Shown here piece by piece: positions 1 to 64,000 of a DNA stretch of 64,000 nucleotides. A program made the position numbers and the translations under genes. The notes beneath the pieces were generated by a model. The model was not told the DNA's origin. It worked only from the letters and a program-made list of their open reading frames with translations, and did not search any database. Within the stretch, counting starts at the first letter, position 1. Each line of letters opens with the position of its first letter. Source of the DNA: Planococcus lenghuensis (GTDB lineage Bacteria; Bacillota; Bacilli; Bacillales_A; Planococcaceae); the NCBI RefSeq assembly GCF_001999905.1, contig NZ_CP019640.1, forward strand, positions 1,840,001 through 1,904,000, written 5' to 3'.

Positions 1-1086
1 GTTTATGGCCAGGAAGCGGCTGATGCATTCGCGAAAATCCTTGACGGTCAATATGACGACAGTGCGGCATACGGCATGGCGGTAGCGAATGAAGATGCAG
101 AAAAAATCGCCGAGCTCAAAGAGCAGTTGCTCGTGACGTTCCCGACGAATCTTGGCACATTGCTGAGTGATGCAACAGGCGGCAACCTGCCGAAGGAAAC
201 CGCGATTTCCACCTTGAGCGAACATGAGAAAGACGTTATCGAATTCCTGAACTATTCAATTGAAGGGAATTACGATGAAGCGTACGCGGAATTCAGTGAA
301 GGTTATGACCGAATGTTCCAGACCGGCACAGCACTTGCCAGCGCGATCGTGACCCAGATGCCGGAGAAATTCAATAACACAGAAGCGGTAACACCGGCTG
401 CCGATCTGCGCGCGACATTCAGCCAGCTGCTCGGCGAACACTTCTATTATCAGGCAGCGACTTCCGTTGAAGCATTTGAAGCAGCCGATGGGGAAGGCAG
501 AGAAGCTTTTGAAGCGGTCCAGGAAATGCAGGAAGCGAATGCAGAGAAAATGGTTGCCGCAGTGAAGTCACTGTACGGTGCTGACGCAGCAGCCGCATTC
601 CAGGAAATTTTCTCGACCCAGTATGAAGACAGTGCGGCACTCGGTGAAGCAGTCGCTGCCGGCAATACGGAAAAAGTGGAAGAAATCACGGATCACCTGC
701 TGAACACGTTCGCAGTTGACCTTGGCACACTCCTGAGTGATGCAACAGGCGGCAACCTGCCGAAAGAAACGGCGATCCAGGTATTGCAGCAACATGAACA
801 AAGCACGATCGATATCTTGAACAGCTATGCGGCTGGCGATTACGAAGCGGTATACAGCACATTGACTGAAGGCCATGCGCTGATGTTCGCCATCGGAAAA
901 GCATTGTCCGGCGCAATCGTGACGCAGATGCCGGAGAAATTCTCGGCTGATATGCCGACTATGCCGGAAACGGGCATGGGCGGAACTGCCGATTCGGCTG
1001 AAATGGCGTGGCTGCTGTGGGCGCTTCCGGTACTTGCCCTTGCTGGCGGTCTTGTTGTTACACGCAGAAAAGAAGAAGCACAGTAA
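1..1086 (+). CDS. Repeat-containing cell-surface protein, C-terminal part
   Basis: The frame is open from base 1, so the gene begins upstream of the window; the first internal ATG is at 76. The visible part holds one complete repeat of about 190 residues (bases 1-570) and a partial second copy (571-about 950). Both contain the block LGTLLSDATGGNLPKETA and the block AIVTQMPEKF almost unchanged. The C-terminus looks like a sortase signal: MPETG at 961-975, a short linker, a hydrophobic stretch, then TRRKEEAQ. MPETG departs from LPXTG, but the sortase gene directly downstream supports anchoring to the wall. I do not recognise the repeat family and propose no ligand. Confidence 0.75.
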   Translation, partial: VYGQEAADAFAKILDGQYDDSAAYGMAVANEDAEKIAELKEQLLVTFPTNLGTLLSDATGGNLPKETAISTLSEHEKDVIEFLNYSIEGNYDEAYAEFSEGYDRMFQTGTALASAIVTQMPEKFNNTEAVTPAADLRATFSQLLGEHFYYQAATSVEAFEAADGEGREAFEAVQEMQEANAEKMVAAVKSLYGADAAAAFQEIFSTQYEDSAALGEAVAAGNTEKVEEITDHLLNTFAVDLGTLLSDATGGNLPKETAIQVLQQHEQSTIDILNSYAAGDYEAVYSTLTEGHALMFAIGKALSGAIVTQMPEKFSADMPTMPETGMGGTADSAEMAWLLWALPVLALAGGLVVTRRKEEAQ

Positions 1087-1102
1087 AGAATGCAGGAAGG
1101 AG

Positions 1103-1126
1103 GAGGGGAATATTCCCCTCTTTTTT
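1103..1126 (+). terminator. Rho-independent terminator
   Basis: A perfect 18-base palindrome, GAGGGGAATATTCCCCTC, is followed at once by six T. It lies 16 bases after the surface protein stop, so that gene can end independently of the sortase gene that follows. Confidence 0.85.
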
Positions 1127-1145
1127 CTAATAAGGAGTGGACTGG

Positions 1146-1859
1146 ATGAATCGATTTGCCAAAAAGTTATTCCTTGTCTATTGTTTATTTCTTCTGACCA
1201 CTCTCACTGATAACCCCGGATTTGCAACAAATTTCTCCCCGATAGAAAATGGGCCCACCCATGAATTTGTTCAAGCGGAAAATTCTGAAGAACTGCTGCA
1301 ACCGGCATTGCCTGTAAAGGAGCACCCGGATGAGACAAAGACCGATGCGCTTGAATCGGCTTCGAAAGGACAGCCCGAAACCCGCGCTGAACCTGAAACG
1401 GTCTATTCGGGCGTTACACCTGCAAGCATTGAACTCCCGGCGATCGGTGAAGAGGCTGAAGTGATTGAAGTGGGGCTAACCGAGGAAGGGGCGATGGAAG
1501 CCCCGTCGAATATCTACCAGATCGGCTGGTTTGCGCCTGGCACGAAACCGGGAGAGCAAGGGAATGCGGTGATGGCCGGCCATGTCGACGGTGAGACAAG
1601 CCCAGGCACATTTTACAACCTGAAAGAATTGGAGCCGGGAGATGAAATCCGCATCACCGGAACAAACGGAAAAGAGCTGACATTCATCGTCACCGACAAA
1701 GAATCCTATGTGCCGGATAAAGCGCCGTTGGAAAAAATATTCGGGGCCAGTTCAAAAGCGCAATTGAATCTGATTACCTGCACTGGTGTTTTCAACAGCC
1801 GCACCGGTAATTATGAGGAACGGCTTGTTATTTACACAGAGTTGTCTTCAGACCCATAA
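1146..1859 (+). CDS. Class F-like sortase
   Basis: Membrane-anchored transpeptidase of 237 residues that would attach the neighbouring surface protein to peptidoglycan. An N-terminal hydrophobic segment (about residues 8-22) is followed by a low-complexity linker to about residue 120. The catalytic core then starts at IGWFAPGTKPGEQGN. The triad is visible: His146 in MAGHVD, Cys212 in LITCTG and Arg226 in the last strand. The IGWF...PG spacing and the short catalytic domain resemble class F (or class D) sortases rather than SrtA. A GTG nine bases upstream is in frame, but AAGGAG at 1132-1137 fits the ATG at 1146. The substrate is inferred from position and from the MPETG signal. Confidence 0.85.
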   Translation: MNRFAKKLFLVYCLFLLTTLTDNPGFATNFSPIENGPTHEFVQAENSEELLQPALPVKEHPDETKTDALESASKGQPETRAEPETVYSGVTPASIELPAIGEEAEVIEVGLTEEGAMEAPSNIYQIGWFAPGTKPGEQGNAVMAGHVDGETSPGTFYNLKELEPGDEIRITGTNGKELTFIVTDKESYVPDKAPLEKIFGASSKAQLNLITCTGVFNSRTGNYEERLVIYTELSSDP

Positions 1860-1904
1860 AGAGGATTCTGTCCGGTTCGAACAAAAATGAAAGAAGGTTA
1901 TTTC

Positions 1905-1926
1905 GTTTCCTGGTTTTTCAGGAAAC
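1905..1926 (+). promoter_or_regulatory. Inverted repeat in the leader of the first ECF sigma gene
   Basis: GTTTCCTG and CAGGAAAC form a perfect 8-bp stem around a 6-base loop, 34 bases before the sigma start. No T-run follows, so it does not look like a terminator. It may be an operator or an mRNA element; nothing in the sequence decides which. Confidence 0.4.
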
Positions 1927-1960
1927 GCCTACTAGAAATCCGGAAAAAAGGAGATGTGCA

Positions 1961-2539
1961 ATGGAAAGGGTTTCGGATACTCAACTCTATCAACGAATCC
2001 AGGCGCAAGACCGGGAAGCGCTGGAGCAACTTTACGACCGCTACGAAAAAATTCTATTCTCTTTCCTGGTCAAAATGACGGCGGATCCCAATTTGGCTGA
2101 AGAAGCGATGCAGGAAGTGTTTATCAAGATCTGGCGCGGCGTCGGCAAGTATGATGAAAGTAAAGGGAAATTCACATCGTGGTTATTTACGATGAGCAGG
2201 AACGCAGCCATCGATCTGATCCGGAAACGGAAACAAGGACAAGTATCAATCGAAGAATCCGGCGAACTTATTTCCCATGAACCGTTAATGGATGAGAAAA
2301 TAGAGTGGAAAGAAAAGAAAAAAAGCATCGAGACTGCTGTCAGGTCTCTTTCAAAAGAGCAGCAGCAAATGATTCAGCTGTTTTACTTCAAAGGCTATAC
2401 GCATGAAAAAATCGCTGAAAGCTGCGGCTTGCCGCTTGGAACAGTCAAAAGCCGGATCCGGCTTGCGTTAGTGAAATTGAAGAAAACCCTTGGTCATCTG
2501 CAAGAGGGGAGGGCTGCACATGAAGAATCAGGACTGTGA
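1961..2539 (+). CDS. ECF RNA polymerase sigma factor
   Basis: Sigma-70 family protein of 192 residues with only regions 2 and 4, as in extracytoplasmic-function sigma factors. Region 2 spans about residues 20-90 and includes AEEAMQEVFIKIWRG and the DNA-melting segment TSWLFTMSRNAAIDLIRKRK. Region 4 spans about 130-185, with the helix-turn-helix GYTHEKIAESCGLPLGTVK. AAAAAGGAG at 1945-1953 sets the ATG. The 3' end overlaps the anti-sigma gene by 20 bases, so the two are translationally coupled. The RskA-type partner suggests a SigK-like group. The location after a sortase suggests envelope regulation, which is inference. Confidence 0.93.
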   Translation: MERVSDTQLYQRIQAQDREALEQLYDRYEKILFSFLVKMTADPNLAEEAMQEVFIKIWRGVGKYDESKGKFTSWLFTMSRNAAIDLIRKRKQGQVSIEESGELISHEPLMDEKIEWKEKKKSIETAVRSLSKEQQQMIQLFYFKGYTHEKIAESCGLPLGTVKSRIRLALVKLKKTLGHLQEGRAAHEESGL

Positions 2540-3209
2540 TCGTCTGATTGATTATCTGGAAGATCGGTTGTCGACTGAAGAAAAAAAGGAATTTGAAACG
2601 CATTTGCAAACATGCACAGACTGTCAGGAAGTGATTGAACTAATGGGCGACCTCCCTTATCTCTCCGAACCGGCCGAGCCATCAGAAGGGATGAAGTCCC
2701 GCGTGCTGGGCGCTGTATTTGAAGAAGAGCACCGGCCTGCTGCCACGGAACGGGTTGTCACGAAGCGAAAGAAAAGGAATTGGATGGGCCTGTCACTGGC
2801 GGCCGTGCTGTTCGTTTCACTGCTCGGGAATATCTACGCGCTCACGTGGCTCACTGAAGGAACAGAAGAAGCGGTAGCACTTGAAGAAATCGGGCTGGAA
2901 CCGAACGGCTCATTCACCGGAAATGCTGCGGTCTCTATCGTAAAAGGGACAAACGAGGAATTGACGCTTACAGTTGAAGCGACGGAACTCGAGCCTCTCC
3001 AGGGAGATGCGATTTACCAAGTCTGGCTGATCGCTGACGGTGAACCGATGCCTGCCGGTTACCTCTCTCCTGATTCAACCGGAACAGGGGTGGCGCTCTT
3101 TACACTGGGACAGGAATTGGATGCCTGGGATACAGTGGCCATCACGCGGGAACCGCAATACGGCAATAAACTGCCGGAAGGCGACATTGTTTTGAGTGCG
3201 CCGCTGTAA
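2520..3209 (+). CDS. RskA-type anti-sigma factor
   Basis: Single-pass membrane protein of 229 residues expected to hold the preceding sigma factor at the membrane. The N-terminus is a zinc-binding anti-sigma domain with His28, Cys32 and Cys35 (HLQTCTDC). A basic stretch and a membrane segment follow at about residues 88-108. The extracytoplasmic part (about 115-229) has the anti-sigma-K/RskA look, with IYQVWLIADGEPMPAGYL and VAITREP. An upstream in-frame start exists, but GAGGGGAGG at 2504-2512 selects the ATG at 2520. A terminator follows at 3252, closing the unit. Confidence 0.9.
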   Translation: MKNQDCDRLIDYLEDRLSTEEKKEFETHLQTCTDCQEVIELMGDLPYLSEPAEPSEGMKSRVLGAVFEEEHRPAATERVVTKRKKRNWMGLSLAAVLFVSLLGNIYALTWLTEGTEEAVALEEIGLEPNGSFTGNAAVSIVKGTNEELTLTVEATELEPLQGDAIYQVWLIADGEPMPAGYLSPDSTGTGVALFTLGQELDAWDTVAITREPQYGNKLPEGDIVLSAPL

Positions 3210-3251
3210 AAAAATCTTGAGCAAGCTATCTTCATTTAATCTGATAAAATA

Positions 3252-3306
3252 AAACACCTTCGAGATGATACACTGAAAACAAGTGTAGAACCCGAAGGTG
3301 TTTTTT
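3252..3306 (+). terminator. Rho-independent terminator, two-tier stem
   Basis: AAACACCTTCG (3252-3262) pairs with CGAAGGTGTTT (3293-3303). Inside, TACACT (3269-3274) pairs with AGTGTA (3282-3287). Six T follow at 3301-3306. It ends the sigma/anti-sigma transcript. Confidence 0.85.
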
Positions 3307-3432
3307 ATTCATCGTGGGTTCCTTGAAAAGTTAAAGAGCTTTGCAGATGATGGAAAGTTAAGAATGAAAGTCAGTCTGCAAAAAAGGCGGTGTAAGCTTC
3401 TTGCGGCATTCCAATTAAGGGAGGTTGAAAAA

Positions 3433-3780
3433 ATGAATGTGGAATTGACGCGATTCAAGGTGAAACAAGGAAAAACGGCACAAGTGGATGAATGGATGGA
3501 GTTCCTGAGAGAAAATATGGACGCTGTTCTGACGACGCTTGAAGGGGAGAAGATGTATGTGGAGACAATTTTCCGGGAAGAATTAAATGGCTCCGAGTAC
3601 TTGTACTGGTATTCAGTCCAAGGAGAAGCTGGCCAAGAAGTAGAGAATTCCGAACACTGGATTGACAAACGGCATCTGGCGTATTGGCATGACTGCATTG
3701 ACAAGACGTTCGCTCCTGTTGATCTGAGGACAGAGGCGGTCATGATTCCGGACAAAATAAGGAGTCAAATGAAATCCTGA
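3433..3780 (+). CDS. DUF6176-like conserved protein
   Basis: Small soluble protein of 115 residues without signal peptide or membrane segment. It matches my memory of the DUF6176 family of Bacillales: start MNVELTRFKVKQGK, middle KMYVETIFREELNG, and YLYWYSVQGE followed by a conserved HW...H pattern. The function of the family is not known to me. The frame runs open further upstream, but AAGGGAGG at 3417-3424 supports the ATG at 3433. It probably has its own promoter, because a terminator lies just upstream. Confidence 0.7.
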   Translation: MNVELTRFKVKQGKTAQVDEWMEFLRENMDAVLTTLEGEKMYVETIFREELNGSEYLYWYSVQGEAGQEVENSEHWIDKRHLAYWHDCIDKTFAPVDLRTEAVMIPDKIRSQMKS

Positions 3781-3848
3781 ATAAAATCTTGAATAAAATC
3801 TGATTTGTGCAGAAAGAAATAGCTGGTTTTCAGGAGGAGGGGTGCAAA

Positions 3849-4325
3849 ATGATAAATGAGTTCTTGAAACGACTATTTTATCTGCAGACAGACCAGAGTC
3901 CGGATAGCAGGTACCTCTTAATTCCTCGAGAAGAAATGAATGAGACGATTAAAAAAAGAATAATGGAACTTGAGAGGCTTGCTGAGGAGTGCAGGGTAGA
4001 CCTTCAAACAAAGTACTATGCCGTTTTCGAAAAGCAGGGGAAGCACAAATTGAGAATTTGGGTTTGCGGGGATATCGATGGAGACGAAGAAGATGAGCTC
4101 ACTGGGACGGGATTGTCTGGAGAAGGAGTACCGCCCCGTCTTGTGATCGACTATGATGGACCTAAATACGATGAGGATTTCTATGCCGATGTCATATACC
4201 TCTGGCACCGGAGCGGCGCGAGCAGGAATGCAAACGGCGCCTTATTTAACAAAGCGGAATATGAGTTGAACGAAGAGATTGAAAGGAAGCTGAACGAGTT
4301 ACTGGGTCAAGCTTTAGCCCGTTAA
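3849..4325 (+). CDS. Hypothetical soluble protein
   Basis: 158 residues, acidic, no signal peptide and no membrane segment. I do not recognise it. Visible features are an N-terminal helix-rich part, a central acidic loop DIDGDEEDE, and a C-terminal charged helix. AGGAGGAGGGG at 3831-3841 is a strong ribosome site for the ATG at 3849. It sits 22 bases before the next gene start, so it is probably co-transcribed with the DUF4275-like and serine hydrolase genes. Confidence 0.65.
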   Translation: MINEFLKRLFYLQTDQSPDSRYLLIPREEMNETIKKRIMELERLAEECRVDLQTKYYAVFEKQGKHKLRIWVCGDIDGDEEDELTGTGLSGEGVPPRLVIDYDGPKYDEDFYADVIYLWHRSGASRNANGALFNKAEYELNEEIERKLNELLGQALAR

Positions 4326-4347
4326 ATTGATCGCTATTGGAGGAAGC

Positions 4348-4794
4348 ATGATGGATTCATTGGTTATGAGCCAAATCCGTACATTAAATGCCAAAGGAAT
4401 TCAGACGGAGATCTTGCAAAACGGCATCGAACTGCAGCAGAAATGGGAAGAGGTCTTTGCCGGGAACCTCAGCAAAGGGCAAAAACAGAAAATTCTCTTC
4501 AAGATATGCATGTGGCATATTTTCAGTTATGAAAAAATGAAGCATATAAGCGGGCAAGCGGCCGAAGGAGCATTCAATCAATTGAAAAAAGGGAAATGCT
4601 TCTTGTTTTTTCACGATGCAGAAGAGACCATCTTCATGGAAAATGCAAATTCAGTGAAAGCAAAAGATTTGCATGTACATGGGCAAACAGAGCTTTATAT
4701 GGTTGACGGGAACTTCTCCTGGACGTTTGTTTTAACACACGAAGCAGATCTCGGACCTTATTTTTGCAAGCCAGACAATGTTGGAGGTGAATGA
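4348..4794 (+). CDS. DUF4275-like protein
   Basis: 148 residues, soluble. The pattern WHIFSYEK, then a KKGKCFLFF strand, then a C-terminal WTFVLTHE...GPYF fits the DUF4275 family of Bacillus as I recall it; function unknown. GGAGG at 4339-4343 places the start at 4348 or the adjacent ATG at 4351; the TTG at 4327 lacks a ribosome site. The stop overlaps the start of the next gene (ATGA), so the two are coupled. Confidence 0.65.
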   Translation: MMDSLVMSQIRTLNAKGIQTEILQNGIELQQKWEEVFAGNLSKGQKQKILFKICMWHIFSYEKMKHISGQAAEGAFNQLKKGKCFLFFHDAEETIFMENANSVKAKDLHVHGQTELYMVDGNFSWTFVLTHEADLGPYFCKPDNVGGE

Positions 4795-5771
4795 TCATCA
4801 AGGAACGGCTGAATCAACTGATAGACCAGCAGGAATTCTCAGGTTCGGTTCTGATTACATGCGGGAACCATGTAACTTACACTGCCAGTATCGGAATGAG
4901 TAATTATGAACTAGATGTCCCTAACTCTTCAAAAACGAAATACCGGATCGGTTCGATTACTAAATTAATAACTGCCACAGCAATCATGCAACTTGCAGAA
5001 AGGGGACAGCTCAGACTCGATTCATCAATCGAATACTATATCCCCCAGTATCCGGCTGGCAGGCAAATCAGCATCAACCATTTACTCACGCACACTTCAG
5101 GAATTCCGAATTTGACAGCTTTTCCTGATTTCATGGAGTGGGTGAAGAGTGAATCCACGCTTCGGGAAACCATTGATCGTTTCTTATCCAGGCCGCTGGA
5201 GTTTGTCCCGGGAACAGCATATGCCTATTCCAACTCCGGCTACATTTTGCTCAGCTACATACTTGAGAAGATTACAGACCAGACATACGAAACGTATTTT
5301 CAGGAAAATATTTTCGATCCTCTGGGAATGAAGAGTACAGGAGTGGATCGGCAGGATTCCATTATTGAAAACCGGGCTGCCGGTTATAATTTGGCAGACG
5401 GGCAGTTGGTCAATGCACCGTATATCAATATGAGATTGCCCGCCGGAGCGGCTTCTTTATATTCAACAACAGGAGACTTGCATTTGTTCAGCGAAGGGTT
5501 TTTCAATGGAAAACTAATAAACGAAACGAGCAGGAGAAAGATGATGAAGAAGGGGTTCGGAGACCATGCACTCGGCTGGATGGTCAAGCGTGACAAATCC
5601 GAGTTGGTGGCACACCATGGCGGCGGAATCCATGGATTCAGCGGAAACTTTATGAGATACACTGATTCCAATGTCACTTTTATTTTGTTAAGCAATGTAT
5701 TTTATCCGAAACAAAAGATGGAGGAATTCAGCAAACAACTTGCAGATCATTTCTTTGCTGATGGTGAATAA
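4791..5771 (+). CDS. Class C beta-lactamase-type serine hydrolase
   Basis: 326 residues of the beta-lactamase/penicillin-binding-like hydrolase fold. Motif 1 (SxxK) is SITK in IGSITKLITA, motif 2 (YxN) is YSN in YAYSNSGYI, and motif 3 is HGG in AHHGGGIHGFSG. LLTHTSGIPNL is also typical. No clear signal peptide is visible, so it may be cytoplasmic, an esterase or a peptidase rather than a true beta-lactamase. It overlaps the DUF4275-like gene by four bases. Confidence 0.85.
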   Translation: MIIKERLNQLIDQQEFSGSVLITCGNHVTYTASIGMSNYELDVPNSSKTKYRIGSITKLITATAIMQLAERGQLRLDSSIEYYIPQYPAGRQISINHLLTHTSGIPNLTAFPDFMEWVKSESTLRETIDRFLSRPLEFVPGTAYAYSNSGYILLSYILEKITDQTYETYFQENIFDPLGMKSTGVDRQDSIIENRAAGYNLADGQLVNAPYINMRLPAGAASLYSTTGDLHLFSEGFFNGKLINETSRRKMMKKGFGDHALGWMVKRDKSELVAHHGGGIHGFSGNFMRYTDSNVTFILLSNVFYPKQKMEEFSKQLADHFFADGE

Positions 5772-5810
5772 TTTTAGCGCTTCAGGAGCACGGATGAATG
5801 GAGGAGTTAG

Positions 5811-6357
5811 ATGAAGAGGAACAGAATTTAACTCCTGCTGCTTGCCTTATTGCTAATCTTGACAAGCTGCGGTACCGAAAATACCGGCGACTATGCGGGA
5901 CAGCTCCATATCACCGGGTTATATCGTGGCTAAAGGTGAAGGGGACAATGATCTTCTTGTGGTGGGTTCGGAAGGGGAAGAGAGAAGCGATGGACACGAA
6001 AGCCGCATAGATTATAATGCTCTTTAGGCATACGATTCATCGGAAGAAATCGACATCGGCCAACAAGTTCAGGTATGGGTGAAAGACGGTGAAGTGGAAC
6101 AATCCTATCCCGGTCAGGCGGCGGCTGGCAAAGTGGAAATCATCCCCGCTGACACTCCGGCGGGTGCGGCGTTGTCAGAGGCGGAAGCGCTTAACAAGGC
6201 ATTGACTGAAAATAAATTTACTGACGCGGTGCTCAGTGTACAGGAATTGTCGTACGATCCAGAGCAGTCGTCGTGGACCATCCGGTTGATTGGCGGTATG
6301 AATAATGAAGAATACAGCATCCAGGTGGAAGATGGCGAAGCAGGCCTTGGGCAATAA
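5811..6357 (+). pseudogene. Broken DUF3221-like (YobA-type) lipoprotein gene
   Basis: A strong GGAGG precedes ATG 5811, but the seventh codon is TAA (5829-5831). The same frame then reads a lipoprotein signal ending LLLILTSCG. Near 5916 the frame shifts to one reading GYIVAKGEGDNDLLVV, and that frame is cut by TAG at 6025-6027. It resumes as QQVQVWVKDGEVEQSYPGQ and continues to TAA at 6357. The order of segments matches the DUF3221 lipoproteins of Bacillus. Three separate lesions make expression of the full protein unlikely. The final 92 codons could be translated alone from a GTG at 6079, but that would be a fragment. Confidence 0.75.
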
Positions 6358-6397
6358 GGTGATACAACTTGATAAAAACATTTAGCAAGGGAGTATT

Positions 6398-6829
6398 ATG
6401 AAAATCCATCTATTAGGAAAAGAAGCGGCTATTCAAATTGAAGTGGTAAGCAGAATATATCCAAATAGCTTAGATTATTGGGATGGAAATTGGATTGTAA
6501 CAAGGATAAGTATTGAAATTCCTGGGTACTCTGTCCAATTCAGTGCTAACTTAAGAACTGATGAATTAAGAGATTTTGTGAAGAAATTAAAAGTAATGAA
6601 TAAAAAACTGAAGGGCAAGGCTTCACTTGAAAACATTGATGGATTTATAGATATTAAATGTGAGATCAATTTACTGGGAAAAATATATTGGGAAGTTGAA
6701 ACTTGTTATCCGGCGGGGACTGGAGCAGTCCTTCATTTTAACTTTGAATCTGACCAAATGTATTTAGAAAATCTGATAAAGGAGCTGGATGAGGTGATAA
6801 TTGCCTTCCCCATCTTAGGCGAAGACTAA
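6398..6829 (+). CDS. WapI-type immunity-like protein
   Basis: 143 residues, soluble, with AAGGGAG just ahead of the ATG. YPNSLDYWDGNW near the N-terminus and the following ISIEIPGYSVQF match what I recall of the WapI family of immunity proteins, which protect against CDI/WapA-like toxins in Bacillus. No toxin gene is visible nearby, so it would be an orphan. The gene is visibly AT-rich compared with its neighbours, which suggests acquisition from elsewhere. The family assignment is from memory and moderate. Confidence 0.6.
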   Translation: MKIHLLGKEAAIQIEVVSRIYPNSLDYWDGNWIVTRISIEIPGYSVQFSANLRTDELRDFVKKLKVMNKKLKGKASLENIDGFIDIKCEINLLGKIYWEVETCYPAGTGAVLHFNFESDQMYLENLIKELDEVIIAFPILGED

Positions 6830-6960
6830 GAAGGTTATCTCATCTATCAATGGACAGTTTATCTCGCTTCTCATGTTTTTTCTGTTTTCCGAAGAGAGGG
6901 TGTTGGACCGGAACGGAAATTTAAAGATTTGACAGTCAATTATAATAATTAGCATACTGT

Positions 6961-6998
6961 AAAGCCGGTTTGCCATTAACGGAGTTAGCCGGCTTTTC
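6961..6998 (+). terminator. Rho-independent terminator
   Basis: AAAGCCGG (6961-6968) pairs with CCGGCTTT (6989-6996), followed by a short T-rich tail. It ends transcription coming from the immunity-like gene before the second sigma gene. Confidence 0.7.
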
Positions 6999-7075
6999 TA
7001 TACGATTTTTAATGGGTTTTGAAACTTATTTCAGAAAAATTCCGTCTATTGGGTGCTCAGGAAAGGGAGATGCAG

Positions 7076-7630
7076 ATGCGGTTACCGGACGGCAATGAGA
7101 AAGCACGCTTAGACGAAACGCAAATGAGGGATGCGATGGATGAGCACGGGGAGTATTTGGTCCGTCTGGCTTTTCTGTATGTGAAAGACTGGGCGGCTGC
7201 AGAAGATATCGCCCAGGAAGTGTTCATCGCATATTATAAAAAGTCCGATCAGTTCAGCCATCAAGCTTCTCTAAAGACCTATCTTTCCAAAATCACAATC
7301 AATAAATGTCGGGATTATTTAAGAAGCTGGAAGAATCGAAGGATTATTTTTACGGATTTTCTTAGTAACATTGTTTCGCCAGGACAGGCGCCAGAGATTT
7401 CTCTAGTAAGGGAGGAAGGCAGAACAAGCTTGGCGGATGAAATTCTGAAACTGCCGTTAAAATACAGAGAAGTGATTATCCTATTCTACTACCAGGAATT
7501 CAGCATCAAAGAAATCGGCACATTGATCGAATGCAACGAAAATACAGTGAAAACGCGGTTAAGAAGAGCGAAAGACTTGTTAAGGGATCAGCTTGATCTA
7601 CGGGAATGGGAGGGGTTCATGCATGAATAA
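7076..7630 (+). CDS. ECF RNA polymerase sigma factor
   Basis: 184 residues with sigma regions 2 and 4 only. Region 2 includes AAAEDIAQEVFIAYYKK and SLKTYLSKITINKCRDYLRSWK. Region 4 includes LPLKYREVIILFYYQE and the helix-turn-helix FSIKEIGTLIECNENTVKTR. The frame is open back to a TTG at 7019, but AAAGGGAG at 7062-7069 points to the ATG at 7076. The last codons overlap the next gene by eight bases, the usual arrangement for a sigma and its anti-sigma. Sequence alone does not tell which stimulus it answers. Confidence 0.92.
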   Translation: MRLPDGNEKARLDETQMRDAMDEHGEYLVRLAFLYVKDWAAAEDIAQEVFIAYYKKSDQFSHQASLKTYLSKITINKCRDYLRSWKNRRIIFTDFLSNIVSPGQAPEISLVREEGRTSLADEILKLPLKYREVIILFYYQEFSIKEIGTLIECNENTVKTRLRRAKDLLRDQLDLREWEGFMHE

Positions 7631-8423
7631 AGTGAAACGGGACCTTGATGAATTGATGGGAAGCGATTCACGCTTTACGGAATCCATGAAGAGACACGTC
7701 ATTTGGGAGGTCGGTAAAGAAGAAAATCCCAGATCTTCGGTTCGCCGGTCGTTTAACCGTGTCAGGAATATAGCTGTGTTCGTATTACTGCTATCGTTCG
7801 CCGGACTTTTCCTGTTCCTGGTCCTCAATGAAGAAGGAAGCCGAGAAAGTCTGCAGCCTGCCGAACCGCAGCAGGAACTTGCGCCGCTTACGGATGACAA
7901 TACAACAGAAGAAATTGAAACGTTTACGAACATCACCGGTCCATATGAAGTCTTCGAATACCGGTACGACGCGATGGACAGAGGGAACCGTGAGTATTAT
8001 AAGTGGCCGTTGGTGATCGATCCCACTGCGTATGACAGCAAAGATGTTTCCCGGGGAGATGTAGTCCTGTATGAAGACAACAGCGGGAAGAATGTTTCAA
8101 GAATCGTCGGGCTTCCGGGAGAGACAGTTGAAATTTCAGATGGACAAGTTTATGTTAACGGGCGAATGGTGGACACTTTTTATGGACAGGCACACCGGGT
8201 TGGCACAAGCACTACTGAAGAATACCTGGAATGGTTCGAAGACAATACCTCCTCGCTAAGCAGTACTTCAGGGATGGAGGAAGTGTTCCAACTCGATATG
8301 GAAGAAGTTCAGCTGGAGGAAAATCAGTTTTTTATCATCGGTGATGATTGGTTTCGGGGAAATCAGGAAGTGATCGAACTCCGTGATATTACCGGGGAAG
8401 TGCTGGGATACTTGAAGGAATAA
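7623..8423 (+). CDS. Probable anti-sigma factor with an inactive signal-peptidase-like domain
   Basis: 266 residues. The N-terminal 45 residues are charged and cytoplasmic, a membrane segment lies at about 47-68, and an acidic linker runs to about 105. The outer domain resembles type I signal peptidase (S26): DPTAYDSKDVSRGDVVLY and RIVGLPGETVEISDGQVYVNG are clear. The serine motif SMxPT reads VIDPT (131-135), with Val at the nucleophile position. The catalytic lysine before RIVGLPG is Ser159. The terminal GDN motif reads GDD without the DSR residues. Overlap with the sigma gene supports an anti-sigma role. An outer pseudo-enzyme could sense a peptide or signal peptide; that is inference. Confidence 0.8.
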   Translation: MNKVKRDLDELMGSDSRFTESMKRHVIWEVGKEENPRSSVRRSFNRVRNIAVFVLLLSFAGLFLFLVLNEEGSRESLQPAEPQQELAPLTDDNTTEEIETFTNITGPYEVFEYRYDAMDRGNREYYKWPLVIDPTAYDSKDVSRGDVVLYEDNSGKNVSRIVGLPGETVEISDGQVYVNGRMVDTFYGQAHRVGTSTTEEYLEWFEDNTSSLSSTSGMEEVFQLDMEEVQLEENQFFIIGDDWFRGNQEVIELRDITGEVLGYLKE

Positions 8424-8517
8424 CATTGTCTGTTCCGCTGTGCAGCTTTTTCAGGTATTTGGCGGCATGGCTCAATATTAACTCTCAGCCGCCTTAATTG
8501 TAAATAGATGAAGTAAG

Positions 8518-8542
8518 AGCCTTCTGACGTGGAAGGCTTTTT
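8518..8542 (+). terminator. Rho-independent terminator
   Basis: AGCCTTC (8518-8524) and GAAGGCT (8532-8538) with a run of T after the stem. It lies 95 bases after the anti-sigma stop and before the convergent small gene. Confidence 0.75.
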
Positions 8543-8590
8543 GAATGTAAATGAAGTTAAGTCATGCTGGATTCGCTATTGGTCAAGCGG

Positions 8591-8845
8591 CTATCGTAGT
8601 TCCTTCAAAACGCTCCGGGCCTTATTGACATCACGTTCTCTCACCTTCAATTTAGTAATAGGGGCAACATATCCAGTATTAACCTGCAGGCTACCCGATG
8701 CCATACCTTCGATTTCTTTTCTGAATGGAATCGCCGCTTTTTTCAGTGTCTGCTGGGCTTGCAGGGATTCCCCTGGTTGCCGGGTTACGTGAACGACTGT
8801 GTGTTTGGAGCCGAAGAGATCCTGGATTAATTCCCAAATGGCCAT
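8591..8845 (-). CDS. Small hypothetical protein
   Basis: 84 residues, no membrane segment. The ribosome site on the reverse strand reads GAGAAGGTGAAG before the ATG. The protein starts WELIQDLFG, has a middle block IPFRKEIEG, and ends RDVNKARSVLKELR. The same plan (W..LF, IPFR, a closing RAR helix) recurs in the protein encoded at 30846-31112 on the reverse strand, so the two may be diverged paralogs, loosely reminiscent of DUF2007-type proteins. No function can be assigned. Confidence 0.55.
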   Translation of the reverse strand: MAIWELIQDLFGSKHTVVHVTRQPGESLQAQQTLKKAAIPFRKEIEGMASGSLQVNTGYVAPITKLKVRERDVNKARSVLKELR

Positions 8846-9058
8846 TGAACTTCACCTTCTCTCTACGTGAATATCCTTAAGAGTGAAAATAAAACAATAG
8901 AAATTGAAATGTGCATATATGATTAAACCATTATGAAATACTCGAATGCCGCTTTGGCGTAACGGACAAGGACGGAGTTCACAACATTTCCATAGTGAAT
9001 TAACCCAACATCCACTAGGGTATCGTAGATGTATAAGTCAATCAAAAGGAGAGGTAAG

Positions 9059-10039
9059 ATGGAGCGGACGAATCGAATGGCTGAAGCAACATTTGCCGGC
9101 GGCCGGTTCTGGTGCATGGTGCCTGTATTCGATGAAGTGCCCGGTGTCCAAGAAGTGGTTTCCGGCTTTGCAGAGGTGCAGGAATCAGAAGAGGCCATTT
9201 GCCGGGAAGCAGTGCGAATCACGTTTAATCCTAGTGTCATTTCCTATGAAAAATTAATCGATGCTTACTGGAGAAGCATTGATCCGACTGATGATGGCGG
9301 CCAATTCCAGGACCGGGGAGAGCACTTCAAGACAACGATTTTTTATCATGATGCAGAACAGCAGCGACTGGCAGAGCGTTCAAAACGCGAGCTGGAAGAA
9401 AGCAAGAAGTTCAGTCAGCGAATTGCCACAACAATCGAACCCGCCGGAACTTTTTCTCCAGCGGAAGACAAACAGCAGAATTACCATAAGAACGTTCCGT
9501 TTCATTACCGAAAAGTCTGTGAAGAATCCGGCAGAAAAGCGTTTATCGAGAAAACCTGGCGAATCGGGAAAGATATGGAGGCGCTGAAGGAGCGGCTGAC
9601 CCCGCTCCAATTCGACGTGACCCAGAACAATGCAACGGAAACGCCGTATGACAATGCTTATTTTGACTTTACTGAAGAAGGGATTTACGTCGATATCGTT
9701 TCCGGGGAACCGCTGTTCAGTTCGACAGACCAATACGACGCGGGATGTGGCTGGCCGAGTTTCACCCGGCCGATCAGCCATTATCACGTGAATGAAAATC
9801 TCGACAAGAGCCACGGGATGCTCCGGACGGAATTGCGAAGTAAGTTCGGCGATTCCCATTTAGGCCATCTGTTTTATGACGGACCGCAGGAAGAAGGCGG
9901 GTTGCGTTACTGCATCAACTCAGCCGCTATGCGCTTCATTCCGAGAGGTGAATTGGAGAAGGAAGGCTACGCGGAATACCGGGTGCTTTTTGGTGAAAAA
10001 ACAATTGAAGAAAAAGCAGAAAAGCAAAGGCGGTTATAG
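9059..10039 (+). CDS. MsrA-MsrB fusion, methionine sulfoxide reductase with altered MsrA half
   Basis: 326 residues. The C-terminal MsrB half, which reduces the R-isomer of methionine sulfoxide, looks intact: [27 protein letters not shown] and the catalytic [11 protein letters not shown]. The N-terminal half is MsrA-like ([20 protein letters not shown]), but the motif normally GGCFWC reads GGRFWC, so the nucleophilic Cys is Arg16 (codon CGG). The usual GYxGG...TGH segment is also missing: VVSGFAEV runs straight into the AVRITFNP strand. The MsrA activity is therefore probably lost. AAAGGAGAGG at 9045-9054 selects the ATG at 9059; an ATG 30 bases upstream lacks a ribosome site. Confidence 0.9.
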
Positions 10040-10218
10040 TCGTTTCAATATTGCAGGAAATTGTATAAGGGAGCAGTTGAACGGAAACGGCAAAAGACAG
10101 AAGAAACCGAGAAAGGAAAAGCTGTTCAATACACTGGATAGGACCAATTTGTGAAGGAACCATTGACGAAAGTTAGAGAATCCATAGGAAAATAACAGTA
10201 AGAGGAAATGGAGAAAGG

Positions 10219-10392
10219 ATGATGAACTTGGATAATGACACGATGACCTTCTATATTTTAATCGGGATTTTTATTTATGTTTCAGCAACCGTCTTCTTTT
10301 TTGAGGATGCACCGTTGATTGCAAATCAGATAAATAATGGTCTGATAATTGGGTTGCTGGTTGGTATCTTTCTGAAAATCGGCAAAAAGTAA
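10219..10392 (+). CDS. Small membrane protein
   Basis: 57 residues. Two hydrophobic segments (about 10-28 and 41-54) flank a short polar loop with FFEDAP, giving a hairpin membrane protein with a basic tail KIGKK. GAGAAAGG precedes tandem ATG codons at 10219 and 10222. I know no family. The regular hydrophobic pattern and the ribosome site support a real gene, but it could be a chance frame. Confidence 0.5.
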   Translation: MMNLDNDTMTFYILIGIFIYVSATVFFFEDAPLIANQINNGLIIGLLVGIFLKIGKK

Positions 10393-10513
10393 ATGGAGTT
10401 GAACTGATTTTTCGGATTCTTGATAACGTAGAGATATTAGCCGTCAGTATGGCGTTTGGAGGATAGATGAGATCTTCTGCCGAAGGAAATCAGCGTCTTC
10501 AGCCAAGTGAATG

Positions 10514-10536
10514 AGAGCGGATATTCCGCTCTTTTT
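10514..10536 (+). terminator. Rho-independent terminator
   Basis: AGAGCGG and CCGCTCT form a stem around ATATT, followed by TTTTTG. It separates the small membrane protein gene from the broken RDD gene. Confidence 0.75.
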
Positions 10537-10632
10537 GTTTTGCCGTTTTTTAGAATTCAGTCGAAAAACGCTTGGATAAAGTGGTAAAATGAGGAAAACA
10601 GTACATTCAGAATTGGAAGCGAGGAGAAGCGA

Positions 10633-11263
10633 ATGGCCGAAGAATCCAATCTTCTTGTATCCGAAACTCCAAAAACGGCACAGGAAAAAGAAGACCTGCA
10701 GCGAGCGAAAGATGGTGAACCCGCACATTTTTGGGTGCGTCTGGGGGCCTTGATCTTAGATGGCTGCTCGTGTCGCTGTCCCTCTCTATAGTGGTGTCTC
10801 TATTAATCTCAGGATTAGGGATCGACTACTCTGTTCAGGAAGAACTGCCTCAGGATTCACATTCAGTTTCAATATTGGCTATAACTTCGAAAATCCGTCA
10901 CAGACTGCTACAGACTTCCTGATGCTTGTCTATCAGCTCGTCATTCCCATCCTTTGGATAGGTTTTACGGTTGGGAAGCGGCTGATGGGTATTCGGATTC
11001 GCCGGATGGACGGAAAAGCGGTGTCCTTTGGGACGACATTTTTGCGGTATGTGGTGGCGGAACTCGTCTATTTGTCACCAATCATCCTGTTTTCTCTGCT
11101 CGGCTTTTTAGGGCCATCGATCTTCTCGGCACTTATCGGACTTGGGGGGGTTCTTACATCATGCCTTTATATCGCAAGCGCCATTATGGTTGGTACCCGT
11201 GAAGATGCACGAGCGATTCACGACTTCATTGCGGGGACGCAAGTTGTCCGGACAGAGAAATGA
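10633..11263 (+). pseudogene. RDD-family membrane protein gene with two frameshifts
   Basis: ATG 10633 opens a frame ending HFWVRLGALILDG, the standard start of RDD membrane proteins. At about 10763 one base is missing: the sequence continues sensibly as LLVSLSLSIVVSLLISG only one frame over. A second shift between about 10840 and 10905 leads to the third frame, which carries the rest of the domain (GKRLMGIRIRRMDGK, then TM helices, then DARAIHDFIAGTQVV) to TGA at 11263. The order of parts is right for one RDD gene of about 205 residues. Either the gene is dead or these are sequencing errors. Confidence 0.75.
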
Positions 11264-11358
11264 TAAGGGAATTGAGTGGAAGCTGTGTTTCGTTCAAGAA
11301 GTATAAGTGAAATCTTTCGCATTCTCTTCATAGAAAAGTCCCAGGATGAGCAAGAGAA

Positions 11359-11550
11359 TCATAGCGGCCGCAAATGCCTTTTCCTCCTGCGGTTCCAGAC
11401 ATCGAGTGATACAGCGGTCAGGAGAAAAATGCCAACCAGAATGGCCAGCATGATCAGAAGAACCACATCCAATATCCCGTCATATCCTTCGGAAATGAAC
11501 AGATATGGAGATTCAGCGATAGGCTGAACGTTTAATCGGATTAGGGCCAA
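11359..11550 (-). CDS. Possible small membrane protein
   Basis: 63 codons on the reverse strand starting at TTG 11550. One clear hydrophobic segment (DVVLLIMLAILVGIFLLTAV) is followed by a basic tail WNRRRKRH, a plausible single-pass topology. No ribosome site precedes the TTG and I know no family. It occupies an otherwise empty 320-base gap. Low confidence. Confidence 0.3.
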   Translation of the reverse strand: MALIRLNVQPIAESPYLFISEGYDGILDVVLLIMLAILVGIFLLTAVSLDVWNRRRKRHLRPL

Positions 11551-11582
11551 TAAAGTCAGATTTTGCAGAAGAGGGGAAAATT

Positions 11583-11987
11583 ATGGATTGGCTGCGATTA
11601 TTGATTTTCACAGTGCTGCTGTTTGTGATGATCGGATTGGTGAAAGCAGTTCTTCGGAAAACCCTGAATATCAAGAAGCAAGAAAAGGAATTTTTTTCAT
11701 ACAATTACGTTTCAGACTCGCATAAAAAGGTTGACCGGATTTGCCGGTATGCTTCTGTAATCATTTATGTCCCGCTGGTCTATTTTGCTATCTTGGGAGA
11801 AATATCGGGAAAATGGCTTCTAGTGGGCCCAATCTTGGTCACTGCAGGGGATTATACAGTAAGGGCTTTCTTTGAATGGAAACAGTCAGCTTACCCAAAA
11901 CAAGCCGTTCTCACAGTGAGTGAACTTACCATTATCGTGATGGGATTTTTGGCTATCTTTCAGTTTGATATACTAGGTTTATTTTGA
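11583..11987 (+). CDS. DUF4181-like membrane protein
   Basis: 134 residues with four hydrophobic segments. EKEFFSYNYVSDSHKKVDR after the first helix and VRAFFEWKQS...YPKQAVLTV in the third quarter match the DUF4181 family of Bacillus membrane proteins as I recall it. Function is not known. GAGGGGAAAATT precedes the ATG, an acceptable ribosome site. A hairpin terminator follows at 12040-12086. Confidence 0.7.
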   Translation: MDWLRLLIFTVLLFVMIGLVKAVLRKTLNIKKQEKEFFSYNYVSDSHKKVDRICRYASVIIYVPLVYFAILGEISGKWLLVGPILVTAGDYTVRAFFEWKQSAYPKQAVLTVSELTIIVMGFLAIFQFDILGLF

Positions 11988-12039
11988 AGTGAGATCCAGT
12001 TCATGAAATGTAGGATGATCCACATTTACAGCTACTTTA

Positions 12040-12086
12040 AAACAAGCCATCCGTTTCGCTCGCCGGCGTAATGGGTGGCTTGTTTT
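12040..12086. terminator. Terminator hairpin between convergent genes
   Basis: AAACAAGCCATCC (12040-12052) pairs, with one mismatch, with GGGTGGCTTGTTT (12073-12085), with T-rich ends in both directions. It can serve the DUF4181-like gene and the convergent DUF6366-like gene. Confidence 0.7.
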
Positions 12087-12118
12087 AGTCTGTTGATGCT
12101 TAAAAATTAGCTCTCATT

Positions 12119-12334
12119 TTACTGAAAAAACAGCGCTGCGATGATAAAGGCTACGATGAGCACGAGAACGAGGACGATGGCGCCTTTCCATCCCATATTG
12201 TCAAATAGACCTCCCGGGTGGCCACTGTTCGCCTGATTGAATCCATCACTCAAATTACCGGTCGGATTTCTTTTTAGTTCCTTTTGGCGCATCCGTTCTC
12301 TTCTGTTTTCAGGAGTCTCTCTGTCACTACCCAA
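12119..12334 (-). CDS. DUF6366-like small membrane protein
   Basis: 71 residues. The cytoplasmic N-terminus is charged (ETPENRRERMRQKELKRNP), then GNLSDGFNQ, a conserved GWKG, and one C-terminal helix. This matches the DUF6366 family of Bacillales as I recall it. The start is TTG 12334: the reverse strand shows GGAGG eight bases before it, and the ATG of the longer frame overlaps that ribosome site itself. Function unknown. Confidence 0.7.
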   Translation of the reverse strand: MGSDRETPENRRERMRQKELKRNPTGNLSDGFNQANSGHPGGLFDNMGWKGAIVLVLVLIVAFIIAALFFQ

Positions 12335-12475
12335 TTCGCGCACCTCCATTTTCTTACAGTTTACCATAAATCGCTCATTCCCATTTAGTATCTCAGACAA
12401 GGAAAAGGCCTAATACCGGTAGTACAGACCATCCTGGTTTTATGAGAGTGACTGAATCGGTCTTTTGCGGATTGC

Positions 12476-13105
12476 TTATCTCCTGAATCCGCCTTCTGAA
12501 TGGATGATTTGACCCGTAATCCAAGCAGCATCATCACTGGCAAGAAACTTGATCGTTTTCGCCACATCCCCCGGTTCTCCAAATCGGCCAAATGTCGTCG
12601 CATAAGCCAGCTCACCCGGCATTGGTCCTTGGAATTGTCCTGAAGTAAGGTTGATGATTCTGCCGCCAGCTTTTTTCGTGAAGCGTTGGGCAAACTTACT
12701 GCTCAATAAGACAGTGGCGCGCACATTCACGAAATAATGGCGGTCGAGTTCCGCTGCTGTAAGAGTGGAAAAGTCATTATCCGTTGAATACGCCGCATTA
12801 TTGATCAATATATCCGGCGGGCCTATCTGTTCGGATACTTGATCCAATAGCTGATCGAAGATATCGCTATTCGACAGATCAACCTCTAGGCAGCTCACAT
12901 TAACGCCTGTCTTCGCAAGTTTTTCTTTCAATATCTCCGGTTCATCGTAATCGATACCCTAAGGCATCTCCTGGTCGTATTCCGTCCAATAAGTAAAAAA
13001 GACGTGGCAGCCGCTATCAGCCAATTCTCGGCAAATTGCCGCGCCGATTCCTTTCAGTCGGCTCACGCCTGTCACAATGGCAATTTTCCCTTCTAACTGG
13101 TTCAT
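12476..13105 (-). pseudogene. Short-chain dehydrogenase gene with nonsense codon and internal deletion
   Basis: AGGAGG precedes ATG 13105 on the reverse strand. The frame starts as a classic SDR (IAIVTGVSRLKGIG, then FFTYWTEYD) and hits TAG at 12959-12961 after DQEMP; continuing in frame gives GIDYDEPEIL, NNAAYSTDNDF and IINLTSGQFQGPMPGELAYA. The catalytic Tyr is in ELAYATT, but the sequence then jumps to FGRFGEPGDVAKTIKFLASD. About 40-45 residues normally between these, including the catalytic Lys, are gone. The TAG probably replaces TGG (Trp). Two independent lesions make this a dead gene. Confidence 0.8.
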
Positions 13106-13359
13106 CTCAATTCCTCCTGAATTCCTACTGTAGTCTTTACAGTCCCTTCAGTCTAAATTTAGCAGAAACCCGGAAGACCGGGAAGCAGTGGATAATCGGT
13201 CTCGAACGATCAAAGACGGTTGTTCTCATTACCGACATTGAATTAATTAAGAAAATCAGTATTGCTTATGTTTCAGTGTTTTCAAACTTTTATGGAAAAA
13301 TAGATGGAATTCCAATAGTAAATAATAGGATAATAGAGAAGACAGAAAGGGAATTATGA

Positions 13360-14052
13360 ATGCTTGATAGAACAGGGGGCTATGAAGTGACAGGGACAAT
13401 CCGGGGAGCGGCAGCAATTTTCGTGATCGGAGCTTTATTGGCAGGTTGTGCAGAAGAGAATGCCAGTGAAGTTGCCGGGCAAGCGACCGAAACCAATCCA
13501 TTGGAAGAGACTGTGGCGGAGCAGGAACAGAAGATCAAGGAACTCGAAGAACAGCTGGTTATTCTCCAAGAGACGATTCATTCTCAGGAAATCGATTTGC
13601 AGTACGCAAAGGACGAAGCAGCCATTTACCGCGGGCAGGTAGAGGGATTGGTAGCGGACATGAGCGACAGTGAACAGACGGCGTTTGCGAAAAGTCAGTG
13701 GACGTACGAATTAACCGTCAATGGAGAAGCGGTGCCGGCAGAGGGGGAAGTCAAACTTGATGACAGTCAAGTGGAAGTCGCGATAGTGCAGAAACAGGCG
13801 CCGTACACTGTGCTGCCACAGGAAATCTTCAGCACAGGAAAAATCAGCGGCCAATTTCATGAACATGTGAAACCCTTGGGTCAGAAACCGGATGACGTGA
13901 TTATGACAGACGGCACGGTGAATACCGGTGTTATCTATACGTTTTCCGATGTTCCTGAAGGGGAAGCCATTACGATTTCCGTGACGGAAGAACTGAAGGG
14001 AAGAGTTGACTTGAATACCGATCAACTCCGCATTTCGGTGAATGGAGATTAA
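13360..14052 (+). CDS. Lipoprotein with coiled coil
   Basis: About 230 residues. A signal segment AAAIFVIGALLAGC ends in a lipobox, so the mature protein would be a lipid-anchored cell-surface protein starting at Cys. A coiled coil of about 50 residues follows (rich in EEQ/KELEEQL heptads), then a beta-rich C-terminal domain of about 130 residues that I do not recognise. ATG 13360 has AGAAAGGGA upstream; a GTG at 13387 with AGGGGG ahead of it would give a shorter, more typical signal peptide. No neighbour hints at function. Confidence 0.75.
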   Translation: MLDRTGGYEVTGTIRGAAAIFVIGALLAGCAEENASEVAGQATETNPLEETVAEQEQKIKELEEQLVILQETIHSQEIDLQYAKDEAAIYRGQVEGLVADMSDSEQTAFAKSQWTYELTVNGEAVPAEGEVKLDDSQVEVAIVQKQAPYTVLPQEIFSTGKISGQFHEHVKPLGQKPDDVIMTDGTVNTGVIYTFSDVPEGEAITISVTEELKGRVDLNTDQLRISVNGD

Positions 14053-14088
14053 CGTTGACGGACTGATATGGATCAAATGAACGTTTTT

Positions 14089-14126
14089 CAGGTGTCCAGC
14101 GCTTATGAGTGGGTGCCTGTTTTTTA
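14089..14126 (+). terminator. Probable terminator
   Basis: CAGGTGTCC (14089-14097) can pair with GGGTGCCTG (14111-14119) using three G-T pairs, and seven T follow. It lies 37 bases after the lipoprotein stop. Confidence 0.55.
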
Positions 14127-14309
14127 TTGGAGAAAAAATGAACAGAATCAGAGGAAAATAACCACTGTTAATGGCGGAAAACGGGTTGGCACAATTCAAG
14201 CAACAGAGGCCGCAATGGTCGACGCAATTGACCGGCGTTATAAACAGACACCGGTAAAACGATAGTGCGTTTTAACGAATTGGTGTAAACTGGATAAAAT
14301 AATACGATT

Positions 14310-14330
14310 GCTAACCACCGAGCGGTAAGC
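14310..14330 (+). promoter_or_regulatory. Possible operator before the monooxygenase gene
   Basis: GCTAACC and GGTAAGC form an inverted repeat (one mismatch) with a 7-base spacer, just downstream of a TAAAAT that could be a -10 box. No regulator gene is adjacent. Weak evidence. Confidence 0.3.
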
Positions 14331-14394
14331 GATTGTTGTAACGCTTGTGCTGTTCAGAGGACAATTTCATTTAATGGTCAGGGGGGAAACAATT

Positions 14395-15903
14395 ATGAAT
14401 GAAGGCGTTATCACAAATAGAGCGAACATCGTGATAATTGGAACAGGCTTTGCCGGCATCGCTGCCGCGGTCCGCCTGCAGCAACAGGGAGAACAGGATT
14501 TCATCCTGCTTGAACGGGCGGCGGATGTAGGTGGCGTGTGGCGGGATAACCGGTATCCGGGAGCCGCGTGCGACGTTGAGTCCCATCTCTATTCCTTTTC
14601 ATTTGCGCCCAATCCGGACTGGAGCCGGAAGTTTTCCGCCCAATCGGAGATTCATGCCTACCTCCAGGAATGCGCCACGAAGTTCGGTCTCATGGACCGA
14701 ATCCGGTTTAAGCATGAAGTTCAACGGCTCGATTGGGATAACGCAGCCGGTGAATGGACGACCCAGACAAATCAAGGGCCATTCACTGCTCCCGTTGTAA
14801 TCGGTGCATTTGGCGCTTTAAGCGATCCGGCTATCCCCGCACTCAATGGAATCGAACGATTCGAAGGAGACATGTTCCATTCCGCACGGTGGCCGGAAAC
14901 CTTTGATCCAAGAGGCAAGCGCATCGCCATCGTCGGAACAGGAGCCTCGGCGATTCAGTTCATTCCGGAACTTCAGCCGCACGCCGAACAACTTTTTGTG
15001 TTCCAGCGGACGCCTGCCTGGGTATTGCCGAAAGAGGATGGACCGATCAGCGAAGACGAGCGGAAAACCTACCACCGGCATCCAGTGCGGATGAAAACGG
15101 AGCGGCTGAAGCTGTATGTGCAGCGGGAAGCGCGAGTCATTGCTTTCCGGAACCCCAAATTGCTGAAGTCGGTCGAGAAAATGGCCATCCGGCATATGGA
15201 GGAATCGATAAAGGATCCGGCACTCCGGAAAAAGCTTACGCCTGATTACAAAATCGGCTGCAAACGGATCCTGCTGTCGAACAATTACTACCCGGCATTG
15301 GCCCAGCCGAATGTCACTGTGGATACAGCGGGTATCAAAGAAATAAAGACGGACGCAGTCGTGGACGGCACCGGACAAGAATTCCCGGTGGATGCCATCA
15401 TCTTCGGCACCGGATTTCAAGTGACGAATTTACCATTTGCCCATCACGTATATGGAAGAAAAGGCCATACCCTTCATGAAGAATGGCAAGGCAGCCCATA
15501 TGCTTATATGGGAACAACTGTTGCGGGGTTTCCGAATCTGTTCCTTCTCCAGGGACCGAACACCGGCCTCGGACATACATCCGTGATTCTCATGATCGAA
15601 GCGCAAGTCGATCATGTCATGAAGGTGCTGGCGTTTAAAAAGCAAAAGCAATTTGACTCTATAGAACCCAGCGTAGAGGCACAAGATCGGTTTGTGCGGG
15701 AGACCGATCAGTCGATGGAAGGGACAGTCTGGACAACCGGCGGATGCCGCAGCTGGTATTTGGATGAAACTGGACGGAACTCCACGCTGTGGCCACGCAC
15801 GACAATATCATTCCGCAAGAAAGCCCGTGATTTCCGGTCGGCTGATTATGTCGGCACTAAGGTGACGGAGCCGAGGTATACAGGGCAAATTGCCGAAAGT
15901 TAA
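14395..15903 (+). CDS. Flavin-containing monooxygenase, Baeyer-Villiger type
   Basis: 502 residues. FAD-binding Rossmann motif GTGFAGIAAA lies near the N-terminus, and VGTGASAIQ is the NADPH-binding Rossmann motif in the middle. Between them FEGDMFHSARW fits the Baeyer-Villiger monooxygenase fingerprint FxGxxxHxxxW. RYPGAACDVES is also typical. The enzyme would insert oxygen next to a carbonyl of a ketone; the substrate cannot be read from sequence. AGGGGGG at 14380-14386 supports the ATG at 14395. It stands alone between the lipoprotein and a GNAT gene. Confidence 0.9.
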   Translation: MNEGVITNRANIVIIGTGFAGIAAAVRLQQQGEQDFILLERAADVGGVWRDNRYPGAACDVESHLYSFSFAPNPDWSRKFSAQSEIHAYLQECATKFGLMDRIRFKHEVQRLDWDNAAGEWTTQTNQGPFTAPVVIGAFGALSDPAIPALNGIERFEGDMFHSARWPETFDPRGKRIAIVGTGASAIQFIPELQPHAEQLFVFQRTPAWVLPKEDGPISEDERKTYHRHPVRMKTERLKLYVQREARVIAFRNPKLLKSVEKMAIRHMEESIKDPALRKKLTPDYKIGCKRILLSNNYYPALAQPNVTVDTAGIKEIKTDAVVDGTGQEFPVDAIIFGTGFQVTNLPFAHHVYGRKGHTLHEEWQGSPYAYMGTTVAGFPNLFLLQGPNTGLGHTSVILMIEAQVDHVMKVLAFKKQKQFDSIEPSVEAQDRFVRETDQSMEGTVWTTGGCRSWYLDETGRNSTLWPRTTISFRKKARDFRSADYVGTKVTEPRYTGQIAES

Positions 15904-16055
15904 TAAAGTGCCGCCTGTGTTGCCGAACCGGATAAGCAAGTGACTGTTTATTGGTCGCTTGCTTATTTTTAAATAGTTACTTGCTCTGACAACAGGTAGA
16001 TTTCAAGTAGATCTACTATCAAAAGAAATGCAGGAAAAGAAAGCCGGGTGAAGTC

Positions 16056-16571
16056 ATGAAGATCAGAAAAGCCGTGCAGCAAGATGCAAAGGGAATTGCC
16101 AAAGTACATGTGGACACATGGCGCGCCGCATACCGTTCCATCGTTCCGGATGAGTACCTGGACCGGTTGACGTACGGGAAACGGGAGAAGCTGTGGGAAC
16201 GGAGTATCCCAAGCGGTAATGTGTTCATTGCAGTGGATTCGGGCGGAACCATCGTTGGGTTTGCCGATGGCGGAAAAGAACGGACTGGGGAATATCCTGA
16301 TTACGCCGGGGAATTGTATGCGATTTATGTGCTGCCGGAATGCCAGTCGGGCGGCGTCGGCAAATCCCTGTTCAAGAAGTTAGAAGCGGATTTGGCGGAA
16401 CAAGGGTTCAGCTCCATGCTCGTCTGGGTGCTTGCTGATAATCCGGCTTGCAGGTTCTATGAGCAGCTCAGAGGCGTCGACGTGGACCGCAAAACAATCG
16501 AAATTGGAGGGAAACCGCTCGCTGAACGGGCATACGGCTGGCAGCAAATCGGATCGGGCGAACCCGGTTGA
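16056..16571 (+). CDS. GNAT-family N-acetyltransferase
   Basis: 171 residues with the complete GNAT fold. It starts KIRKAVQQDAKGIAKVHVDTW, and motif A is ELYAIYVLPECQSGGVGKSLF with the acetyl-CoA pyrophosphate loop QSGGVGK. The C-terminal part is VLADNPACRFYEQLRGVD. The acceptor substrate is unknown. The ribosome site before the ATG is weak (GGGTGA). It lies upstream of the Rrf2 gene but is separated from it by a promoter. Confidence 0.88.
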   Translation: MKIRKAVQQDAKGIAKVHVDTWRAAYRSIVPDEYLDRLTYGKREKLWERSIPSGNVFIAVDSGGTIVGFADGGKERTGEYPDYAGELYAIYVLPECQSGGVGKSLFKKLEADLAEQGFSSMLVWVLADNPACRFYEQLRGVDVDRKTIEIGGKPLAERAYGWQQIGSGEPG

Positions 16572-16608
16572 ACCCTTGACTAACCAGGGGTGGAAGCAGG
16601 CAGAATTG

Positions 16609-16642
16609 TTGCGATTTTCATCTGTAACGTATATAATTACAG
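16609..16642 (+). promoter_or_regulatory. Promoter and palindromic operator of the Rrf2 gene
   Basis: TTGCGA (16609-16614) and TATAAT (16632-16637) are separated by exactly 17 bases, a good housekeeping promoter. CTGTAA (16622-16627) and TTACAG (16637-16642) form an inverted repeat with a 9-base spacer that covers the -10 box. The palindrome is well placed for autorepression by the Rrf2 protein encoded just downstream. Confidence 0.7.
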
Positions 16643-16673
16643 TATAGCATCGAAGACCGGAAGGAGGCAGGAC

Positions 16674-17102
16674 ATGAACAGTAATTTCACACTCGCCGTG
16701 CACAGCTTGACTTATCTTGCGCTGCAGCCGGACCGGATGGCGACCAGCGATGCGATCGCCGAGAGTGCGTCTGTTCATCCTGTCCGGGTCCGGACGGTGT
16801 TAAGCCTGCTGCGCAAAAACAGCTATCTTCAATCAAAAGAAGGGACAGGCGGCGGATTCATCTTCCGTCTGCCCCCGAGCGACGTTTCATTATGGGAACT
16901 TTATAAACTCACTTGCGATGGTGCGCTGCAGCCGAAATGTTCGAAGTCGAATGACGACTGCATCGTCGGCGCCAATATGAAAAATGTGCTGTTCTCGATT
17001 TTTCTTGGCGCAGAAGAACATTTAGGGGAATACTTGAAGGCATACACCATTCAGGATGTGGTCGATTTCATCGTGGAAACCCGGCCAAGTGATTCTGCTT
17101 GA
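16674..17102 (+). CDS. Rrf2-family transcriptional regulator
   Basis: 142 residues. The N-terminal winged helix reads FTLAVHSLTYLALQP, DAIAESASVHPVRVR and the recognition part LLRKNSYLQSKEGTGGGF, as in Rrf2/YwnA proteins. Three cysteines follow (CDGALQPKC and NDDC), which could sense redox state or bind metal, though spacing differs from the iron-sulfur Rrf2 proteins I know. AAGGAGG at 16661-16667 sets the start. It is followed by a FrnE-like DsbA gene, so a thiol-stress role is a reasonable inference. Confidence 0.9.
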   Translation: MNSNFTLAVHSLTYLALQPDRMATSDAIAESASVHPVRVRTVLSLLRKNSYLQSKEGTGGGFIFRLPPSDVSLWELYKLTCDGALQPKCSKSNDDCIVGANMKNVLFSIFLGAEEHLGEYLKAYTIQDVVDFIVETRPSDSA

Positions 17103-17189
17103 TTCAAATCAAATGATTCGATTAAATGTAATAAAAACCAATACAGATAAATCCATTAAAATAGATGTAAAAGAAAGGTGGTGGCTGCA

Positions 17190-17840
17190 ATGACAGTGAA
17201 GATAAATGTATATTCCGATTACGTATGTCCCTTCTGTTTTTTGGCAGAACAGCCGTTAAAAGAGGCGATCAAAGGCAAGGACGTTGACGTGGAATGGATG
17301 CCATTCGAGTTGCGGCCCTACCCGAATGAGACGCTCCGGCCGGAAGGCGAGTACTTGCAGTCAACGTGGAAGCAGTCGGTATATCCGATGGCAGAAGCGA
17401 TGGACATCGATATCGTCCTGCCCGATGTATCTCCGTAGCCGCATACGCATCTTGCGTTTGAAGGCTATCAGTTTGCGAAAGAACATGGCAAAGCGACCGC
17501 ATACAATGAGCGGATGCTGAAAGCCTTCTTCCAGGAGCAGCAGGATATCGGTGATATTGGTATTTTGACGAAGCTGGCAGGCGAAATCGGTCTGGATGAA
17601 CAGGAATACCGGGAAGCACTTGAAACCCGGAAGTACAAAGAAGCACACGAGAAAGCACTGACACATGCCTACGAGGAAGCGAATATCACGGCTGTGCCGA
17701 CATTTGTGATCGGTGACACGGCTATCGCCGGAATGCATGCGAAAGAAACGATCGAGCAGTTGATCGAGGAAGAAGCCAAAAAGCAGAAACCGAAGATGCT
17801 GTTTGAAGGCATGGCGTGCGGAATCGACGGCAATTGCTGA
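17190..17840 (+). pseudogene. FrnE-like DsbA oxidoreductase gene with in-frame TAG
   Basis: The frame from ATG 17190 gives a DsbA/FrnE-type thioredoxin-fold protein: NVYSDYVCPFCFLAEQPL with the CPFC active site. TAG at 17436-17438 follows DVSP. The same frame resumes at once with PHTHLAFEGYQFAKEHGK and runs to TGA at 17840, keeping ITAVPTFVIGD and a terminal cysteine pair. Related proteins have Gln there, so CAG to TAG (one transition) is the simplest explanation. Everything else is intact. It is called a pseudogene, but readthrough or suppression would restore a protein of about 216 residues. Confidence 0.8.
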
Positions 17841-17894
17841 ATAACGACTAGACAGTGACCGGTAATTAAAACTAATTAAAGTGGGGGAAATTAC

Positions 17895-18224
17895 ATGAAC
17901 TTCGATAAAAACACTTTCCTGCATATTGGTGATTGGGTCAAAGGAAAATTGATGAACGGTGAATTGATGATCGGCTTCGTGGAAGACTTGGATGTCCTGG
18001 AAGAACAAGTGACCGTAACGGTTGCCGTAAGTGATATCGATCAATTGGCTGGCCAGACGATCCGCCTGCCGCTCCGTGCAGTAGAGCCGGCATCGACCAC
18101 TCAGACAAAAGATCGCGGACAACTCTTGTTCTTGATCGACCTCGCACTTGCGACAGGCGACAAAGAATGGTTCGATGAATTGTCAGCCGAGCTGAATAAC
18201 CTGAAAAACCCGCAATTGAAGTAA
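17895..18224 (+). CDS. IDEAL-domain protein
   Basis: 109 residues. The first 70 residues are a beta-rich part with WVKGKLMNGELMIGFVE. The C-terminal QLLFLIDLALATGDKEWF is a clear IDEAL domain (PF08858), found in ComK/Spx-adjacent and other small Bacillales proteins. Function of the domain is a short helical protein-interaction element. GTGGGGGAAA precedes the ATG. A strong terminator follows. Confidence 0.8.
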   Translation: MNFDKNTFLHIGDWVKGKLMNGELMIGFVEDLDVLEEQVTVTVAVSDIDQLAGQTIRLPLRAVEPASTTQTKDRGQLLFLIDLALATGDKEWFDELSAELNNLKNPQLK

Positions 18225-18240
18225 GTGATAAAAATGCAGA

Positions 18241-18271
18241 CCCGTTCCCTAAAAGGGACGGGGTTTTTTTG
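18241..18271 (+). terminator. Rho-independent terminator
   Basis: CCCGTTCCC pairs with GGGACGGG (one bulged T) around TAAAA, followed by seven T. It ends the IDEAL gene. Confidence 0.85.
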
Positions 18272-18384
18272 TGTCAAAATCGGTTAGTCTTCATAATGGA
18301 AATCCTTGGCGCTCTTCTTTTCTGTCTACCCATTCCTATCCGAAATAGGTACAATGGAACAAACCGATGAAAAGAGGGATGAAG

Positions 18385-18909
18385 ATGAAGAAAGCGGCTT
18401 TCTTGGTCATCGACGTGCAAAATGCGATGTTTGATGAAGCTGATCCAGTCTTCAATGGGGAGGAGCTGCTGGTCAAACTGCAGAAACTTTTAAGGAGTGC
18501 CCGTTCTGCGGGTACGCCTGTTTTCTTCATTCAGCATAATGAACCCGCCGGGGAGCCGCTTGCCACGGGTACAAAAGGATGGGAGATCCATCCGGCAATT
18601 GCACCGGAAGCCGGGGAGCGGGTTATTCAAAAGAACACACCTGACTCTTTTTTCGCTACTGAACTGAAAGAAGCGCTCGAGGCGCAACAGATCGAACAAA
18701 TCATCATCGCCGGTATCCAAACGGAGCTCTGTGTGGACACGACATGCAGACGGGCAGTCAGTTCAGGTTACGAGGTGATACTGGTCGCCGATACACATAG
18801 CACATGGAATGCCAACGGATTAATGGCTGAGCAGATTATCCGGCACCATAACGGGACACTCCGATGGTTTTCAACGGTCCTAAATGCAGATGAACTTAAA
18901 TTTCAATAG
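18385..18909 (+). CDS. Isochorismatase-family cysteine hydrolase
   Basis: 174 residues with the cysteine-hydrolase triad: Asp in FLVIDVQNAMF, Lys in VIQKNTPDSF, and the nucleophile Cys in GIQTELCVDTTCRRA. This family includes nicotinamidase and isochorismatase-like amidases; the lack of partners leaves the substrate open. Several in-frame ATG codons are near; GAGGG at 18374-18378 fits the one at 18385 best. Confidence 0.87.
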   Translation: MKKAAFLVIDVQNAMFDEADPVFNGEELLVKLQKLLRSARSAGTPVFFIQHNEPAGEPLATGTKGWEIHPAIAPEAGERVIQKNTPDSFFATELKEALEAQQIEQIIIAGIQTELCVDTTCRRAVSSGYEVILVADTHSTWNANGLMAEQIIRHHNGTLRWFSTVLNADELKFQ

Positions 18910-19000
18910 TAAGAGTTAGGCGGAACCAATATATATAGAAAATTAATAAGTAAAAAATTACAGAAGGAAAACGAAAAAAAACAAAAAAAAGGAACCAACA

Positions 19001-19693
19001 ATGAAACCAACCCAATTGTTTTTATTCGGCGGTAGTCCGCCATTCACAGATCGATTAGGCAAGAAATTTTCAGAAGCGGCTCTTGCGCTCGGCGGCAAGG
19101 TCGGAATCATCTTCATCGAACGGGACGGCTGGGAATCCTATATGGAACGCTATACAAACGTTTTGGAGCGTTATGGCATTTCAACGTTTTCATTTTTTCC
19201 GCTTCGCACTGAAGCGACAGCAGAATTGCTTGCCGACGTGGATCAATGCGGAGGCCTTGTCATTGGGGGTGGGGAGACGGAGCGGTACCAGGACGTCATT
19301 GTCGATACACCGATTGGCCGTCTGATCCAAGACAAATACCGGAACGGGACACCGGTTGCCGGGTTCTCCGCAGGTGCGTTGATCAGTCCTGCCCATTGTG
19401 TCATTCCACCCGTTGATACTCCCAAAAACGAGCAATTGTTTCTGAACGGGCTGGGGCTCCTGCAAGATTGTGTCATTAGTGTCCATTACGCCAAATGGCA
19501 GGAGAAAGCAAATTTACACCGAGCGATGGTTAAGACGGCTTCCGTCGCCGGGATTGGAATTGATGACGGAGCGGGTGTCCGATTCCGGAACGGCCAAATT
19601 GCGGAGACAGAAGGATCACAAGTGGTTGTATTCAAGAAGGAAGGTGCGGAGATTGAAGAAGATCATGCTGACATCGACCGGATTGTCGACTGA
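19001..19693 (+). CDS. Peptidase E-like protein (S51 / class I glutamine amidotransferase fold)
   Basis: 230 residues. The nucleophile elbow AGFSAGALIS carries the Ser of S51 peptidases such as dipeptidase E and cyanophycinase, and GGLVIGGGETERYQD precedes it. YAKWQEKANLHRAM gives the expected His region. The leader is A-rich and holds no clear SD, only AAAAAAAGG. The next gene, of the same family, begins inside its 3' end, so the pair is co-translated. Substrate unknown. Confidence 0.82.
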   Translation: MKPTQLFLFGGSPPFTDRLGKKFSEAALALGGKVGIIFIERDGWESYMERYTNVLERYGISTFSFFPLRTEATAELLADVDQCGGLVIGGGETERYQDVIVDTPIGRLIQDKYRNGTPVAGFSAGALISPAHCVIPPVDTPKNEQLFLNGLGLLQDCVISVHYAKWQEKANLHRAMVKTASVAGIGIDDGAGVRFRNGQIAETEGSQVVVFKKEGAEIEEDHADIDRIVD

Positions 19694-20288
19694 CCGGGCT
19701 CAAGAAGCGTTCCTGTCGATGGTTGATGCACCGATAACAGACAACCGCGTCTGCATCATTCCGACAGCGACTGTCCACCTTAAAGAACAGCACCCCCGCA
19801 TCCGGCAGGCGATCGGGCAATTCAGGGCATTGGGGTTTGGTTCAATAGATTGTGTCGATATCGAACACAGGAACCCGGATGCACTTTCCGGCTATGACGT
19901 CTTTTACATCGGCGGCGGCAATCCGTTTCACTTGCTGCAGGCGTTCCGCCGTTCAGGTGCTGATATAGCTCTCCACACCCTTGCCAACACGGGAGCCATT
20001 CTGATCGGAGTCAGTGCCGGTGCACTCGTATTGGGACCTGATTTGGCGGTAGCCGAAGTTTTTACACCTGAGATGCGCTTATCTGACCAAAACACAGGAG
20101 CAGCACTCGGAATTGTCCCGTTTCCATTTATGCCGCACGCAGACCGGGAAGATCTTTTTCCCGGTGACACACCAATCTCGGACCGGTTGCAGTCACTGAA
20201 ACGCCGGCGGTCTGTGCGGGTGGAAGGGATTCGGGATAGTGAATTTATCCTGTTAGATAAAGGTAAGATCGGGAAATTTCGTGGATAA
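19653..20288 (+). CDS. Second peptidase E-like protein
   Basis: About 211 residues. DVFYIGGGNPFHLLQAF and the elbow IGVSAGALVLGPDL place it in the S51 family; FMPHADRED supplies the His region. TTG 19653 is preferred as start because GGAAGG lies eight bases upstream and the resulting LKKIMLTSTG fits the family's N-terminus; an ATG at 19665 is the alternative. It overlaps the preceding paralog by about 40 bases but differs strongly from it, so the two are old paralogs. Confidence 0.8.
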   Translation: MKKIMLTSTGLSTDRAQEAFLSMVDAPITDNRVCIIPTATVHLKEQHPRIRQAIGQFRALGFGSIDCVDIEHRNPDALSGYDVFYIGGGNPFHLLQAFRRSGADIALHTLANTGAILIGVSAGALVLGPDLAVAEVFTPEMRLSDQNTGAALGIVPFPFMPHADREDLFPGDTPISDRLQSLKRRRSVRVEGIRDSEFILLDKGKIGKFRG

Positions 20289-20320
20289 TGAAATAGAAGA
20301 GATGTGAGGGGAGCAGGAAA

Positions 20321-20439
20321 ATGGAAGTCTGGAATATTTTCAATGAAAAGCGGCAAGATACCGGGCGGCTCCACCGGCGGGGGGAAGAATTGAAACCTGG
20401 CGAGTATCATCAAGTGATTGAACTGATTACATAATTGAT
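20321..20439 (+). pseudogene. NUDIX hydrolase gene, 5' fragment interrupted by a tnpB element
   Basis: GAGGGGAGCAGG precedes ATG 20321. The fragment reads MEVWNIFNEKRQDTGR and LKPGEYHQVIELIT, the normal beginning of a NUDIX hydrolase of the YfcD/isopentenyl-isomerase-like type, and stops at TAA 20432-20434 near TTGAT at 20435-20439. The rest of the gene resumes after the inserted element at 21705. Joining the flanks after TTGAT gives LMTQRD in the proper frame, though several residues before it are missing and a TAA remains. Confidence 0.75.
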
Positions 20440-20541
20440 GAGCGAGAAAGCCCACTCCTTTAGGGATGGGATGAAAGCGAGTGTCCTTGGAATTCCATTT
20501 ATAGTAAACTATAGGTATAACTGACGACAAGGGGTGAATCG

Positions 20542-21520
20542 ATGCCGACGTTGACATTGAAACTCGAATTGCTGAAACCGACGAAACACAAACAGGCGAT
20601 CTACCGCCAGATGACCGAATTGAATACCCGATTTGCCAATTGGCTCCTCGGCTATGAGGAATTGGCGAGGGCGACATCGGCGCATTTCAGGAAGTTCTCG
20701 GATGAAAAATTGCCGTCCGCCATCGTCAACCAGACGATTCGGGAAGTCACATCCAAAAAGAAAAACCAAAAAGCCAAAATCTTCCGTCGCCAGTGGTGCG
20801 TCTACAACAACCAGAACTTCCGCATTGAACACGAGAACGGGCAGTACAAGGTGTCATTCCCGACGCAGGAAAAGCGTGTCGGTGTGCCTGTCGTGGCGAA
20901 GACGCACCAGCTGAAACGGCTGGAACTCGCCCTGTCGGAAGGGGCCAACATCGGCACGGCCATGTTGCACGAAAAGAAAGGCAAGTGGTTCGTGTCCGTC
21001 TCGTTTGCGTTCGCTACCTGGTAGAGAAGTGGCGTTCCACAGAAGACGCCACGCCGCCCGCAGAAAGCAACTCGGCAAGGCGAAGAAACTAAATGCTATT
21101 CGAAAGTCCAAAGGCAAGGAAGCGCAGTGGATGAAGGAGATGAACCATCTCATCAGCCGTCGGTTAGTCGATTTCGCAGTGGCGAACGGTGTTCGCACGC
21201 TACGAATGGAAGATCTGACCGGCATCCGTCATTCCGCTAAATCGAAGAAGGAAGCGGGACGGAACCTGCATTCGTGGGCACACTACCAGCTTCAGGAATT
21301 CATCGCATACAAAGCGGCCATGGCGGGAATCCAAGTGGAATACGTGAAACCGGACTACACCTCCCAGACCTGCAAGTGTGGACACGCCGAAAAAGCGAAC
21401 CGGAAGCGGCATGTGTTCCGTTGCCGCACGTGCGGATACCAGCTGCACGCCGACCTGAACGCCGCCATCAATATCGCCAAGGCGATTAGCGGACTGTCGG
21501 CAACGAAGAAAGCAGGATAG
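20542..21520 (+). pseudogene. tnpB: TnpB nuclease gene lacking the RuvC-I segment
   Basis: The first frame (from ATG 20542) gives the TnpB N-terminus: MPTLTLKLELLKPTK, LPSAIVNQTIREV, KGKWFVSVSFAF, then TAG at 21022. The second frame picks up within a few codons as GREVAFHRRRHAARRKQLG and runs to TAG 21520. It keeps the RuvC-II Glu (RMEDLTGIR), two CxxC zinc pairs (CKCGH, CRTCGY) and the RuvC-III Asp (ADLNAAINIA). The segment between, which normally holds the RuvC-I Asp (GIDxGxxxxA, about 30 residues), is absent. The protein cannot cut DNA and cannot be made full length. Confidence 0.82.
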
Positions 21521-21704
21521 AAACAACCTATCCCTGTGGTCACAGCAGGGACGCCCGCACAGGCACACGGAAATCGACGGTTTCCCGAACGGTGCGGGAT
21601 GGGCTGATGGCACCGCCCTGAACTGAAGGCTCATCCGAACCAGAAATGGACCGAGGATGTTCGGGCACTTCAGAATCCCACTGCTTTAGCTGTGGGAGTG
21701 TCAA
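21521..21704 (+). ncRNA. Predicted omega RNA (reRNA) scaffold at the element right end
   Basis: TnpB elements encode a guide RNA overlapping the tnpB 3' end and the right end. This region has nested pairing potential (CCCTGTGG...CAGCAGGG; CCCGCAC...GTGCGGG; the terminal CCCAC...GTGGG stem). The guide would be the flanking bases from about 21705 on. Its 5' boundary probably lies inside tnpB. Prediction by position only. Confidence 0.5.
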
Positions 21705-22093
21705 TGACGCAGCGGGATGCCGCAAAATCTTATCCCTTGCTCTGGGAAGGAACGGGCGGTTCCGTGACAGCAGGAGAAACGAGCAGGATGGGCGCGATCC
21801 GGGAACTTGAAGAAGAAACCGGATTAATTGCCGAAGCGGATGAATTACTGCTCCTCAGCGAGCAAAGGTACAGCCACTATTTTCTGGACTATTACATATG
21901 GGCGAGCCTGGAACCCATCACACCGGATCGCCTCCACCTTCAAAAAGGGGAAGTATGCGGCGCAAAACTGGTCACAGTGGCAGAGCTCGATGAAATGAAT
22001 AATGCAGGTTTCATCGTGCCTCCGGTATGGGAGCGCTTCAACCTGCACCGGGAGAACATCAACGCGTTCATAGGAGGACTGGCTGTAAAATGA
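21705..22093 (+). pseudogene. NUDIX hydrolase gene, 3' fragment
   Basis: Continues the gene begun at 20321. It starts MTQRDAAKSYPLLWE, carries the NUDIX box GGSVTAGETSRMGAIRELEEETG (positions from about 21753) with its REx2EE core, and ends at TGA 22093. The fragment begins at the element edge and lacks a ribosome site of its own. It overlaps a second NUDIX remnant by ATGA, so the two once formed an operon. Confidence 0.75.
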
Positions 22094-22229
22094 ATTACAT
22101 CGAGACGACGAGGAAAATGATCGGTAACGAGCTGCTGATGACCATCGGTTGCGGCATCATCATCGAGCAGGATGGGCAGACTTCATCCAGGACTGGGTGG
22201 ACCGGTCCGTCCTGCCGGTCATAAAGTAA
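22090..22229 (+). pseudogene. Remnant of a second NUDIX hydrolase gene
   Basis: MNYIETTRKMIGNELLMTIG followed by CGIIIEQDG is the standard N-terminus of a NUDIX hydrolase of the MutT/YtkD-like group. At about 22180 the frame changes and ADFIQDWVDRSVLPVIK, a plausible C-terminal helix, follows to TAA 22227-22229. The whole NUDIX box is missing, so about 100 residues were deleted. Confidence 0.6.
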
Positions 22230-22308
22230 GGCAGGTACAGAAATTATTGCTGTGAGGAGACATTGGTTAACATCGTCGGATCAAATCAGTAGAATGGGAG
22301 GGAGGTGC

Positions 22309-22554
22309 TTCATGCGCCCCATCATGGCAAGCCGAAAAAAGGAATATCCATAGCGGACCGGAATTAAGTGGCTGCTGAACGATCTTATAGCCATCGGTGA
22401 AGATCGCACTGGAAATTCCCTGTGCCTGCGAGCAGGAGAGAACAGATTCGAAGAAGCGGTTTTCCATTGGAATCATGAGACAGGAGAAGTACAGGAATGC
22501 GTGACTTCAATGGATAAATTCCTTGCGTCAGCCAATGAAATAGATCTTGATTAA
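22309..22554 (+). pseudogene. Remnant of an SMI1/KNR4-like gene
   Basis: A frame interrupted by TAG at 22351-22353 reads GIKWLLNDLIAIGEDRTGN, CLRAGENRFEEAVFHWNHET and GEVQECVTSMDKFLAS to TAA 22554. The IGED...LCL...VFHWNHETGE pattern fits SMI1/KNR4 (SUKH) proteins, many of which are immunity proteins. The N-terminal half is absent. Assignment from pattern memory. Confidence 0.45.
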
Positions 22555-22578
22555 CCAAGCATCGAAAGGAGAGATTAA

Positions 22579-22932
22579 ATGCTGAAAAAGATAGTTCCAT
22601 TGCTCGTATTATGTGTTATTTTATCGGCGTGCACAGCAGACGGAAATACCGCACCATCTTCCATGCTGTCACCGGTGGAAGGGAAGTACGTGGTGCTGGT
22701 GTTATTCGAGGAGGATACGCCGCAACAACAAGTGAATGAAGTGACAGACACTGTGGTTGGGACGGCCCAGGAAACTGGCGTCTTGCAGGAAGCAGTGATC
22801 TCGATGCGGCCCGACGAGTATGGAATTGAAACGGAAGAGTATCCGTTTATCATGATTACTGATTCCCGGGAAATTGTATTGAAGACGACAGATGCCGGAG
22901 AAGCAGCTGCATTTTTCAGGAAAGCCCCATAA
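22579..22932 (+). CDS. Small lipoprotein
   Basis: 117 residues. Signal segment KKIVPLLVLCVILSAC ends in a lipobox, so the mature protein is lipid-anchored outside the membrane. The mature domain (about 95 residues) has alternating strands and helices with YVVLVLFEED and YPFIMITDSREIVLKTTD; I do not recognise it. AAAGGAGA precedes the ATG. It stands alone. Confidence 0.75.
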   Translation: MLKKIVPLLVLCVILSACTADGNTAPSSMLSPVEGKYVVLVLFEEDTPQQQVNEVTDTVVGTAQETGVLQEAVISMRPDEYGIETEEYPFIMITDSREIVLKTTDAGEAAAFFRKAP

Positions 22933-23085
22933 CTTAAATGGTTGGGGTCTTTAAACAAGAATCAATTAGTACATAATTACATAAGGAAAACCAAATTCAA
23001 CAAAATAAAAAATAACAATGATAAAATTAATAAAACAAGAAAACAACTAAATTTATAAACTTATCCTCGCAGAAAGGATGACTTG

Positions 23086-23577
23086 ATGATCTCCTCTATA
23101 TTAATCAGCTTGACGGCACTATATTTACTTGCAAATCTATTTTATTTTTTCCGGGGACGCCAATATAAAAATAGTTATTTCCAGGCCTCTTTGTTTCAAA
23201 AACTATTTTTTACCATGATCGGGATTACAATTGGATTCGCTGTTTTATACTATTTGATGTCTTTTGAAACTACTGTCATCCGGGTCAGTACAGAAGAGGG
23301 CAGGGATGGCGGAGAAAACTTCCTTGATTATTTGTACTTCAGCGGTGTTACAATTCTGTCTGTCGGTTACGGCGATCTTGTGCCGGTTGGATATGCCCGT
23401 TTTTTTGCACTTCTCGAAGCAGCCATAGGTTTTTTACTGCCAACTGCCTATTTCGTCCGAGCAATCAACGGTCAATCAGACAATCCACCGGATATCAAAG
23501 AAGGCCAGGGCAATTACAGCGATAAACGCAGCAAAGATGAAGAAGATGAAAGAAAAACGGAAGAAGCTGACGATTGA
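23086..23577 (+). CDS. Two-TM potassium channel protein
   Basis: 163 residues. Two N-terminal hydrophobic segments (about 4-18 and 38-55) are followed by a pore region with the selectivity filter SVGYGDLVPVG and a last helix (about 105-123), then a charged tail (DEEDERKTEEADD). This is the KcsA/Kch-like ion-channel plan (PF07885). No ligand-binding RCK domain is present. GAAAGGAT supports the ATG at 23086 over the TTG just before it. Confidence 0.87.
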   Translation: MISSILISLTALYLLANLFYFFRGRQYKNSYFQASLFQKLFFTMIGITIGFAVLYYLMSFETTVIRVSTEEGRDGGENFLDYLYFSGVTILSVGYGDLVPVGYARFFALLEAAIGFLLPTAYFVRAINGQSDNPPDIKEGQGNYSDKRSKDEEDERKTEEADD

Positions 23578-23601
23578 AGATCCAAAACTTCCAGGGTACT
23601 G

Positions 23602-23630
23602 TTGACTTCCTGTCAGGCATTCGATAAAAT
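23602..23630 (+). promoter_or_regulatory. Promoter of the argS leader
   Basis: TTGACT (23602-23607) and TAAAAT (23625-23630) with a 17-base spacer. It sits just ahead of the T-box leader and after the channel gene. Confidence 0.7.
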
Positions 23631-23639
23631 GGCACAAAT

Positions 23640-23873
23640 ATACATGTTCATTGACGAAGAGAGTAACTGCAGAACAGCCAACAGCGAGCCGGGGACTGGT
23701 GGAAGCCCGGCAAGGCCTGACTGCAGTGAACCGCACTTCTGAGAAGCAGCCTGAATCGTTAGTAGGGCTTGCCGGGAAAATCCCCGTTATCCATTGCAAA
23801 GCCGGTCCGATTTCGGACAATCAGAGTGGTACCGCGGGAACCCCGTCTCTAACTAATAAGAGACGGGGTTTTT
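23640..23873 (+). promoter_or_regulatory. T-box riboswitch controlling argS
   Basis: The hallmark T-box sequence AGAGTGGTACCGCGGG is at 23823-23838. Stem I is formed by ACTGCAG and CTGCAGT, and the specifier loop reads GAAC-CGC-A with the arginine codon CGC at 23732-23734. The terminator has a perfect 10-bp stem (CCCCGTCTCT at 23841-23850 with AGAGACGGGG at 23859-23868) and a T-run. Uncharged tRNA-Arg binding would stabilise the antiterminator and allow argS transcription. Confidence 0.92.
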
Positions 23874-23903
23874 GTGTATCCGAAAAAAGGAGACGAAGCA
23901 TTC

Positions 23904-25595
23904 ATGGACATCACCAAACCGTTTGCAGCAGCTATTGCTGCCCAATTGGATCATCAGCTGACGATCGAAGAAATTGGCGCATTACTTGAAAAACCGAAAT
24001 TCGAAGCACAGGGAGATCTTGCGTTTCCGTGCTTTACGCTGGCAAAGAAGTTCCGAAAATCACCCGCTGCAGTTGCGGCGGACATTGCCTCAGGCATCCA
24101 GGACTCATCTCTTGCGAAAGTCGTCGCGGATGGGCCCTATGTGAATGGCTTTTTGAACCGCAGCACTGTCAGCCAGCATGTTCTTACAACCATTTTGGAA
24201 ACAGGTGCGTCTTACGGTTCTTCATCGGCCGGTGCAGACCGGTCGATCACACTCGATCTATCATCCCCGAATATCGCCAAACCATTTTCCATGGGCCATC
24301 TCCGGTCGACGGTCATCGGTAACGCACTCGCCAATATTGCGGAAAAACACGGGTATCAGACGGTGCGCATTAATCATCTCGGCGATTGGGGAACGCAATT
24401 CGGAAAGCTCATCGCGGCTTATAAAAAATGGGGCAAAGATGAACAAATCGAAGCAAACCCGATCAAGGAATTGCTGAAACTATATGTGAAGTTCCATGAA
24501 GAAGCAAAAACAGATCCGGCGCTTGAAATCGAAGGCCGGCTATGGTTCAAGCGGCTAGAAGATGGAGACGGGGAAGCGCAGCGGCTCTGGACGTGGTTCC
24601 GGGAAGAGTCGCTCCAGGAATTCAATAAAATCTATGAATTGCTGGATGTTCGGTTTGATTCCGTCCACGGAGAAGCATTCTACAATGATAAAATGGACGA
24701 AGTTGTAGAACTGCTGAAGGAAAAGAAATTGCTGCAAGAATCAGAGGGAGCGGAAGTGGTCGATTTGAGTGATCACGACCTGCCCCCGCTTCTCATCCGC
24801 AAATCGGATGGCGCCACGCTGTATGGTACCCGCGATGCGGCAGCCGCACTTTACCGGCAGCGGCAGTATCATTTCGCCGAATCCCTGTATGTCGTCGGCC
24901 AGGAACAATCATTGCATTTCAAGCAGTTGTTTTTGACCCTTCAGAAAATGGGCTATGAGTGGGCACAGCATATGCACCACATTCCATTCGGCTTCATCTT
25001 GAAAAACGGCAAGAAGATGTCGACCCGGAAAGGGGAAATCGTCCTCCTGGAAGAAGTGATCCGGGAAGCGATCGAACTTGCAGGCCAGAATATCCGGGAG
25101 AAAAATCCCTCGCTGCCAAATCCAGCAGAAGTTGCGCATCAAGTCGGTGTCGGCGCCATCATTTTCCATGACTTGAAAAATGACCGGCAAAGCAATATCG
25201 AGTTTTCCCTTGAACATATGCTGCGATTTGAAGGTGCAACGGGTCCTTATGTTCAGTACACGCATGCGCGGGCCTGCTCCATTCTCCGGAAAGCGGAAAT
25301 ATATAATGCGCAGCTCACACCGAATGGACTCGATGATGACGCCAGCTGGCCGGTCATCAAATTGCTGCTGGCATTTCCGGAGGTAATCAACCGCAGCTTC
25401 AAGGAATACGAGCCATCGGTCATTGCCAAGTTCGTCTTGGAACTCGCACAGGCGTTCAATGCTTTTTACGGCAAAGTCAAAGTCCTGTCAGAAGACCGGG
25501 AACAAGAAACACGCCTCGCCCTCGTGCAAGCTGTGGTAATTGTATTGAACGAAGGATTGCGGCTGCTTGGCGTAAAAGCGCCCATGGAGATGTAG
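23904..25595 (+). CDS. argS: Arginyl-tRNA synthetase
   Basis: 563 residues, class I aminoacyl-tRNA synthetase. The N-terminal Arg-specific domain is followed by the HIGH-type motif SSPNIAKPFSMGHLRST, then NHLGDWGTQFGKLI, and the KMSKS-equivalent KKMSTRKGE. The C-terminal anticodon-binding DALR domain contains FEGATGPYVQYTHARACSIL. AAAGGAG at 23886-23892 serves ATG 23904; the in-frame GTG at 23874 lies in the terminator. It is controlled by the T-box directly upstream, whose specifier is an Arg codon. TAG stop is followed by an in-frame TGA two codons later. Confidence 0.97.
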   Translation: MDITKPFAAAIAAQLDHQLTIEEIGALLEKPKFEAQGDLAFPCFTLAKKFRKSPAAVAADIASGIQDSSLAKVVADGPYVNGFLNRSTVSQHVLTTILETGASYGSSSAGADRSITLDLSSPNIAKPFSMGHLRSTVIGNALANIAEKHGYQTVRINHLGDWGTQFGKLIAAYKKWGKDEQIEANPIKELLKLYVKFHEEAKTDPALEIEGRLWFKRLEDGDGEAQRLWTWFREESLQEFNKIYELLDVRFDSVHGEAFYNDKMDEVVELLKEKKLLQESEGAEVVDLSDHDLPPLLIRKSDGATLYGTRDAAAALYRQRQYHFAESLYVVGQEQSLHFKQLFLTLQKMGYEWAQHMHHIPFGFILKNGKKMSTRKGEIVLLEEVIREAIELAGQNIREKNPSLPNPAEVAHQVGVGAIIFHDLKNDRQSNIEFSLEHMLRFEGATGPYVQYTHARACSILRKAEIYNAQLTPNGLDDDASWPVIKLLLAFPEVINRSFKEYEPSVIAKFVLELAQAFNAFYGKVKVLSEDREQETRLALVQAVVIVLNEGLRLLGVKAPMEM

Positions 25596-25625
25596 TTATA
25601 TTGAGCAGGAAAGAAGGAAAGTGTC

Positions 25626-26339
25626 ATGAAACCGAAACTCGGGCCAAGGGAAGCGGCTGGCCGATTCATCTCGAAGTACTTTCCCGATTGCACCGGCGCT
25701 GTACTCGCCGGCAGTGTTGTCCGGGGAGAAGCGACCGAAACGTCCGACTTGGACATTATCGTTTTTGACCCGGCGGTTCCTGATGCCTACCGGGAGTCCC
25801 TGGTTGACTTCGGCTGGCCAATCGAAGTATTCGTCCATAACTTCAGCTCGTACTCCGCTTTTTTTGCCAGCGATTGCACCCGCGCCCGGCCTTCACTGCC
25901 TCGAATGCTGACAGAAGGCATCGTACTGAGAGGCAGTAAGGAACTCACTGCCATCAAAGAACAAGCCCAGGCGCTATTGGAGCGCGGACCGGATGCCTGG
26001 TCCGAAGAGACCATTCGATCAAAGCGCTACTTCCTGACAGATGCGCTGGAAGATTTCATCGGGTGCACTGACCGGACAGAAGAATTGTTCATCGCTGGCA
26101 CGTTAGGGGAATTGATCAGTGAATTTGAACTTCGAACCCATCGACGCTGGATCGGCACATCAAAATGGATTGTCCGGGCACTGAAGGAATACGATCCCGA
26201 TTTCGCAGCAGCATTCACTTCCGCTTTTGAGCACTACTACCGGAATGAGATGAAAGAAGACCTCATCCGTCTGGCCGATCAGGTACTTGCCCCGCACGGC
26301 GGCCGGTTGTTTTCTGGATTTTCGCTAGGAAAAAGCTGA
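25626..26339 (+). CDS. Nucleotidyltransferase-domain protein
   Basis: 237 residues. The N-terminal Pol-beta-like nucleotidyltransferase motif is GSVVRGEATETSDLDIIVF, with GS and the two metal-binding Asp of DLD. The helical C-terminal part resembles minimal nucleotidyltransferases and aminoglycoside-adenylyltransferase-like proteins. Target unknown. A weak AAAGGAAAG precedes the ATG. It starts 30 bases after argS and may be read through from it. Confidence 0.82.
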   Translation: MKPKLGPREAAGRFISKYFPDCTGAVLAGSVVRGEATETSDLDIIVFDPAVPDAYRESLVDFGWPIEVFVHNFSSYSAFFASDCTRARPSLPRMLTEGIVLRGSKELTAIKEQAQALLERGPDAWSEETIRSKRYFLTDALEDFIGCTDRTEELFIAGTLGELISEFELRTHRRWIGTSKWIVRALKEYDPDFAAAFTSAFEHYYRNEMKEDLIRLADQVLAPHGGRLFSGFSLGKS

Positions 26340-26440
26340 AACAGCCTTACTATATGCTGGAATACTCGCAATTCAAGCCATCTCCTTCTATACTTGAAGC
26401 TATACATGAAGTTTCTTGTTGTGGGAGGGGTTTTTTCCAA

Positions 26441-27133
26441 ATGACAAATAGAGAATCACATACAGCTGCTATCGAAGAATATGTTTCTACAGCGTTGCTG
26501 AATCATTTCGGTTCCAGACCTGAATCGATCCAGATCATACTGCGCCCGCCTTTCATGGTTATGCACTTAACCGATTTTTCACTGCCGAATGAAAAAGCGC
26601 TGCTGAAACAAAATCATGCCAAACAAGTGTTGAAGACAAGAGATGTATTACTGGGCGGTTTAAAAACGGAATTGGCCGCCGAGCTACCGGACAAATGTGG
26701 AATGGCTATAGACGGTCTATACGCCGACTGGAACATCAATAACAAAACAGGGCTGCTGCTCGCCGTTGCGAACCGGCAAGAGACCCATGAAACGGTCAGT
26801 TTAAATGAAACCGAAAAAGCGTTGTTGGATGTGCTTGTTGAGGCCAGCAAGAAAACAGAAAAAAAACCGGACCACACCGGCATCCACTGGCTGAGTGAAT
26901 CCGTACTGCTGATTGAACGGACAGGTCTCATGGTCGATATTGAAACCGAGTTGGTGAAGAACGGCTCAACAGAAGAACTCCGGTTGGCAAAACGGCCGCT
27001 CGAACACCGGTTGATGGAATCTGCTCCGCTTGAAGCTGCGATCGGAAAACCCATCCGTGAGCTGTTCGTCGATTGGGATTTTGAAGAAGACCGCGCTTAT
27101 ATGGTCTTGCTGTTGGAAGCTTCTTCAAAATAA
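26441..27133 (+). CDS. DUF2294-like protein with two tandem domains
   Basis: 230 residues, soluble. Two similar halves share the pattern RP..., then a long helix, then a closing IDGLYADWN / FVDWDFEED strand, typical of DUF2294. In Bacillales such proteins are often next to sodium or formate transport genes; no such neighbour is present here. GGGAGGGG at 26423-26430 supports the ATG. Function unknown. Confidence 0.7.
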   Translation: MTNRESHTAAIEEYVSTALLNHFGSRPESIQIILRPPFMVMHLTDFSLPNEKALLKQNHAKQVLKTRDVLLGGLKTELAAELPDKCGMAIDGLYADWNINNKTGLLLAVANRQETHETVSLNETEKALLDVLVEASKKTEKKPDHTGIHWLSESVLLIERTGLMVDIETELVKNGSTEELRLAKRPLEHRLMESAPLEAAIGKPIRELFVDWDFEEDRAYMVLLLEASSK

Positions 27134-27149
27134 TATACTTGGACAATCT

Positions 27150-27184
27150 AAAAGGCTCACCTTGCAAAGGGTGAGCCTTTTCGG
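27150..27184. terminator. Terminator between convergent genes
   Basis: AAAAGGCTCACC (27150-27161) and GGTGAGCCTTTT (27170-27181) form a perfect stem with T-rich tails on both strands. Confidence 0.88.
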
Positions 27185-27200
27185 TGTCGTATAAAGGTTT

Positions 27201-28097
27201 TCAAGAAAAGTCATAGGTGATGCCGGTCAATTCTTCGGATACATCCCATAGCCGCTCCATGGTAACTGTGTTTTCTGCCGCCATATCCGGTTTTTCAATC
27301 GCCGGATAGCCTTTCCGGTAACCTTTTCCATCAGGGCCGATATATTCACCACCCTGAAGATCGGGGTTTGTGGCTGCATAAATGGTCGGCAATGCACCCA
27401 TTTCCGGCGGCTGCAATATCTTACTCGTGAATGTCTTTAAAAAACGCGGCGCATCCCGCTTGCCAATCTTAAATAAATTCGTCGCGGAAATCCCCGGATG
27501 GCAGGCGAGGCTAATGGTCTCCAGGTTATGTGCTTTCAGGTGCCGGTCCAATTCTTTGGCAAACAGCAGATTCGCCAATTTACTCTGGCCATAAAACCGC
27601 ATTGCCTTGTAGCCGTTCGAGGCATCGAGGTTGTCAAAGTCGATCGATGCACCCCGGTGAGCCAGGCTGCTGACTGTCACGACCCGTGAACCCGGTGTCT
27701 TTTTCAGCAATGGCAAGAGCAGCCCAGTCAACGTAAAATGACCGAGGTGATTGCTGCCGAATTGCAGTTCGAAACCATCGTTGGTTTGTGATAATGGCGG
27801 CGCCATGACCCCCGCGTTATTGACCAGTACATCCAGTGAATCATGGGTTTCTTTAAACGATTCAGCAAATGCCCGGATGCTGTTCAGATCCGCCAAATTA
27901 AACGGCATGACTTCGATTGCCGCATTGCCGGTTTGCTGCCGGATCTCATCCCGGGCAGCCTGGCCTTTTTCTTCATTCCGGACCGCTAATACTACCTGCG
28001 CGCCCATATCTGCAAATGCTTTCGCCGCCTCCAGGCCAATTCCGCTGTTGCCGCCTGTGACGATCGCTGTTTTTCCGGTTAATGATTTTTGCTCCAA
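27201..28097 (-). CDS. Short-chain dehydrogenase/reductase, retinol dehydrogenase-like
   Basis: 298 residues. The cofactor motif is TGGNSGIGLEAAK, followed by NNAGVMAPPLS, and the active site is Ser in VSSLAHRG plus YGQSKLANLLFAKEL (YxxxK). The long C-terminal part with ISLACHPGISATNL fits the retinol dehydrogenase/WW-oxidoreductase-like SDR group. The start is TTG 28097: AGGAGG lies seven bases upstream on the reverse strand. Substrate unknown. Confidence 0.88.
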   Translation of the reverse strand: MEQKSLTGKTAIVTGGNSGIGLEAAKAFADMGAQVVLAVRNEEKGQAARDEIRQQTGNAAIEVMPFNLADLNSIRAFAESFKETHDSLDVLVNNAGVMAPPLSQTNDGFELQFGSNHLGHFTLTGLLLPLLKKTPGSRVVTVSSLAHRGASIDFDNLDASNGYKAMRFYGQSKLANLLFAKELDRHLKAHNLETISLACHPGISATNLFKIGKRDAPRFLKTFTSKILQPPEMGALPTIYAATNPDLQGGEYIGPDGKGYRKGYPAIEKPDMAAENTVTMERLWDVSEELTGITYDFS

Positions 28098-28284
28098 AGC
28101 GTCTCCTCCTGTTCCATTGGAAAAACCGAATCTTTGCTTGTTAATTCTAACGTAATACAAGTACCCTCTCTATGCGAATGATAAGCCTTCCTTCCAATTT
28201 TCGGGACAGTGCTATCAGAAGGGCGAAAGGAAAGAAGATAAACTAATCATATAGAATAGAAAGTCCTGACAGGAGGGCTATTGA

Positions 28285-28518
28285 ATGGAGGAGCATCAAA
28301 TGGCTCTACAAGTCCAATCTGCCCGTTTTACGGAAAACGGCGTTACATACGTCCTGGAACTGGGGCGGCGGGCAAGGAAGAGACACACTTTACTTTGTTC
28401 AGCGCAGCTTTCAAGTGACGGTGATGGATTATACAGTGAGCGGGGTTCCCAAAAAGCGCAAACGTTGGGACTGAGCGATCGGGTGACGGCTATTCAGCAC
28501 GAATGCTGTGTTAAATGA
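28285..28518 (+). pseudogene. Class I SAM methyltransferase gene with two frameshifts
   Basis: The frame from GGAGG/ATG reads YVLELG, then shifts (an extra C in the G-rich run near 28361) to GGGQGRDTLYFVQRSFQVTV and MDYTVSGV, and shifts back to KAQTLGLSDRVTAIQH. Read across frames this is motif I and II of a methyltransferase. The rest of the domain is missing. After the stop, ATG 28526 to TGA 28651 gives 41 residues (MKYLTAFMTYLQAEYHHY...) that may be debris of the same gene. Confidence 0.65.
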
Positions 28519-28841
28519 AGGAAACATGAAGTATCTCACCGCCTTTATGACATATTTGCAGGCGGAATACCATCATTATTTGAATCAGCCGGATAAGCAT
28601 TTCCTGAAAGATGGTGTCAGTTTCCGCACGGCCGGTGTTTATACTGGCTGATCAGACGGACGGGAAAATGGCTATAATGTGCATGCCAACTCTGAACATT
28701 CTCCAACGAGGATGCTTTTTTATTGGCCAATAAGCACAATCCCTGCAAAAGAGGGTATGGAAAGAGAGAACCTCTGCGTTTCTATGAGAAATCAGCCCAC
28801 GTTTATAGCTGATTCAATTTACAGACGAAAGGATGGAAACC

Positions 28842-29048
28842 ATGAACAATCGAATTATCGCAGGACTGCTCGGAATTTTCCTTGGCGATTTTGGCGTCCA
28901 CAAATTCTACTTGGGCAAACCGGGGAAAGGCTTACTATACTTGGCTTTCTGCTGGACTGTCATTCCGGCGATTATCGGCTTCATCGAAGGTGTTTCGTAT
29001 TTGCTGATGTCCGACCGGGAATTCCAGGCGAAACACGGAAAACGATAA
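28842..29048 (+). CDS. TM2-domain protein
   Basis: 68 residues. GLLGIFLGDFGVHKFYLGK is the first half of a TM2 domain (PF05154) with the conserved DFGxHKFY, and the second helix follows. The protein is a two-helix membrane hairpin of unknown function, often close to envelope genes. GAAAGG at 28827-28832 fits the ATG at 28842; an ATG nine bases earlier is too close to it. A terminator follows. Confidence 0.85.
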   Translation: MNNRIIAGLLGIFLGDFGVHKFYLGKPGKGLLYLAFCWTVIPAIIGFIEGVSYLLMSDREFQAKHGKR

Positions 29049-29051
29049 GAC

Positions 29052-29084
29052 GAAAACAGGGGCAGGCAGCTGCTCCTGTTTTTA
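29052..29084 (+). terminator. Rho-independent terminator
   Basis: AAACAGGGGCAG (29052-29063) pairs with CTGCTCCTGTTT (29068-29079) with one mismatch, followed by T-rich sequence. Confidence 0.75.
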
Positions 29085-29230
29085 TTTTGATTATCGAGTT
29101 ACACTGAGCCGACCTTGACTCTTACAAAAACCATTAATATGGAAAAAACCGTAAACGGTTTGCAGGAAGTTCGCTATACTGGAATAGAAGAAAAGTGCGG
29201 AGCCAGTATTAAGAGAGCGAGTTGACATAA

Positions 29231-29785
29231 ATGCAGTATCAAGAACATGAGCTTTCAATCCGGCCGGTCCAGGAAGAAGACTTGCACCGGCTGTGGGAAT
29301 TGATCTATGGAGAAGACCCGCCCCACTGGAAAAAGTGGGACGCTCCGTATTACGAGTTCAAACATGTCCCGTACGCGGAATACATTAGCAACAAAGAATC
29401 GATTATTAACAACCGAAAACAGTGGTTAATCACTGTCCAGGATGAACCGATTGGAACAGTCAGCTATTACTGGGAGCACGAACCGTCCAATTGGCTGGAA
29501 GCCGGCATTGTCATTTACCGCCCGGAATGGTGGAGCGGCGGTTACGGCACGCGGACGTTCCGGTTATGGATCCATCATTTGTTTGAGACGCTTCCGCTCG
29601 TTCGGGTCGGCTATTCCACCTGGTCCGGCAATGAGCGGATGATTCACGCCGGTGAGAAGCTCGGCATGCAGATGGAAGCGCGGATCCGGAAAGCCCGGTA
29701 TTACAACGGCACGTACTACGATTCGATCAAAATGGGGATTTTGCGGGAAGAATGGGAAGCGCTCCATGAACCGGATAACAGCTAG
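29231..29785 (+). CDS. GNAT acetyltransferase, RimJ/RimL-like
   Basis: 184 residues. The N-terminus LSIRPVQEEDLHRLWELI, the middle GTVSYYWEHEPSNW and AGIVIYRPEWWSGGYGTRTFRLW with the acetyl-CoA loop WSGGYGT mark a RimJ/RimL-type acetyltransferase. VGYSTWSGNERMIHAGEKLGM is the closing motif. Substrate unknown. Ribosome site weak. It ends 11 bases before the chimeric pseudogene. Confidence 0.87.
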   Translation: MQYQEHELSIRPVQEEDLHRLWELIYGEDPPHWKKWDAPYYEFKHVPYAEYISNKESIINNRKQWLITVQDEPIGTVSYYWEHEPSNWLEAGIVIYRPEWWSGGYGTRTFRLWIHHLFETLPLVRVGYSTWSGNERMIHAGEKLGMQMEARIRKARYYNGTYYDSIKMGILREEWEALHEPDNS

Positions 29786-29796
29786 GAGATGAGCGC

Positions 29797-30231
29797 ATGA
29801 AGAGATTAGCTATTCTGACAGTCGGAAAAACCCACAGCGGCAAATCGACGTTTGCCAATGCATTGGCGGGTCGGTTGGCGAACACAACAGTCATCGATCA
29901 GGACAACCATGCGAGTTTCTCGCTGCGTATTACCCGAACTTGCTGCCGGCAGAAGGCCCAAATATCATTAAGGCATGACCGGCTTTTAAAGACCCAAGGA
30001 CCGGCAATAGCCATTGCCATTACTGCGGTCTTCTATACGCTGTACCATTTGTTGTCCGTCATCCCGATCTTTGAAGCAGGTTTCAGTCTGATTGCGGTAC
30101 TGCCCGTGTTATTGGCGGGGCTGTTTTGGGGCTATGTGCGGCAAAAGACCGGATCGCTCAGCGCCGTGATCATCAGCCATGCGCTGTCGGATCTTGGCAT
30201 CATGTGTGTGTATTGGTTTATTGTGAGGTGA
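29797..30231 (+). pseudogene. Chimeric remnant: kinase N-terminus joined to CPBP protease C-terminus
   Basis: The frame begins as an AAA/adenylylsulfate-kinase-like ATPase: LAILTVGKTHSGKSTFANAL with Walker A, then VIDQDNHA. It shifts near 29912 (the other frame reads LAAYYPNLLPAEGPNIIK, the natural continuation). From about 29975 the frame reads GPAIAIAITAVFYTLYHL and GSLSAVIISHALSDLGIM, the C-terminal half of a CPBP (CAAX-protease-like) membrane protein. Two unrelated genes were fused by deletion. A 144-residue product is possible but unlikely to work. Confidence 0.7.
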
Positions 30232-30236
30232 AGAAT

Positions 30237-30818
30237 ATGCTGAAAACAAAAGAGGATGTTTTACACGTGATTGCAGAAGATGCGTGGATGGTGGAGATTC
30301 TCCGTAGTGCTCAATTTCTAGGATTACCCGATTGGTGGATCTGTGCCGGTTTTGTCCGGTCGAAGATTTGGGACAAGCAACAAAATCTGCCTTCGCGGAC
30401 CTCACTTACCGATATTGACGTCATTTATTTTGATGAAGAAAACATAAATGAACGTAAAGAAAAAGAGCAGGAGCAGCAATTGCATCGTTTACGTACAGGC
30501 ATTCCATGGTCCGTCAAAAACTAGGTGCGGATGCACAGAAAAAATAATTTGCCGCCTTACCGGTCCGCACTTGACGGAGTCGCCCATTTTCCGGAAACGG
30601 CCACTGCGCTTGCCGTCAAGTTGGATGAAAATGGGCAATTGATATTAGCGGCTCCGTGGGGAATCGAAGATGCGCTGAACATGCACGTCGCCCCAACGCC
30701 CCCATTCGCGGCATCGCCTGAATTGTTGAAGACTTATAGGCAGCGGGTTATTAAGAAAGTTTGGCATTCCACTTGGAATCGCATTACTTATGCCGGCATT
30801 GAAAGAGAGATAACATAA
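30237..30818 (+). pseudogene. Nucleotidyltransferase-family protein (COG3575-like) with in-frame TAG
   Basis: GAGGTG precedes ATG 30237. The frame reads WWICAGFVRSKIWD and TDIDVIYFDEEN, the signature of the COG3575/DUF925 nucleotidyltransferase family, up to TAG at 30522-30524 after WSVKN. In the same frame it continues VRMHRKNNLPPY, where related proteins have NQ-xRMH, then GVAHFPETATALAVKLDENG to TAA 30818. The single lesion is CAG to TAG. All other parts are in place, about 193 residues. Confidence 0.78.
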
Positions 30819-30845
30819 AATTTCACATTGGTTCCGCTGATTATC

Positions 30846-31112
30846 CTACGGCAATTCCTGCCGTGCTTCCACTGCCCGCCGTGCCCGCTCCGCGTCTTCT
30901 TTTTTGACGTAGATGTCGAACGGCACAGAGGCAAACGTCGTAAAATCGTTTTGACTGAACGAGAAATAGAAATCGAGTTTCCTGCCGGTCAACGTACGAA
31001 ACGGAATCCGCTCCGCTTCGAGCGCGTTCACATGTTCATAATGCGCTTCTTGGCCGAACGCCGTCGCAACATGACAATTAAAATCGGAAAAGAGCTTCTG
31101 CCAGAAATTCAT
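30846..31112 (-). CDS. Small hypothetical protein
   Basis: 88 residues, soluble. Starts MNFWQKLFSDF after AAGAAGGTGGT on the reverse strand. ERIPFRTLTG and the closing AERARRAVEARQ echo the protein at 8591-8845 and suggest a shared small family (DUF2007-like shape). It lies directly downstream of the membrane protein encoded at 31138-31488 and is probably in the same transcript. Confidence 0.6.
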   Translation of the reverse strand: MNFWQKLFSDFNCHVATAFGQEAHYEHVNALEAERIPFRTLTGRKLDFYFSFSQNDFTTFASVPFDIYVKKEDAERARRAVEARQELP

Positions 31113-31137
31113 TTGGTTACCACCTTCTTTCATTAGG

Positions 31138-31488
31138 TTAAGAACCGGCAATCAGCACGCCGAATATACCGGCAACAAACAGTAACGGCAGTCCGGCGAG
31201 GGCCCACTTTCCTAAAGCAGACAACCGTTGGATGAGTGCCTTCACGAAAATGAGAGACAAAAAAGCGAGCGCCCACCCCGGAAACCGCTTTTGCAGAAGC
31301 AAATAAGAAACAAAACTGATGGCCATGAAAACCGGAAAATAAGCTAAGTGAATCAATAATCCATTCAGCTCAAACAGCGAAAAGCCGTCGAAGAACGGAA
31401 GAAATCCCAACACGTGGTATGCTGCATATACAAATGATCCCCCGATGACATGCTGCTCCAGCCGCCGCTGTTCTGCTATGATCTCCAT
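31138..31488 (-). CDS. Hypothetical membrane protein
   Basis: 116 residues, four hydrophobic segments, start MEIIAEQRRLEQHVIGG at ATG 31488 with AGGACGGGG upstream. I do not recognise it. It ends 25 bases before the small gene at 31112, so they probably form a two-gene unit. The 21-bp repeat array begins just upstream of its start. Confidence 0.6.
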   Translation of the reverse strand: MEIIAEQRRLEQHVIGGSFVYAAYHVLGFLPFFDGFSLFELNGLLIHLAYFPVFMAISFVSYLLLQKRFPGWALAFLSLIFVKALIQRLSALGKWALAGLPLLFVAGIFGVLIAGS

Positions 31489-31566
31489 AATCCCCGTCCT
31501 TCTAATAGTGTTTGATTATTCTGAAAATACTTCAATTATAGTATATACGAAAATGGTCTTGACGGG

Positions 31567-31740
31567 TTTCGCAAATATTCGCAAATAAAGACACTGGTTT
31601 TGCAAGTAACCTAGGGCATTCCGCAAGTAAAAGTCGTTTCGCAAGTAGCATTCTCAAATTCACAAGTAAGTGACCCAAATCCGCAAGTAAACTCATCAGT
31701 TTCACAAGTAAATCCCCCAGCTTTGCAACTATCCGCAGGC
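31567..31740 (+). repeat. 21-bp-period direct repeat array, core GCAAGTAA
   Basis: CAAGTA (or CAAATA, CAACTA) cores start at 31582, 31603, 31624, 31642, 31663, 31684, 31705 and 31726: seven intervals, six of 21 bases and one of 18. Single half-period copies flank the array (CAAATA at 31572; CCGCAGG near 31734). The usual unit is TTYGCAAGTAA plus about 10 variable bases. On the reverse strand the unit encodes a heptad beginning LLA/LLV, but there is no convincing start or ribosome site for that frame. The array lies between a divergent membrane protein gene and the third ECF sigma operon. Confidence 0.85.
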
Positions 31741-31845
31741 AACCCACTAACATAGTTCGTGAAGCAGGCACGAAAGAATTTAGTTATCCCATAACGACCG
31801 AATAATGGAGTATCCGAAAAAATCCCTAAAAAATTACGAAAAACC

Positions 31846-31872
31846 TGTCACAAAATCGCATCTTCCGGTGTC
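31846..31872 (+). promoter_or_regulatory. Candidate ECF-type promoter of the sigma operon
   Basis: TGTCACA (31846-31852), a 16-base spacer, then TGTC (31869-31872). This matches the TGTCACA-N16-CGTC type of promoter read by some ECF sigma groups, and would make the operon autoregulated. It lies 37 bases before the sigma start. Confidence 0.55.
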
Positions 31873-31909
31873 CTATATCATGAGAGCTCTTGGAAGGGAG
31901 GAACTGACG

Positions 31910-32452
31910 ATGGAGGTGGAGGCAGATTCATCGACGCCTGCAAACAATCTGCTGGATGAAACGTTCCAGGACTTATTTAAACAGCATTATGCACCGGTCG
32001 TCCGAAAAGTGATGATTCTCGTGAAGGAACAATCCATCGCGGAAGACATCGCCCAAGAGGTCTTTATGAAGCTGTATCATACCGATCGGTCGACGATCAA
32101 TAATCTATCCGGCTGGCTGACCAAAGTCGCCGTCAATACCGCTTATAATCACATCCGGACGGAACAGCGTCACCGGGCCCGGACCATGAAACAAGAAAGT
32201 TACGAACGCATCGAAACCGGATTAGTTGAAGATAAGTATATGGCACTCGAGGACATTCAGGACGTGCAGCAGATCCTGATGAAACTGCCGGAGCGGGATC
32301 GCGATATCCTCCTCATGAAGTTCTCCGGCTACAGTTATGAGGAAATCGCGAAAACGAAAGGCGTGGAAAAGACGTCCATCGGCGCGCTGCTCGTCCGGGC
32401 GAAAAACCGCTTCAAAAAAATCTATCTGGAAGAAAGGACCGAAACGGAATGA
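31910..32452 (+). CDS. ECF RNA polymerase sigma factor
   Basis: 180 residues with regions 2 and 4. Region 2 has SIAEDIAQEVFMKLYH and LSGWLTKVAVNTAYNHIRTE; region 4 has LPERDRDILLMKF and SYEEIAKTKGVEKTSIGALL. The frame is open 105 bases upstream, but AAGGGAGG at 31894-31901 selects the ATG at 31910. Its stop overlaps the start of the zinc-finger anti-sigma gene (ATGA). Together with the downstream ABC transporter genes it forms one operon, so it probably controls that transporter. Confidence 0.92.
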   Translation: MEVEADSSTPANNLLDETFQDLFKQHYAPVVRKVMILVKEQSIAEDIAQEVFMKLYHTDRSTINNLSGWLTKVAVNTAYNHIRTEQRHRARTMKQESYERIETGLVEDKYMALEDIQDVQQILMKLPERDRDILLMKFSGYSYEEIAKTKGVEKTSIGALLVRAKNRFKKIYLEERTETE

Positions 32453-33582
32453 CTTGTCATGATATCGGCACGCTGCAGGCTTATTTGGACGGTGAAGTCA
32501 GCCGGGATGAGAAAAAAAGCATTATGAAACATTTGGAAAGCTGTGAAGCCTGCCGGGAACAAGTGGCAGAACTCCAGAACCTTCACTTCTTCTGTACAGA
32601 GGCATTAGAGGAGAAAAAAACGCCTGTCGATACGGAAGGGGCGTGGGCAACGTTCGAAGCTCGCCTCCAGCAGATAGGAAAGGAACCGGTTACCGGCAAG
32701 CAAGAATTGAAAACAAGAAAGGGATGGCATTCCATGAGTTCAACAGTAAAAAAGGTGTTAGTTTCAGGCGTGGCAGCGGCCGCGATTTTCAGCTCATTCG
32801 CGATTCCGCAAGTTCAAGTAGGCGCCAGCCAGTTTTTATCCTTATTCCGGGTCGACCAATTCGAAATGGTGCAGCTGACGCAAAATGACTTGAGCGAAAT
32901 CGAGAATTGGGTCAGTGAAAACGAAGCTGGCGAAATTGATCTAAAAGGCATCGGCAAACTGGAACGGACGGGCGCCTCGGGTGAGCCGAAGCAGTTCGAC
33001 AGCGCGGAAGCCGCTGCGGCAGCAGGTTACAGTGTACCGCAGCTGGACAACTACAGCGTCGCGGGCGTCCATGTGATTCCGGCTTCGACGATTACATTCA
33101 CACTGGACATCGAAAAAGCGAATCAGCTGCTGGGTCAGCTCGGATCTGACGAGGAATTCCCTGCGGCACTGGACGGACAACCGTTTTCCGTCGCCGTCTT
33201 TGATGCTGTGACCGCCAATTATGCGGCGGCCGGCCAGCCGATCACTTACATCCGCACGAAGTCGCCGGAAATCAACGTACCGGAAGGCGTTTCAATCGCC
33301 GAATTACGGGATACGCTATTATCACTGCCGTTCATTCCGGAAAACGTGAAGACGCAACTGGCTGGCATTACGGATATCGAGTCGACGTTGCCGATTCCCG
33401 CAGTGACTACCGATGAAGCCCAAGTAAGTGAAGTAAGTGTCAACGGTGCCGAAGGATTCACTGTGAACAGCGATCACGAAACTTCCGTCGTCTGGAATGG
33501 AGACGGCCAGATTCATATGATTGTCTCTGAGAATGGCACGAGCACTGAAGAATTGATTGCATTAGCAGCACAAATTCAGTAA
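32449..33582 (+). CDS. Zinc-finger anti-sigma factor with large outer domain
   Basis: 377 residues. The N-terminal zinc-binding anti-sigma domain has Cys3/His4 and His28, Cys32, Cys35 (HLESCEAC). A membrane segment follows at about residues 104-121 (VLVSGVAAAAIFSSFAIP). The outer part of about 250 residues is beta-rich and contains KQFDSAEAAAAAGYSVP and a C-terminal VVWNGDGQIHMIV. I do not know its ligand. It starts inside the sigma stop and is followed by an ABC transporter, so the sigma/anti-sigma pair probably senses a substrate of that pump. Confidence 0.87.
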   Translation: MTCHDIGTLQAYLDGEVSRDEKKSIMKHLESCEACREQVAELQNLHFFCTEALEEKKTPVDTEGAWATFEARLQQIGKEPVTGKQELKTRKGWHSMSSTVKKVLVSGVAAAAIFSSFAIPQVQVGASQFLSLFRVDQFEMVQLTQNDLSEIENWVSENEAGEIDLKGIGKLERTGASGEPKQFDSAEAAAAAGYSVPQLDNYSVAGVHVIPASTITFTLDIEKANQLLGQLGSDEEFPAALDGQPFSVAVFDAVTANYAAAGQPITYIRTKSPEINVPEGVSIAELRDTLLSLPFIPENVKTQLAGITDIESTLPIPAVTTDEAQVSEVSVNGAEGFTVNSDHETSVVWNGDGQIHMIVSENGTSTEELIALAAQIQ

Positions 33583-33643
33583 CAGCAGCAGTTCAGGGCG
33601 CCACAGCGCTCTGGACTTTTTATAATGGAGGCGGAGAAACAGA

Positions 33644-34579
33644 ATGAGCGTAATTGAAACGAATGCATTGACGAAAACCTACAATGGCAAAGGCGGCATT
33701 TCCGATGTGTCCCTGTCTATCGGGGAAGGGACGATCTACGGCTTTTTAGGGCCAAATGGCTCCGGGAAAAGCACGTTCGTCCGGACGATGCTCGGGCTTT
33801 TGAAGCCGACCGGCGGCGAAGGGTTCATTCTCGGGGAACCGATCGGCTCGATCAAATCCCGGGAACAGGCCGGGTACTTGCCGGAACTGTTCCGCTACCC
33901 GGATTGGCTGACCGGCAGGCAATTGCTCGACAGTCACGCAGAGCTGTGCAAAATTCCGGTCCGGCAACGAAAGAAGCGAATCCAGGAAGTCATCGAGCTC
34001 GTGGGGATGACCGGCCGGGAAAACGGACGAATCAGCGGCTTTTCCAAGGGGATGTCGCAGCGGATCGGCCTGGCCTGTGCGATTTTAAACGACCCGAAAG
34101 TGATTTTCCTGGACGAACCGACGTCGGCACTCGACCCGATCGGCCGGAAAGATGTGCGGGATCTTATGCTGTATTTGCGGGACCAAGGGAAAACGGTATT
34201 TTTGAACAGTCATTTATTGTACGAAGTCGAGTCGGTGTGTGATTACGTATCGATCGTCCATGAAGGCGATATGATCGTCCAGGGCGCCTGGCGGGAACTG
34301 ATGCAGATTGACGCGCAAGTGGAGATCGTCACCGATCACCTGACCGGTGTGCAATGGCCGCCGTTTGTGATTGGGCACAAAATAATCAAACAGGAAGACA
34401 CACGCACACGATCGATGATCCAATTCGAAAACGAATCCGATATCCCGCGCCTCATCCATTATTTATCGGCGAATCAAATCGGGGTATTTGAAGTGAAACC
34501 GATCACGCCGCATTTAGAAGACGTGTTCATGCACTGGGTGAACCAGAAAAAGGAGAGCCGCCATGTGGGCCATCAGTAA
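33644..34579 (+). CDS. ABC transporter ATP-binding protein
   Basis: 311 residues. Walker A GPNGSGKST, signature FSKGMSQR (variant of LSGGQ), Walker B VIFLDEPTSALDP and the H-loop NSHLLYEV are present. The extra C-terminal 80 residues are as in DrrA/YxlF-type drug or lantibiotic export ATPases. ATGGAGGCGGAG precedes the ATG. It overlaps the permease gene by 17 bases. Confidence 0.93.
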   Translation: MSVIETNALTKTYNGKGGISDVSLSIGEGTIYGFLGPNGSGKSTFVRTMLGLLKPTGGEGFILGEPIGSIKSREQAGYLPELFRYPDWLTGRQLLDSHAELCKIPVRQRKKRIQEVIELVGMTGRENGRISGFSKGMSQRIGLACAILNDPKVIFLDEPTSALDPIGRKDVRDLMLYLRDQGKTVFLNSHLLYEVESVCDYVSIVHEGDMIVQGAWRELMQIDAQVEIVTDHLTGVQWPPFVIGHKIIKQEDTRTRSMIQFENESDIPRLIHYLSANQIGVFEVKPITPHLEDVFMHWVNQKKESRHVGHQ

Positions 34580-35435
34580 ACTGACGTTAAGGGAAATCAT
34601 TTCAAAGCGCATCTTTTTGATCACGATCATCATGACGGTCGTATTCCTGGCGCTGTACGGCACCGCGATTTACTTTGCCGGCAAGGAAATGCCGAATGAA
34701 GGACCGGGTGCAGAAGCAGGCCCTGAAATTGTCCTCATGCAGCAATTCGTTTCTTCCCAGCTGCTCGGCGCGGGTCTTTATTTTTCCTCATTCATCGCGG
34801 CACTGCTGGCCATTCTGTCGAGTGTCAGCGCGATTTCCGGGGAAGTGGCGAGCCATCAGATCGATACGTGGCTCATGCGCCCGATTTCAAGAACCCAGTT
34901 CGTACTCGGGAAATTTTTCGGGCTCACCGTGCTGATGGTGCTCTATGTCGCCGCGTTGTTTTTCAGCATCGTATTGATTCACCAAGGGATCGGCGCCGAG
35001 TGGATGATGCTCGACTTGGGCGTAGCCCAATTGATCAAAGCGGTCAGCGTGTTCGTGCTCCAGCCGTTTGTGCTCATCGCGTTCGGCTTGTTGCTCAGCA
35101 CGCGGATGACGACATTGAACGCCGGCATCGTGTCCATCGTACTGTACGGGGCGGCGTTCATCGGCGGATTCATCGAACAATTCGGGGCAATCCTCGAGAA
35201 AGCGACCCTCATCAACCTCGGCATCGTCATGAGCTTGGTGTATCCGATCGATTCCATTTACCGCAAAATGACCGATCTCTTGTTCAATACATCAGATAAC
35301 CCGCTCGCGTTCGCACAAGGCGGCATGTTCACAAGCATTTCCGCTCCGAGCAATGCACTCGTCTGGTACGCGGCGCTTTACGGCATTGCCGTGCTGGGAT
35401 TTGCGGTGTACAGCTTCAGGAAGCGGGATGTCTAG
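34563..35435 (+). CDS. ABC transporter permease
   Basis: 290 residues with six hydrophobic segments of the ABC-2 type. The large loop after helix 1 is acidic (NEGPGAEAGPE), and AISGEVASHQIDTWLMRPISR is the conserved cytoplasmic segment seen in NosY/YxlG-like permeases. It pairs with the preceding ATPase. Export of an antimicrobial or lipid is likely by family, but the substrate is not known. Confidence 0.9.
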   Translation: MWAISKLTLREIISKRIFLITIIMTVVFLALYGTAIYFAGKEMPNEGPGAEAGPEIVLMQQFVSSQLLGAGLYFSSFIAALLAILSSVSAISGEVASHQIDTWLMRPISRTQFVLGKFFGLTVLMVLYVAALFFSIVLIHQGIGAEWMMLDLGVAQLIKAVSVFVLQPFVLIAFGLLLSTRMTTLNAGIVSIVLYGAAFIGGFIEQFGAILEKATLINLGIVMSLVYPIDSIYRKMTDLLFNTSDNPLAFAQGGMFTSISAPSNALVWYAALYGIAVLGFAVYSFRKRDV

Positions 35436-35506
35436 GGGGAAGCTGTGTGGCTGTCCCGGTATCACATTTCACTTTTGAAATTGTCCAATAAATATCAACT
35501 GAAAAC

Positions 35507-35551
35507 AGCCGCCTTTTTGAGATCAAACGGTCTCGAAAGGGCGGCTTTTAT
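35507..35551 (+). terminator. Rho-independent terminator
   Basis: AGCCGCC pairs with GGCGGCT, with an inner TGAGA/TCTCG stem; TTTTA follows. It ends the sigma-ABC operon. Confidence 0.8.
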
Positions 35552-35659
35552 TTGCTGGCCGGTCAGCGGCAGAAAAATAGAACATAGGGGTGGCGACTTC
35601 CGGTATAAGCTGATATATTCAGATATGTTCGAACTTTAACCAGAGTAGGAGATCATGCA

Positions 35660-37006
35660 ATGCCTCGTAAACTGTCTTTTTCTTTCATCCTCACATTAGG
35701 TTTTATGTTATTCGCCCTGTTCTTCGGTGCAGGGAATTTAATTTTTCCGGCGATGCTTGGCCAGTCAGCAGGCACGAACGTGTGGGCCGCGAATGCCGGA
35801 TTCATCGTGACCGGGGTCGGCTTGCCGCTGCTTGGGATCATCGCACTCGGAATGTCAGGTAAAAGCGATCTGCAGTCACTGGCGAACCGCGTGCATCCCG
35901 TTTTCGCCCTTGTTTTCACCGTCGTGCTTTATTTAGCAATCGGCCCCTTGTTCGCCATCCCGCGAACGGGCACGGTCGCGTTTGAAATCGGGATGAAGCC
36001 GTTTATCCCGGAAGCCTATACGGTACTCGGGTTATTCGTGTTTTCCGTTGTGTTTTTTGGCATTACGGTGTTTTTCTCGTTAAAGTCTTCGAAAATCGTG
36101 GATATCATCGGAAAGTTTTTAACGCCTCTGTTACTGCTTCTCGTGTCTCTCTTGATCTCGATCGCCATCATCCGGCCGATCGGAATCATTCAGGCGCCCG
36201 CTGATCACTATATGACGAATGCGTTTTTCAAGGGATTCCAAGAGGGTTACCTGACAATGGATGCGCTGGCATCGTTCGTGTTCGGCATCATTGTGATCAA
36301 TGCGGTAAAAGAAAAAGGGGTTTCCGGCAAAAAAGAAGTGCTGCTCGCTGTGATGAAAGCAGGCGGGATCGCAGCGGCCCTTCTGGGGATCATCTATACC
36401 TCGCTCGCATTCATCGGAGCTTCAAGCGTCGGCGGATTCGGTCTTTTGGATAACGGGGGAGCTGTTCTCTCCAACGCATCCAACCATTATTTCGGTGCGT
36501 ACGGCCGCATGCTGCTCAGCTTGATTGTAACCGGTGCCTGCCTGACGACGAGCATCGGGCTGATCACGGCTTGTTCTTCTTATTTCGCGCAGCTGATGCC
36601 CGGGGTGTCCTACACGAAATTCGTTCTTCTGTTTTCCGCATTCAGTGCGGGATTAGCCAATTTTGGGCTGAATGAACTGATCGCGATTTCAGTTCCGGTC
36701 TTGGTCACCATTTATCCATTGGCCATCCTGTTAATCGTGCTCACTTTTGTTCATCCGGTATTTAACGGCAAAAAAGAAGTATACCAGGGGAGTATGGCGC
36801 TGTCTTTTGTCGTCGCTGTGTTCGATGGATTAGGCGCTGCAGGTATCACGGTGCCTGCAGTCGATGAGTTGTTCACATCCATTCTTCCATTGTATGAAGT
36901 CGGTTTAGGTTGGATGGTACCGGCCATCGTCGGAGGGATTGGCGGCTCCTTGTTTTCGCTGATCCGGACAAAAGGAATCCGCCCTTCTTACGATTCAGTC
37001 GGATAA
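35660..37006 (+). CDS. brnQ: Branched-chain amino acid transporter, LIVCS type
   Basis: 448 residues with about 12 membrane segments. The N-terminal FALFFGAGNLIFPAMLGQSAG is the signature of BrnQ carriers, which import leucine, isoleucine and valine with sodium or protons. FGLLDNGGAVLSNASNHYFG in the middle also fits. GAGTAGGAG precedes the ATG. It has its own terminator-free gap to sstT; no T-box or other leader is visible. Confidence 0.95.
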   Translation: MPRKLSFSFILTLGFMLFALFFGAGNLIFPAMLGQSAGTNVWAANAGFIVTGVGLPLLGIIALGMSGKSDLQSLANRVHPVFALVFTVVLYLAIGPLFAIPRTGTVAFEIGMKPFIPEAYTVLGLFVFSVVFFGITVFFSLKSSKIVDIIGKFLTPLLLLLVSLLISIAIIRPIGIIQAPADHYMTNAFFKGFQEGYLTMDALASFVFGIIVINAVKEKGVSGKKEVLLAVMKAGGIAAALLGIIYTSLAFIGASSVGGFGLLDNGGAVLSNASNHYFGAYGRMLLSLIVTGACLTTSIGLITACSSYFAQLMPGVSYTKFVLLFSAFSAGLANFGLNELIAISVPVLVTIYPLAILLIVLTFVHPVFNGKKEVYQGSMALSFVVAVFDGLGAAGITVPAVDELFTSILPLYEVGLGWMVPAIVGGIGGSLFSLIRTKGIRPSYDSVG

Positions 37007-37104
37007 TCAGTCAACTGTGAAATTTTTCTGAACGCGTTACGTTACTGCCGAAGAAACAAGCAAGCTATGGTACACTATTGTTCGAAATGAACGGGGGAAT
37101 ATCT

Positions 37105-38376
37105 ATGAGAATACTAAAAACTTGGAACCGCATCAGCCTGGTTAAGCAAATCGCGCTCGGCTTGATCCTCGGGATTGGCCTGGCTGTTCTTTTTCCGGAA
37201 GCCGCGGAACCCCTGGCCATTTTAGGGGAATTATTTGTAGGGGCGCTGAAAGCCATCGCGCCGGTCCTGGTCCTGGTTCTCGTGATGGCTTCCATCGCGC
37301 AGCACCAAAAAGGCCAGCAGACCAATATGAAAACCATTATTGCTTTATATCTTACGGCGACGTTTTCCGCTGCCCTGGTGGCTGTGTTTTTCAGTTTCGC
37401 TTTCCCTGTGAGCATCGCGCTGACAGAAGGGACTGAAGAGTTAACGGCCCCCGGCGGAGTGGCTGAAGTTCTGACCACATTGGTATTGAACGTTGTCGAT
37501 AACCCCATCAGTGCGCTTGCGGATGCGAACTACATCGGAATTTTAGCTTGGGCCATCGTCCTGGGACTGGCGCTCCGAAGCGCTTCCGACTCAACAAAAA
37601 CGGTGCTGGCCAATTTCTCGGATGCGGTCACCCGAATGGTTGGATGGGTCATCCGGTTCGCGCCGCTCGGTATTATGGGGCTCGTCATCGCGGCGATCAC
37701 GACAAATGGATTGACCGCGTTGCTCGGCTACGGGGAATTACTGGTCCTGTTGATCGGCTGTATGCTCTTTGTGGCGTTTGTGGTTAATCCGCTCATCGTC
37801 TATGCTAATATCCGCCAAAATCCCTATCCGCTTGTTTGGACGTGCATTAAGGAAAGCGGCGTTACTGCCTTTTTCACCCGAAGTTCCGCTGCAAATATTC
37901 CGGTGAACATGCGGTTGAGCGACAAACTGGGGCTGGACCGGGATACGTATTCTGTGTCCATTCCGCTCGGGGCCACCATCAATATGACGGGAGCCGCCAT
38001 TACGATTACGATTCTGACACTTGCGGCCGTCCATACGCTAGGCATTGAAGTGGACCTCGCGACAGCCGTTCTGCTGAGCGTACTGGCTGCAGTCTGTGCC
38101 TGCGGGGCTTCCGGTGTCGCGGGTGGGTCGCTTCTGCTGATTCCGCTGGCCGCCAGCCTGTTCGGCATCCCGGCTGACATCGCCATGCAAGTCGTAGGAG
38201 TCGGTTTCATCATTGGCGTCCTGCAGGATTCGTTCGAGACGGCGCTGAATTCATCCACCGATGTTCTGTTCACCGCTACGGCTGAATACAAGAAGGACTT
38301 AAATGGAGCGGAAGAACCGGAAACCCAGCATGCGTTTGACATCGAGGAACCGGCTGAAGATTTGGCGAACAGCTGA
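37105..38376 (+). CDS. sstT: Serine/threonine:sodium symporter
   Basis: 423 residues, dicarboxylate/amino acid:cation symporter fold. The substrate-binding region has [14 protein letters not shown] and the second hairpin [17 protein letters not shown], and the last part [22 protein letters not shown], all typical of SstT. The start is ATG 37105 with GGGGGA upstream; an earlier start at 37078 lacks a ribosome site. The 3' end lies just before an IS1182-type element, whose transposase frame runs antisense into it. Confidence 0.93.
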
Positions 38377-40200
38377 GTAAATGTTTCTGTATGATATAGA
38401 AGGTTTAAACAAGGGGCTGTCCAAAAAGCCCCCTAAATTAAAAACAGGGAGAGAATAACCAATCGGTTGTTCTCTCCCTGTTTTTTTAAAGTTCGCTTTT
38501 TCGGAAAGTGACCGGAGGAAACCGGCCACTTTCCGAAAATTATGCGCCATGGCGATGAGTCCGAATTCGATGTGCACTTTCTGAAGCCCCCGGAGATGGA
38601 ACCGGCGGAACGCCAAATTGCCCTTGATATCGCCGAAACCGGTTTCCACCTCGATTTTTCTTCGGGCGTATACCAGTTTTCGGTCCTCACATTCAAGGGC
38701 TTCTTTCGCTTTCATTTTCAATTCCTCGTAGACCGGGTTCCAGTGAACCTGACGGTTCCCTTTCGCCTTGGTACACGATTCTTTCAGCGGACATCCGGTA
38801 CAGTCTTCACATTCGTAGATTCTATAGGACTGAACAAAGCCCGATGCATTTTTCTTCTCCTGATACTTTTTGAAAACGACGCGGCGGCCGTTTGGACAGA
38901 TGAATCGGTCATCCGCTTCTTCATACGTCCAGTTTTTCGCGTTCCATTCATTGTTTTTAAACTTCTTCGTCTGCTCTTTCAGATAGGTGCCATACGGGAT
39001 CAGGAAGCCGGCAAGCGGTTCTTTTTCATCCCCGATCAGGTAGAGGTAGTTCTCTTCGCTTCCATAGCCGGCATCCGCGACGATGGTCTTCGGCATAGGC
39101 AGGGCAGATGCCTGCAGCTCTTCCAGATGTGGAATCAGGCAGCGAGCATCTCCTGGGCGCTGATGAATGGTATAGAACAGTACAAATTGATTCTCGGTCG
39201 CCATCTGGATATTGTATCCGGGTTTCAGCTGGCCATTCTTCATATGATCTTCCTTCATCCGCATGAATGTGGCGTCCGGGTCCGTCTTCGAGAAGCTGTT
39301 GCGCTCTCCACAGACGGCGAGCTGTTCCGCATACGTTTCTTGGCGAGGAATGAAGTTTTCACGAATCAGTTTCACTTTCTTTTTCAGGAGACTGTGCCGT
39401 TTGCGGAGTCCTTTTCTGTTTTCCACAATCTCTTCCTCAGCAATGAGATCCGTCAGGATGTCCATTTGGTCTTCCAGCTGGTTCGCAATTGAAGCCAATT
39501 CCGCAGCCGCCGGCTCCTCGGCCAGCTGGCCCAGTTCCAATCCCTCCGCCTTGGCAATCTCCTGGATTTCCTGAAGCGTTTCCTGAATTCTGATTTTCAG
39601 TTTCGCTTCCCGCCCCGTCACCGCCTTACGGAAGACAAAGCTATACTTATTGGCGTCCGCTTCCATCTTCGTCCCGTCCAGGAAGTAGTTCTCAAACTCG
39701 ACAAACCCTTGCCGGTGAAGTTCCAAAACAGTGAACTCGAATAACTGATCGATGACCGCTCCCATTCGGACGCTCCGGAAATGGTTGATGGTCCGGAAAT
39801 CCGGTTTCTGCATCGCCGCCAGCCAGATCGCCGGAAGATCCTCGTGCAGCATCGTGGCGATGCCCCGGCAGGAATAAACTTTTTGGGAATAGGCATAGAG
39901 AATAACTTTGAGCATCAGTTTCGGGTGGAAGGGTGGTCGCCCCCCGCCAGGGTAGCAGGCGGTCAACACCTCATCGGGGAAAGCCTCAACCAACTGATCC
40001 ACCACACGAGCCACATGATGGTCGGGAATCAGGGCGCCAATATCAGGAATGGATAAGGCCTGGGTCGGATCATACGGTTTGAATGCGGGCGCCGGCCGGC
40101 GCCCTTGGGTGGAAACTGCGGTTTCGTGTTCAAGTAATTCACCTGACGGAAGAGGTGGTTGCATGGTATAATCGGTAGAAGCAATCGTTGGATTGCGCAT
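38299..40200 (-). CDS. IS1182-family DDE transposase
   Basis: 633 codons from ATG 40200. The N-terminal domain has [20 protein letters not shown] and [14 protein letters not shown]; the DDE core has [33 protein letters not shown] and the C-terminal [18 protein letters not shown] CxxC zinc-like part reads [11 protein letters not shown]. All blocks of an active IS1182 transposase are present. The frame has no stop inside the element: it reads through the terminal repeat (GFLDSPLF) into the antisense of sstT and stops at 38299. A +1 frame would stop at 38435, right after the terminator hairpin. Confidence 0.9.
38439..38487. terminator. Bidirectional terminator at the left end of the IS
   Basis: AAAACAGGGAGAGAA (38441-38455) and TTCTCTCCCTGTTTT (38470-38484) form a perfect 15-bp stem, extended by ACC/GGT, with T-runs on both strands. 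It can end sstT transcripts and the transposase transcript. Confidence 0.85.
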
Positions 40201-40282
40201 AAAAATCGTCCTTTCTGAGTGGTTGTGTGGTAACTCCCATTTTACAGAAACGGACGATTTTTGTATGCATTGATGACTTGAC

Positions 40283-40400
40283 TAGCGGGAAGGCCGGCGG
40301 CGACTCCTGCGGGACCAGCACGAGCTGAAGACCCTGGACCGAGTATAGCGAGGGAAGCGTCTGAAGCCGTGCCCGCGGAAAGCGTCCGCCGGGCCGAACC
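40283..40400 (+). repeat. GC-rich structured repeat of a type widespread in Bacillales
   Basis: About 118 bases with GGCGGCGACTCCTGCGGGA, CACGAGCTGAAGACC and CCCGCGGAAAGCGTCCGCC. I recognise this kind of sequence as a dispersed intergenic repeat in many Bacillus genomes; ends can pair (GGCGGCGAC... with GCGTCCGCC). Function is not known to me. Here it sits inside the 3' noncoding part of the IS, between the transposase start and the right terminal repeat. Confidence 0.6.
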
Positions 40401-40430
40401 CCAGCTACTTCTTTACGAATAGAAAAAAGG

Positions 40431-40477
40431 GGCTGCCCCTCGAGGTCATTTTTCATGACCTTTCGGGACAGCCCCTT
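40431..40477 (-). terminator. Terminator at the right end of the IS, downstream of ykoC
   Basis: On the reverse strand AAGGGGCTGTCCC pairs with GGGGCAGCCCCTT through an inner GGTCAT/ATGACC stem, then TTTTTT. The IS terminal repeat thus doubles as a terminator 16 bases past the ykoC stop. Confidence 0.75.
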
Positions 40478-40492
40478 GTATTTAATTGAACG

Positions 40493-41248
40493 TCAGGACA
40501 GATTCACACCTCCGATGCAGCTTGCCAAAAGCAGACCAGTAAACACCATCCCCATCGCTGCATCGGTCCGAGTGAGCGGAACCGGCTCAAAGAAAACGGT
40601 CCGGGGCTCACCCGTGAATCCCCGGGCTTCCATGGCAAAGGCCGTCCGTTCCGCTTTTCGCACTGCGCCAGCCAGCATGGGCATCAAGACGCGACGGATG
40701 TTGCGGACGCGGTGCAGTAGCCCGGTTTCCGTTCCAATACCGCGGAGCCGCTGGGCCTGGCGGATCTGGATGAATTCCTCCCGGAGCACCGGCAGGAATT
40801 GATAGCCGACGAGCATGCTGTAGGCGAGTTTCGGTGATAGTTTGAGCTGTTGCATCAGGCTGAGCGCAAACTTCACCGGATCCGTCGTAAACGCAAACAG
40901 TAAAGATACCGATGAAAAAGCGAGCACCCGGAAAGCGAGCGACAGCGCCCGGCTCCATTGTTCGGCCGTCACGTCAATGCCGGCCCAGCTCCAGATGACC
41001 GGTCCTTCCGTATCCGCCGCAAACACAACGGTCGTCCACAAATACCCGGCCGCTGTAATGACGAACGGCAGCATAAAGAGCACATACCGTTTCCAGGCAA
41101 TCCGGCTGAAAAACGCTTGGATCACCACGATGCCGATAAAAAAGAACAGCGGCGTCCAAGGATTGAAGAACAACGCCAGGACGAGGACGGAACCTGTGAC
41201 GATGGCCAATTTCACCGCCGGGTTCATGTCATGCAAAATGCGCTGCAC
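40493..41248 (-). CDS. ykoC: Energy-coupling factor transmembrane protein, YkoC
   Basis: 251 residues with about five membrane helices (EcfT family). The conserved coupling region reads QLKLSPKLAYSMLVGYQFLP and the charged segments EEFIQIRQAQRLRG and RRVLMPMLAGAVRKAERTAFAMEARGF carry the two A-R-G motifs that dock onto the ATPase. GTG 41248 has AAGGAG upstream; an ATG at 41287 has none. Last gene of the ykoFEDC operon for uptake of thiamine or its pyrimidine precursor. Confidence 0.85.
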   Translation of the reverse strand: MQRILHDMNPAVKLAIVTGSVLVLALFFNPWTPLFFFIGIVVIQAFFSRIAWKRYVLFMLPFVITAAGYLWTTVVFAADTEGPVIWSWAGIDVTAEQWSRALSLAFRVLAFSSVSLLFAFTTDPVKFALSLMQQLKLSPKLAYSMLVGYQFLPVLREEFIQIRQAQRLRGIGTETGLLHRVRNIRRVLMPMLAGAVRKAERTAFAMEARGFTGEPRTVFFEPVPLTRTDAAMGMVFTGLLLASCIGGVNLS

Positions 41249-42665
41249 GCCGAGCCGCTCCTTCCGGTGATACCAAATGATAAGCATTCAATACATCCGG
41301 CTCTTGCCATAGTTCGGCGGGGAGAAATTTCCGGGACAGCCGACCTTCCTTCATGAGCAGTACCGAATCTGCGACCGCTGCGGCGAAGGCCATGTCATGC
41401 GTCACAATTACGACCGTCATGCCGGAGCGGGCCTGTTCCGTGATGAGTGCCGCCAATTCCAAAAGAGCAGCCGCATCCTGGCCCGCTGCCGGCTCATCCA
41501 TGAGGAGAACCTGGCGTTTATCGGCCATCATCGCCCCGGTCGCCACGCGCCGCTTCTGTCCGTGGCTGACCGCGAACGGATGGGCATCCCAAATGGACCG
41601 AAGACCGAGCCGGTCGGCGATGATCCGGATTTCTTCCGCAGTGGAGCACCCGGAATAAGTCAGTTCATCCGCCACCCGCTGTGTCATGAACAAATACTCC
41701 GGGGACTGCGGCACATAGCCGGCGGTGAGCCCTGTTAATTTCCCTGAATCGATCCGCACGATTCCGCATAAAGCTTTTAACAGCGTGGACTTCCCGCTGC
41801 CATTCGGACCGGCGATCACCATAATTTCTCCCGCTGCCGCAGTGAGCGAGATATCCTGAAGTATGCGAATGCCATTGATCGAAACCGATACGCCTTGTGC
41901 TTTTAATGCTATGTCATCAAGCGCTGAAGCTCGTTTAACGGGAAACGGCGGGGAGCAGGGAGCGGTAAACGGCCGGTCCGCCTGCAGTACCCCGTCCTGG
42001 TTAAGGACGAGTTCCCGCGTAAAGAACCCTTCCCATAACTCCAGCCGGTGCTCGACGACGATCACGGTCCAGCCATGGGTGTCCTGCAGTTTGTCCAACA
42101 GCTCAATGAATGCTTGTGCGCTGTACGGATCAAGATGGGCGATCGGCTCATCCAGCACGAGCACTTCCGGCTGCATGGCGATCGCACAGGCAAGTGCGAC
42201 CCGCTGTTTCATCCCGCCGGATAACGTTTGAATGACTGCATGACGGTATGGAGTCAGACCGGTTAATTCCAATGTAGCAGTTATGGTGCTCTCCATTTCT
42301 GTCCGGCCGATCTTCAGGTTCTCCAGCGTAAATGCCAATTCCTGCTCGACTGTGGGCATGCAGAACTGCGCATCGGGATCCTGAAGCACCGTCGCTGTCT
42401 GCCGGCATATCTCGCCGGGCGCGTAAGTTGCAGCCGGTTTCCCGAACAGCTGAACGTGACCCGTGAGCACTCCGTCGCAGTTATCGGGATACAGCCGGTT
42501 CAGTAAATACAAGAGCGTGCTTTTGCCCGATCCGCTCACACCGCTGATGACGAGCCGCTCCCCGGGATGAACCTCAAAAGACAGGTCCTGCAATGTATTC
42601 CGCTCCTCGTCCGGAAAGCGGAATGCAACGTTTTCAAATGAAATAACCGGTTCACACACGGGCAT
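41229..42665 (-). CDS. ykoD: Double ABC ATPase of the thiamine-precursor ECF transporter, YkoD
   Basis: 478 residues with two fused ATPase domains. Domain 1: Walker A GVSGSGKST, signature LSGGMKQR, Walker B VLVLDEPIAHLDP. Domain 2: Walker A GPNGSGKST, signature VSHGQKRR, Walker B VLLMDEPAAGQD. Fused ATPases are usual in YkoD. The start is ATG 42665 with AAAGGTG ahead. It overlaps ykoE by 14 bases and ykoC by 20, so the three are translationally coupled. Confidence 0.9.
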   Translation of the reverse strand: MPVCEPVISFENVAFRFPDEERNTLQDLSFEVHPGERLVISGVSGSGKSTLLYLLNRLYPDNCDGVLTGHVQLFGKPAATYAPGEICRQTATVLQDPDAQFCMPTVEQELAFTLENLKIGRTEMESTITATLELTGLTPYRHAVIQTLSGGMKQRVALACAIAMQPEVLVLDEPIAHLDPYSAQAFIELLDKLQDTHGWTVIVVEHRLELWEGFFTRELVLNQDGVLQADRPFTAPCSPPFPVKRASALDDIALKAQGVSVSINGIRILQDISLTAAAGEIMVIAGPNGSGKSTLLKALCGIVRIDSGKLTGLTAGYVPQSPEYLFMTQRVADELTYSGCSTAEEIRIIADRLGLRSIWDAHPFAVSHGQKRRVATGAMMADKRQVLLMDEPAAGQDAAALLELAALITEQARSGMTVVIVTHDMAFAAAVADSVLLMKEGRLSRKFLPAELWQEPDVLNAYHLVSPEGAARRAAHFA

Positions 42666-43233
42666 CACCTTTTTTGTCATACGAAATGGCATAACCGCGG
42701 AGAGAACCGGACAACAGCAGACCATCTGCCAAATACTTGCCGCCAAGTCCGGCGATCAACGCCCCGCTCAGCACCCGCAACGTGAACATGAGTGCCACAA
42801 ACGACGGATCCAGTGCCGCATAGCCCGACAGCAAATAGCCATAGCCGAAGCTGAACACGGCGGACCCGGCACCGGCCAGCATCAACACCCACGTCTGATA
42901 CCGCTTATAGCCCGTTGCGGCGAATACCGCTTCTGCGCCGAGTCCTTGGACAATGCCGGACAGAATGAGCCGTGGGCCGATCGCATTGCCAAGCATGACT
43001 TCGACAGCCGCTGCCACCGTTTCCGACACGAGCGCCGCACCGGGCTTCCGGATGATGTACGCGCACAGAATCGAGACAATGAACCAAATGCCGAAGATCC
43101 ACTCGTAGGCGATGGGGCCGATGAACCCGGCCCAGATGTTTCCGATATGGACGAATAGCAAGTAAACCACGCCGAACACAGCGGCGAAGACACTCATCAA
43201 GATGATTTCTTTCAGTTTCCATGACTTCAGCAT
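42652..43233 (-). CDS. ykoE: Thiamine/hydroxymethylpyrimidine ECF substrate-binding component, YkoE
   Basis: 193 residues, six hydrophobic segments. LKEIILMSVFAAVFGVVYL opens like YkoE, and LLFVHIGNIWAGFIGPIAYEWIFGIWF fits the S-component of this group. It begins one base after the ykoF stop. Under the TPP riboswitch upstream of ykoF, it would bind thiamine or HMP in the membrane and pair with YkoC/YkoD. Confidence 0.9.
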   Translation of the reverse strand: MLKSWKLKEIILMSVFAAVFGVVYLLFVHIGNIWAGFIGPIAYEWIFGIWFIVSILCAYIIRKPGAALVSETVAAAVEVMLGNAIGPRLILSGIVQGLGAEAVFAATGYKRYQTWVLMLAGAGSAVFSFGYGYLLSGYAALDPSFVALMFTLRVLSGALIAGLGGKYLADGLLLSGSLRGYAISYDKKGDARV

Positions 43234-43234
43234 A

Positions 43235-43825
43235 TTATTGCCCTCCGTGCGACGGGCTATTGAGGCTCATCGAGACGGTCATGACGAGATGCGGGAATCG
43301 ACTGGAGCGGGCATGCGTGAACGCCTTTTCGTAAAAGGCAAAGACGTCATGGATGTCGCCATGGATGCCGCTTGCGTAATGCATCGAGTCGTTGAAGACG
43401 CCGCGCGCCTTTGCCCGGTCGACTTCCCGGTAAATGATCGCCATGTAGTCCGGATTATTCATCGGATAGAGCGCGAACTGCGAAGAGACATATTGGTTCC
43501 GGTCGTCTGTGTTCTGGAGTTCATCATCCGCTTTCAAATACACATCGCCTTCCGTGTCACCCGGACAACCCGCAGAAAAGGTGCCGGACAATGCCACATG
43601 TTCACCGGTCTTTGCCGCATGAAGCGTAAGGGCTTTAGCGACATTGAAGACGTGTGGCTGCTTGCCCCGGATGACGGTTGAGACGTCATCGGTATGCATC
43701 CAGACCCGGGATGTATCGGTTTCGTGAAGAGCCCCTTTGATGATGTCGATAAACCGGTCGCTCATCGGATGAAGCGAAAACCGAAAGCCGACGATCGGGC
43801 TTGTGCCGCAGTGCTGTTGTTCCAT
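43235..43825 (-). CDS. ykoF: Thiamine/HMP-binding protein YkoF
   Basis: 196 residues. VGFRFSLHPMSDRFIDII and a second similar half (SSQFALYPMNNPDYMAII) are the two ferredoxin-like repeats of YkoF, a protein that binds the pyrimidine part of thiamine. AAGGAGG lies before ATG 43825. First gene of the operon, 30 bases after the riboswitch terminator. Confidence 0.92.
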   Translation of the reverse strand: MEQQHCGTSPIVGFRFSLHPMSDRFIDIIKGALHETDTSRVWMHTDDVSTVIRGKQPHVFNVAKALTLHAAKTGEHVALSGTFSAGCPGDTEGDVYLKADDELQNTDDRNQYVSSQFALYPMNNPDYMAIIYREVDRAKARGVFNDSMHYASGIHGDIHDVFAFYEKAFTHARSSRFPHLVMTVSMSLNSPSHGGQ

Positions 43826-43854
43826 TTTGAATTCCTCCTTGTGTTTGAGTCCAT

Positions 43855-43885
43855 GAAAAAAGGCCGCATCCGCGAAGATGCAGCC
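43855..43885 (-). terminator. Terminator of the TPP riboswitch leader
   Basis: On the reverse strand GGCTGCATC pairs with GATGCGGCC around TTCGCG, then seven T. It lies between the riboswitch and ykoF, so ligand binding probably stops transcription. Confidence 0.85.
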
Positions 43886-43926
43886 ACGTATCCATAGCAA
43901 TCAAACAAAAAGAAGTGTACGGAACG

Positions 43927-44022
43927 TCACTGCACTTCCTCACGCCGGTATTATCCGGATCGAGTCATAAGGGATCGGAGCTCGCGCTCGCATCTCAGCC
44001 AAAGTGGGCACCCCCAGTGCAG
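43927..44022 (-). promoter_or_regulatory. TPP (THI-box) riboswitch
   Basis: Read on the reverse strand: GCACTGGGGGTGCCCAC, then GGCTGAGATGCGAGC with the CTGAGA core, CCCTTATGACTCGATC, CCGGATAATACCGGCG and the closing GTGCAGT. All conserved THI-box segments occur in order. It controls ykoFEDC: thiamine pyrophosphate binding should favour the terminator at 43855-43885. Confidence 0.95.
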
Positions 44023-44681
44023 AAAAACGGTATGCAGTTTTTGTCATGTACCGGATGTTTCCGGCACCTTCAGTGTACAGGAGGGAAAAACGGATGTAAA
44101 CCGGTTCTTGAATAGAGATCAATCAAAATCGGTGATAGCGGAGGGACGTGAAGAGAATGACTGAAAAAGATTAGCCGGCCCGGCGTGCTCTCAACCTCAT
44201 GTTTTTAGCGTGTGCATTCCGACTATTACAGGATTTCCGAGACAGCGGCAAATCAAGCGAAAACCAGGAGGGGCAACAAAAAGACAACCCGTATAATTAC
44301 CCTTTTTTTGATTCCGAAAAGCAGATATGTACCAGTGATTTAAGGTTTTTCTATTAAGTTAACGGATTATTGATAAAACTACCGGAACGGCTATACAGCC
44401 AAATAGACCTATTAAAGGTCATTGACGGAAACGGCACTTAATATCGGCATTTCAGGTCTGGAGCTCTTGAGAAGAACCTGGATGTACATGATTGCATTAA
44501 TCTCAAAAGATACGCGGCGAAGCATTTAATTGAGCAGTTATTTTTGCCGGGTACTTTACTGGCATATATGCCATGAGAACTTTTGGCTTTATGGAAATTT
44601 GCGGTAAACTAAACGTAGAGAAAAGGGTTGGCAATCCAAGGAATAATGCGTGATCCCGTTCGAAAAGAAAAGAGGGAGAAG
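44023..44681. other. Gene-poor stretch
   Basis: About 660 bases between the TPP riboswitch and the next gene. Only short frames occur, none with a convincing ribosome site plus codon pattern. It should hold the reverse-strand promoter of ykoFEDC near its left end and a forward promoter near 44600. I see no RNA gene or repeat. Confidence 0.5.
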
Positions 44682-45122
44682 ATGAAAAGGAAATGGTTGC
44701 TGTTGCTGATCGCTGCCCCCGTTTTATTTGTTGCAGGCATAGTGGCGTTCGGGTGGTTCATGTGGGTGTATGAGCCTGTGCCGAACGAAAACGAAGTGGA
44801 AGAAATGGTGGGGGCGGATGACCTCACGAAATTTGGGGAAGTTGAAGGATCGTACCTTCTGACGCCGAGAAACTACGGTTATTACGATGATGAAGGCATT
44901 TATATTGTTAAGCAGTACTTGGATAAAGGTGGAGAATACGGAGACCAATACGTCTATATAGGAGAAGGTATGAGACTGACGGACAGTGATGAGCGAGCCA
45001 TCAGCCAAGTGGAAGCCAAATATGCGGAGCGGCTGCTTCAAAATCATTATGAGAACCTGCACGTGATATCGAAACACAAGATGCATGTCTACCGGGATGA
45101 TGAAAAAGTGGAAGAGGACTAA
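44682..45122 (+). CDS. Membrane-anchored hypothetical protein
   Basis: 146 residues. A basic N-terminus KRKWLLLLIA is followed by one hydrophobic segment to about residue 28, then a soluble acidic domain of about 115 residues outside the cell with YYDDEGIYIVKQYLDKGG. Not recognised. AGAGGGAG at 44671-44678 favours ATG 44682; an ATG at 44646 is in frame but less well placed. No obvious operon partner. Confidence 0.65.
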   Translation: MKRKWLLLLIAAPVLFVAGIVAFGWFMWVYEPVPNENEVEEMVGADDLTKFGEVEGSYLLTPRNYGYYDDEGIYIVKQYLDKGGEYGDQYVYIGEGMRLTDSDERAISQVEAKYAERLLQNHYENLHVISKHKMHVYRDDEKVEED

Positions 45123-45287
45123 TTCAATTTCTTCAACGAAGGATACGAACAGTTCCTGCAGTTTTGATTGTCGTTCACTCGGGTGAATTGCGCGTCTCGC
45201 AGCTCAGAACAAGAAGCGCAGCCGCCCGTTTTCCATCTCGCAGGCAGCTGCGTTACTGACGATTCCTCAGTTTGGGCATCTTGGATC

Positions 45288-45749
45288 TCAGCTATTGGCT
45301 TCCGCGTGCTCTTCGGTGCGGACGACCAGCACGTCGCATCGGCTGGTGCGTACGATATGTTCTGAGACGCTTCCGAGCAGGAAATGTTCAATAGGGCCCA
45401 TGCCGGTTGCGCCGCACACGATCAAATCGGCGTCGAATTTCTTTGCAACATTCCGGGAAATCGCCGTCTTTGGAAAACCGACGGCCACGACTGTGTCCAC
45501 GCGCTGAATTCCTGCCGCTTCCGCCTGCTGTTTATAGTCATCCAGCATTTTCTGATTCGATTTACGTAGCCCCTCTGCGTAATCCGGGTTCGCGTTACCG
45601 ACCATCGTAAGCGCACGGGTATCAATGATATTCACTAAACATAATTCGGCATCATTCCGGTCGGCCAAGCCAATCGCTTTTTTAAACGCCCATTCCGCTT
45701 CTTTGGAACCGTCAATCGCAACCAGGATCCGATCATATGATAATGGCAT
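45288..45749 (-). CDS. Universal stress protein A family
   Basis: 153 residues. YDRILVAIDGSKEAEWAFKKA opens the fold, and the ATP-binding loop reads GATGMGPIEHFLLGSVSEHIVR, i.e. GxxGx9GS(V/T), so it should bind ATP. AGGAGG lies just ahead of ATG 45749 on the reverse strand. Monocistronic. Confidence 0.93.
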   Translation of the reverse strand: MPLSYDRILVAIDGSKEAEWAFKKAIGLADRNDAELCLVNIIDTRALTMVGNANPDYAEGLRKSNQKMLDDYKQQAEAAGIQRVDTVVAVGFPKTAISRNVAKKFDADLIVCGATGMGPIEHFLLGSVSEHIVRTSRCDVLVVRTEEHAEANS

Positions 45750-45905
45750 TTCAATTCCTCCTAATATGGATTTTCTTATCCTTATCATATTACGGATGCC
45801 CTCGTAAGTATGTGATGAAAGTCACAATTGTAAAACTTGTATTTTTTGATTGAATTTATTACACTAAGGTAAGGAAAAGTAAGGAATTAAGAAGGAGGAG
45901 CAGGC

Positions 45906-46184
45906 ATGCCTAATATCGCGACGGCTAAACTTACAAGTAAAGGCCAAGTAACTTTGCCAAAAGAAGTGCGGATGATGCTGCAGGTGGACAGCGGAGACAA
46001 GCTTCAGTTTGAGTTTGATTCTGATACTCAGGAAGTGGTGATCCGCAAAACAGCCTCTAAAAACGAATTGGAGCAGCTATTCGCCGGATGGGATTTGGAA
46101 AATCCGGATGCCGCAATCGAGATCAGGCAGTTGATGGAAGACGAGCTCGATTACGACGGACCTGTCGGCGGCGAGCAAATTTAA
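45906..46184 (+). CDS. AbrB/MazE-type antitoxin
   Basis: 92 residues. The swapped-hairpin DNA-binding domain is TAKLTSKGQVTLPKEVRMML, followed by a strand and an acidic C-terminal tail (ELDYDGPVGGEQI) of the kind that wraps around MazF. GAAGGAGGAG precedes the ATG. The stop overlaps the toxin start by one base (TAATG). Expected to neutralise the toxin and repress the operon. Confidence 0.88.
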   Translation: MPNIATAKLTSKGQVTLPKEVRMMLQVDSGDKLQFEFDSDTQEVVIRKTASKNELEQLFAGWDLENPDAAIEIRQLMEDELDYDGPVGGEQI

Positions 46185-46513
46185 TGGGTTATAAAGCGAA
46201 GCAGGGCGATATCATTTTTGCGGATTTGAACCCCCGGACAGGTTATGAGCAGGCGGGTAAACGCCCATGTCTGGTAGTCAGCAATAACTTCTACAATAAC
46301 TTGAGCAATATTGCCATTGTGGCCCCGATTACGAATACCGTCCGGGCATTTCCGCTGAACGTGCCGCTGACGGCGGACAACAAGACGACCGGCATGGTTC
46401 TTTGCCAGCATATCCGGGCAATCGACACCCAGGCCCGGAATGCTGAATTTAAAGAGACCGCAGCATCTGAAACGCTCGGCAAAGTGCTCGAGATTTTACC
46501 AAAACTGTTTTAA
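46184..46513 (+). CDS. MazF/PemK-type endoribonuclease toxin
   Basis: 109 residues. KQGDIIFADLNPRTGYEQAGKRP carries the conserved GD and G-x-EQ-x-G-x-RP of MazF, followed by VVSNNFYNN and AIVAPITN. The catalytic Arg and the later Thr are in place. It would cleave mRNA at a short motif when the antitoxin decays. A terminator-like hairpin follows. Confidence 0.9.
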   Translation: MGYKAKQGDIIFADLNPRTGYEQAGKRPCLVVSNNFYNNLSNIAIVAPITNTVRAFPLNVPLTADNKTTGMVLCQHIRAIDTQARNAEFKETAASETLGKVLEILPKLF

Positions 46514-46524
46514 TGAATTCCCGG

Positions 46525-46549
46525 AGTGCCGCCAAGCGGTGCTTTTTTT
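46525..46549 (+). terminator. Probable terminator
   Basis: GTGCCGC pairs with GCGGTGC (two G-T pairs) and seven T follow, 12 bases after the toxin stop. Confidence 0.6.
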
Positions 46550-47445
<896 letters not shown>

Positions 47446-47487
47446 AAAAAAATCAGCTGCGTCCGGATGAAATTCCGTACGCAGCTG
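47446..47487 (-). terminator. Terminator of the MFS/oxidoreductase unit
   Basis: On the reverse strand CAGCTGCGTACGGAAT pairs with AT(C)CGGACGCAGCTG with small mismatches, then ATTTTTTTAT. It follows the MFS stop at 47622. Confidence 0.7.
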
Positions 47488-47621
47488 TTCGTCATTCGCA
47501 TTAGGCGCCATTTGTAATTTAATCTGCAGTCCCGTATCACAACTTCTGATTCACATGTCATTACTGAATTCATATCTCGTCTCAGTTTCCATTAGTCTTT
47601 GTTGATTTCTGACTATTAATG

Positions 47622-48251
47622 CTATCTTTCTGTTAATTCGCTCCATTGGCTTGGCTTACTGGTGCTTGCTGTCTCATTACGAGTTTCACCCATTACTTTG
47701 AGATCAGTGACCGCTTGCCGTCTCAGGCGCATGCAGTACCAGCCGCTCCCGGCAAAAATGATCGATGCTAGATAGAAAATGCTGCCAATTGCCAGGAAAT
47801 CCACCAAATATCCCGTCGCAATGACTGCGCATGCCGCTCCGATTGATGTCCAGATGTGATAATGGCCGATTGCCTTGCCGGCTGTCTCTTTGACCACCAA
47901 CCGAGCCAGCACCGTTTTCTCCGAATTCTTCTGCACCGCTCCAAGCAGCCCCATTGCGATTTGCAGCACATACACATGCCACAGCTCAGAAGCAATCGGA
48001 AACAGCAGCAATAAGCCTGCCATACCCCATGAATAAATGGCCATCAGCGGTACATCCCCCGCTTTATCCGCGATTTTTCCGATCAGCGGATAACTGACAG
48101 CCGCTGTTAAGGCAAATATCCCGTACGCCCAGCCGAATTGAGAGAAACTCGCCCCCGCATTATTCAGCAAGAGCACATAAAACGGAAAAATCATACTTCC
48201 TGCAATGCTGACGGTGCTTTGGTACTTTACAAACCGCCGATACATCATCAT
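47622..48251 (-). CDS. Half-length MFS-like membrane protein
   Basis: 209 residues with six hydrophobic segments, half the usual major facilitator size. GWAYGIFALTAAVSYPLIGKIADKAGDVPLM contains the loop 2-3 motif G-x-x-D(K)-x-G-x(R/K) typical of MFS in its first half (pieces quoted up to residue 60). ATG 48251 overlaps the oxidoreductase stop by four bases and has AGGAGG upstream, so it is really translated. It may be a natural half transporter working as a dimer, or a truncated gene. Confidence 0.7.
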   Translation of the reverse strand: MMMYRRFVKYQSTVSIAGSMIFPFYVLLLNNAGASFSQFGWAYGIFALTAAVSYPLIGKIADKAGDVPLMAIYSWGMAGLLLLFPIASELWHVYVLQIAMGLLGAVQKNSEKTVLARLVVKETAGKAIGHYHIWTSIGAACAVIATGYLVDFLAIGSIFYLASIIFAGSGWYCMRLRRQAVTDLKVMGETRNETASTSKPSQWSELTER

Positions 48252-49696
48252 GGGGATTCCTCCTTGCCGTATTCTTCATAAAACAAGTTTAAAAACCGGT
48301 TCTCCGGATCGTAGACGGTTTTCGCTTCAAAGAAAACGTCCGCCTCAGGATAAGCGCGGCTGAACTGCTCATCGGTCGGAAAACTGTAATAAGGCAAATA
48401 ATAACTGCCGCCATGTTCCAGCGCCAAGTCCACCATCGCGCGGATCACGTCGCCGTTTTCTTCGATAGCCGCTTCACTCGTCCCTTGATTGATCAGCATT
48501 ACAAGTCCGAACATATCCCCATTCGCGTAAGACAGCATCGGTCCGTCGGTCTCTTCCACGTAACGCACCGTGATATTCAGCAAATTAAAATCAGGATGCT
48601 GCGCCAGCAGCGTACGTAAATCATCAATAAACACAGCATACTGATCAACGGGAATAAAATACTCCTGCAGTACCTCCGTTTTGTTCGGATCGCTGTACTC
48701 CATGAACTTGGCATCCGAGCGCATCGCGTTATTGCGGGAAATGAGCGAACCGTCCAGCTGCGCCGCGTACGCTTCCTGTGCGTCCCATAGCGCGTCTTTG
48801 CCCCAATCGCTCCACCGGGACAGCCCGAGGAACAGTTTCGGCAATGCAACAAGCCGCTCCTGCTTTAATGCATCATGTGCAACTAACGCTTCCTGATTGT
48901 CCGTACGCAAATAATTCTCAACCACCATTTCCGTGAAATAACCTTCAGGTGCAACGGAAATCCGGGCCCGGTGCATCCCGACCGCTTCATTCCCTAAGAC
49001 GTTTTCCGTAAAATATGCGCTGTACTCTTGATAATCGACCGCTGCCGTCTCAACCCGGTACAACTCATCATCTGTCAGCTGCAGCGTGACGTCCAGAATG
49101 ACACCGAATAATCCATAGCCGCCGAGCGCCAAGTCGAATAGTTCTGCGTGTTCTTCCCGGCTGACATGGAGGATTTGCCCATCCGCCATCAGCAATCGGA
49201 ATGATTCCACTTGATCGGTAATACCGCCATGGCGGATATCCAGCCCATGCGCATTAACACTGAGCGAGCCGCCAACGGTGAAGATATTCTGCGACTGGCT
49301 GACTTGAAGTGCCAAACCATGCGGGTTAATCGCCTCCTGGATCTCTGCCCATGTTATGCCGCTCTGGACGGTGATTTGTTTCGCTTCCGGATCAAGTGAT
49401 ACAATGCGGTCATATCCCCGCATGTCCAGCAGAACGCCATTCGGGTACAGTGTTTGGCCGCCTTGGCTGTGGCGCATGCCCCCGATCGACAAAGAATCAC
49501 CGGCTTTTTTCGCTTTGAGGACAATCTCCCGCAGTTCCGCTTCCGTAAAATCTGCTTCGACCGCTTTCATCTTCACTGATAGCAGTGATGAACTGTCGGC
49601 AAGCGTCGGGTGCGCTATACGGGTCTGATACAACAGGAGTGAACCGCTGAAAACAGCAATATAGAGCAACGGCAAAAATCGCTTGATGGCTGACAT
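48248..49696 (-). CDS. FAD-dependent oxidoreductase, PCMH type
   Basis: 482 residues. A membrane segment at 5-22 is followed by the FAD-binding domain: IGGMRHSQGGQTLYPNGVLL, VQSGITWAEIQEAINPHGLA, FTVGGSLSVNAHGLDIRHGG. The C-terminal half is a D-arabinono-lactone/decaprenylphosphoryl-ribose oxidase-like cap ending DPENRFLNLFYEEYG. Substrate unknown; the N-terminal anchor suggests a membrane or outer-surface location. GGAGG precedes ATG 49696. Confidence 0.87.
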   Translation of the reverse strand: MSAIKRFLPLLYIAVFSGSLLLYQTRIAHPTLADSSSLLSVKMKAVEADFTEAELREIVLKAKKAGDSLSIGGMRHSQGGQTLYPNGVLLDMRGYDRIVSLDPEAKQITVQSGITWAEIQEAINPHGLALQVSQSQNIFTVGGSLSVNAHGLDIRHGGITDQVESFRLLMADGQILHVSREEHAELFDLALGGYGLFGVILDVTLQLTDDELYRVETAAVDYQEYSAYFTENVLGNEAVGMHRARISVAPEGYFTEMVVENYLRTDNQEALVAHDALKQERLVALPKLFLGLSRWSDWGKDALWDAQEAYAAQLDGSLISRNNAMRSDAKFMEYSDPNKTEVLQEYFIPVDQYAVFIDDLRTLLAQHPDFNLLNITVRYVEETDGPMLSYANGDMFGLVMLINQGTSEAAIEENGDVIRAMVDLALEHGGSYYLPYYSFPTDEQFSRAYPEADVFFEAKTVYDPENRFLNLFYEEYGKEESP

Positions 49697-49801
49697 GGTC
49701 CCATCTCCTTCCTCCTGGCAATCAATTCTTTTCTCAATAAGTTACTTTAAGTGTATTTTTACACCTTTTAAGTTTAATGTAAAGAAAAAACTGAAAACTA
49801 T

Positions 49802-49833
49802 TACTTGCATAATGCAACTAGTGGGCGTATAAC
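49802..49833 (+). promoter_or_regulatory. MarR promoter with palindromic operator
   Basis: TTGCAT (49805-49810) and TATAAC (49828-49833) with a 17-base spacer. The palindrome TTGCATAATGCAA (49805-49817) covers the -35 box. The same motif recurs at 50322-50334, ahead of the permease. Confidence 0.7.
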
Positions 49834-49854
49834 AGAAGTAAGAGGTGATTCACA

Positions 49855-50304
49855 ATGCAGGACATCCGGGAAGAAATTCACATAATGACACGTCGCCTCG
49901 GTTTTTTAAACCGCAATTGCTGCCAGACCGGCGACATCGATTTGTCACCGATTCAGAGCCACATCCTGTATGAAATCGACCGGCAGCATGCACCGGCGAT
50001 GCAGCAAGTGGCCGAGACGCTCGGCACCGACATCACGACGTTCAGCCGGCAAGTCCAGTCGCTCATCAAGCTGGGAATGGTCCGGAAAACACCGAACCCG
50101 GCCGACCGCCGCATCCAGCTGTTAGCCCTGACACCGGAAGGCAAAAAGACGGCTGATGACATCGACACGGAGATGAATGCCTATTTGCGGGACGTGTTCG
50201 CTCATTTAAGCCAAGAAGATCAAGCGAAAGTCGTCGAATCCATCCGGCTCTTTAACGGGGCGATGGCCAAGTCCGACCGGTGCTGCACCCCCTTCCCGGG
50301 GTGA
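49855..50304 (+). CDS. MarR-family regulator, cysteine-rich
   Basis: 149 residues. The winged helix-turn-helix spans about 40-105: LSPIQSHILYEID, MQQVAETLGTDITTFSRQVQSL, KLGMVRKTPNPADRRIQLLALT. Cysteine pairs stand at the N-terminus (NRNCCQTG) and the C-terminus (DRCCTPFPG), which suggests binding of a soft metal or metalloid or a disulfide switch. AGAGGTG precedes the ATG. It is probably autorepressed through the palindrome at 49805-49817 and controls the permease through the one at 50322. Confidence 0.88.
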   Translation: MQDIREEIHIMTRRLGFLNRNCCQTGDIDLSPIQSHILYEIDRQHAPAMQQVAETLGTDITTFSRQVQSLIKLGMVRKTPNPADRRIQLLALTPEGKKTADDIDTEMNAYLRDVFAHLSQEDQAKVVESIRLFNGAMAKSDRCCTPFPG

Positions 50305-50318
50305 TCTTCTTTCCTTAA

Positions 50319-50337
50319 TACTTGCATTTTGCAACTA
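50319..50337 (+). promoter_or_regulatory. Second copy of the MarR palindrome
   Basis: TACTTGCATTTTGCAACTA contains TTGCA-N3-TGCAA (50322-50334) and matches the site before the MarR gene in 17 of 19 positions. It sits between the MarR stop and the permease start. No clear -10 box follows at 17 bases, so it may act as a roadblock or in an internal promoter. Confidence 0.65.
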
Positions 50338-50356
50338 ATTGATTGGAGGTGGTTTT

Positions 50357-51223
50357 GTGTTCGTAAAGGTGCTGGAAAGCTTTCTCTTACTCGCCGCAGA
50401 ACTCGTTGTCTTGTTTCTGGTCGTATCGTTTTTGATCAATGTGCTGCAAGGTTTTATTCCGTACGACCGGTTCAACCGGTACATGGACGGTTCGCACGTT
50501 TTGGTCAGTTCCTTTGCCGCACTCCTCCTGGCGTTCGTCACACCGTTTTGTTCCTGTTCGACGATTCCGTTCGTTGTCAGTCTCCTGCAGAACAAAACGC
50601 GATTTAGTGTCGTCATGGTGTTCTTATTCGCTTCACCGGTTTTGGATCCGACCATCATCACGCTCATGGCCGTCCTGCTCGGCGTGAAAGTTGCCGTTGC
50701 TTACACGGTCATCACAGGGGTTCTGGCGGTCGTGATCGGCTTATCACTCGAGAAACTCGGCTTTCAGACAGCGGTGAAAGACGTTATCATGCGCGGCGGT
50801 CAGCCGGCACCTGCTGCATTCTCTTTGCAGACAGCCTGGCAGGAAATGGTGAAATTGATGAAGACAGTCGGACCCTATCTGATCCTCGGGGCAGCCATCG
50901 GTGCCGTCATCAACGGGGCGGTGCCGGATGAATGGATTGCCGGCCTGTTCAGTGAAGAGGCCTGGTGGCTCGTACCGGTCGCCGCTGTGATCGGCATTCC
51001 GCTCTATATCCGGTTGTCGGCCATGATTCCAATGTCGGCCGTCCTGCTGGCCAAAGGCATGGCGATCGCCCCCGTCATGGCGCTCATGATCAGTTCGGCC
51101 GGGGCGAGTCTGCCGGAGATCACATTACTGAACAGCATTTTTCAAAAACGGCTCGTGGCAGCATTCATTGCCTCCGTCGTCACCATGTCGTCGGTCTCGG
51201 GATTCCTGTTCTACCTCATTTAA
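50357..51223 (+). CDS. ArsP-like permease (PF03773)
   Basis: 289 residues with about eight membrane helices. The signature TPFCSCSTIPFVVSLLQ is that of the DUF318/ArsP permease family, some members of which export trivalent organoarsenicals; the two Cys in FCSC are conserved. The second half repeats the fold (PMSAVLLAKGMAIAPVMALM). GGAGG at 50345-50349 supports GTG 50357 over the TTG at 50339. With the MarR and the Cys-rich protein it forms a probable toxic-metalloid or soft-metal resistance unit. Confidence 0.87.
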   Translation: MFVKVLESFLLLAAELVVLFLVVSFLINVLQGFIPYDRFNRYMDGSHVLVSSFAALLLAFVTPFCSCSTIPFVVSLLQNKTRFSVVMVFLFASPVLDPTIITLMAVLLGVKVAVAYTVITGVLAVVIGLSLEKLGFQTAVKDVIMRGGQPAPAAFSLQTAWQEMVKLMKTVGPYLILGAAIGAVINGAVPDEWIAGLFSEEAWWLVPVAAVIGIPLYIRLSAMIPMSAVLLAKGMAIAPVMALMISSAGASLPEITLLNSIFQKRLVAAFIASVVTMSSVSGFLFYLI

Positions 51224-51245
51224 TCGAAAAAAGGAGTGCATCATC

Positions 51246-51407
51246 ATGGATCTATTGATCAAATTATTCGGCGGGAAAAACGAAGACAGCTGCTGTGCCA
51301 TTGAAATCAAAGAAGTGAAGCGGGAGGAAGCTCTCTGCTGTGCGGACACACGCGGGCATCAAGCCGAAACCGCTGACGCGGAAACCGAAACCAGTCCCTA
51401 TTGCTGA
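51246..51407 (+). CDS. Small cysteine-rich protein
   Basis: 53 residues: DLLIKLFGGK, then EDSCCAIEIKEVK and EALCCADT, ending PYC. It resembles what I recall as the small LDCC-motif putative metal-binding proteins that accompany ArsP-type permeases. AAAGGAG lies ahead of the ATG. It may deliver the metal or metalloid to the permease; inference from the Cys pairs. Confidence 0.65.
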   Translation: MDLLIKLFGGKNEDSCCAIEIKEVKREEALCCADTRGHQAETADAETETSPYC

Positions 51408-51429
51408 AGACTTTTTAAGCCAACGCATA

Positions 51430-51466
51430 AAAAGCGGATGCCGAAACTCGGCACCCGCTTTCTTGT
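51430..51466. terminator. Terminator between convergent genes
   Basis: AAAGCGG(A)TGCCGA pairs with TCGGCA(C)CCGCTTT, with T/A-rich ends. It closes the MarR unit and the convergent SurA-like gene. Confidence 0.8.
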
Positions 51467-51487
51467 TTCCTGCTATTCCCGTCTGCA

Positions 51488-52303
51488 TTACAGGTTCACG
51501 GTGACTTCTGCAGTTTCCCGCAGATCATCAACCAGTGTCTGTGTCGCTTCCCGTTCTTTTTGCACGATGAGCTGATCTTCGAGTGCCGGGCGGATTTCTT
51601 CAAACGGAGGCAATTCGCCGCCGCCCGTTTGTGCCTGCTGTTCTTCAAGCTGTGCATACAGCTCTTCAAGCTCGGCTTCTGTCGGCGTGAATTCGCCCGT
51701 CTCTGCTGTGATCAGTTTTTCGACTTTCACTTGCGTTTCCACTTGTGACGTCACTTCTTCAGCTGACACGCCTTGCTCTTCAAGAGCAGCGAGGAATTCT
51801 TCTGTTGACGCCAAGCCGTTTTGTTCTGCAAACTCTGCAAGCGTCGCGTCAATCTCTTCCTGTGACGCGGTCAGGTCCTGATTGGCCGCTTCCTGGATGA
51901 GCAGTTCCTGTCCGATCAAGCTGTCCACCAGCTGTTGCTGCAGCTGCGCTTCATCCACTTCCTGACCGGATAATTGCGCCTGCATGGCCGCTTGTTGGAA
52001 TTGCGTTGTATAAATCGTTACAAATTCATCTTTTGTGATTTCTTCGCCGTTCACAACTGCGACAACATCAGGAATCGCTTCAAGGTCCGGTTCCGGTATT
52101 GCGGGCGGTTCAACAGCTTCTTCCGCACCTTCTTCAGCCGGTTCTTCCGTTACTTCAGCTTCTTCTTCCACCGCTTCCTCGGTAACTTCCTCTTCGGCAA
52201 CAACTTCCTCTGTTTCTTCAGCTGTTTCTTCTGTACCGCCGCAGGCTGCCAATAATGCCACAGAACCACCGAGCGCTAAATTTAAAAGTAATTTTTTCTT
52301 CAT
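51488..52303 (-). CDS. SurA N-terminal-like lipoprotein
   Basis: 271 residues. Signal LALGGSVALLAAC ends in a lipobox. A very acidic low-complexity linker of about 50 residues (EE, VE, TE repeats) follows. The helical domain (about 75-260) with VVAVVNGEEITKDEFV, QQLVDSLIGQELLIQEA and SQEEIDATLAEFAEQNG is that of SurA/PrsA N-terminal chaperones; no parvulin isomerase domain is present. It would assist folding outside the membrane. GGGGAATAA precedes the ATG. Confidence 0.85.
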   Translation of the reverse strand: MKKKLLLNLALGGSVALLAACGGTEETAEETEEVVAEEEVTEEAVEEEAEVTEEPAEEGAEEAVEPPAIPEPDLEAIPDVVAVVNGEEITKDEFVTIYTTQFQQAAMQAQLSGQEVDEAQLQQQLVDSLIGQELLIQEAANQDLTASQEEIDATLAEFAEQNGLASTEEFLAALEEQGVSAEEVTSQVETQVKVEKLITAETGEFTPTEAELEELYAQLEEQQAQTGGGELPPFEEIRPALEDQLIVQKEREATQTLVDDLRETAEVTVNL

Positions 52304-52421
52304 TAAGTTATTCCCCTTCCGCTTTATACCTCATTGTGACCGCTATTGTAACACAATGAGCCGGTGAGTAAACCCAATAGGGCTTACAGCAGGAATCATC
52401 TATCTGTTTTCCAATTACTGC

Positions 52422-54326
52422 TCATTCATTGAAGCGCATTTCGCCTGGTACGACGACGCGGAACGGAAAAGTGGTTTCTTCTCCATCCGCAGTCACGGCA
52501 ATCACCGTCATATCCATCGTTCCGGCTGCGTGCAGCAGATTACCGGTTACTTTGAATTCATTGGCTCCGGTATGGAATGCGTCGTATCCGACCTCATAGC
52601 GGGGCGGCATCGACAGGACGACTTCCGCATCCGTCACTTCCTGCCCGTCGAATGTGAGCGTCAGCACATTGAGTCCCGCTTCAAGCGGCGTCAGTTCCGC
52701 ATGAAGTTCAAGACCGGCGGCAGTTGCCACTACGGGATACAAGCCCTGTTCCGCCGCCTTCGGAGTGGAGACGACGAGTAAAGACGCCGCCAGCAGCGCA
52801 ATGATGCCATACACGACTTCCGCCTTCCCCCGGGTGGCGACGATATGCACAGCTTGTGCTGAGAGCCGTTTGATCGTCCGGCGCTGCAGGAATCCGACGA
52901 TTGCGATCAGGATGGTGACGGCGAGCTTGATCATGACCGTTTTCCCCCATTCACTTTCAAGGAAACTCGCCGCTGAAAACGACGGCACAAAAGCAAATGT
53001 CATATAAATGCCGGTTGCTGTGATGAGCACCAGGCTGCCGAGTGCCCAATTGGAATAACGCGGAAGTGCTGCAAGCAAGACATCGCTCATTTCCTGCTTG
53101 CGCGGCAGGAGGATGAGCGCCAGTAACCCGCCGATCCAGCCGGCGACGGCCAATAGATGCAAGCTGCTTGCGGCAATCGACCACACACCGCCATATTGCG
53201 GATAAGCGGAATGGCCGGTCACAAGCGGCGTCAATACGATGGCAACACCGCCAAGCACCGCCCCGGCCCGGCCGGTGAACAGGGCGAGTGCCAATAATGC
53301 CAGTTGCACAAGCGGCACCCAGACGAATTTCAGCGACAGGAACTGACGCGCGGACAAGTTGCCCAAGTCCGCCTGCATCGTCAAGAGGACAATCGCAACA
53401 CCGGCGGCAGCAAGCACCCATAATCCGAGCGATACCCGGCGCCAGCGCGCAAAGCGATGCCCCGGTAAAATAACGGCGTTAAAAAACAGCACGCCGAACA
53501 AAGCCGCCATGCCGGTGAACCACAGCCAGTAGCCGATTTGCTTGATGCCGGCGCTTTCGAATAAATCCAGCTGCTCCACGGCCGTTCCACTCCCTTGAGT
53601 GATCGGCGTGAATTCATCCACGGCAAAATAAAACACGTCCAGCGTATCAGGCTGCAACGCATCCGGGTCGGCCGGCCGGGCATACCAGGTTACTTGATAC
53701 GTACCCGCGTGGAGCGGTTCCGTGAACTCGACTGTCAAATGTGTCGAATCATTCGGATCCACGACCGGGTCAGTCGTGAAAAACGGCTGCTGCTGATCGT
53801 CAAACACGCCGACAGCCGTGAGCGTCGCCGGTTGATTGAACCAGAACTCCAGCGTCTCGGGCGAACCGGTGGTGATGTCTCCGTCATCAGGTGAATAACG
53901 GAGCAGCTTCAATTCCTCTGCCGGTGCCGGGGCGTCTGCCTGTTTCGGTGCCGTCACCCGAAATTTCAGCTCTTCTTCCACGACGTAGCCATCCGGTGCG
54001 ATCACATTCACGATGGCTGTATACGTGCCGGGCGGGAGGTCGCCTGGCACCCGGCTTACAATATGGGTGGCATCAGCCGGGTCGATCTCCGCCGGACTGA
54101 CTGGCAGAGGTTCCCCGAGCCCATTGACGAGCCGGACTGATTCCGCATGCACAGAAACCGGATCCCGGAACCAGAACTCGAGCGTTTCTGGGTTTTCGGT
54201 CAATGCCGCGTCCGTTTCCGGATAAGTGTCTTCCAATGTAGAATGCGCGAGCGCCGGTACCCCCGGCAGCAACAACCCGAGCAGGGTGACCGCTGCCAAG
54301 AACGCGCCGCTTAATCGCTTGATCAC
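52422..54326 (-). CDS. CopC-CopD copper resistance/uptake fusion, YcnJ-like
   Basis: 634 residues. A signal peptide ends PALAHS, leaving the His that starts CopC domains. Two CopC-like domains follow (STLEDTYPETDAALTENPE and RYSPDDGDITTGSPETLEFW). Then come about eight membrane helices of CopD type (VAGWIGGLLALILL region) and a final outer domain of about 120 residues. The start is GTG 54326 with AGAGGAAG upstream; the longer ATG at 54350 lacks one. Clustered with a two-component system and a CcdA-like protein, pointing to copper handling. Confidence 0.87.
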   Translation of the reverse strand: MIKRLSGAFLAAVTLLGLLLPGVPALAHSTLEDTYPETDAALTENPETLEFWFRDPVSVHAESVRLVNGLGEPLPVSPAEIDPADATHIVSRVPGDLPPGTYTAIVNVIAPDGYVVEEELKFRVTAPKQADAPAPAEELKLLRYSPDDGDITTGSPETLEFWFNQPATLTAVGVFDDQQQPFFTTDPVVDPNDSTHLTVEFTEPLHAGTYQVTWYARPADPDALQPDTLDVFYFAVDEFTPITQGSGTAVEQLDLFESAGIKQIGYWLWFTGMAALFGVLFFNAVILPGHRFARWRRVSLGLWVLAAAGVAIVLLTMQADLGNLSARQFLSLKFVWVPLVQLALLALALFTGRAGAVLGGVAIVLTPLVTGHSAYPQYGGVWSIAASSLHLLAVAGWIGGLLALILLPRKQEMSDVLLAALPRYSNWALGSLVLITATGIYMTFAFVPSFSAASFLESEWGKTVMIKLAVTILIAIVGFLQRRTIKRLSAQAVHIVATRGKAEVVYGIIALLAASLLVVSTPKAAEQGLYPVVATAAGLELHAELTPLEAGLNVLTLTFDGQEVTDAEVVLSMPPRYEVGYDAFHTGANEFKVTGNLLHAAGTMDMTVIAVTADGEETTFPFRVVVPGEMRFNE

Positions 54327-54357
54327 GTATACCAACTTCCTCTCTTGCAATTACTTA

Positions 54358-54558
54358 TCACCGCTTCTTCTTCCATCCAACACGCCAGTAGACGATACCC
54401 ACCGTGAGGAGCGGCAGGCCCATCCACAGGCAGACTTGCACAAACGTCCCAAAAAATGAAGCTGACCCCGGATCAAACAACAAGCCGCCCGACATCGTCA
54501 GACATAATAACCCGGCGATGATTAAACTTACAGCGATCGCCAATTCTGTTTTAGTCAC
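54358..54558 (-). CDS. Small membrane protein
   Basis: 66 residues, two hydrophobic segments (about 7-25 and 36-58) and a basic tail GWKKKR. It begins inside the histidine kinase stop (4-base overlap) and ends 31 bases before the CopC-CopD gene, so it is a middle gene of that operon. Not recognised. Confidence 0.65.
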   Translation of the reverse strand: MTKTELAIAVSLIIAGLLCLTMSGGLLFDPGSASFFGTFVQVCLWMGLPLLTVGIVYWRVGWKKKR

Positions 54559-55958
54559 TGGGCCGCCTCCTTCCTAACCGGAAACCGGAGCGTGAACCGG
54601 GTACCGGTGCCCGGTTCGCTTGCCACGTCAATCGTGCCGCCCTGCAGTTCCGTCAATTGCTTCACGATGGCCAGGCCGAGCCCCGTACCGCCGAATTCCC
54701 GGGACCGCGATTTTTCCACCCGGTAAAACCGGTCGAACACATGCGGCAAATCTGTCGCCGGAATGCCGGAGCCTGTATCCGCCACGGTGATTTCCATCAT
54801 ATCTGTTTGAGCCGAGACTGTGACGGTGATCGTTCCGCTCTCTGTATACTTCACAGCGTTATCCACTAAATTCGTGAAGATCTGTTCCATGCGGGCGCCG
54901 TCCGCTTCGACTGATGGCGCGGTATCGGGCCGCCGGAAGATCATGTCAATGCCTTTTTGCTGTGCCTGCATCCGTGTTTTCATAACGGCGTTTTCCGCCA
55001 CTTCTATGATATCGACTTCTTCAAAGACCAAGGCGATTTTGCCTTCTTCCATTTTGGACAGTTCAAACAAATCCTGCACGAGACGCGACATGCGGTCCGT
55101 CTCCTGGCGGATGATCCGGATGTAGTGCTGCTGTTCTTCTTCCGTTTGATACAATTTGTTTTCAAGCGCACTGGCATAGCCCTCGAGATACGTCATCGGC
55201 GTCTGCAGTTCATGGGAAACGTCAGCAAAAAACTGCCGGCGGTTTTGCCGGTATTGCTGCAGTTCCACGGCCAAGTCATTGATGGCCGCGGCAAGCGCGC
55301 CCACTTCATCATGACCACCGGCGGCAACCCGCGTTGCGAGATCGCCTTTTGCCATTTTGCGCGCTGCCCGTGCCATATCGACGAGCGGATCCGACAGCCG
55401 GCGGGACAGGATGAGTGTAAATCCAAGCGCGAGCAGCACGGCACCCGTCGCCGATAAAATCACCGACTGGCGGACAGCGGCGAGGGATTGATACAGATCT
55501 TCCGCGGCATCCAACACAAACACCGCCCCGATCAATTCATCCTGTTCGACGATCGGCTTGCCGATACTCAAATAGCGGATACCGGTGACCGGGTCCACGT
55601 ATTCTTCCTGGCGGGTTGCACTGTCGGTCAGCTGGGCCAGTTCCGCCGAAGCCACGCGTCTGCCTTCCGGAAGTCCTGCCACACCGGAGTTCGCCACGAC
55701 CATGCCTTCATCATCCACAACGACGATCGGCCGGTCTGTCAGCGATGACAGCCGCTCAAACAACACAAGCTGTTCTGTCCCCAGCGACGTAATCGATGCG
55801 GCATAGCGGTCGGACAGCCGGTCCAGTTCTTCTTCCGTTTCGTTAAAATAAAAATTCGCAAACAATTGATTTAATACAAAGCCGAGCGGCAGCACGATGG
55901 CCAGTACAAGCACCAGCATGCTCGCCCCCAGTTTGACGACGATGCTCGTCTGCTTCAT
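54555..55958 (-). CDS. Sensor histidine kinase
   Basis: 467 residues. Membrane helix at about 10-32, an outer sensor domain to about 160, a second helix, then a HAMP domain (RRLSDPLVDMARAARKMAKGD region). The dimerisation/phosphorylation box is FADVSHELQTPMTYLEGY with the phospho-acceptor His, and the ATPase part has NLVDNAVKY, DTGSGIP and FGGTGLGLAIVK. ATG 55958 overlaps the response regulator stop by four bases. It probably senses a copper- or envelope-related signal, judged by neighbours. Confidence 0.95.
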   Translation of the reverse strand: MKQTSIVVKLGASMLVLVLAIVLPLGFVLNQLFANFYFNETEEELDRLSDRYAASITSLGTEQLVLFERLSSLTDRPIVVVDDEGMVVANSGVAGLPEGRRVASAELAQLTDSATRQEEYVDPVTGIRYLSIGKPIVEQDELIGAVFVLDAAEDLYQSLAAVRQSVILSATGAVLLALGFTLILSRRLSDPLVDMARAARKMAKGDLATRVAAGGHDEVGALAAAINDLAVELQQYRQNRRQFFADVSHELQTPMTYLEGYASALENKLYQTEEEQQHYIRIIRQETDRMSRLVQDLFELSKMEEGKIALVFEEVDIIEVAENAVMKTRMQAQQKGIDMIFRRPDTAPSVEADGARMEQIFTNLVDNAVKYTESGTITVTVSAQTDMMEITVADTGSGIPATDLPHVFDRFYRVEKSRSREFGGTGLGLAIVKQLTELQGGTIDVASEPGTGTRFTLRFPVRKEAAQ

Positions 55959-56659
55959 TGCGCCGCGTCCGGCCGCTGAAACGTATAGCCTTTGCCCCAC
56001 ACTGTCCGGATCGGATTGAACGACAAGCCGTGCTTCCGGAATTTCTCCCGCACATTTTTTACATGGGTATCCGCCGTGCGCATCTCGCGCACTTCATGGA
56101 TGCCCCATACGCGGTCCATCAACATCTCCCGCGTGAAGATGATTTTCGGGTGGGTGGCGAGCAGCTCGATCAAATCGAATTCCTTCGGTGTCAGATCGAG
56201 CACTGAGGTGCCGGCGTAGACGAGCCGGGCCTGCCGGTCGATCTTTAAATCGGCGATTTGGATGACGTCTTCCGCGTCAGTCGGCGGCGTCAGCTGGGAG
56301 CGCCGGATCAGCGCTTTTACCCGCGCCACCAATTCCTCGGCATTGAACGGTTTCACGAGGTAATCGTCCGCACCGGCCGATAACCCCTCGACTTTATCTT
56401 TCACATCGCCTCTTGCCGTCAGCATCAAAATCGGCACTTGGCTCGTTTCCCGGATCTTCGCGCACACTTCCCAGCCATCCATGCCGGGCATCATAATATC
56501 GAGAATCACCAGGCTGAACCGCTGCTGAGCCAGCAAAGCAAGTGCCTCCGGTCCGTCCGCCGCTTCCGCCGTTTCGAAATGCGCAAACAAATGAACTTTC
56601 AACAAATTCCGCATATTCCATTCATCGTCCACAATCAGTATCCGTTCCCGGCCCTCCAT
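55955..56659 (-). CDS. OmpR-family response regulator
   Basis: 234 residues. The receiver domain has ILIVDDEW and the phospho-acceptor Asp in LVILDIMMPGMDGW, the switch residues in LMLTARGD and the Lys in YLVKPF. The C-terminal winged helix has LTPKEFDLIELLATHP and the recognition part MRTADTHVKNVREKF. Pairs with the kinase immediately downstream. Confidence 0.96.
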   Translation of the reverse strand: MEGRERILIVDDEWNMRNLLKVHLFAHFETAEAADGPEALALLAQQRFSLVILDIMMPGMDGWEVCAKIRETSQVPILMLTARGDVKDKVEGLSAGADDYLVKPFNAEELVARVKALIRRSQLTPPTDAEDVIQIADLKIDRQARLVYAGTSVLDLTPKEFDLIELLATHPKIIFTREMLMDRVWGIHEVREMRTADTHVKNVREKFRKHGLSFNPIRTVWGKGYTFQRPDAAQ

Positions 56660-56733
56660 TGCACCTCACTCCTTATCGTTCCATCTCATGCTTGCTTCCG
56701 TTTACACTGACTCGGATGGTCGTAATTGTCGCC

Positions 56734-57468
56734 TCAAACGGTCCAGTACATCAGCGTATCAAGAATCCCCAATACGATGAGCGCCACACCGGCGACCCGC
56801 TGGACAATCAGCCCGACTTTCCGGCCTTTTTTCAAAATTGCCCCACCGGCTCCATAATACCAGATCAGGAAGATCGCGATAAACAGCGGCAATGATGTGC
56901 CGATCGCGAACACGCCCGGCAGCGCCAATCCATACGGCGTGCCAAGCGCCACCGGCATGAGCGTGAAAAAGAACAGAATGAACATTGTCGGGCAAAAACC
57001 GAGTGAGAATCCGGCGCCTAATAGGAAAGAACCCGCCTTGCCGTCCCGGGTCAGCCGGTCGGGCAGCTTGAAGAGTGTCCAGTTTTTGCGAATCGTAATG
57101 ACGCCAAGCAATACGGTTCCCACAATAATGAACAGCGGGCCGGTCATTTTCCGGATCCACGGAAAATAAGCGGTCAATTCGTTTTCCACACCGCTTCCGA
57201 CTAGCCAGACGAGCAGGCCGAGACCAGTGAATACCGTGATTTTTCCAAGATTGAAGAACAAAACATCCCGCCAGGCGAGGCCTTGCTGCAAGGATTTATT
57301 CCCATAGTACGTTACAGCTCCAATATTTCCAGTGAATTGGCACGGCGCCATCGCACCGATGATGCCCAGTAAAAAGGCGAAAACGAGCGGGACGCCTTCT
57401 AGCCCGGCCGAAAGGTTCAGGAATGGATCCATAAGCCAACTGCTCAATTGACTGATTAATGTGTACAC
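56734..57468 (-). CDS. CcdA/DsbD-like membrane protein
   Basis: 244 residues with about six helices. GIIGAMAPCQFTGNIGAVTY and GFSLGFCPTMFILFFF carry the paired PC and CP motifs of CcdA/DsbD thiol-electron carriers (related proteins are also called sulfite exporter TauE/SafE). The Cys in APC and FCP would relay electrons across the membrane, in cytochrome assembly or metal reduction. Together with CopC-CopD it suggests copper protein maturation. Ribosome site weak before ATG 57468. Confidence 0.8.
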   Translation of the reverse strand: MYTLISQLSSWLMDPFLNLSAGLEGVPLVFAFLLGIIGAMAPCQFTGNIGAVTYYGNKSLQQGLAWRDVLFFNLGKITVFTGLGLLVWLVGSGVENELTAYFPWIRKMTGPLFIIVGTVLLGVITIRKNWTLFKLPDRLTRDGKAGSFLLGAGFSLGFCPTMFILFFFTLMPVALGTPYGLALPGVFAIGTSLPLFIAIFLIWYYGAGGAILKKGRKVGLIVQRVAGVALIVLGILDTLMYWTV

Positions 57469-57984
57469 CGGTCATCACCGTCTTTCATGAAAGTCATTCG
57501 TATTATTGTAAACAAAAACCGTGTAGAAAATATGAAGTTCTGCTGAGGCAGCCTATTCCAGTGAAAAACCGCAAACTGAACAGCCAAAGGAAGGAATTGA
57601 AGCAGAATTCCGATTTTCAATTATTACAATGGCAGCGGAAAATATCCGTCTTAAGACACCATTCTTCTCTTTGTTTCCTTGTCATGCCAACACTTCTGCG
57701 CCTTTTGTTTCAATTATTAAGAACATCACAGACTGTAACAGAAATATTAGAGTATCTTCACAAAGCCATTACAAGGGTTTATTTTGCATTTATCCATGAT
57801 ACACTGAGCTAGGCTTCAACAGAGAAGCAACTTCGAGAATTCGTGCATCAAGATAAATGAAATCAAGAATCATCATTATAGCGTATATAAATGTTGCAGA
57901 CACGGACCCACAAAACTATCTTGCGGATGGCCAGTTACCGGATGGTACGAATGGATTCCCGCTACAAAGGAGCACGTTATCATT
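57469..57984. other. Intergenic stretch before the LysM-NlpC/P60 gene
   Basis: 516 bases with only short or unlikely frames; the 117-codon frame at 57459 has no ribosome site or family. GCTTCAACAGAGAAGC near 57810 is a small hairpin. A long leader is common for cell wall hydrolases, but I could not find a c-di-AMP riboswitch core here. Confidence 0.5.
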
Positions 57985-58611
57985 ATGAAAAGAACCAAAA
58001 AAGCGTTACTCGCCCTTACTGCTACTGTCGCCTTGTCTTCTGCCGTCGCCGCACCAGCAAGTGCAGCGACCTATAAAGTTCAATCCGGTGACAGCCTCTG
58101 GGCGATTGCCCAGAGCTACGGCACATCCGTTTCCAGCCTGCAGTCGATCAACGGCATTTCCGGCCACCTGATCTACCCGGGCCAGTCCATCCGGACAAGC
58201 GGCGGCTCTTCATCCAGCTCGGCACCGAGCGTGAAAGCGCAGTATGAAAGCAATTCGTACTCATCGGTCGCAAGTATCGCAAAGCAGTACGCGGGCGTTC
58301 CTTATGTTTGGGGCGGATCGTCACCGGCCGGTTTTGACTGCAGCGGCTTCATCTACTACACGCTGAACAAAGCGGGCCATGATGTCGGCCGTACGAATGC
58401 CCAAGGCTATTACAACATGGCGGATAAAGTGAGCAACCCGCAGCCGGGCGACCTCGTGTTCTTCGCCGGCACGTACAAAGCGGGCATCTCGCATGTAGGG
58501 ATCTACCTCGGCAACGGCAAAATGATCTCTGCTAACGGCGGCAGCGTCAACGTTGATAGCGTCTACGGCCCATACTGGGGCGACCATTTCGCTGGATTCG
58601 GCAGAATATAA
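57985..58611 (+). CDS. LysM-NlpC/P60 cell wall endopeptidase
   Basis: 208 residues. A signal peptide (KRTKKALLALTATVALSSA...ASAA) is followed by one LysM domain (YKVQSGDSLWAIAQSYGTSV) that binds peptidoglycan, a Ser-rich linker, and an NlpC/P60 domain. The catalytic Cys is in GFDCSGFIYY, the His in ISHVGIYLGNGKM, with a polar third residue near the end. It would cut the D-Glu to diamino acid bond in stem peptides. AAAGGAGCACG precedes the ATG. A terminator follows. Confidence 0.95.
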   Translation: MKRTKKALLALTATVALSSAVAAPASAATYKVQSGDSLWAIAQSYGTSVSSLQSINGISGHLIYPGQSIRTSGGSSSSSAPSVKAQYESNSYSSVASIAKQYAGVPYVWGGSSPAGFDCSGFIYYTLNKAGHDVGRTNAQGYYNMADKVSNPQPGDLVFFAGTYKAGISHVGIYLGNGKMISANGGSVNVDSVYGPYWGDHFAGFGRI

Positions 58612-58630
58612 TATAATTCCAGTCATAATG

Positions 58631-58664
58631 AAACCCGACCAGGTAATTCCTGGTCGGGTTTTTT
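58631..58664 (+). terminator. Rho-independent terminator
   Basis: AAACCCGACCAGG pairs with CCTGGTCGGGTTT around TAATT, then a T-run. Confidence 0.92.
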
Positions 58665-58756
58665 GCGTATACTCATGAAAACGGGAAAGCTCATTTTCCA
58701 GAATAAAGGGAATCTATACTTTCTGTTGAAGTTAACCTTATAAGGAGGTGTTGCAG

Positions 58757-59095
58757 ATGATCCGGATATTCAGCCTGATTTTCGGCACGTTGTCGATTGT
58801 GGTCTTAGGGCTGATGCTGACCGTACCAACAGCGGATGAATTTGAAACATGGACAGCAGATGCACAAGGCATCACGTGCGATGATCCGCTGGAAAGGGAA
58901 GCGGAATTCAATTGCCGGCACAATGACGCCATCCTCTCGGAAAAGTCCCGGCATATCCGAGATAGCGGTCTATTCATGACAGCGGAAAAAACGTATCGGG
59001 ACCAAGACGGGAACGATATCACTGTCCGGGCGCTCGGTGTCTTTAACACATTCGTTGAAATGGAAGACAGCCAGGCTTGGGAAATCATCAACTAA
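58757..59095 (+). CDS. Hypothetical protein with N-terminal membrane segment
   Basis: 112 residues. IRIFSLIFGTLSIVVLGLML is a membrane anchor or signal; the rest (about 85 residues) is soluble, with two cysteines (ITCDDP, FNCRHND). Not recognised. AAGGAGGTG at 58742-58750 serves the ATG at 58757. Confidence 0.65.
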   Translation: MIRIFSLIFGTLSIVVLGLMLTVPTADEFETWTADAQGITCDDPLEREAEFNCRHNDAILSEKSRHIRDSGLFMTAEKTYRDQDGNDITVRALGVFNTFVEMEDSQAWEIIN

Positions 59096-59113
59096 GCTCG
59101 CGTGCAGCTTGAT

Positions 59114-59698
59114 TTACTGCGGTTCAACCGATAAAAGATGATCCGTTCGATTGAAATCCCGGATCAGCCATTGTTCTTCCTGGAAATGAATGTGGCTGAT
59201 GCTCGCATTCGTCAGTTTCGTCTTGCCGGAGCCGATCTCCCCATTGGACAATTCCGAAAGAAGGGCATTAATAACGCCGCCATGCGACACGAGCAGGACA
59301 TTGCGGTCCGGGAAGTTCTGACGGATCTCCGCAAGACCATCCAGTACGCGACGGGTAAGGTCCGCCCATTCCTCCTGTCCGGGATAGATCCGGTCCGGGA
59401 AAATCGCCGCCCGGTCAGCCAACGTCATGCCTTCCGCCTGACCGAAGCCCCGTTCCACGAAATTCTCCATTTCATATAGCGGCAGATTCAATTCCGCATT
59501 GATGATTTCAGCGGTTTCTTTGGTGCGCGCCAACGGACTCGTGATCATTACATCCCAGTCAGCGGTTTTCAAATGGGAGGCACTTGCTGCTGCCTGCCGC
59601 TTGCCGGTTTCGTTGAGCGGGATATCGGTCTGCCCTTGAATCCGCTCCATTGCGTTCCAATCGGTTTCGCCGTGCCGGATCAAATAAATGATGGTCAT
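59114..59698 (-). CDS. Histidine phosphatase family protein
   Basis: 194 residues. LIRHGETDWN contains the phospho-accepting His, and LLVSHGGVINALLSEL the second catalytic His, with ITSPLARTKETAEII between them. This is the phosphoglycerate-mutase-like superfamily (PhoE/CobC-like); substrate unknown. GAGGGGAATT precedes the ATG. Confidence 0.92.
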   Translation of the reverse strand: MTIIYLIRHGETDWNAMERIQGQTDIPLNETGKRQAAASASHLKTADWDVMITSPLARTKETAEIINAELNLPLYEMENFVERGFGQAEGMTLADRAAIFPDRIYPGQEEWADLTRRVLDGLAEIRQNFPDRNVLLVSHGGVINALLSELSNGEIGSGKTKLTNASISHIHFQEEQWLIRDFNRTDHLLSVEPQ

Positions 59699-59876
59699 TC
59701 AAATTCCCCTCCTCTTTCAAGTAAATTTAGTAGGTCAAATACGGCTATATGATTCACTTCATCTTTCTGAATTAATGAATAATATTACCACATATAGGAT
59801 GGGTCAACAATCGGAAACTTATCCCAGGTGACATGAATTTTTATCGATGCCTCCGCGAATGATAAACAGTCCAAGC

Positions 59877-59914
59877 AAAAAAAACGCCATTTCGAGTTAA
59901 AACGGCGTTTTTTT
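59877..59914 (-). terminator. Rho-independent terminator
   Basis: AAAAAACGCC pairs with GGCGTTTTTT on either strand; it follows the reverse-strand gene at 59930. Confidence 0.85.
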
Positions 59915-59929
59915 CTATCAATTAGCGAA

Positions 59930-60412
59930 TCACGGGCTTGGCCGGTTTCGTACAGCCCGTAAACCGAAGAACACGAGAAGGACAGCGAGGGCGATGATCA
60001 CGCCCGCTAGGATCCAAAGTCCCTGGCCGCTGTCTTGTTCAACCGATGCCGGAGCGGCGGACGGGATCTCTTCTCCTCGAAGCACCCGCTCGAAGACTGC
60101 CGCTTCATCTGCGTCTTGCCGGATCACTTCACCATCCTGCAGCTCAATCATGCCATTCGGTCCGCCGACTGGCACCATGAACGCTTCTTCGGATGGAGCC
60201 AAAAAGAGCAGGAATTCGCCGCCACTGTCCTGGAACTCCTTCACCCAGCCGGTATCATATATATCAATGCCGGCAATGAGGGAGTCTTCCGCCGTTCCTT
60301 TGATCTGTTCAGTGACATTGAACGGATAGCCCTGAAAAATAAAATCCCCTTCCACTGGTGTATCAGTAAAATCATACGTTCCGGTTACAATCACTTCAGC
60401 TTCCTGCACCAC
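59930..60412 (-). pseudogene. Surface protein gene with missing 5' end
   Basis: 160 codons from GTG 60412; the same frame is open a little upstream (VSADVPAEEV), but no signal peptide is found, although the protein ends in a membrane helix (LWILAGVIIALAVLLVFFGL) and basic tail like a cell-surface protein that should have one. Directly upstream the sequence becomes a xerS fragment on the other strand, so the 5' end was replaced at about 60425-60440. The outer domain with VIVTGTYDFTDTPVEG and GGEFLLFLAPSEE is of unknown function. Confidence 0.55.
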
Positions 60413-60434
60413 TTCTTCTGCCGGGACGTCTGCG

Positions 60435-61462
60435 GATACGCTTCTCCAGTACCTGTACCGCTACCAGCACTTCTTTAAGTGGCTGCTCAGAGAAGGCCAT
60501 ACTGATGCAGCAAACGTCTCTTCTATCCCCTATGAAGTGCTTGAGAAATTCCGGAAACAGGACGTGGAGCTGTATATTGAATTTCTGCGGGAGGAGTCGA
60601 TCAATTACGAAAAGGAGACGACGAAAAAACGTGGAGATGCTGTCGTTAACCTCTCAGTTCATGCTTTGAAATCCCTATTCAATTACCTGACGAAGGAAAC
60701 TGAACATGAGGACGGTGAGTCGTACTTCTATCGGAACGTGATGAGCAAAATCATTCTTCACACAAAAAAAGAGACGGCCAGCCGCCGTGCTCAGAAAATC
60801 AGTTCCGTTATCCTAAATGAACAAGAAATTAGTGAGTTCCTTCATTTCGTTGAACACGAATATGAAGAAACCTTAGAAAGTAACATTGCAAAACAGCGAT
60901 TCAACCGAGATAAAGAGAGAGATTTAGCCATCCTCTCCCTCTTCCTTGGCAGTGGCATCCGGCTTGGCGAAACAGCGCGCATGCTACTAAAGAAAGTGAA
61001 CCTAAAAAAACAAGTGATCGATATCAGACGGAAAGGCAGCAAAGAGGATACGGTGAATGTCATGGATCAGGCGATCGAGCATGTGAGAGCGTATCTGGAT
61101 ATCCGAGAAAGCCGCTATAAAGGCGCTAAGGATGTTCCGTTCCTATTCGTCACGTTATATGGAGGCACTGCCCGCCCTCTCTCTCGTCGAGCCATCGAAA
61201 ATTGGTTGCGAAGTACACTGCGGCATTTGCTCAGGGAGAGGGCATGAGTTCGCACAAATTGCGACATAGTTTTGGGGCGGATTTTATCCGAAATGGTGGA
61301 AGTATCGTGTTATTACGTGACCAGTTAGGTCATAGCAACATTGAAACCACTTCTTTATATACGAATCTCTCCAATAAAGATCTAGAACAAGTGCTTAACC
61401 GAATGGAAAAAAACCGTATACAAAAACGGCAACCCAATATCTCTGATCAAACATCTAAATAA
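60435..61462 (+). pseudogene. xerS: Tyrosine recombinase gene, XerS-like, truncated and frameshifted
   Basis: The frame begins abruptly as ADTLLQYLYRYQHFFKWLLREG, the core-binding domain of XerS from about residue 50, with no start or ribosome site. It continues through GSGIRLGETARMLL (first catalytic Arg) and IRRKGSKED to RRAIEN. One A is missing in the run at 61198-61201, so the frame ends at 61247. The next frame continues VAKYTAAFAQGEG, SSHKLRHSFGADF (HxxR), RDQLGHSNIETTSLYTNL (His and Tyr nucleophile) to 61462. All catalytic residues survive but are split over two frames and the N-terminus is gone. Confidence 0.8.
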
Positions 61463-61566
61463 CGTAAAACCAGTCTCTTGGTATGTTTTATAAAAAGTTG
61501 TAGAGATGCTAAATTTAAATTAAAAGAGATTAGCTTTAGCTATCATCAAGGGAGATCTTTTGACAT

Positions 61567-61605
61567 GAAAAAACGATCTGGCTCGATTGTGCCAGATCGT
61601 TTTTT
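61567..61605. terminator. Bidirectional terminator
   Basis: AAAAAACGATCTGGC and GCCAGATCGTTTTTT form a perfect 15-base stem around TCGATTGT. Confidence 0.9.
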
Positions 61606-61657
61606 TCTGTTTTCTCTGAAGACAGCCGCGGTTATAAATTATATCGGCTATCGTCTA

Positions 61658-61963
61658 CTAATACGCCATATACCCGATGACCGTAACAACCGGCCAAGCG
61701 GCCAGCACGATAAAAAGAAAAAATAAGCCGAGCCCCTTCAAAAATGTCTTTCCGTCCATTCGGTATTTATTAAACAAGAGGACGATCAGCCAAATGGGCA
61801 TGGCGATAAAAATATTGAATCCAATAACATATAAAGCAGTTTCAGTAAAATGTGTATTGAGCTCGTTTCCGCTTTTACCCCTATTGATGGCAAAATCGAA
61901 TAAGACGAAAACGAAGAGTGTTAACACTGCAATGAAATGATAATACACCCAAGCTTTTTTCAT
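61658..61963 (-). CDS. Hypothetical membrane protein
   Basis: 101 residues, three hydrophobic segments (about 8-27, 43-64, 76-97), start MKKAWVYYHFIAVL with a weak ribosome site. Not recognised. It lies 33 bases after the end of the large reverse-strand gene at 61997 and may be co-transcribed. Confidence 0.55.
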   Translation of the reverse strand: MKKAWVYYHFIAVLTLFVFVLFDFAINRGKSGNELNTHFTETALYVIGFNIFIAMPIWLIVLLFNKYRMDGKTFLKGLGLFFLFIVLAAWPVVTVIGYMAY

Positions 61964-61996
61964 TTGGCACCTCGTTTAATATGGTTCATTCTTTGC

Positions 61997-63739
61997 CTAT
62001 CGCAACGTGTTAATGGAAATGAGTTCTCCATTGACCATTTTAAATACAGACCACGTTGTTCCTATACGGCTTTGTGGAACTGTATATTCTGTATAGCCAG
62101 AAGATGTATATACTTTCACCTTTGCATCTGAATTAGAAAGCGCATTGCTCCCACTAGTGTAACGGTTTGTATAATCATGGACATAGTATTGGTAGGTTCC
62201 ATTCTCATTGTTGCTTATTTTAATACCGTTTATCGTTACTGTTTCTGGACCATATGATGATACGTCATCCAAATCCAACTCGGCATGCAATTGCCCATTC
62301 TCATAATATTTCTTATTTGAGTAACTGATGTGAAATTGTCCGCCGCTTGCCGATTCACCGATTAAGTGGGAATCCAAGTCTCTCGGGCTTGCACCCCATT
62401 CCAGCACAATCCTCATCTCATTTTCATTTAGTTGAGGAGAAAGCGTTACTTGCCTTACGACTTCTCGGCCACCGATAACCACTACATTAATATAGTTTAT
62501 AGCAAATCCTGGCTTGGTTACTTCCATGGTATAGTACCCGGTCGGCAAATTTTCAAAAACATATTCTCCATTTGAGTTACTTATTGCCCTGGCTATAGAA
62601 TTTCCGGTTTTCGCATTGAAGTTTTTCCGCAAAACGATTTCCGCATCGCTAATCGCTCTTCCTGTATCAGCTTGGATTACATTCCCTTTCAAAATACCAT
62701 CACGCAGATTTTCATATTCTGAAGGAATTTGCAGAAGGGTTTCTAGAAATTTTTCTTCATTTTCCGCAAGTGATAACCCCTGATATTCCAATGGAATGTA
62801 GCCAGCTTTTGTAATGACTAAATTTAATCCCTCTCCTGCAGGTAGGCTAAGGGTGTATACACCATCGCTGTTAGATCGGATTTGATTTCCCATAGGGGTT
62901 CGATCCTCATTAAACCCTTGAATATCAGCATTTTCGATTGCTTCTTCAGTAATCGCATCTCTAATCACTCCATTAACTTTTGAAGTGCCAGTCTGGATAT
63001 ATCTATTTAAGTACTCGTTAATATCGTTGATACTTTCTCGAGTTTCGCTGCCTTCTAGGAATCGGTTCATATCCCAACTCGTATCTGCTCCATCCACCCA
63101 TTGAGTAACAGATTTTTCTTTATCGGTAAACGGTGGAAATTTAGCGTTCCCCAACGAAGGTACATCTACCCATGCTCCACTAAATGATAAGGCTGAAAAA
63201 TCATTGTGACTTGTCTGAGTCAAATCCAATTTCTGCAATGAATAGTGGTTAAAATTATTTGAATTTACATCACTCGAATTTGGAAGAAGAATATTACGAC
63301 CGTGCAGATTATCAATCGGTCGTTGGTTGAAATCTGTCTCCGTTAAATCTCTCAATAGACCAGTCTGATCTTCCGCGTCCCACCAAGACGGCACCCCTGC
63401 TCCATCCACTACATAACGTCCGCTTACAGGGAACAAAGCATGGGCTCCCTGTGCTACCGGGATAATTGGGTGATTCTCGTATTGAGGAACCTCCTCTGAA
63501 AACGGAATTTTTATTCTAGAACTTTTCCAATAATAATCATCACCAATGAGGTGCATTGTCTGACCTTCAAGATGACCTGAGACCACTACATTCTTTATTT
63601 CATTTGCTGCTGTAAGCTCAATAGTAATACTTTCCCTGTCAAAGTTATGTCTTGCCATCTCTTTGTTTGCTTTGATTGTTTTAGGATCATATGCATAGAT
63701 GAAATGATAATTGATAAATTTGCGGTTATCCCTTTCCAT
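61997..63739 (-). pseudogene. Large carboxypeptidase-regulatory-like and YfaP-like domain protein, 5' end missing
   Basis: 580 codons from ATG 63739. The N-terminal third has LHGRNILLPNSSDV and LTQTSHNDFSAL, possibly the end of an alpha/beta-hydrolase domain. Two carboxypeptidase-regulatory-like repeats follow (KVNGVIRDAITEEAI and LKGNVIQADTGRAI), then a YfaP/DUF2135-like domain (LEWGASPRDLDSHLIGE). No ribosome site precedes ATG 63739, and the same frame is coding-like for 40 more codons upstream (YLINGGDTIGGGDRIGLNE) until TGA near 63885, so the start and probable signal peptide are lost. Visibly AT-richer than its neighbours, suggesting transfer. Confidence 0.6.
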
Positions 63740-63906
63740 ATATGAATAATAGACAGTTGAATTATCACGACTGCCAGTAATCTCATTGAGTCCGATTCTA
63801 TCTCCGCCGCCAATCGTGTCTCCTCCATTAATTAGATAGGAGGAATGGCCATAATTGTTCCTGTCCCTGGGATGCGATCACATTAAGACCACAGACAATA
63901 AAAGAA

Positions 63907-63936
63907 AAGGAGTCTCATTTATTCGTGTGACTCCTT
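63907..63936 (-). terminator. Terminator at the window edge
   Basis: AAGGAGTC and GACTCCTT pair around a 14-base loop; on the reverse strand TTCTTTTAT follows. It ends a reverse-strand gene outside the window, so the large gene at 61997 would need its own promoter in 63740-63900. Confidence 0.65.
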
Positions 63937-64000
63937 CCAATGGTTTTATCTATGATTTACATCACTTACTATATTTCTTGTTCTTTATTAACGCTTAAGT

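Follow-up and report, generated by a model that had tools for sequence, protein, structure and literature searches.

An intergenic region of Planococcus lenghuensis, located between a membrane-like protein gene and an ECF sigma factor operon, carries ten 11-bp cores arranged mostly at 21-bp steps. We read this array as one member of a dispersed class of iteron-like elements, whose putative reader would be a cooperative, sequence-specific DNA-binding protein; the reading is tentative, and we give it slightly less than an even chance. Arrays of this kind have conserved cores, free spacers, a period that does not depend on the core sequence, and a spacing close to integral helical turns; these features together favour cooperative DNA-binding sites carried on dispersed elements. 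Judged from sequence, the arrays point to an undescribed class of putative DNA-protein binding array. In the literature covered (open-licence papers, most subscription papers being outside this coverage), no prior description of the core or of such arrays was found.

The phased array of the window

The window is the whole 64,000-nucleotide stretch of P. lenghuensis DNA that was analysed. By scoring 11-mers against TTCGCAAGTAA, we identified ten TTCGCAAGTAA-like cores at 31568-31742, separated by steps of 10, 21, 21, 18, 21, 21, 21, 21 and 10 bp (Table 1). This recount agrees with the sequence-only reading, which had described steps of 21 bases, one step of 18 and half-steps at both ends. The longest phased chain in this intergenic region comprises 7 units; among 2000 dinucleotide shuffles of the region, a chain of 4 was obtained once and a longer one never. 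A scan of the non-coding DNA of the window for periods of 12-45 bp found no other phased array. On the array itself, TRF reported only a 10-bp repeat at 31568-31587, because the array spacers are unrelated in sequence. Elsewhere in the window, TRF reported 12-bp tandem repeats of 2.8 copies each at 3768-3801 and 46278-46310.

With 10.5 bp per turn, the 18-bp step corresponds arithmetically to a helix turn of about -103 degrees; therefore, the cores share one helix face only within each half of the array. The earlier statement that all cores face the same side of the DNA holds within each half and fails across the 18-bp step, where the faces differ by about 103 degrees.

Table 1. Features of the window array and its surroundings (window positions), with the match of each core to TTCGCAAGTAA
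Feature	Position	Strand	Match to TTCGCAAGTAA	Remark
Left neighbour, 116-aa membrane-like protein	31138..31488	-		Divergent from array
Whole phased array	31568..31742	+		10 recognisable cores
Core 1, TTCGCAAATAT	31568..31578	+	9/11	Half-step, 10 bp ahead of core 2
Core 2, TTCGCAAATAA	31578..31588	+	10/11	
Core 3, TTTGCAAGTAA	31599..31609	+	10/11	
Core 4, TCCGCAAGTAA	31620..31630	+	10/11	
Core 5, TTCGCAAGTAG	31638..31648	+	10/11	Follows 18-bp step
Core 6, TTCACAAGTAA	31659..31669	+	10/11	
Core 7, TCCGCAAGTAA	31680..31690	+	10/11	
Core 8, TTCACAAGTAA	31701..31711	+	10/11	
Core 9, TTTGCAACTAT	31722..31732	+	8/11	Degenerate, 21 bp past core 8
Core 10, TCCGCAGGCAA	31732..31742	+	8/11	Degenerate, half-step of 10 bp
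Block conserved with congener	31832..31876	+		82% over 45 bp, about 90 bp beyond array; probable promoter
ECF sigma factor	31910..32452	+		Pfam domains Sigma70_r2 and Sigma70_r4_2

Local context and the sigma operon

The protein of the left neighbour gene has no Pfam match. On the other side, the ECF sigma gene is followed at its 3′ end by a zf-HC2 anti-sigma-like gene and then by ABC transporter genes, all on the plus strand. The sigma ORF likely starts at 31910 instead of the listed 31805, because an ORF starting at 31805 would contain the conserved block at 31832-31876, which probably serves as the sigma operon promoter. In a congener (G001), a different gene with a terminator lies ahead of the sigma operon, and the array is absent, yet the promoter-like block is kept; the region is thus a synteny break with respect to this congener, and the sigma operon can do without the array. 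The array as a regulator of the sigma operon was therefore rejected, given this congener without an array and the location of other arrays at unrelated genes. The window array is among the few divergent cases and is probably an old, decaying member that was stranded in a divergent region by rearrangement.

Distribution across the chromosome and related genomes

The array surveys combined targeted pattern searches with selected stretches of genomes. On the 3.72-Mb contig, a two-unit pattern with at most 3 mismatches occurred at 69 places, against 16 for the reversed control. The search for further arrays that the sequence-only reading had suggested yielded about 12 more with the TTCGCAAGTAA core on this contig, of 3-16 units each, dispersed and located at diverse genes. 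In these arrays, cores of 11 bp are separated by spacers of 10 bp, or of 7 bp where the step is 18 bp, and the spacers are mostly unrelated to each other.

A strict three-unit pattern matched in Ureibacillus, Fictibacillus, Neobacillus, Psychrobacillus, Planococcus and Aquibacillus; among the steps shorter than 70 bp in these matches, 427 were of 21 bp and 42 of 18 bp. Related genera hold hundreds of arrays. Two-unit matches were found in 23 of 200 family genomes, ranging from 1 to 274, and some near relatives have none; in the class, a three-unit pattern with at most 2 mismatches matched 2 of 398 genomes. The family is taken as Planococcaceae because some loci of its genomes are identical to loci of Planococcus ruber and Ureibacillus acetophenoni. 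Matches in Treponema, a planctomycete, a gammaproteobacterium and Parapedobacter have other unit structures and were excluded from the context counts.

A phage origin was considered and rejected, since only two viral contigs matched, having one three-unit match in common. Very long arrays, of up to 59 units, were observed in Ureibacillus acetophenoni (L049, L077, L080 and L094), with a regular 102-bp higher order composed of four 21-bp steps and one 18-bp step.

Period and helical phasing

In 75 kb of family intergenic DNA, a core-free search found that chains reaching 4 or more units had periods of 20-22 bp, whereas the rest of the 12-45-bp range was almost empty. When a chain had to keep exactly the same period over 4 units or more, the combined set of 129 kb yielded 7 chains at 21 bp and 1 at 20 bp, with one stray chain each at 12 and 40 bp; 20 stretches of this set had been picked because they surround engB or pheT, two loci with arrays already suspected, and the 12 stretches not chosen for these genes contained two arrays in 54 kb. 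No 20-22-bp arrays were seen in 98 kb from other families of the class. In one genome of another family (G026), some intergenic repeats have steps of 41-42 bp and others have steps of 18 and 20 bp in alternation (L219:17300-17720 and L225:11620-12080); they may represent an analogous element.

In the GTTCGCGTACGAA arrays, steps of 21-22 and 30-31 bp alternate over 10 to 19 units, an alternation that fits two and three helical turns. The 18-bp step, which corresponds to 1.7 turns, is the second commonest in P. lenghuensis and Ureibacillus. Within the TTCGCAAGTAA family, 10- or 31-bp steps were found nowhere except at the ends of the window array. The sequence-only reading had proposed both helical phasing for cooperative binding and a decaying heptad-coding origin, and of the two, phasing is the better supported. 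In relatives, the period is almost always 20-22 bp even with unrelated cores; this stable period, the 21/30-31 alternation and the conservation of the cores speak for phasing, whereas the 18-bp steps speak against a strict form of it.

That the arrays are decayed heptad-coding sequence is scarcely credible. Although 21 and 18 are divisible by three, no frame can run through units of 19, 20, 22, 30 and 31 bp, and the open frame differs from array to array (LLA, YLR, TCE, SQV and FAS), so that reading-frame conservation did not emerge. In genome G097, 10 of 18 copies have one particular frame open, which would also be expected from an open consensus decaying neutrally, and variability among codon positions is only weakly uneven (0.17/0.14/0.21). 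Stop codons are fewer than in shuffled spacers, but in several frames at once, and therefore no single frame is picked out.

Core conservation and free spacers

The array cores are conserved and the spacers are free. When related arrays were compared in pairs, with cores defined in one member of each pair only, core differences against spacer differences were 0/36 and 11/38, 1/54 and 27/62, 1/54 and 15/62, 16/128 and 57/145, and 11/85 and 43/129. Some of the compared pairs may be paralogous copies instead of orthologues. The reverse comparison of the first pair gave 9/54 core against 23/61 spacer differences, with more core differences because one member has lost two units.

A functionless satellite, in which a 21-bp unit spreads by slippage and tandem duplication, would be expected to diverge equally in core and spacer, the opposite of what was found between related arrays. 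The higher-order duplications of 81 and 102 bp inside long arrays are in keeping with such a satellite. Slippage, however, would not scramble the spacer and spare the core, and it accounts neither for one core recurring at many unlinked loci nor for a single period with cores that are unrelated; we regard a satellite as very unlikely.

Genomic position and strand

Position statistics were based on 81 distinct arrays, with genes called by a simple ORF rule. The arrays avoid promoter regions and are concentrated downstream of genes, often after an intrinsic terminator: 28 sites are convergent versus 6 divergent, and the 220 bp upstream contain a sense terminator-like site in 20/72 cases, versus 3/72 downstream, with several arrays sitting past the terminator. 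At 29 of 34 tandem sites, the array points the same way as the genes (p=4e-5). The array strand agrees with the local GC skew in 54 of 65; where skew and upstream gene conflict, the array sides with the gene in 5 cases and with the skew in 6. The strand bias may come from replication equally well as from transcription. A comparison of array neighbourhoods showed no gene family that recurs meaningfully beside the arrays as a cognate gene, and no candidate protein was found.

The strand bias relative to the upstream gene and the position behind genes and terminators are also what would suit an RNA-level element, whose cores, in read-through or 3′UTR RNA, would bind an RNA-binding protein or a small RNA. 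We consider this improbable. The agreement with GC skew (54/65) means that the bias may equally be one of replication, several arrays lie beyond the terminator, and helix-like spacing (21; 30-31 bp) is not expected of RNA. Moreover, the window region has no Rfam match, and the sense strand shows no conserved structure, the consensus folds of two element families being nearly unstructured. RNAalifold gave a signal on the Fictibacillus reverse strand, which is taken to arise from short self-complementary spacer words.

Same sites with different core words

Arrays are present behind pheT in P. lenghuensis and Ureibacillus, at engB-hemA in P. lenghuensis and Planococcus, and behind the ROK glucokinase gene (glk) in P. 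lenghuensis and genome G174. At engB-hemA, the core is TTCGCAAGTAA in P. lenghuensis and TTCGGTAGTAA in the congener, and TCWACCTGGAA, GAGCGATAAA or GAATGGATGAAAA in other genera; downstream of pheT, the cores elsewhere are CACGTTGTAATT or GTTCGCGTACGAA. P. lenghuensis has 37 CGCAAGTAA pairs and 0 TCGGTAGTAA pairs, and the congener has 3 and 13, respectively. These shared sites may reflect conserved positions, or simply positions that arrays favour.

P. lenghuensis also has arrays with cores GATCATAAA, CTGAACGCGGATTAG, TGCTCTTTAAG and TTCCACTAGTTG, all at 20-22 bp. Near 3.006 Mb (L045:6240-6740), three adjoining 21-bp arrays were observed in one intergenic region; their cores, TGCTCTTTAAG, TTCGCAAGTAA and TTCCACTAGTTG, differ and are partly related, and the last two arrays are in register, with hybrid units. 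This trio is possibly a dialect shift under way.

Unit number, leaders and mobility

Among the Fictibacillus arrays listed, 18 of 20 consist of precisely six units preceded by the leader TTTTATGAAAATGATGTGT or a variant of it, and their spacers largely differ from locus to locus. Genome G097 has the core CACGTTGTAA, mostly in five units, and its own leader, unlike that of Fictibacillus; the spacers are also common to different loci, which therefore represent recent copies. In G097 (L238-L256), we observed a dispersed element of ~190 bp, whose conserved upstream part ends in TGTCGAGCGATGGC and is followed by five 21-bp units. In Fictibacillus (L073, L078 and L093), alternate spacers end in TGTCGA, giving TGTCGAA, a word resembling the Spo0A box, ahead of every second core.

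The strongest rival explanation is a purely mobile element, that is, a short interspersed element without host function, whose phased units would be recognition sites of a copying or inserting enzyme and whose place behind genes would reflect target choice or tolerance. Dispersed copies with a common leader and a near-fixed unit number in Fictibacillus and G097, the spacers common to loci in G097, and the patchy spread (23/200 family genomes, some with >190 pairs, and near relatives with none) argue for it. Nevertheless, cores are kept where spacers have diverged, which is unexpected of a dead mobile copy, and the same positions (pheT, engB-hemA and glk) are occupied across genera; in addition, terminal inverted repeats were not apparent in a non-exhaustive look at the G097 consensus. 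On balance, we judge a purely mobile element rather unlikely, although a serious contender.

Comparison with known repeat systems

The nearest known kinds are iterons, BIMEs, DUS dialects and bcr1. Plasmid iterons, the binding arrays of RepA/Rep proteins, are short direct repeats with a conserved core and a spacing of about two turns, to which protein binds cooperatively. The arrays described here are likewise direct repeats of a conserved core about two helical turns apart; their 20-22-bp peak and 21/30-31 alternation show the integral helical spacing of iterons, and 18-bp steps also occur. Unlike iterons, they are found in many chromosomal copies adjoining diverse ordinary genes, without an attached rep gene or origin and without a recurrent cognate gene, and their dialects differ between close species.

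The REP/BIME sequences of enterobacteria are interspersed, extragenic, located mostly 3′ of genes, present in dozens to hundreds of copies and lineage-specific, and BIMEs are composed of imperfect palindromes. Our arrays resemble them in being dispersed, extragenic, mostly 3′ of genes and lineage-specific; they differ in consisting of non-palindromic direct repeats of 21 bp with free spacers and a sense strand without a conserved fold. The bcr1 element of the Bacillus cereus group is a short, dispersed intergenic element formed by a single structured unit; the arrays are also short, dispersed intergenic elements of a Bacillales lineage, but are phased rows of short sites instead of one structured unit. 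The DNA uptake sequence (DUS) occurs singly or in inverted pairs and in far larger numbers than the arrays, which, unlike it, are tandem and phased. The arrays share with the DUS of Neisseriaceae a non-palindromic word of ~10 bp, one dialect per lineage and a location near terminators (PMC3630211).

Proposed mechanism and implications

In the proposed protein-binding array, a row of about 9-11-bp sites, two helical turns apart, would be read as double-stranded DNA by a putative sequence-specific protein whose binding along the helix is cooperative. We infer a protein as the reader, and protein and core would change jointly. At the 3′ ends of transcription units, its role may be insulation against read-through, an effect on local supercoiling, or nucleoid organisation. 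The main difficulties for the protein-array reading are the 18-bp steps and the presence of several cores in one genome; to have several unrelated cores read, a genome would have to encode more than one binding protein, or the reader would have to recognise structure instead of sequence.

A broader form of the proposal, which we put forward as doubtful, is that Planococcaceae and some Bacillaceae might possess a general, undescribed system, in which a fast-changing putative DNA-binding factor would change together with genome-wide, two-turn-phased arrays at the ends of transcription units, each lineage having its own core.

The combination of one dominant spacing with interchangeable words means that the geometry of a binding array would be separable from its sequence. 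Sites at which closely related species carry different words offer a natural experiment for finding the putative reader protein. If such a protein exists, it would be a fast-changing, sequence-specific chromosome-organising or boundary factor at Gram-positive gene ends.
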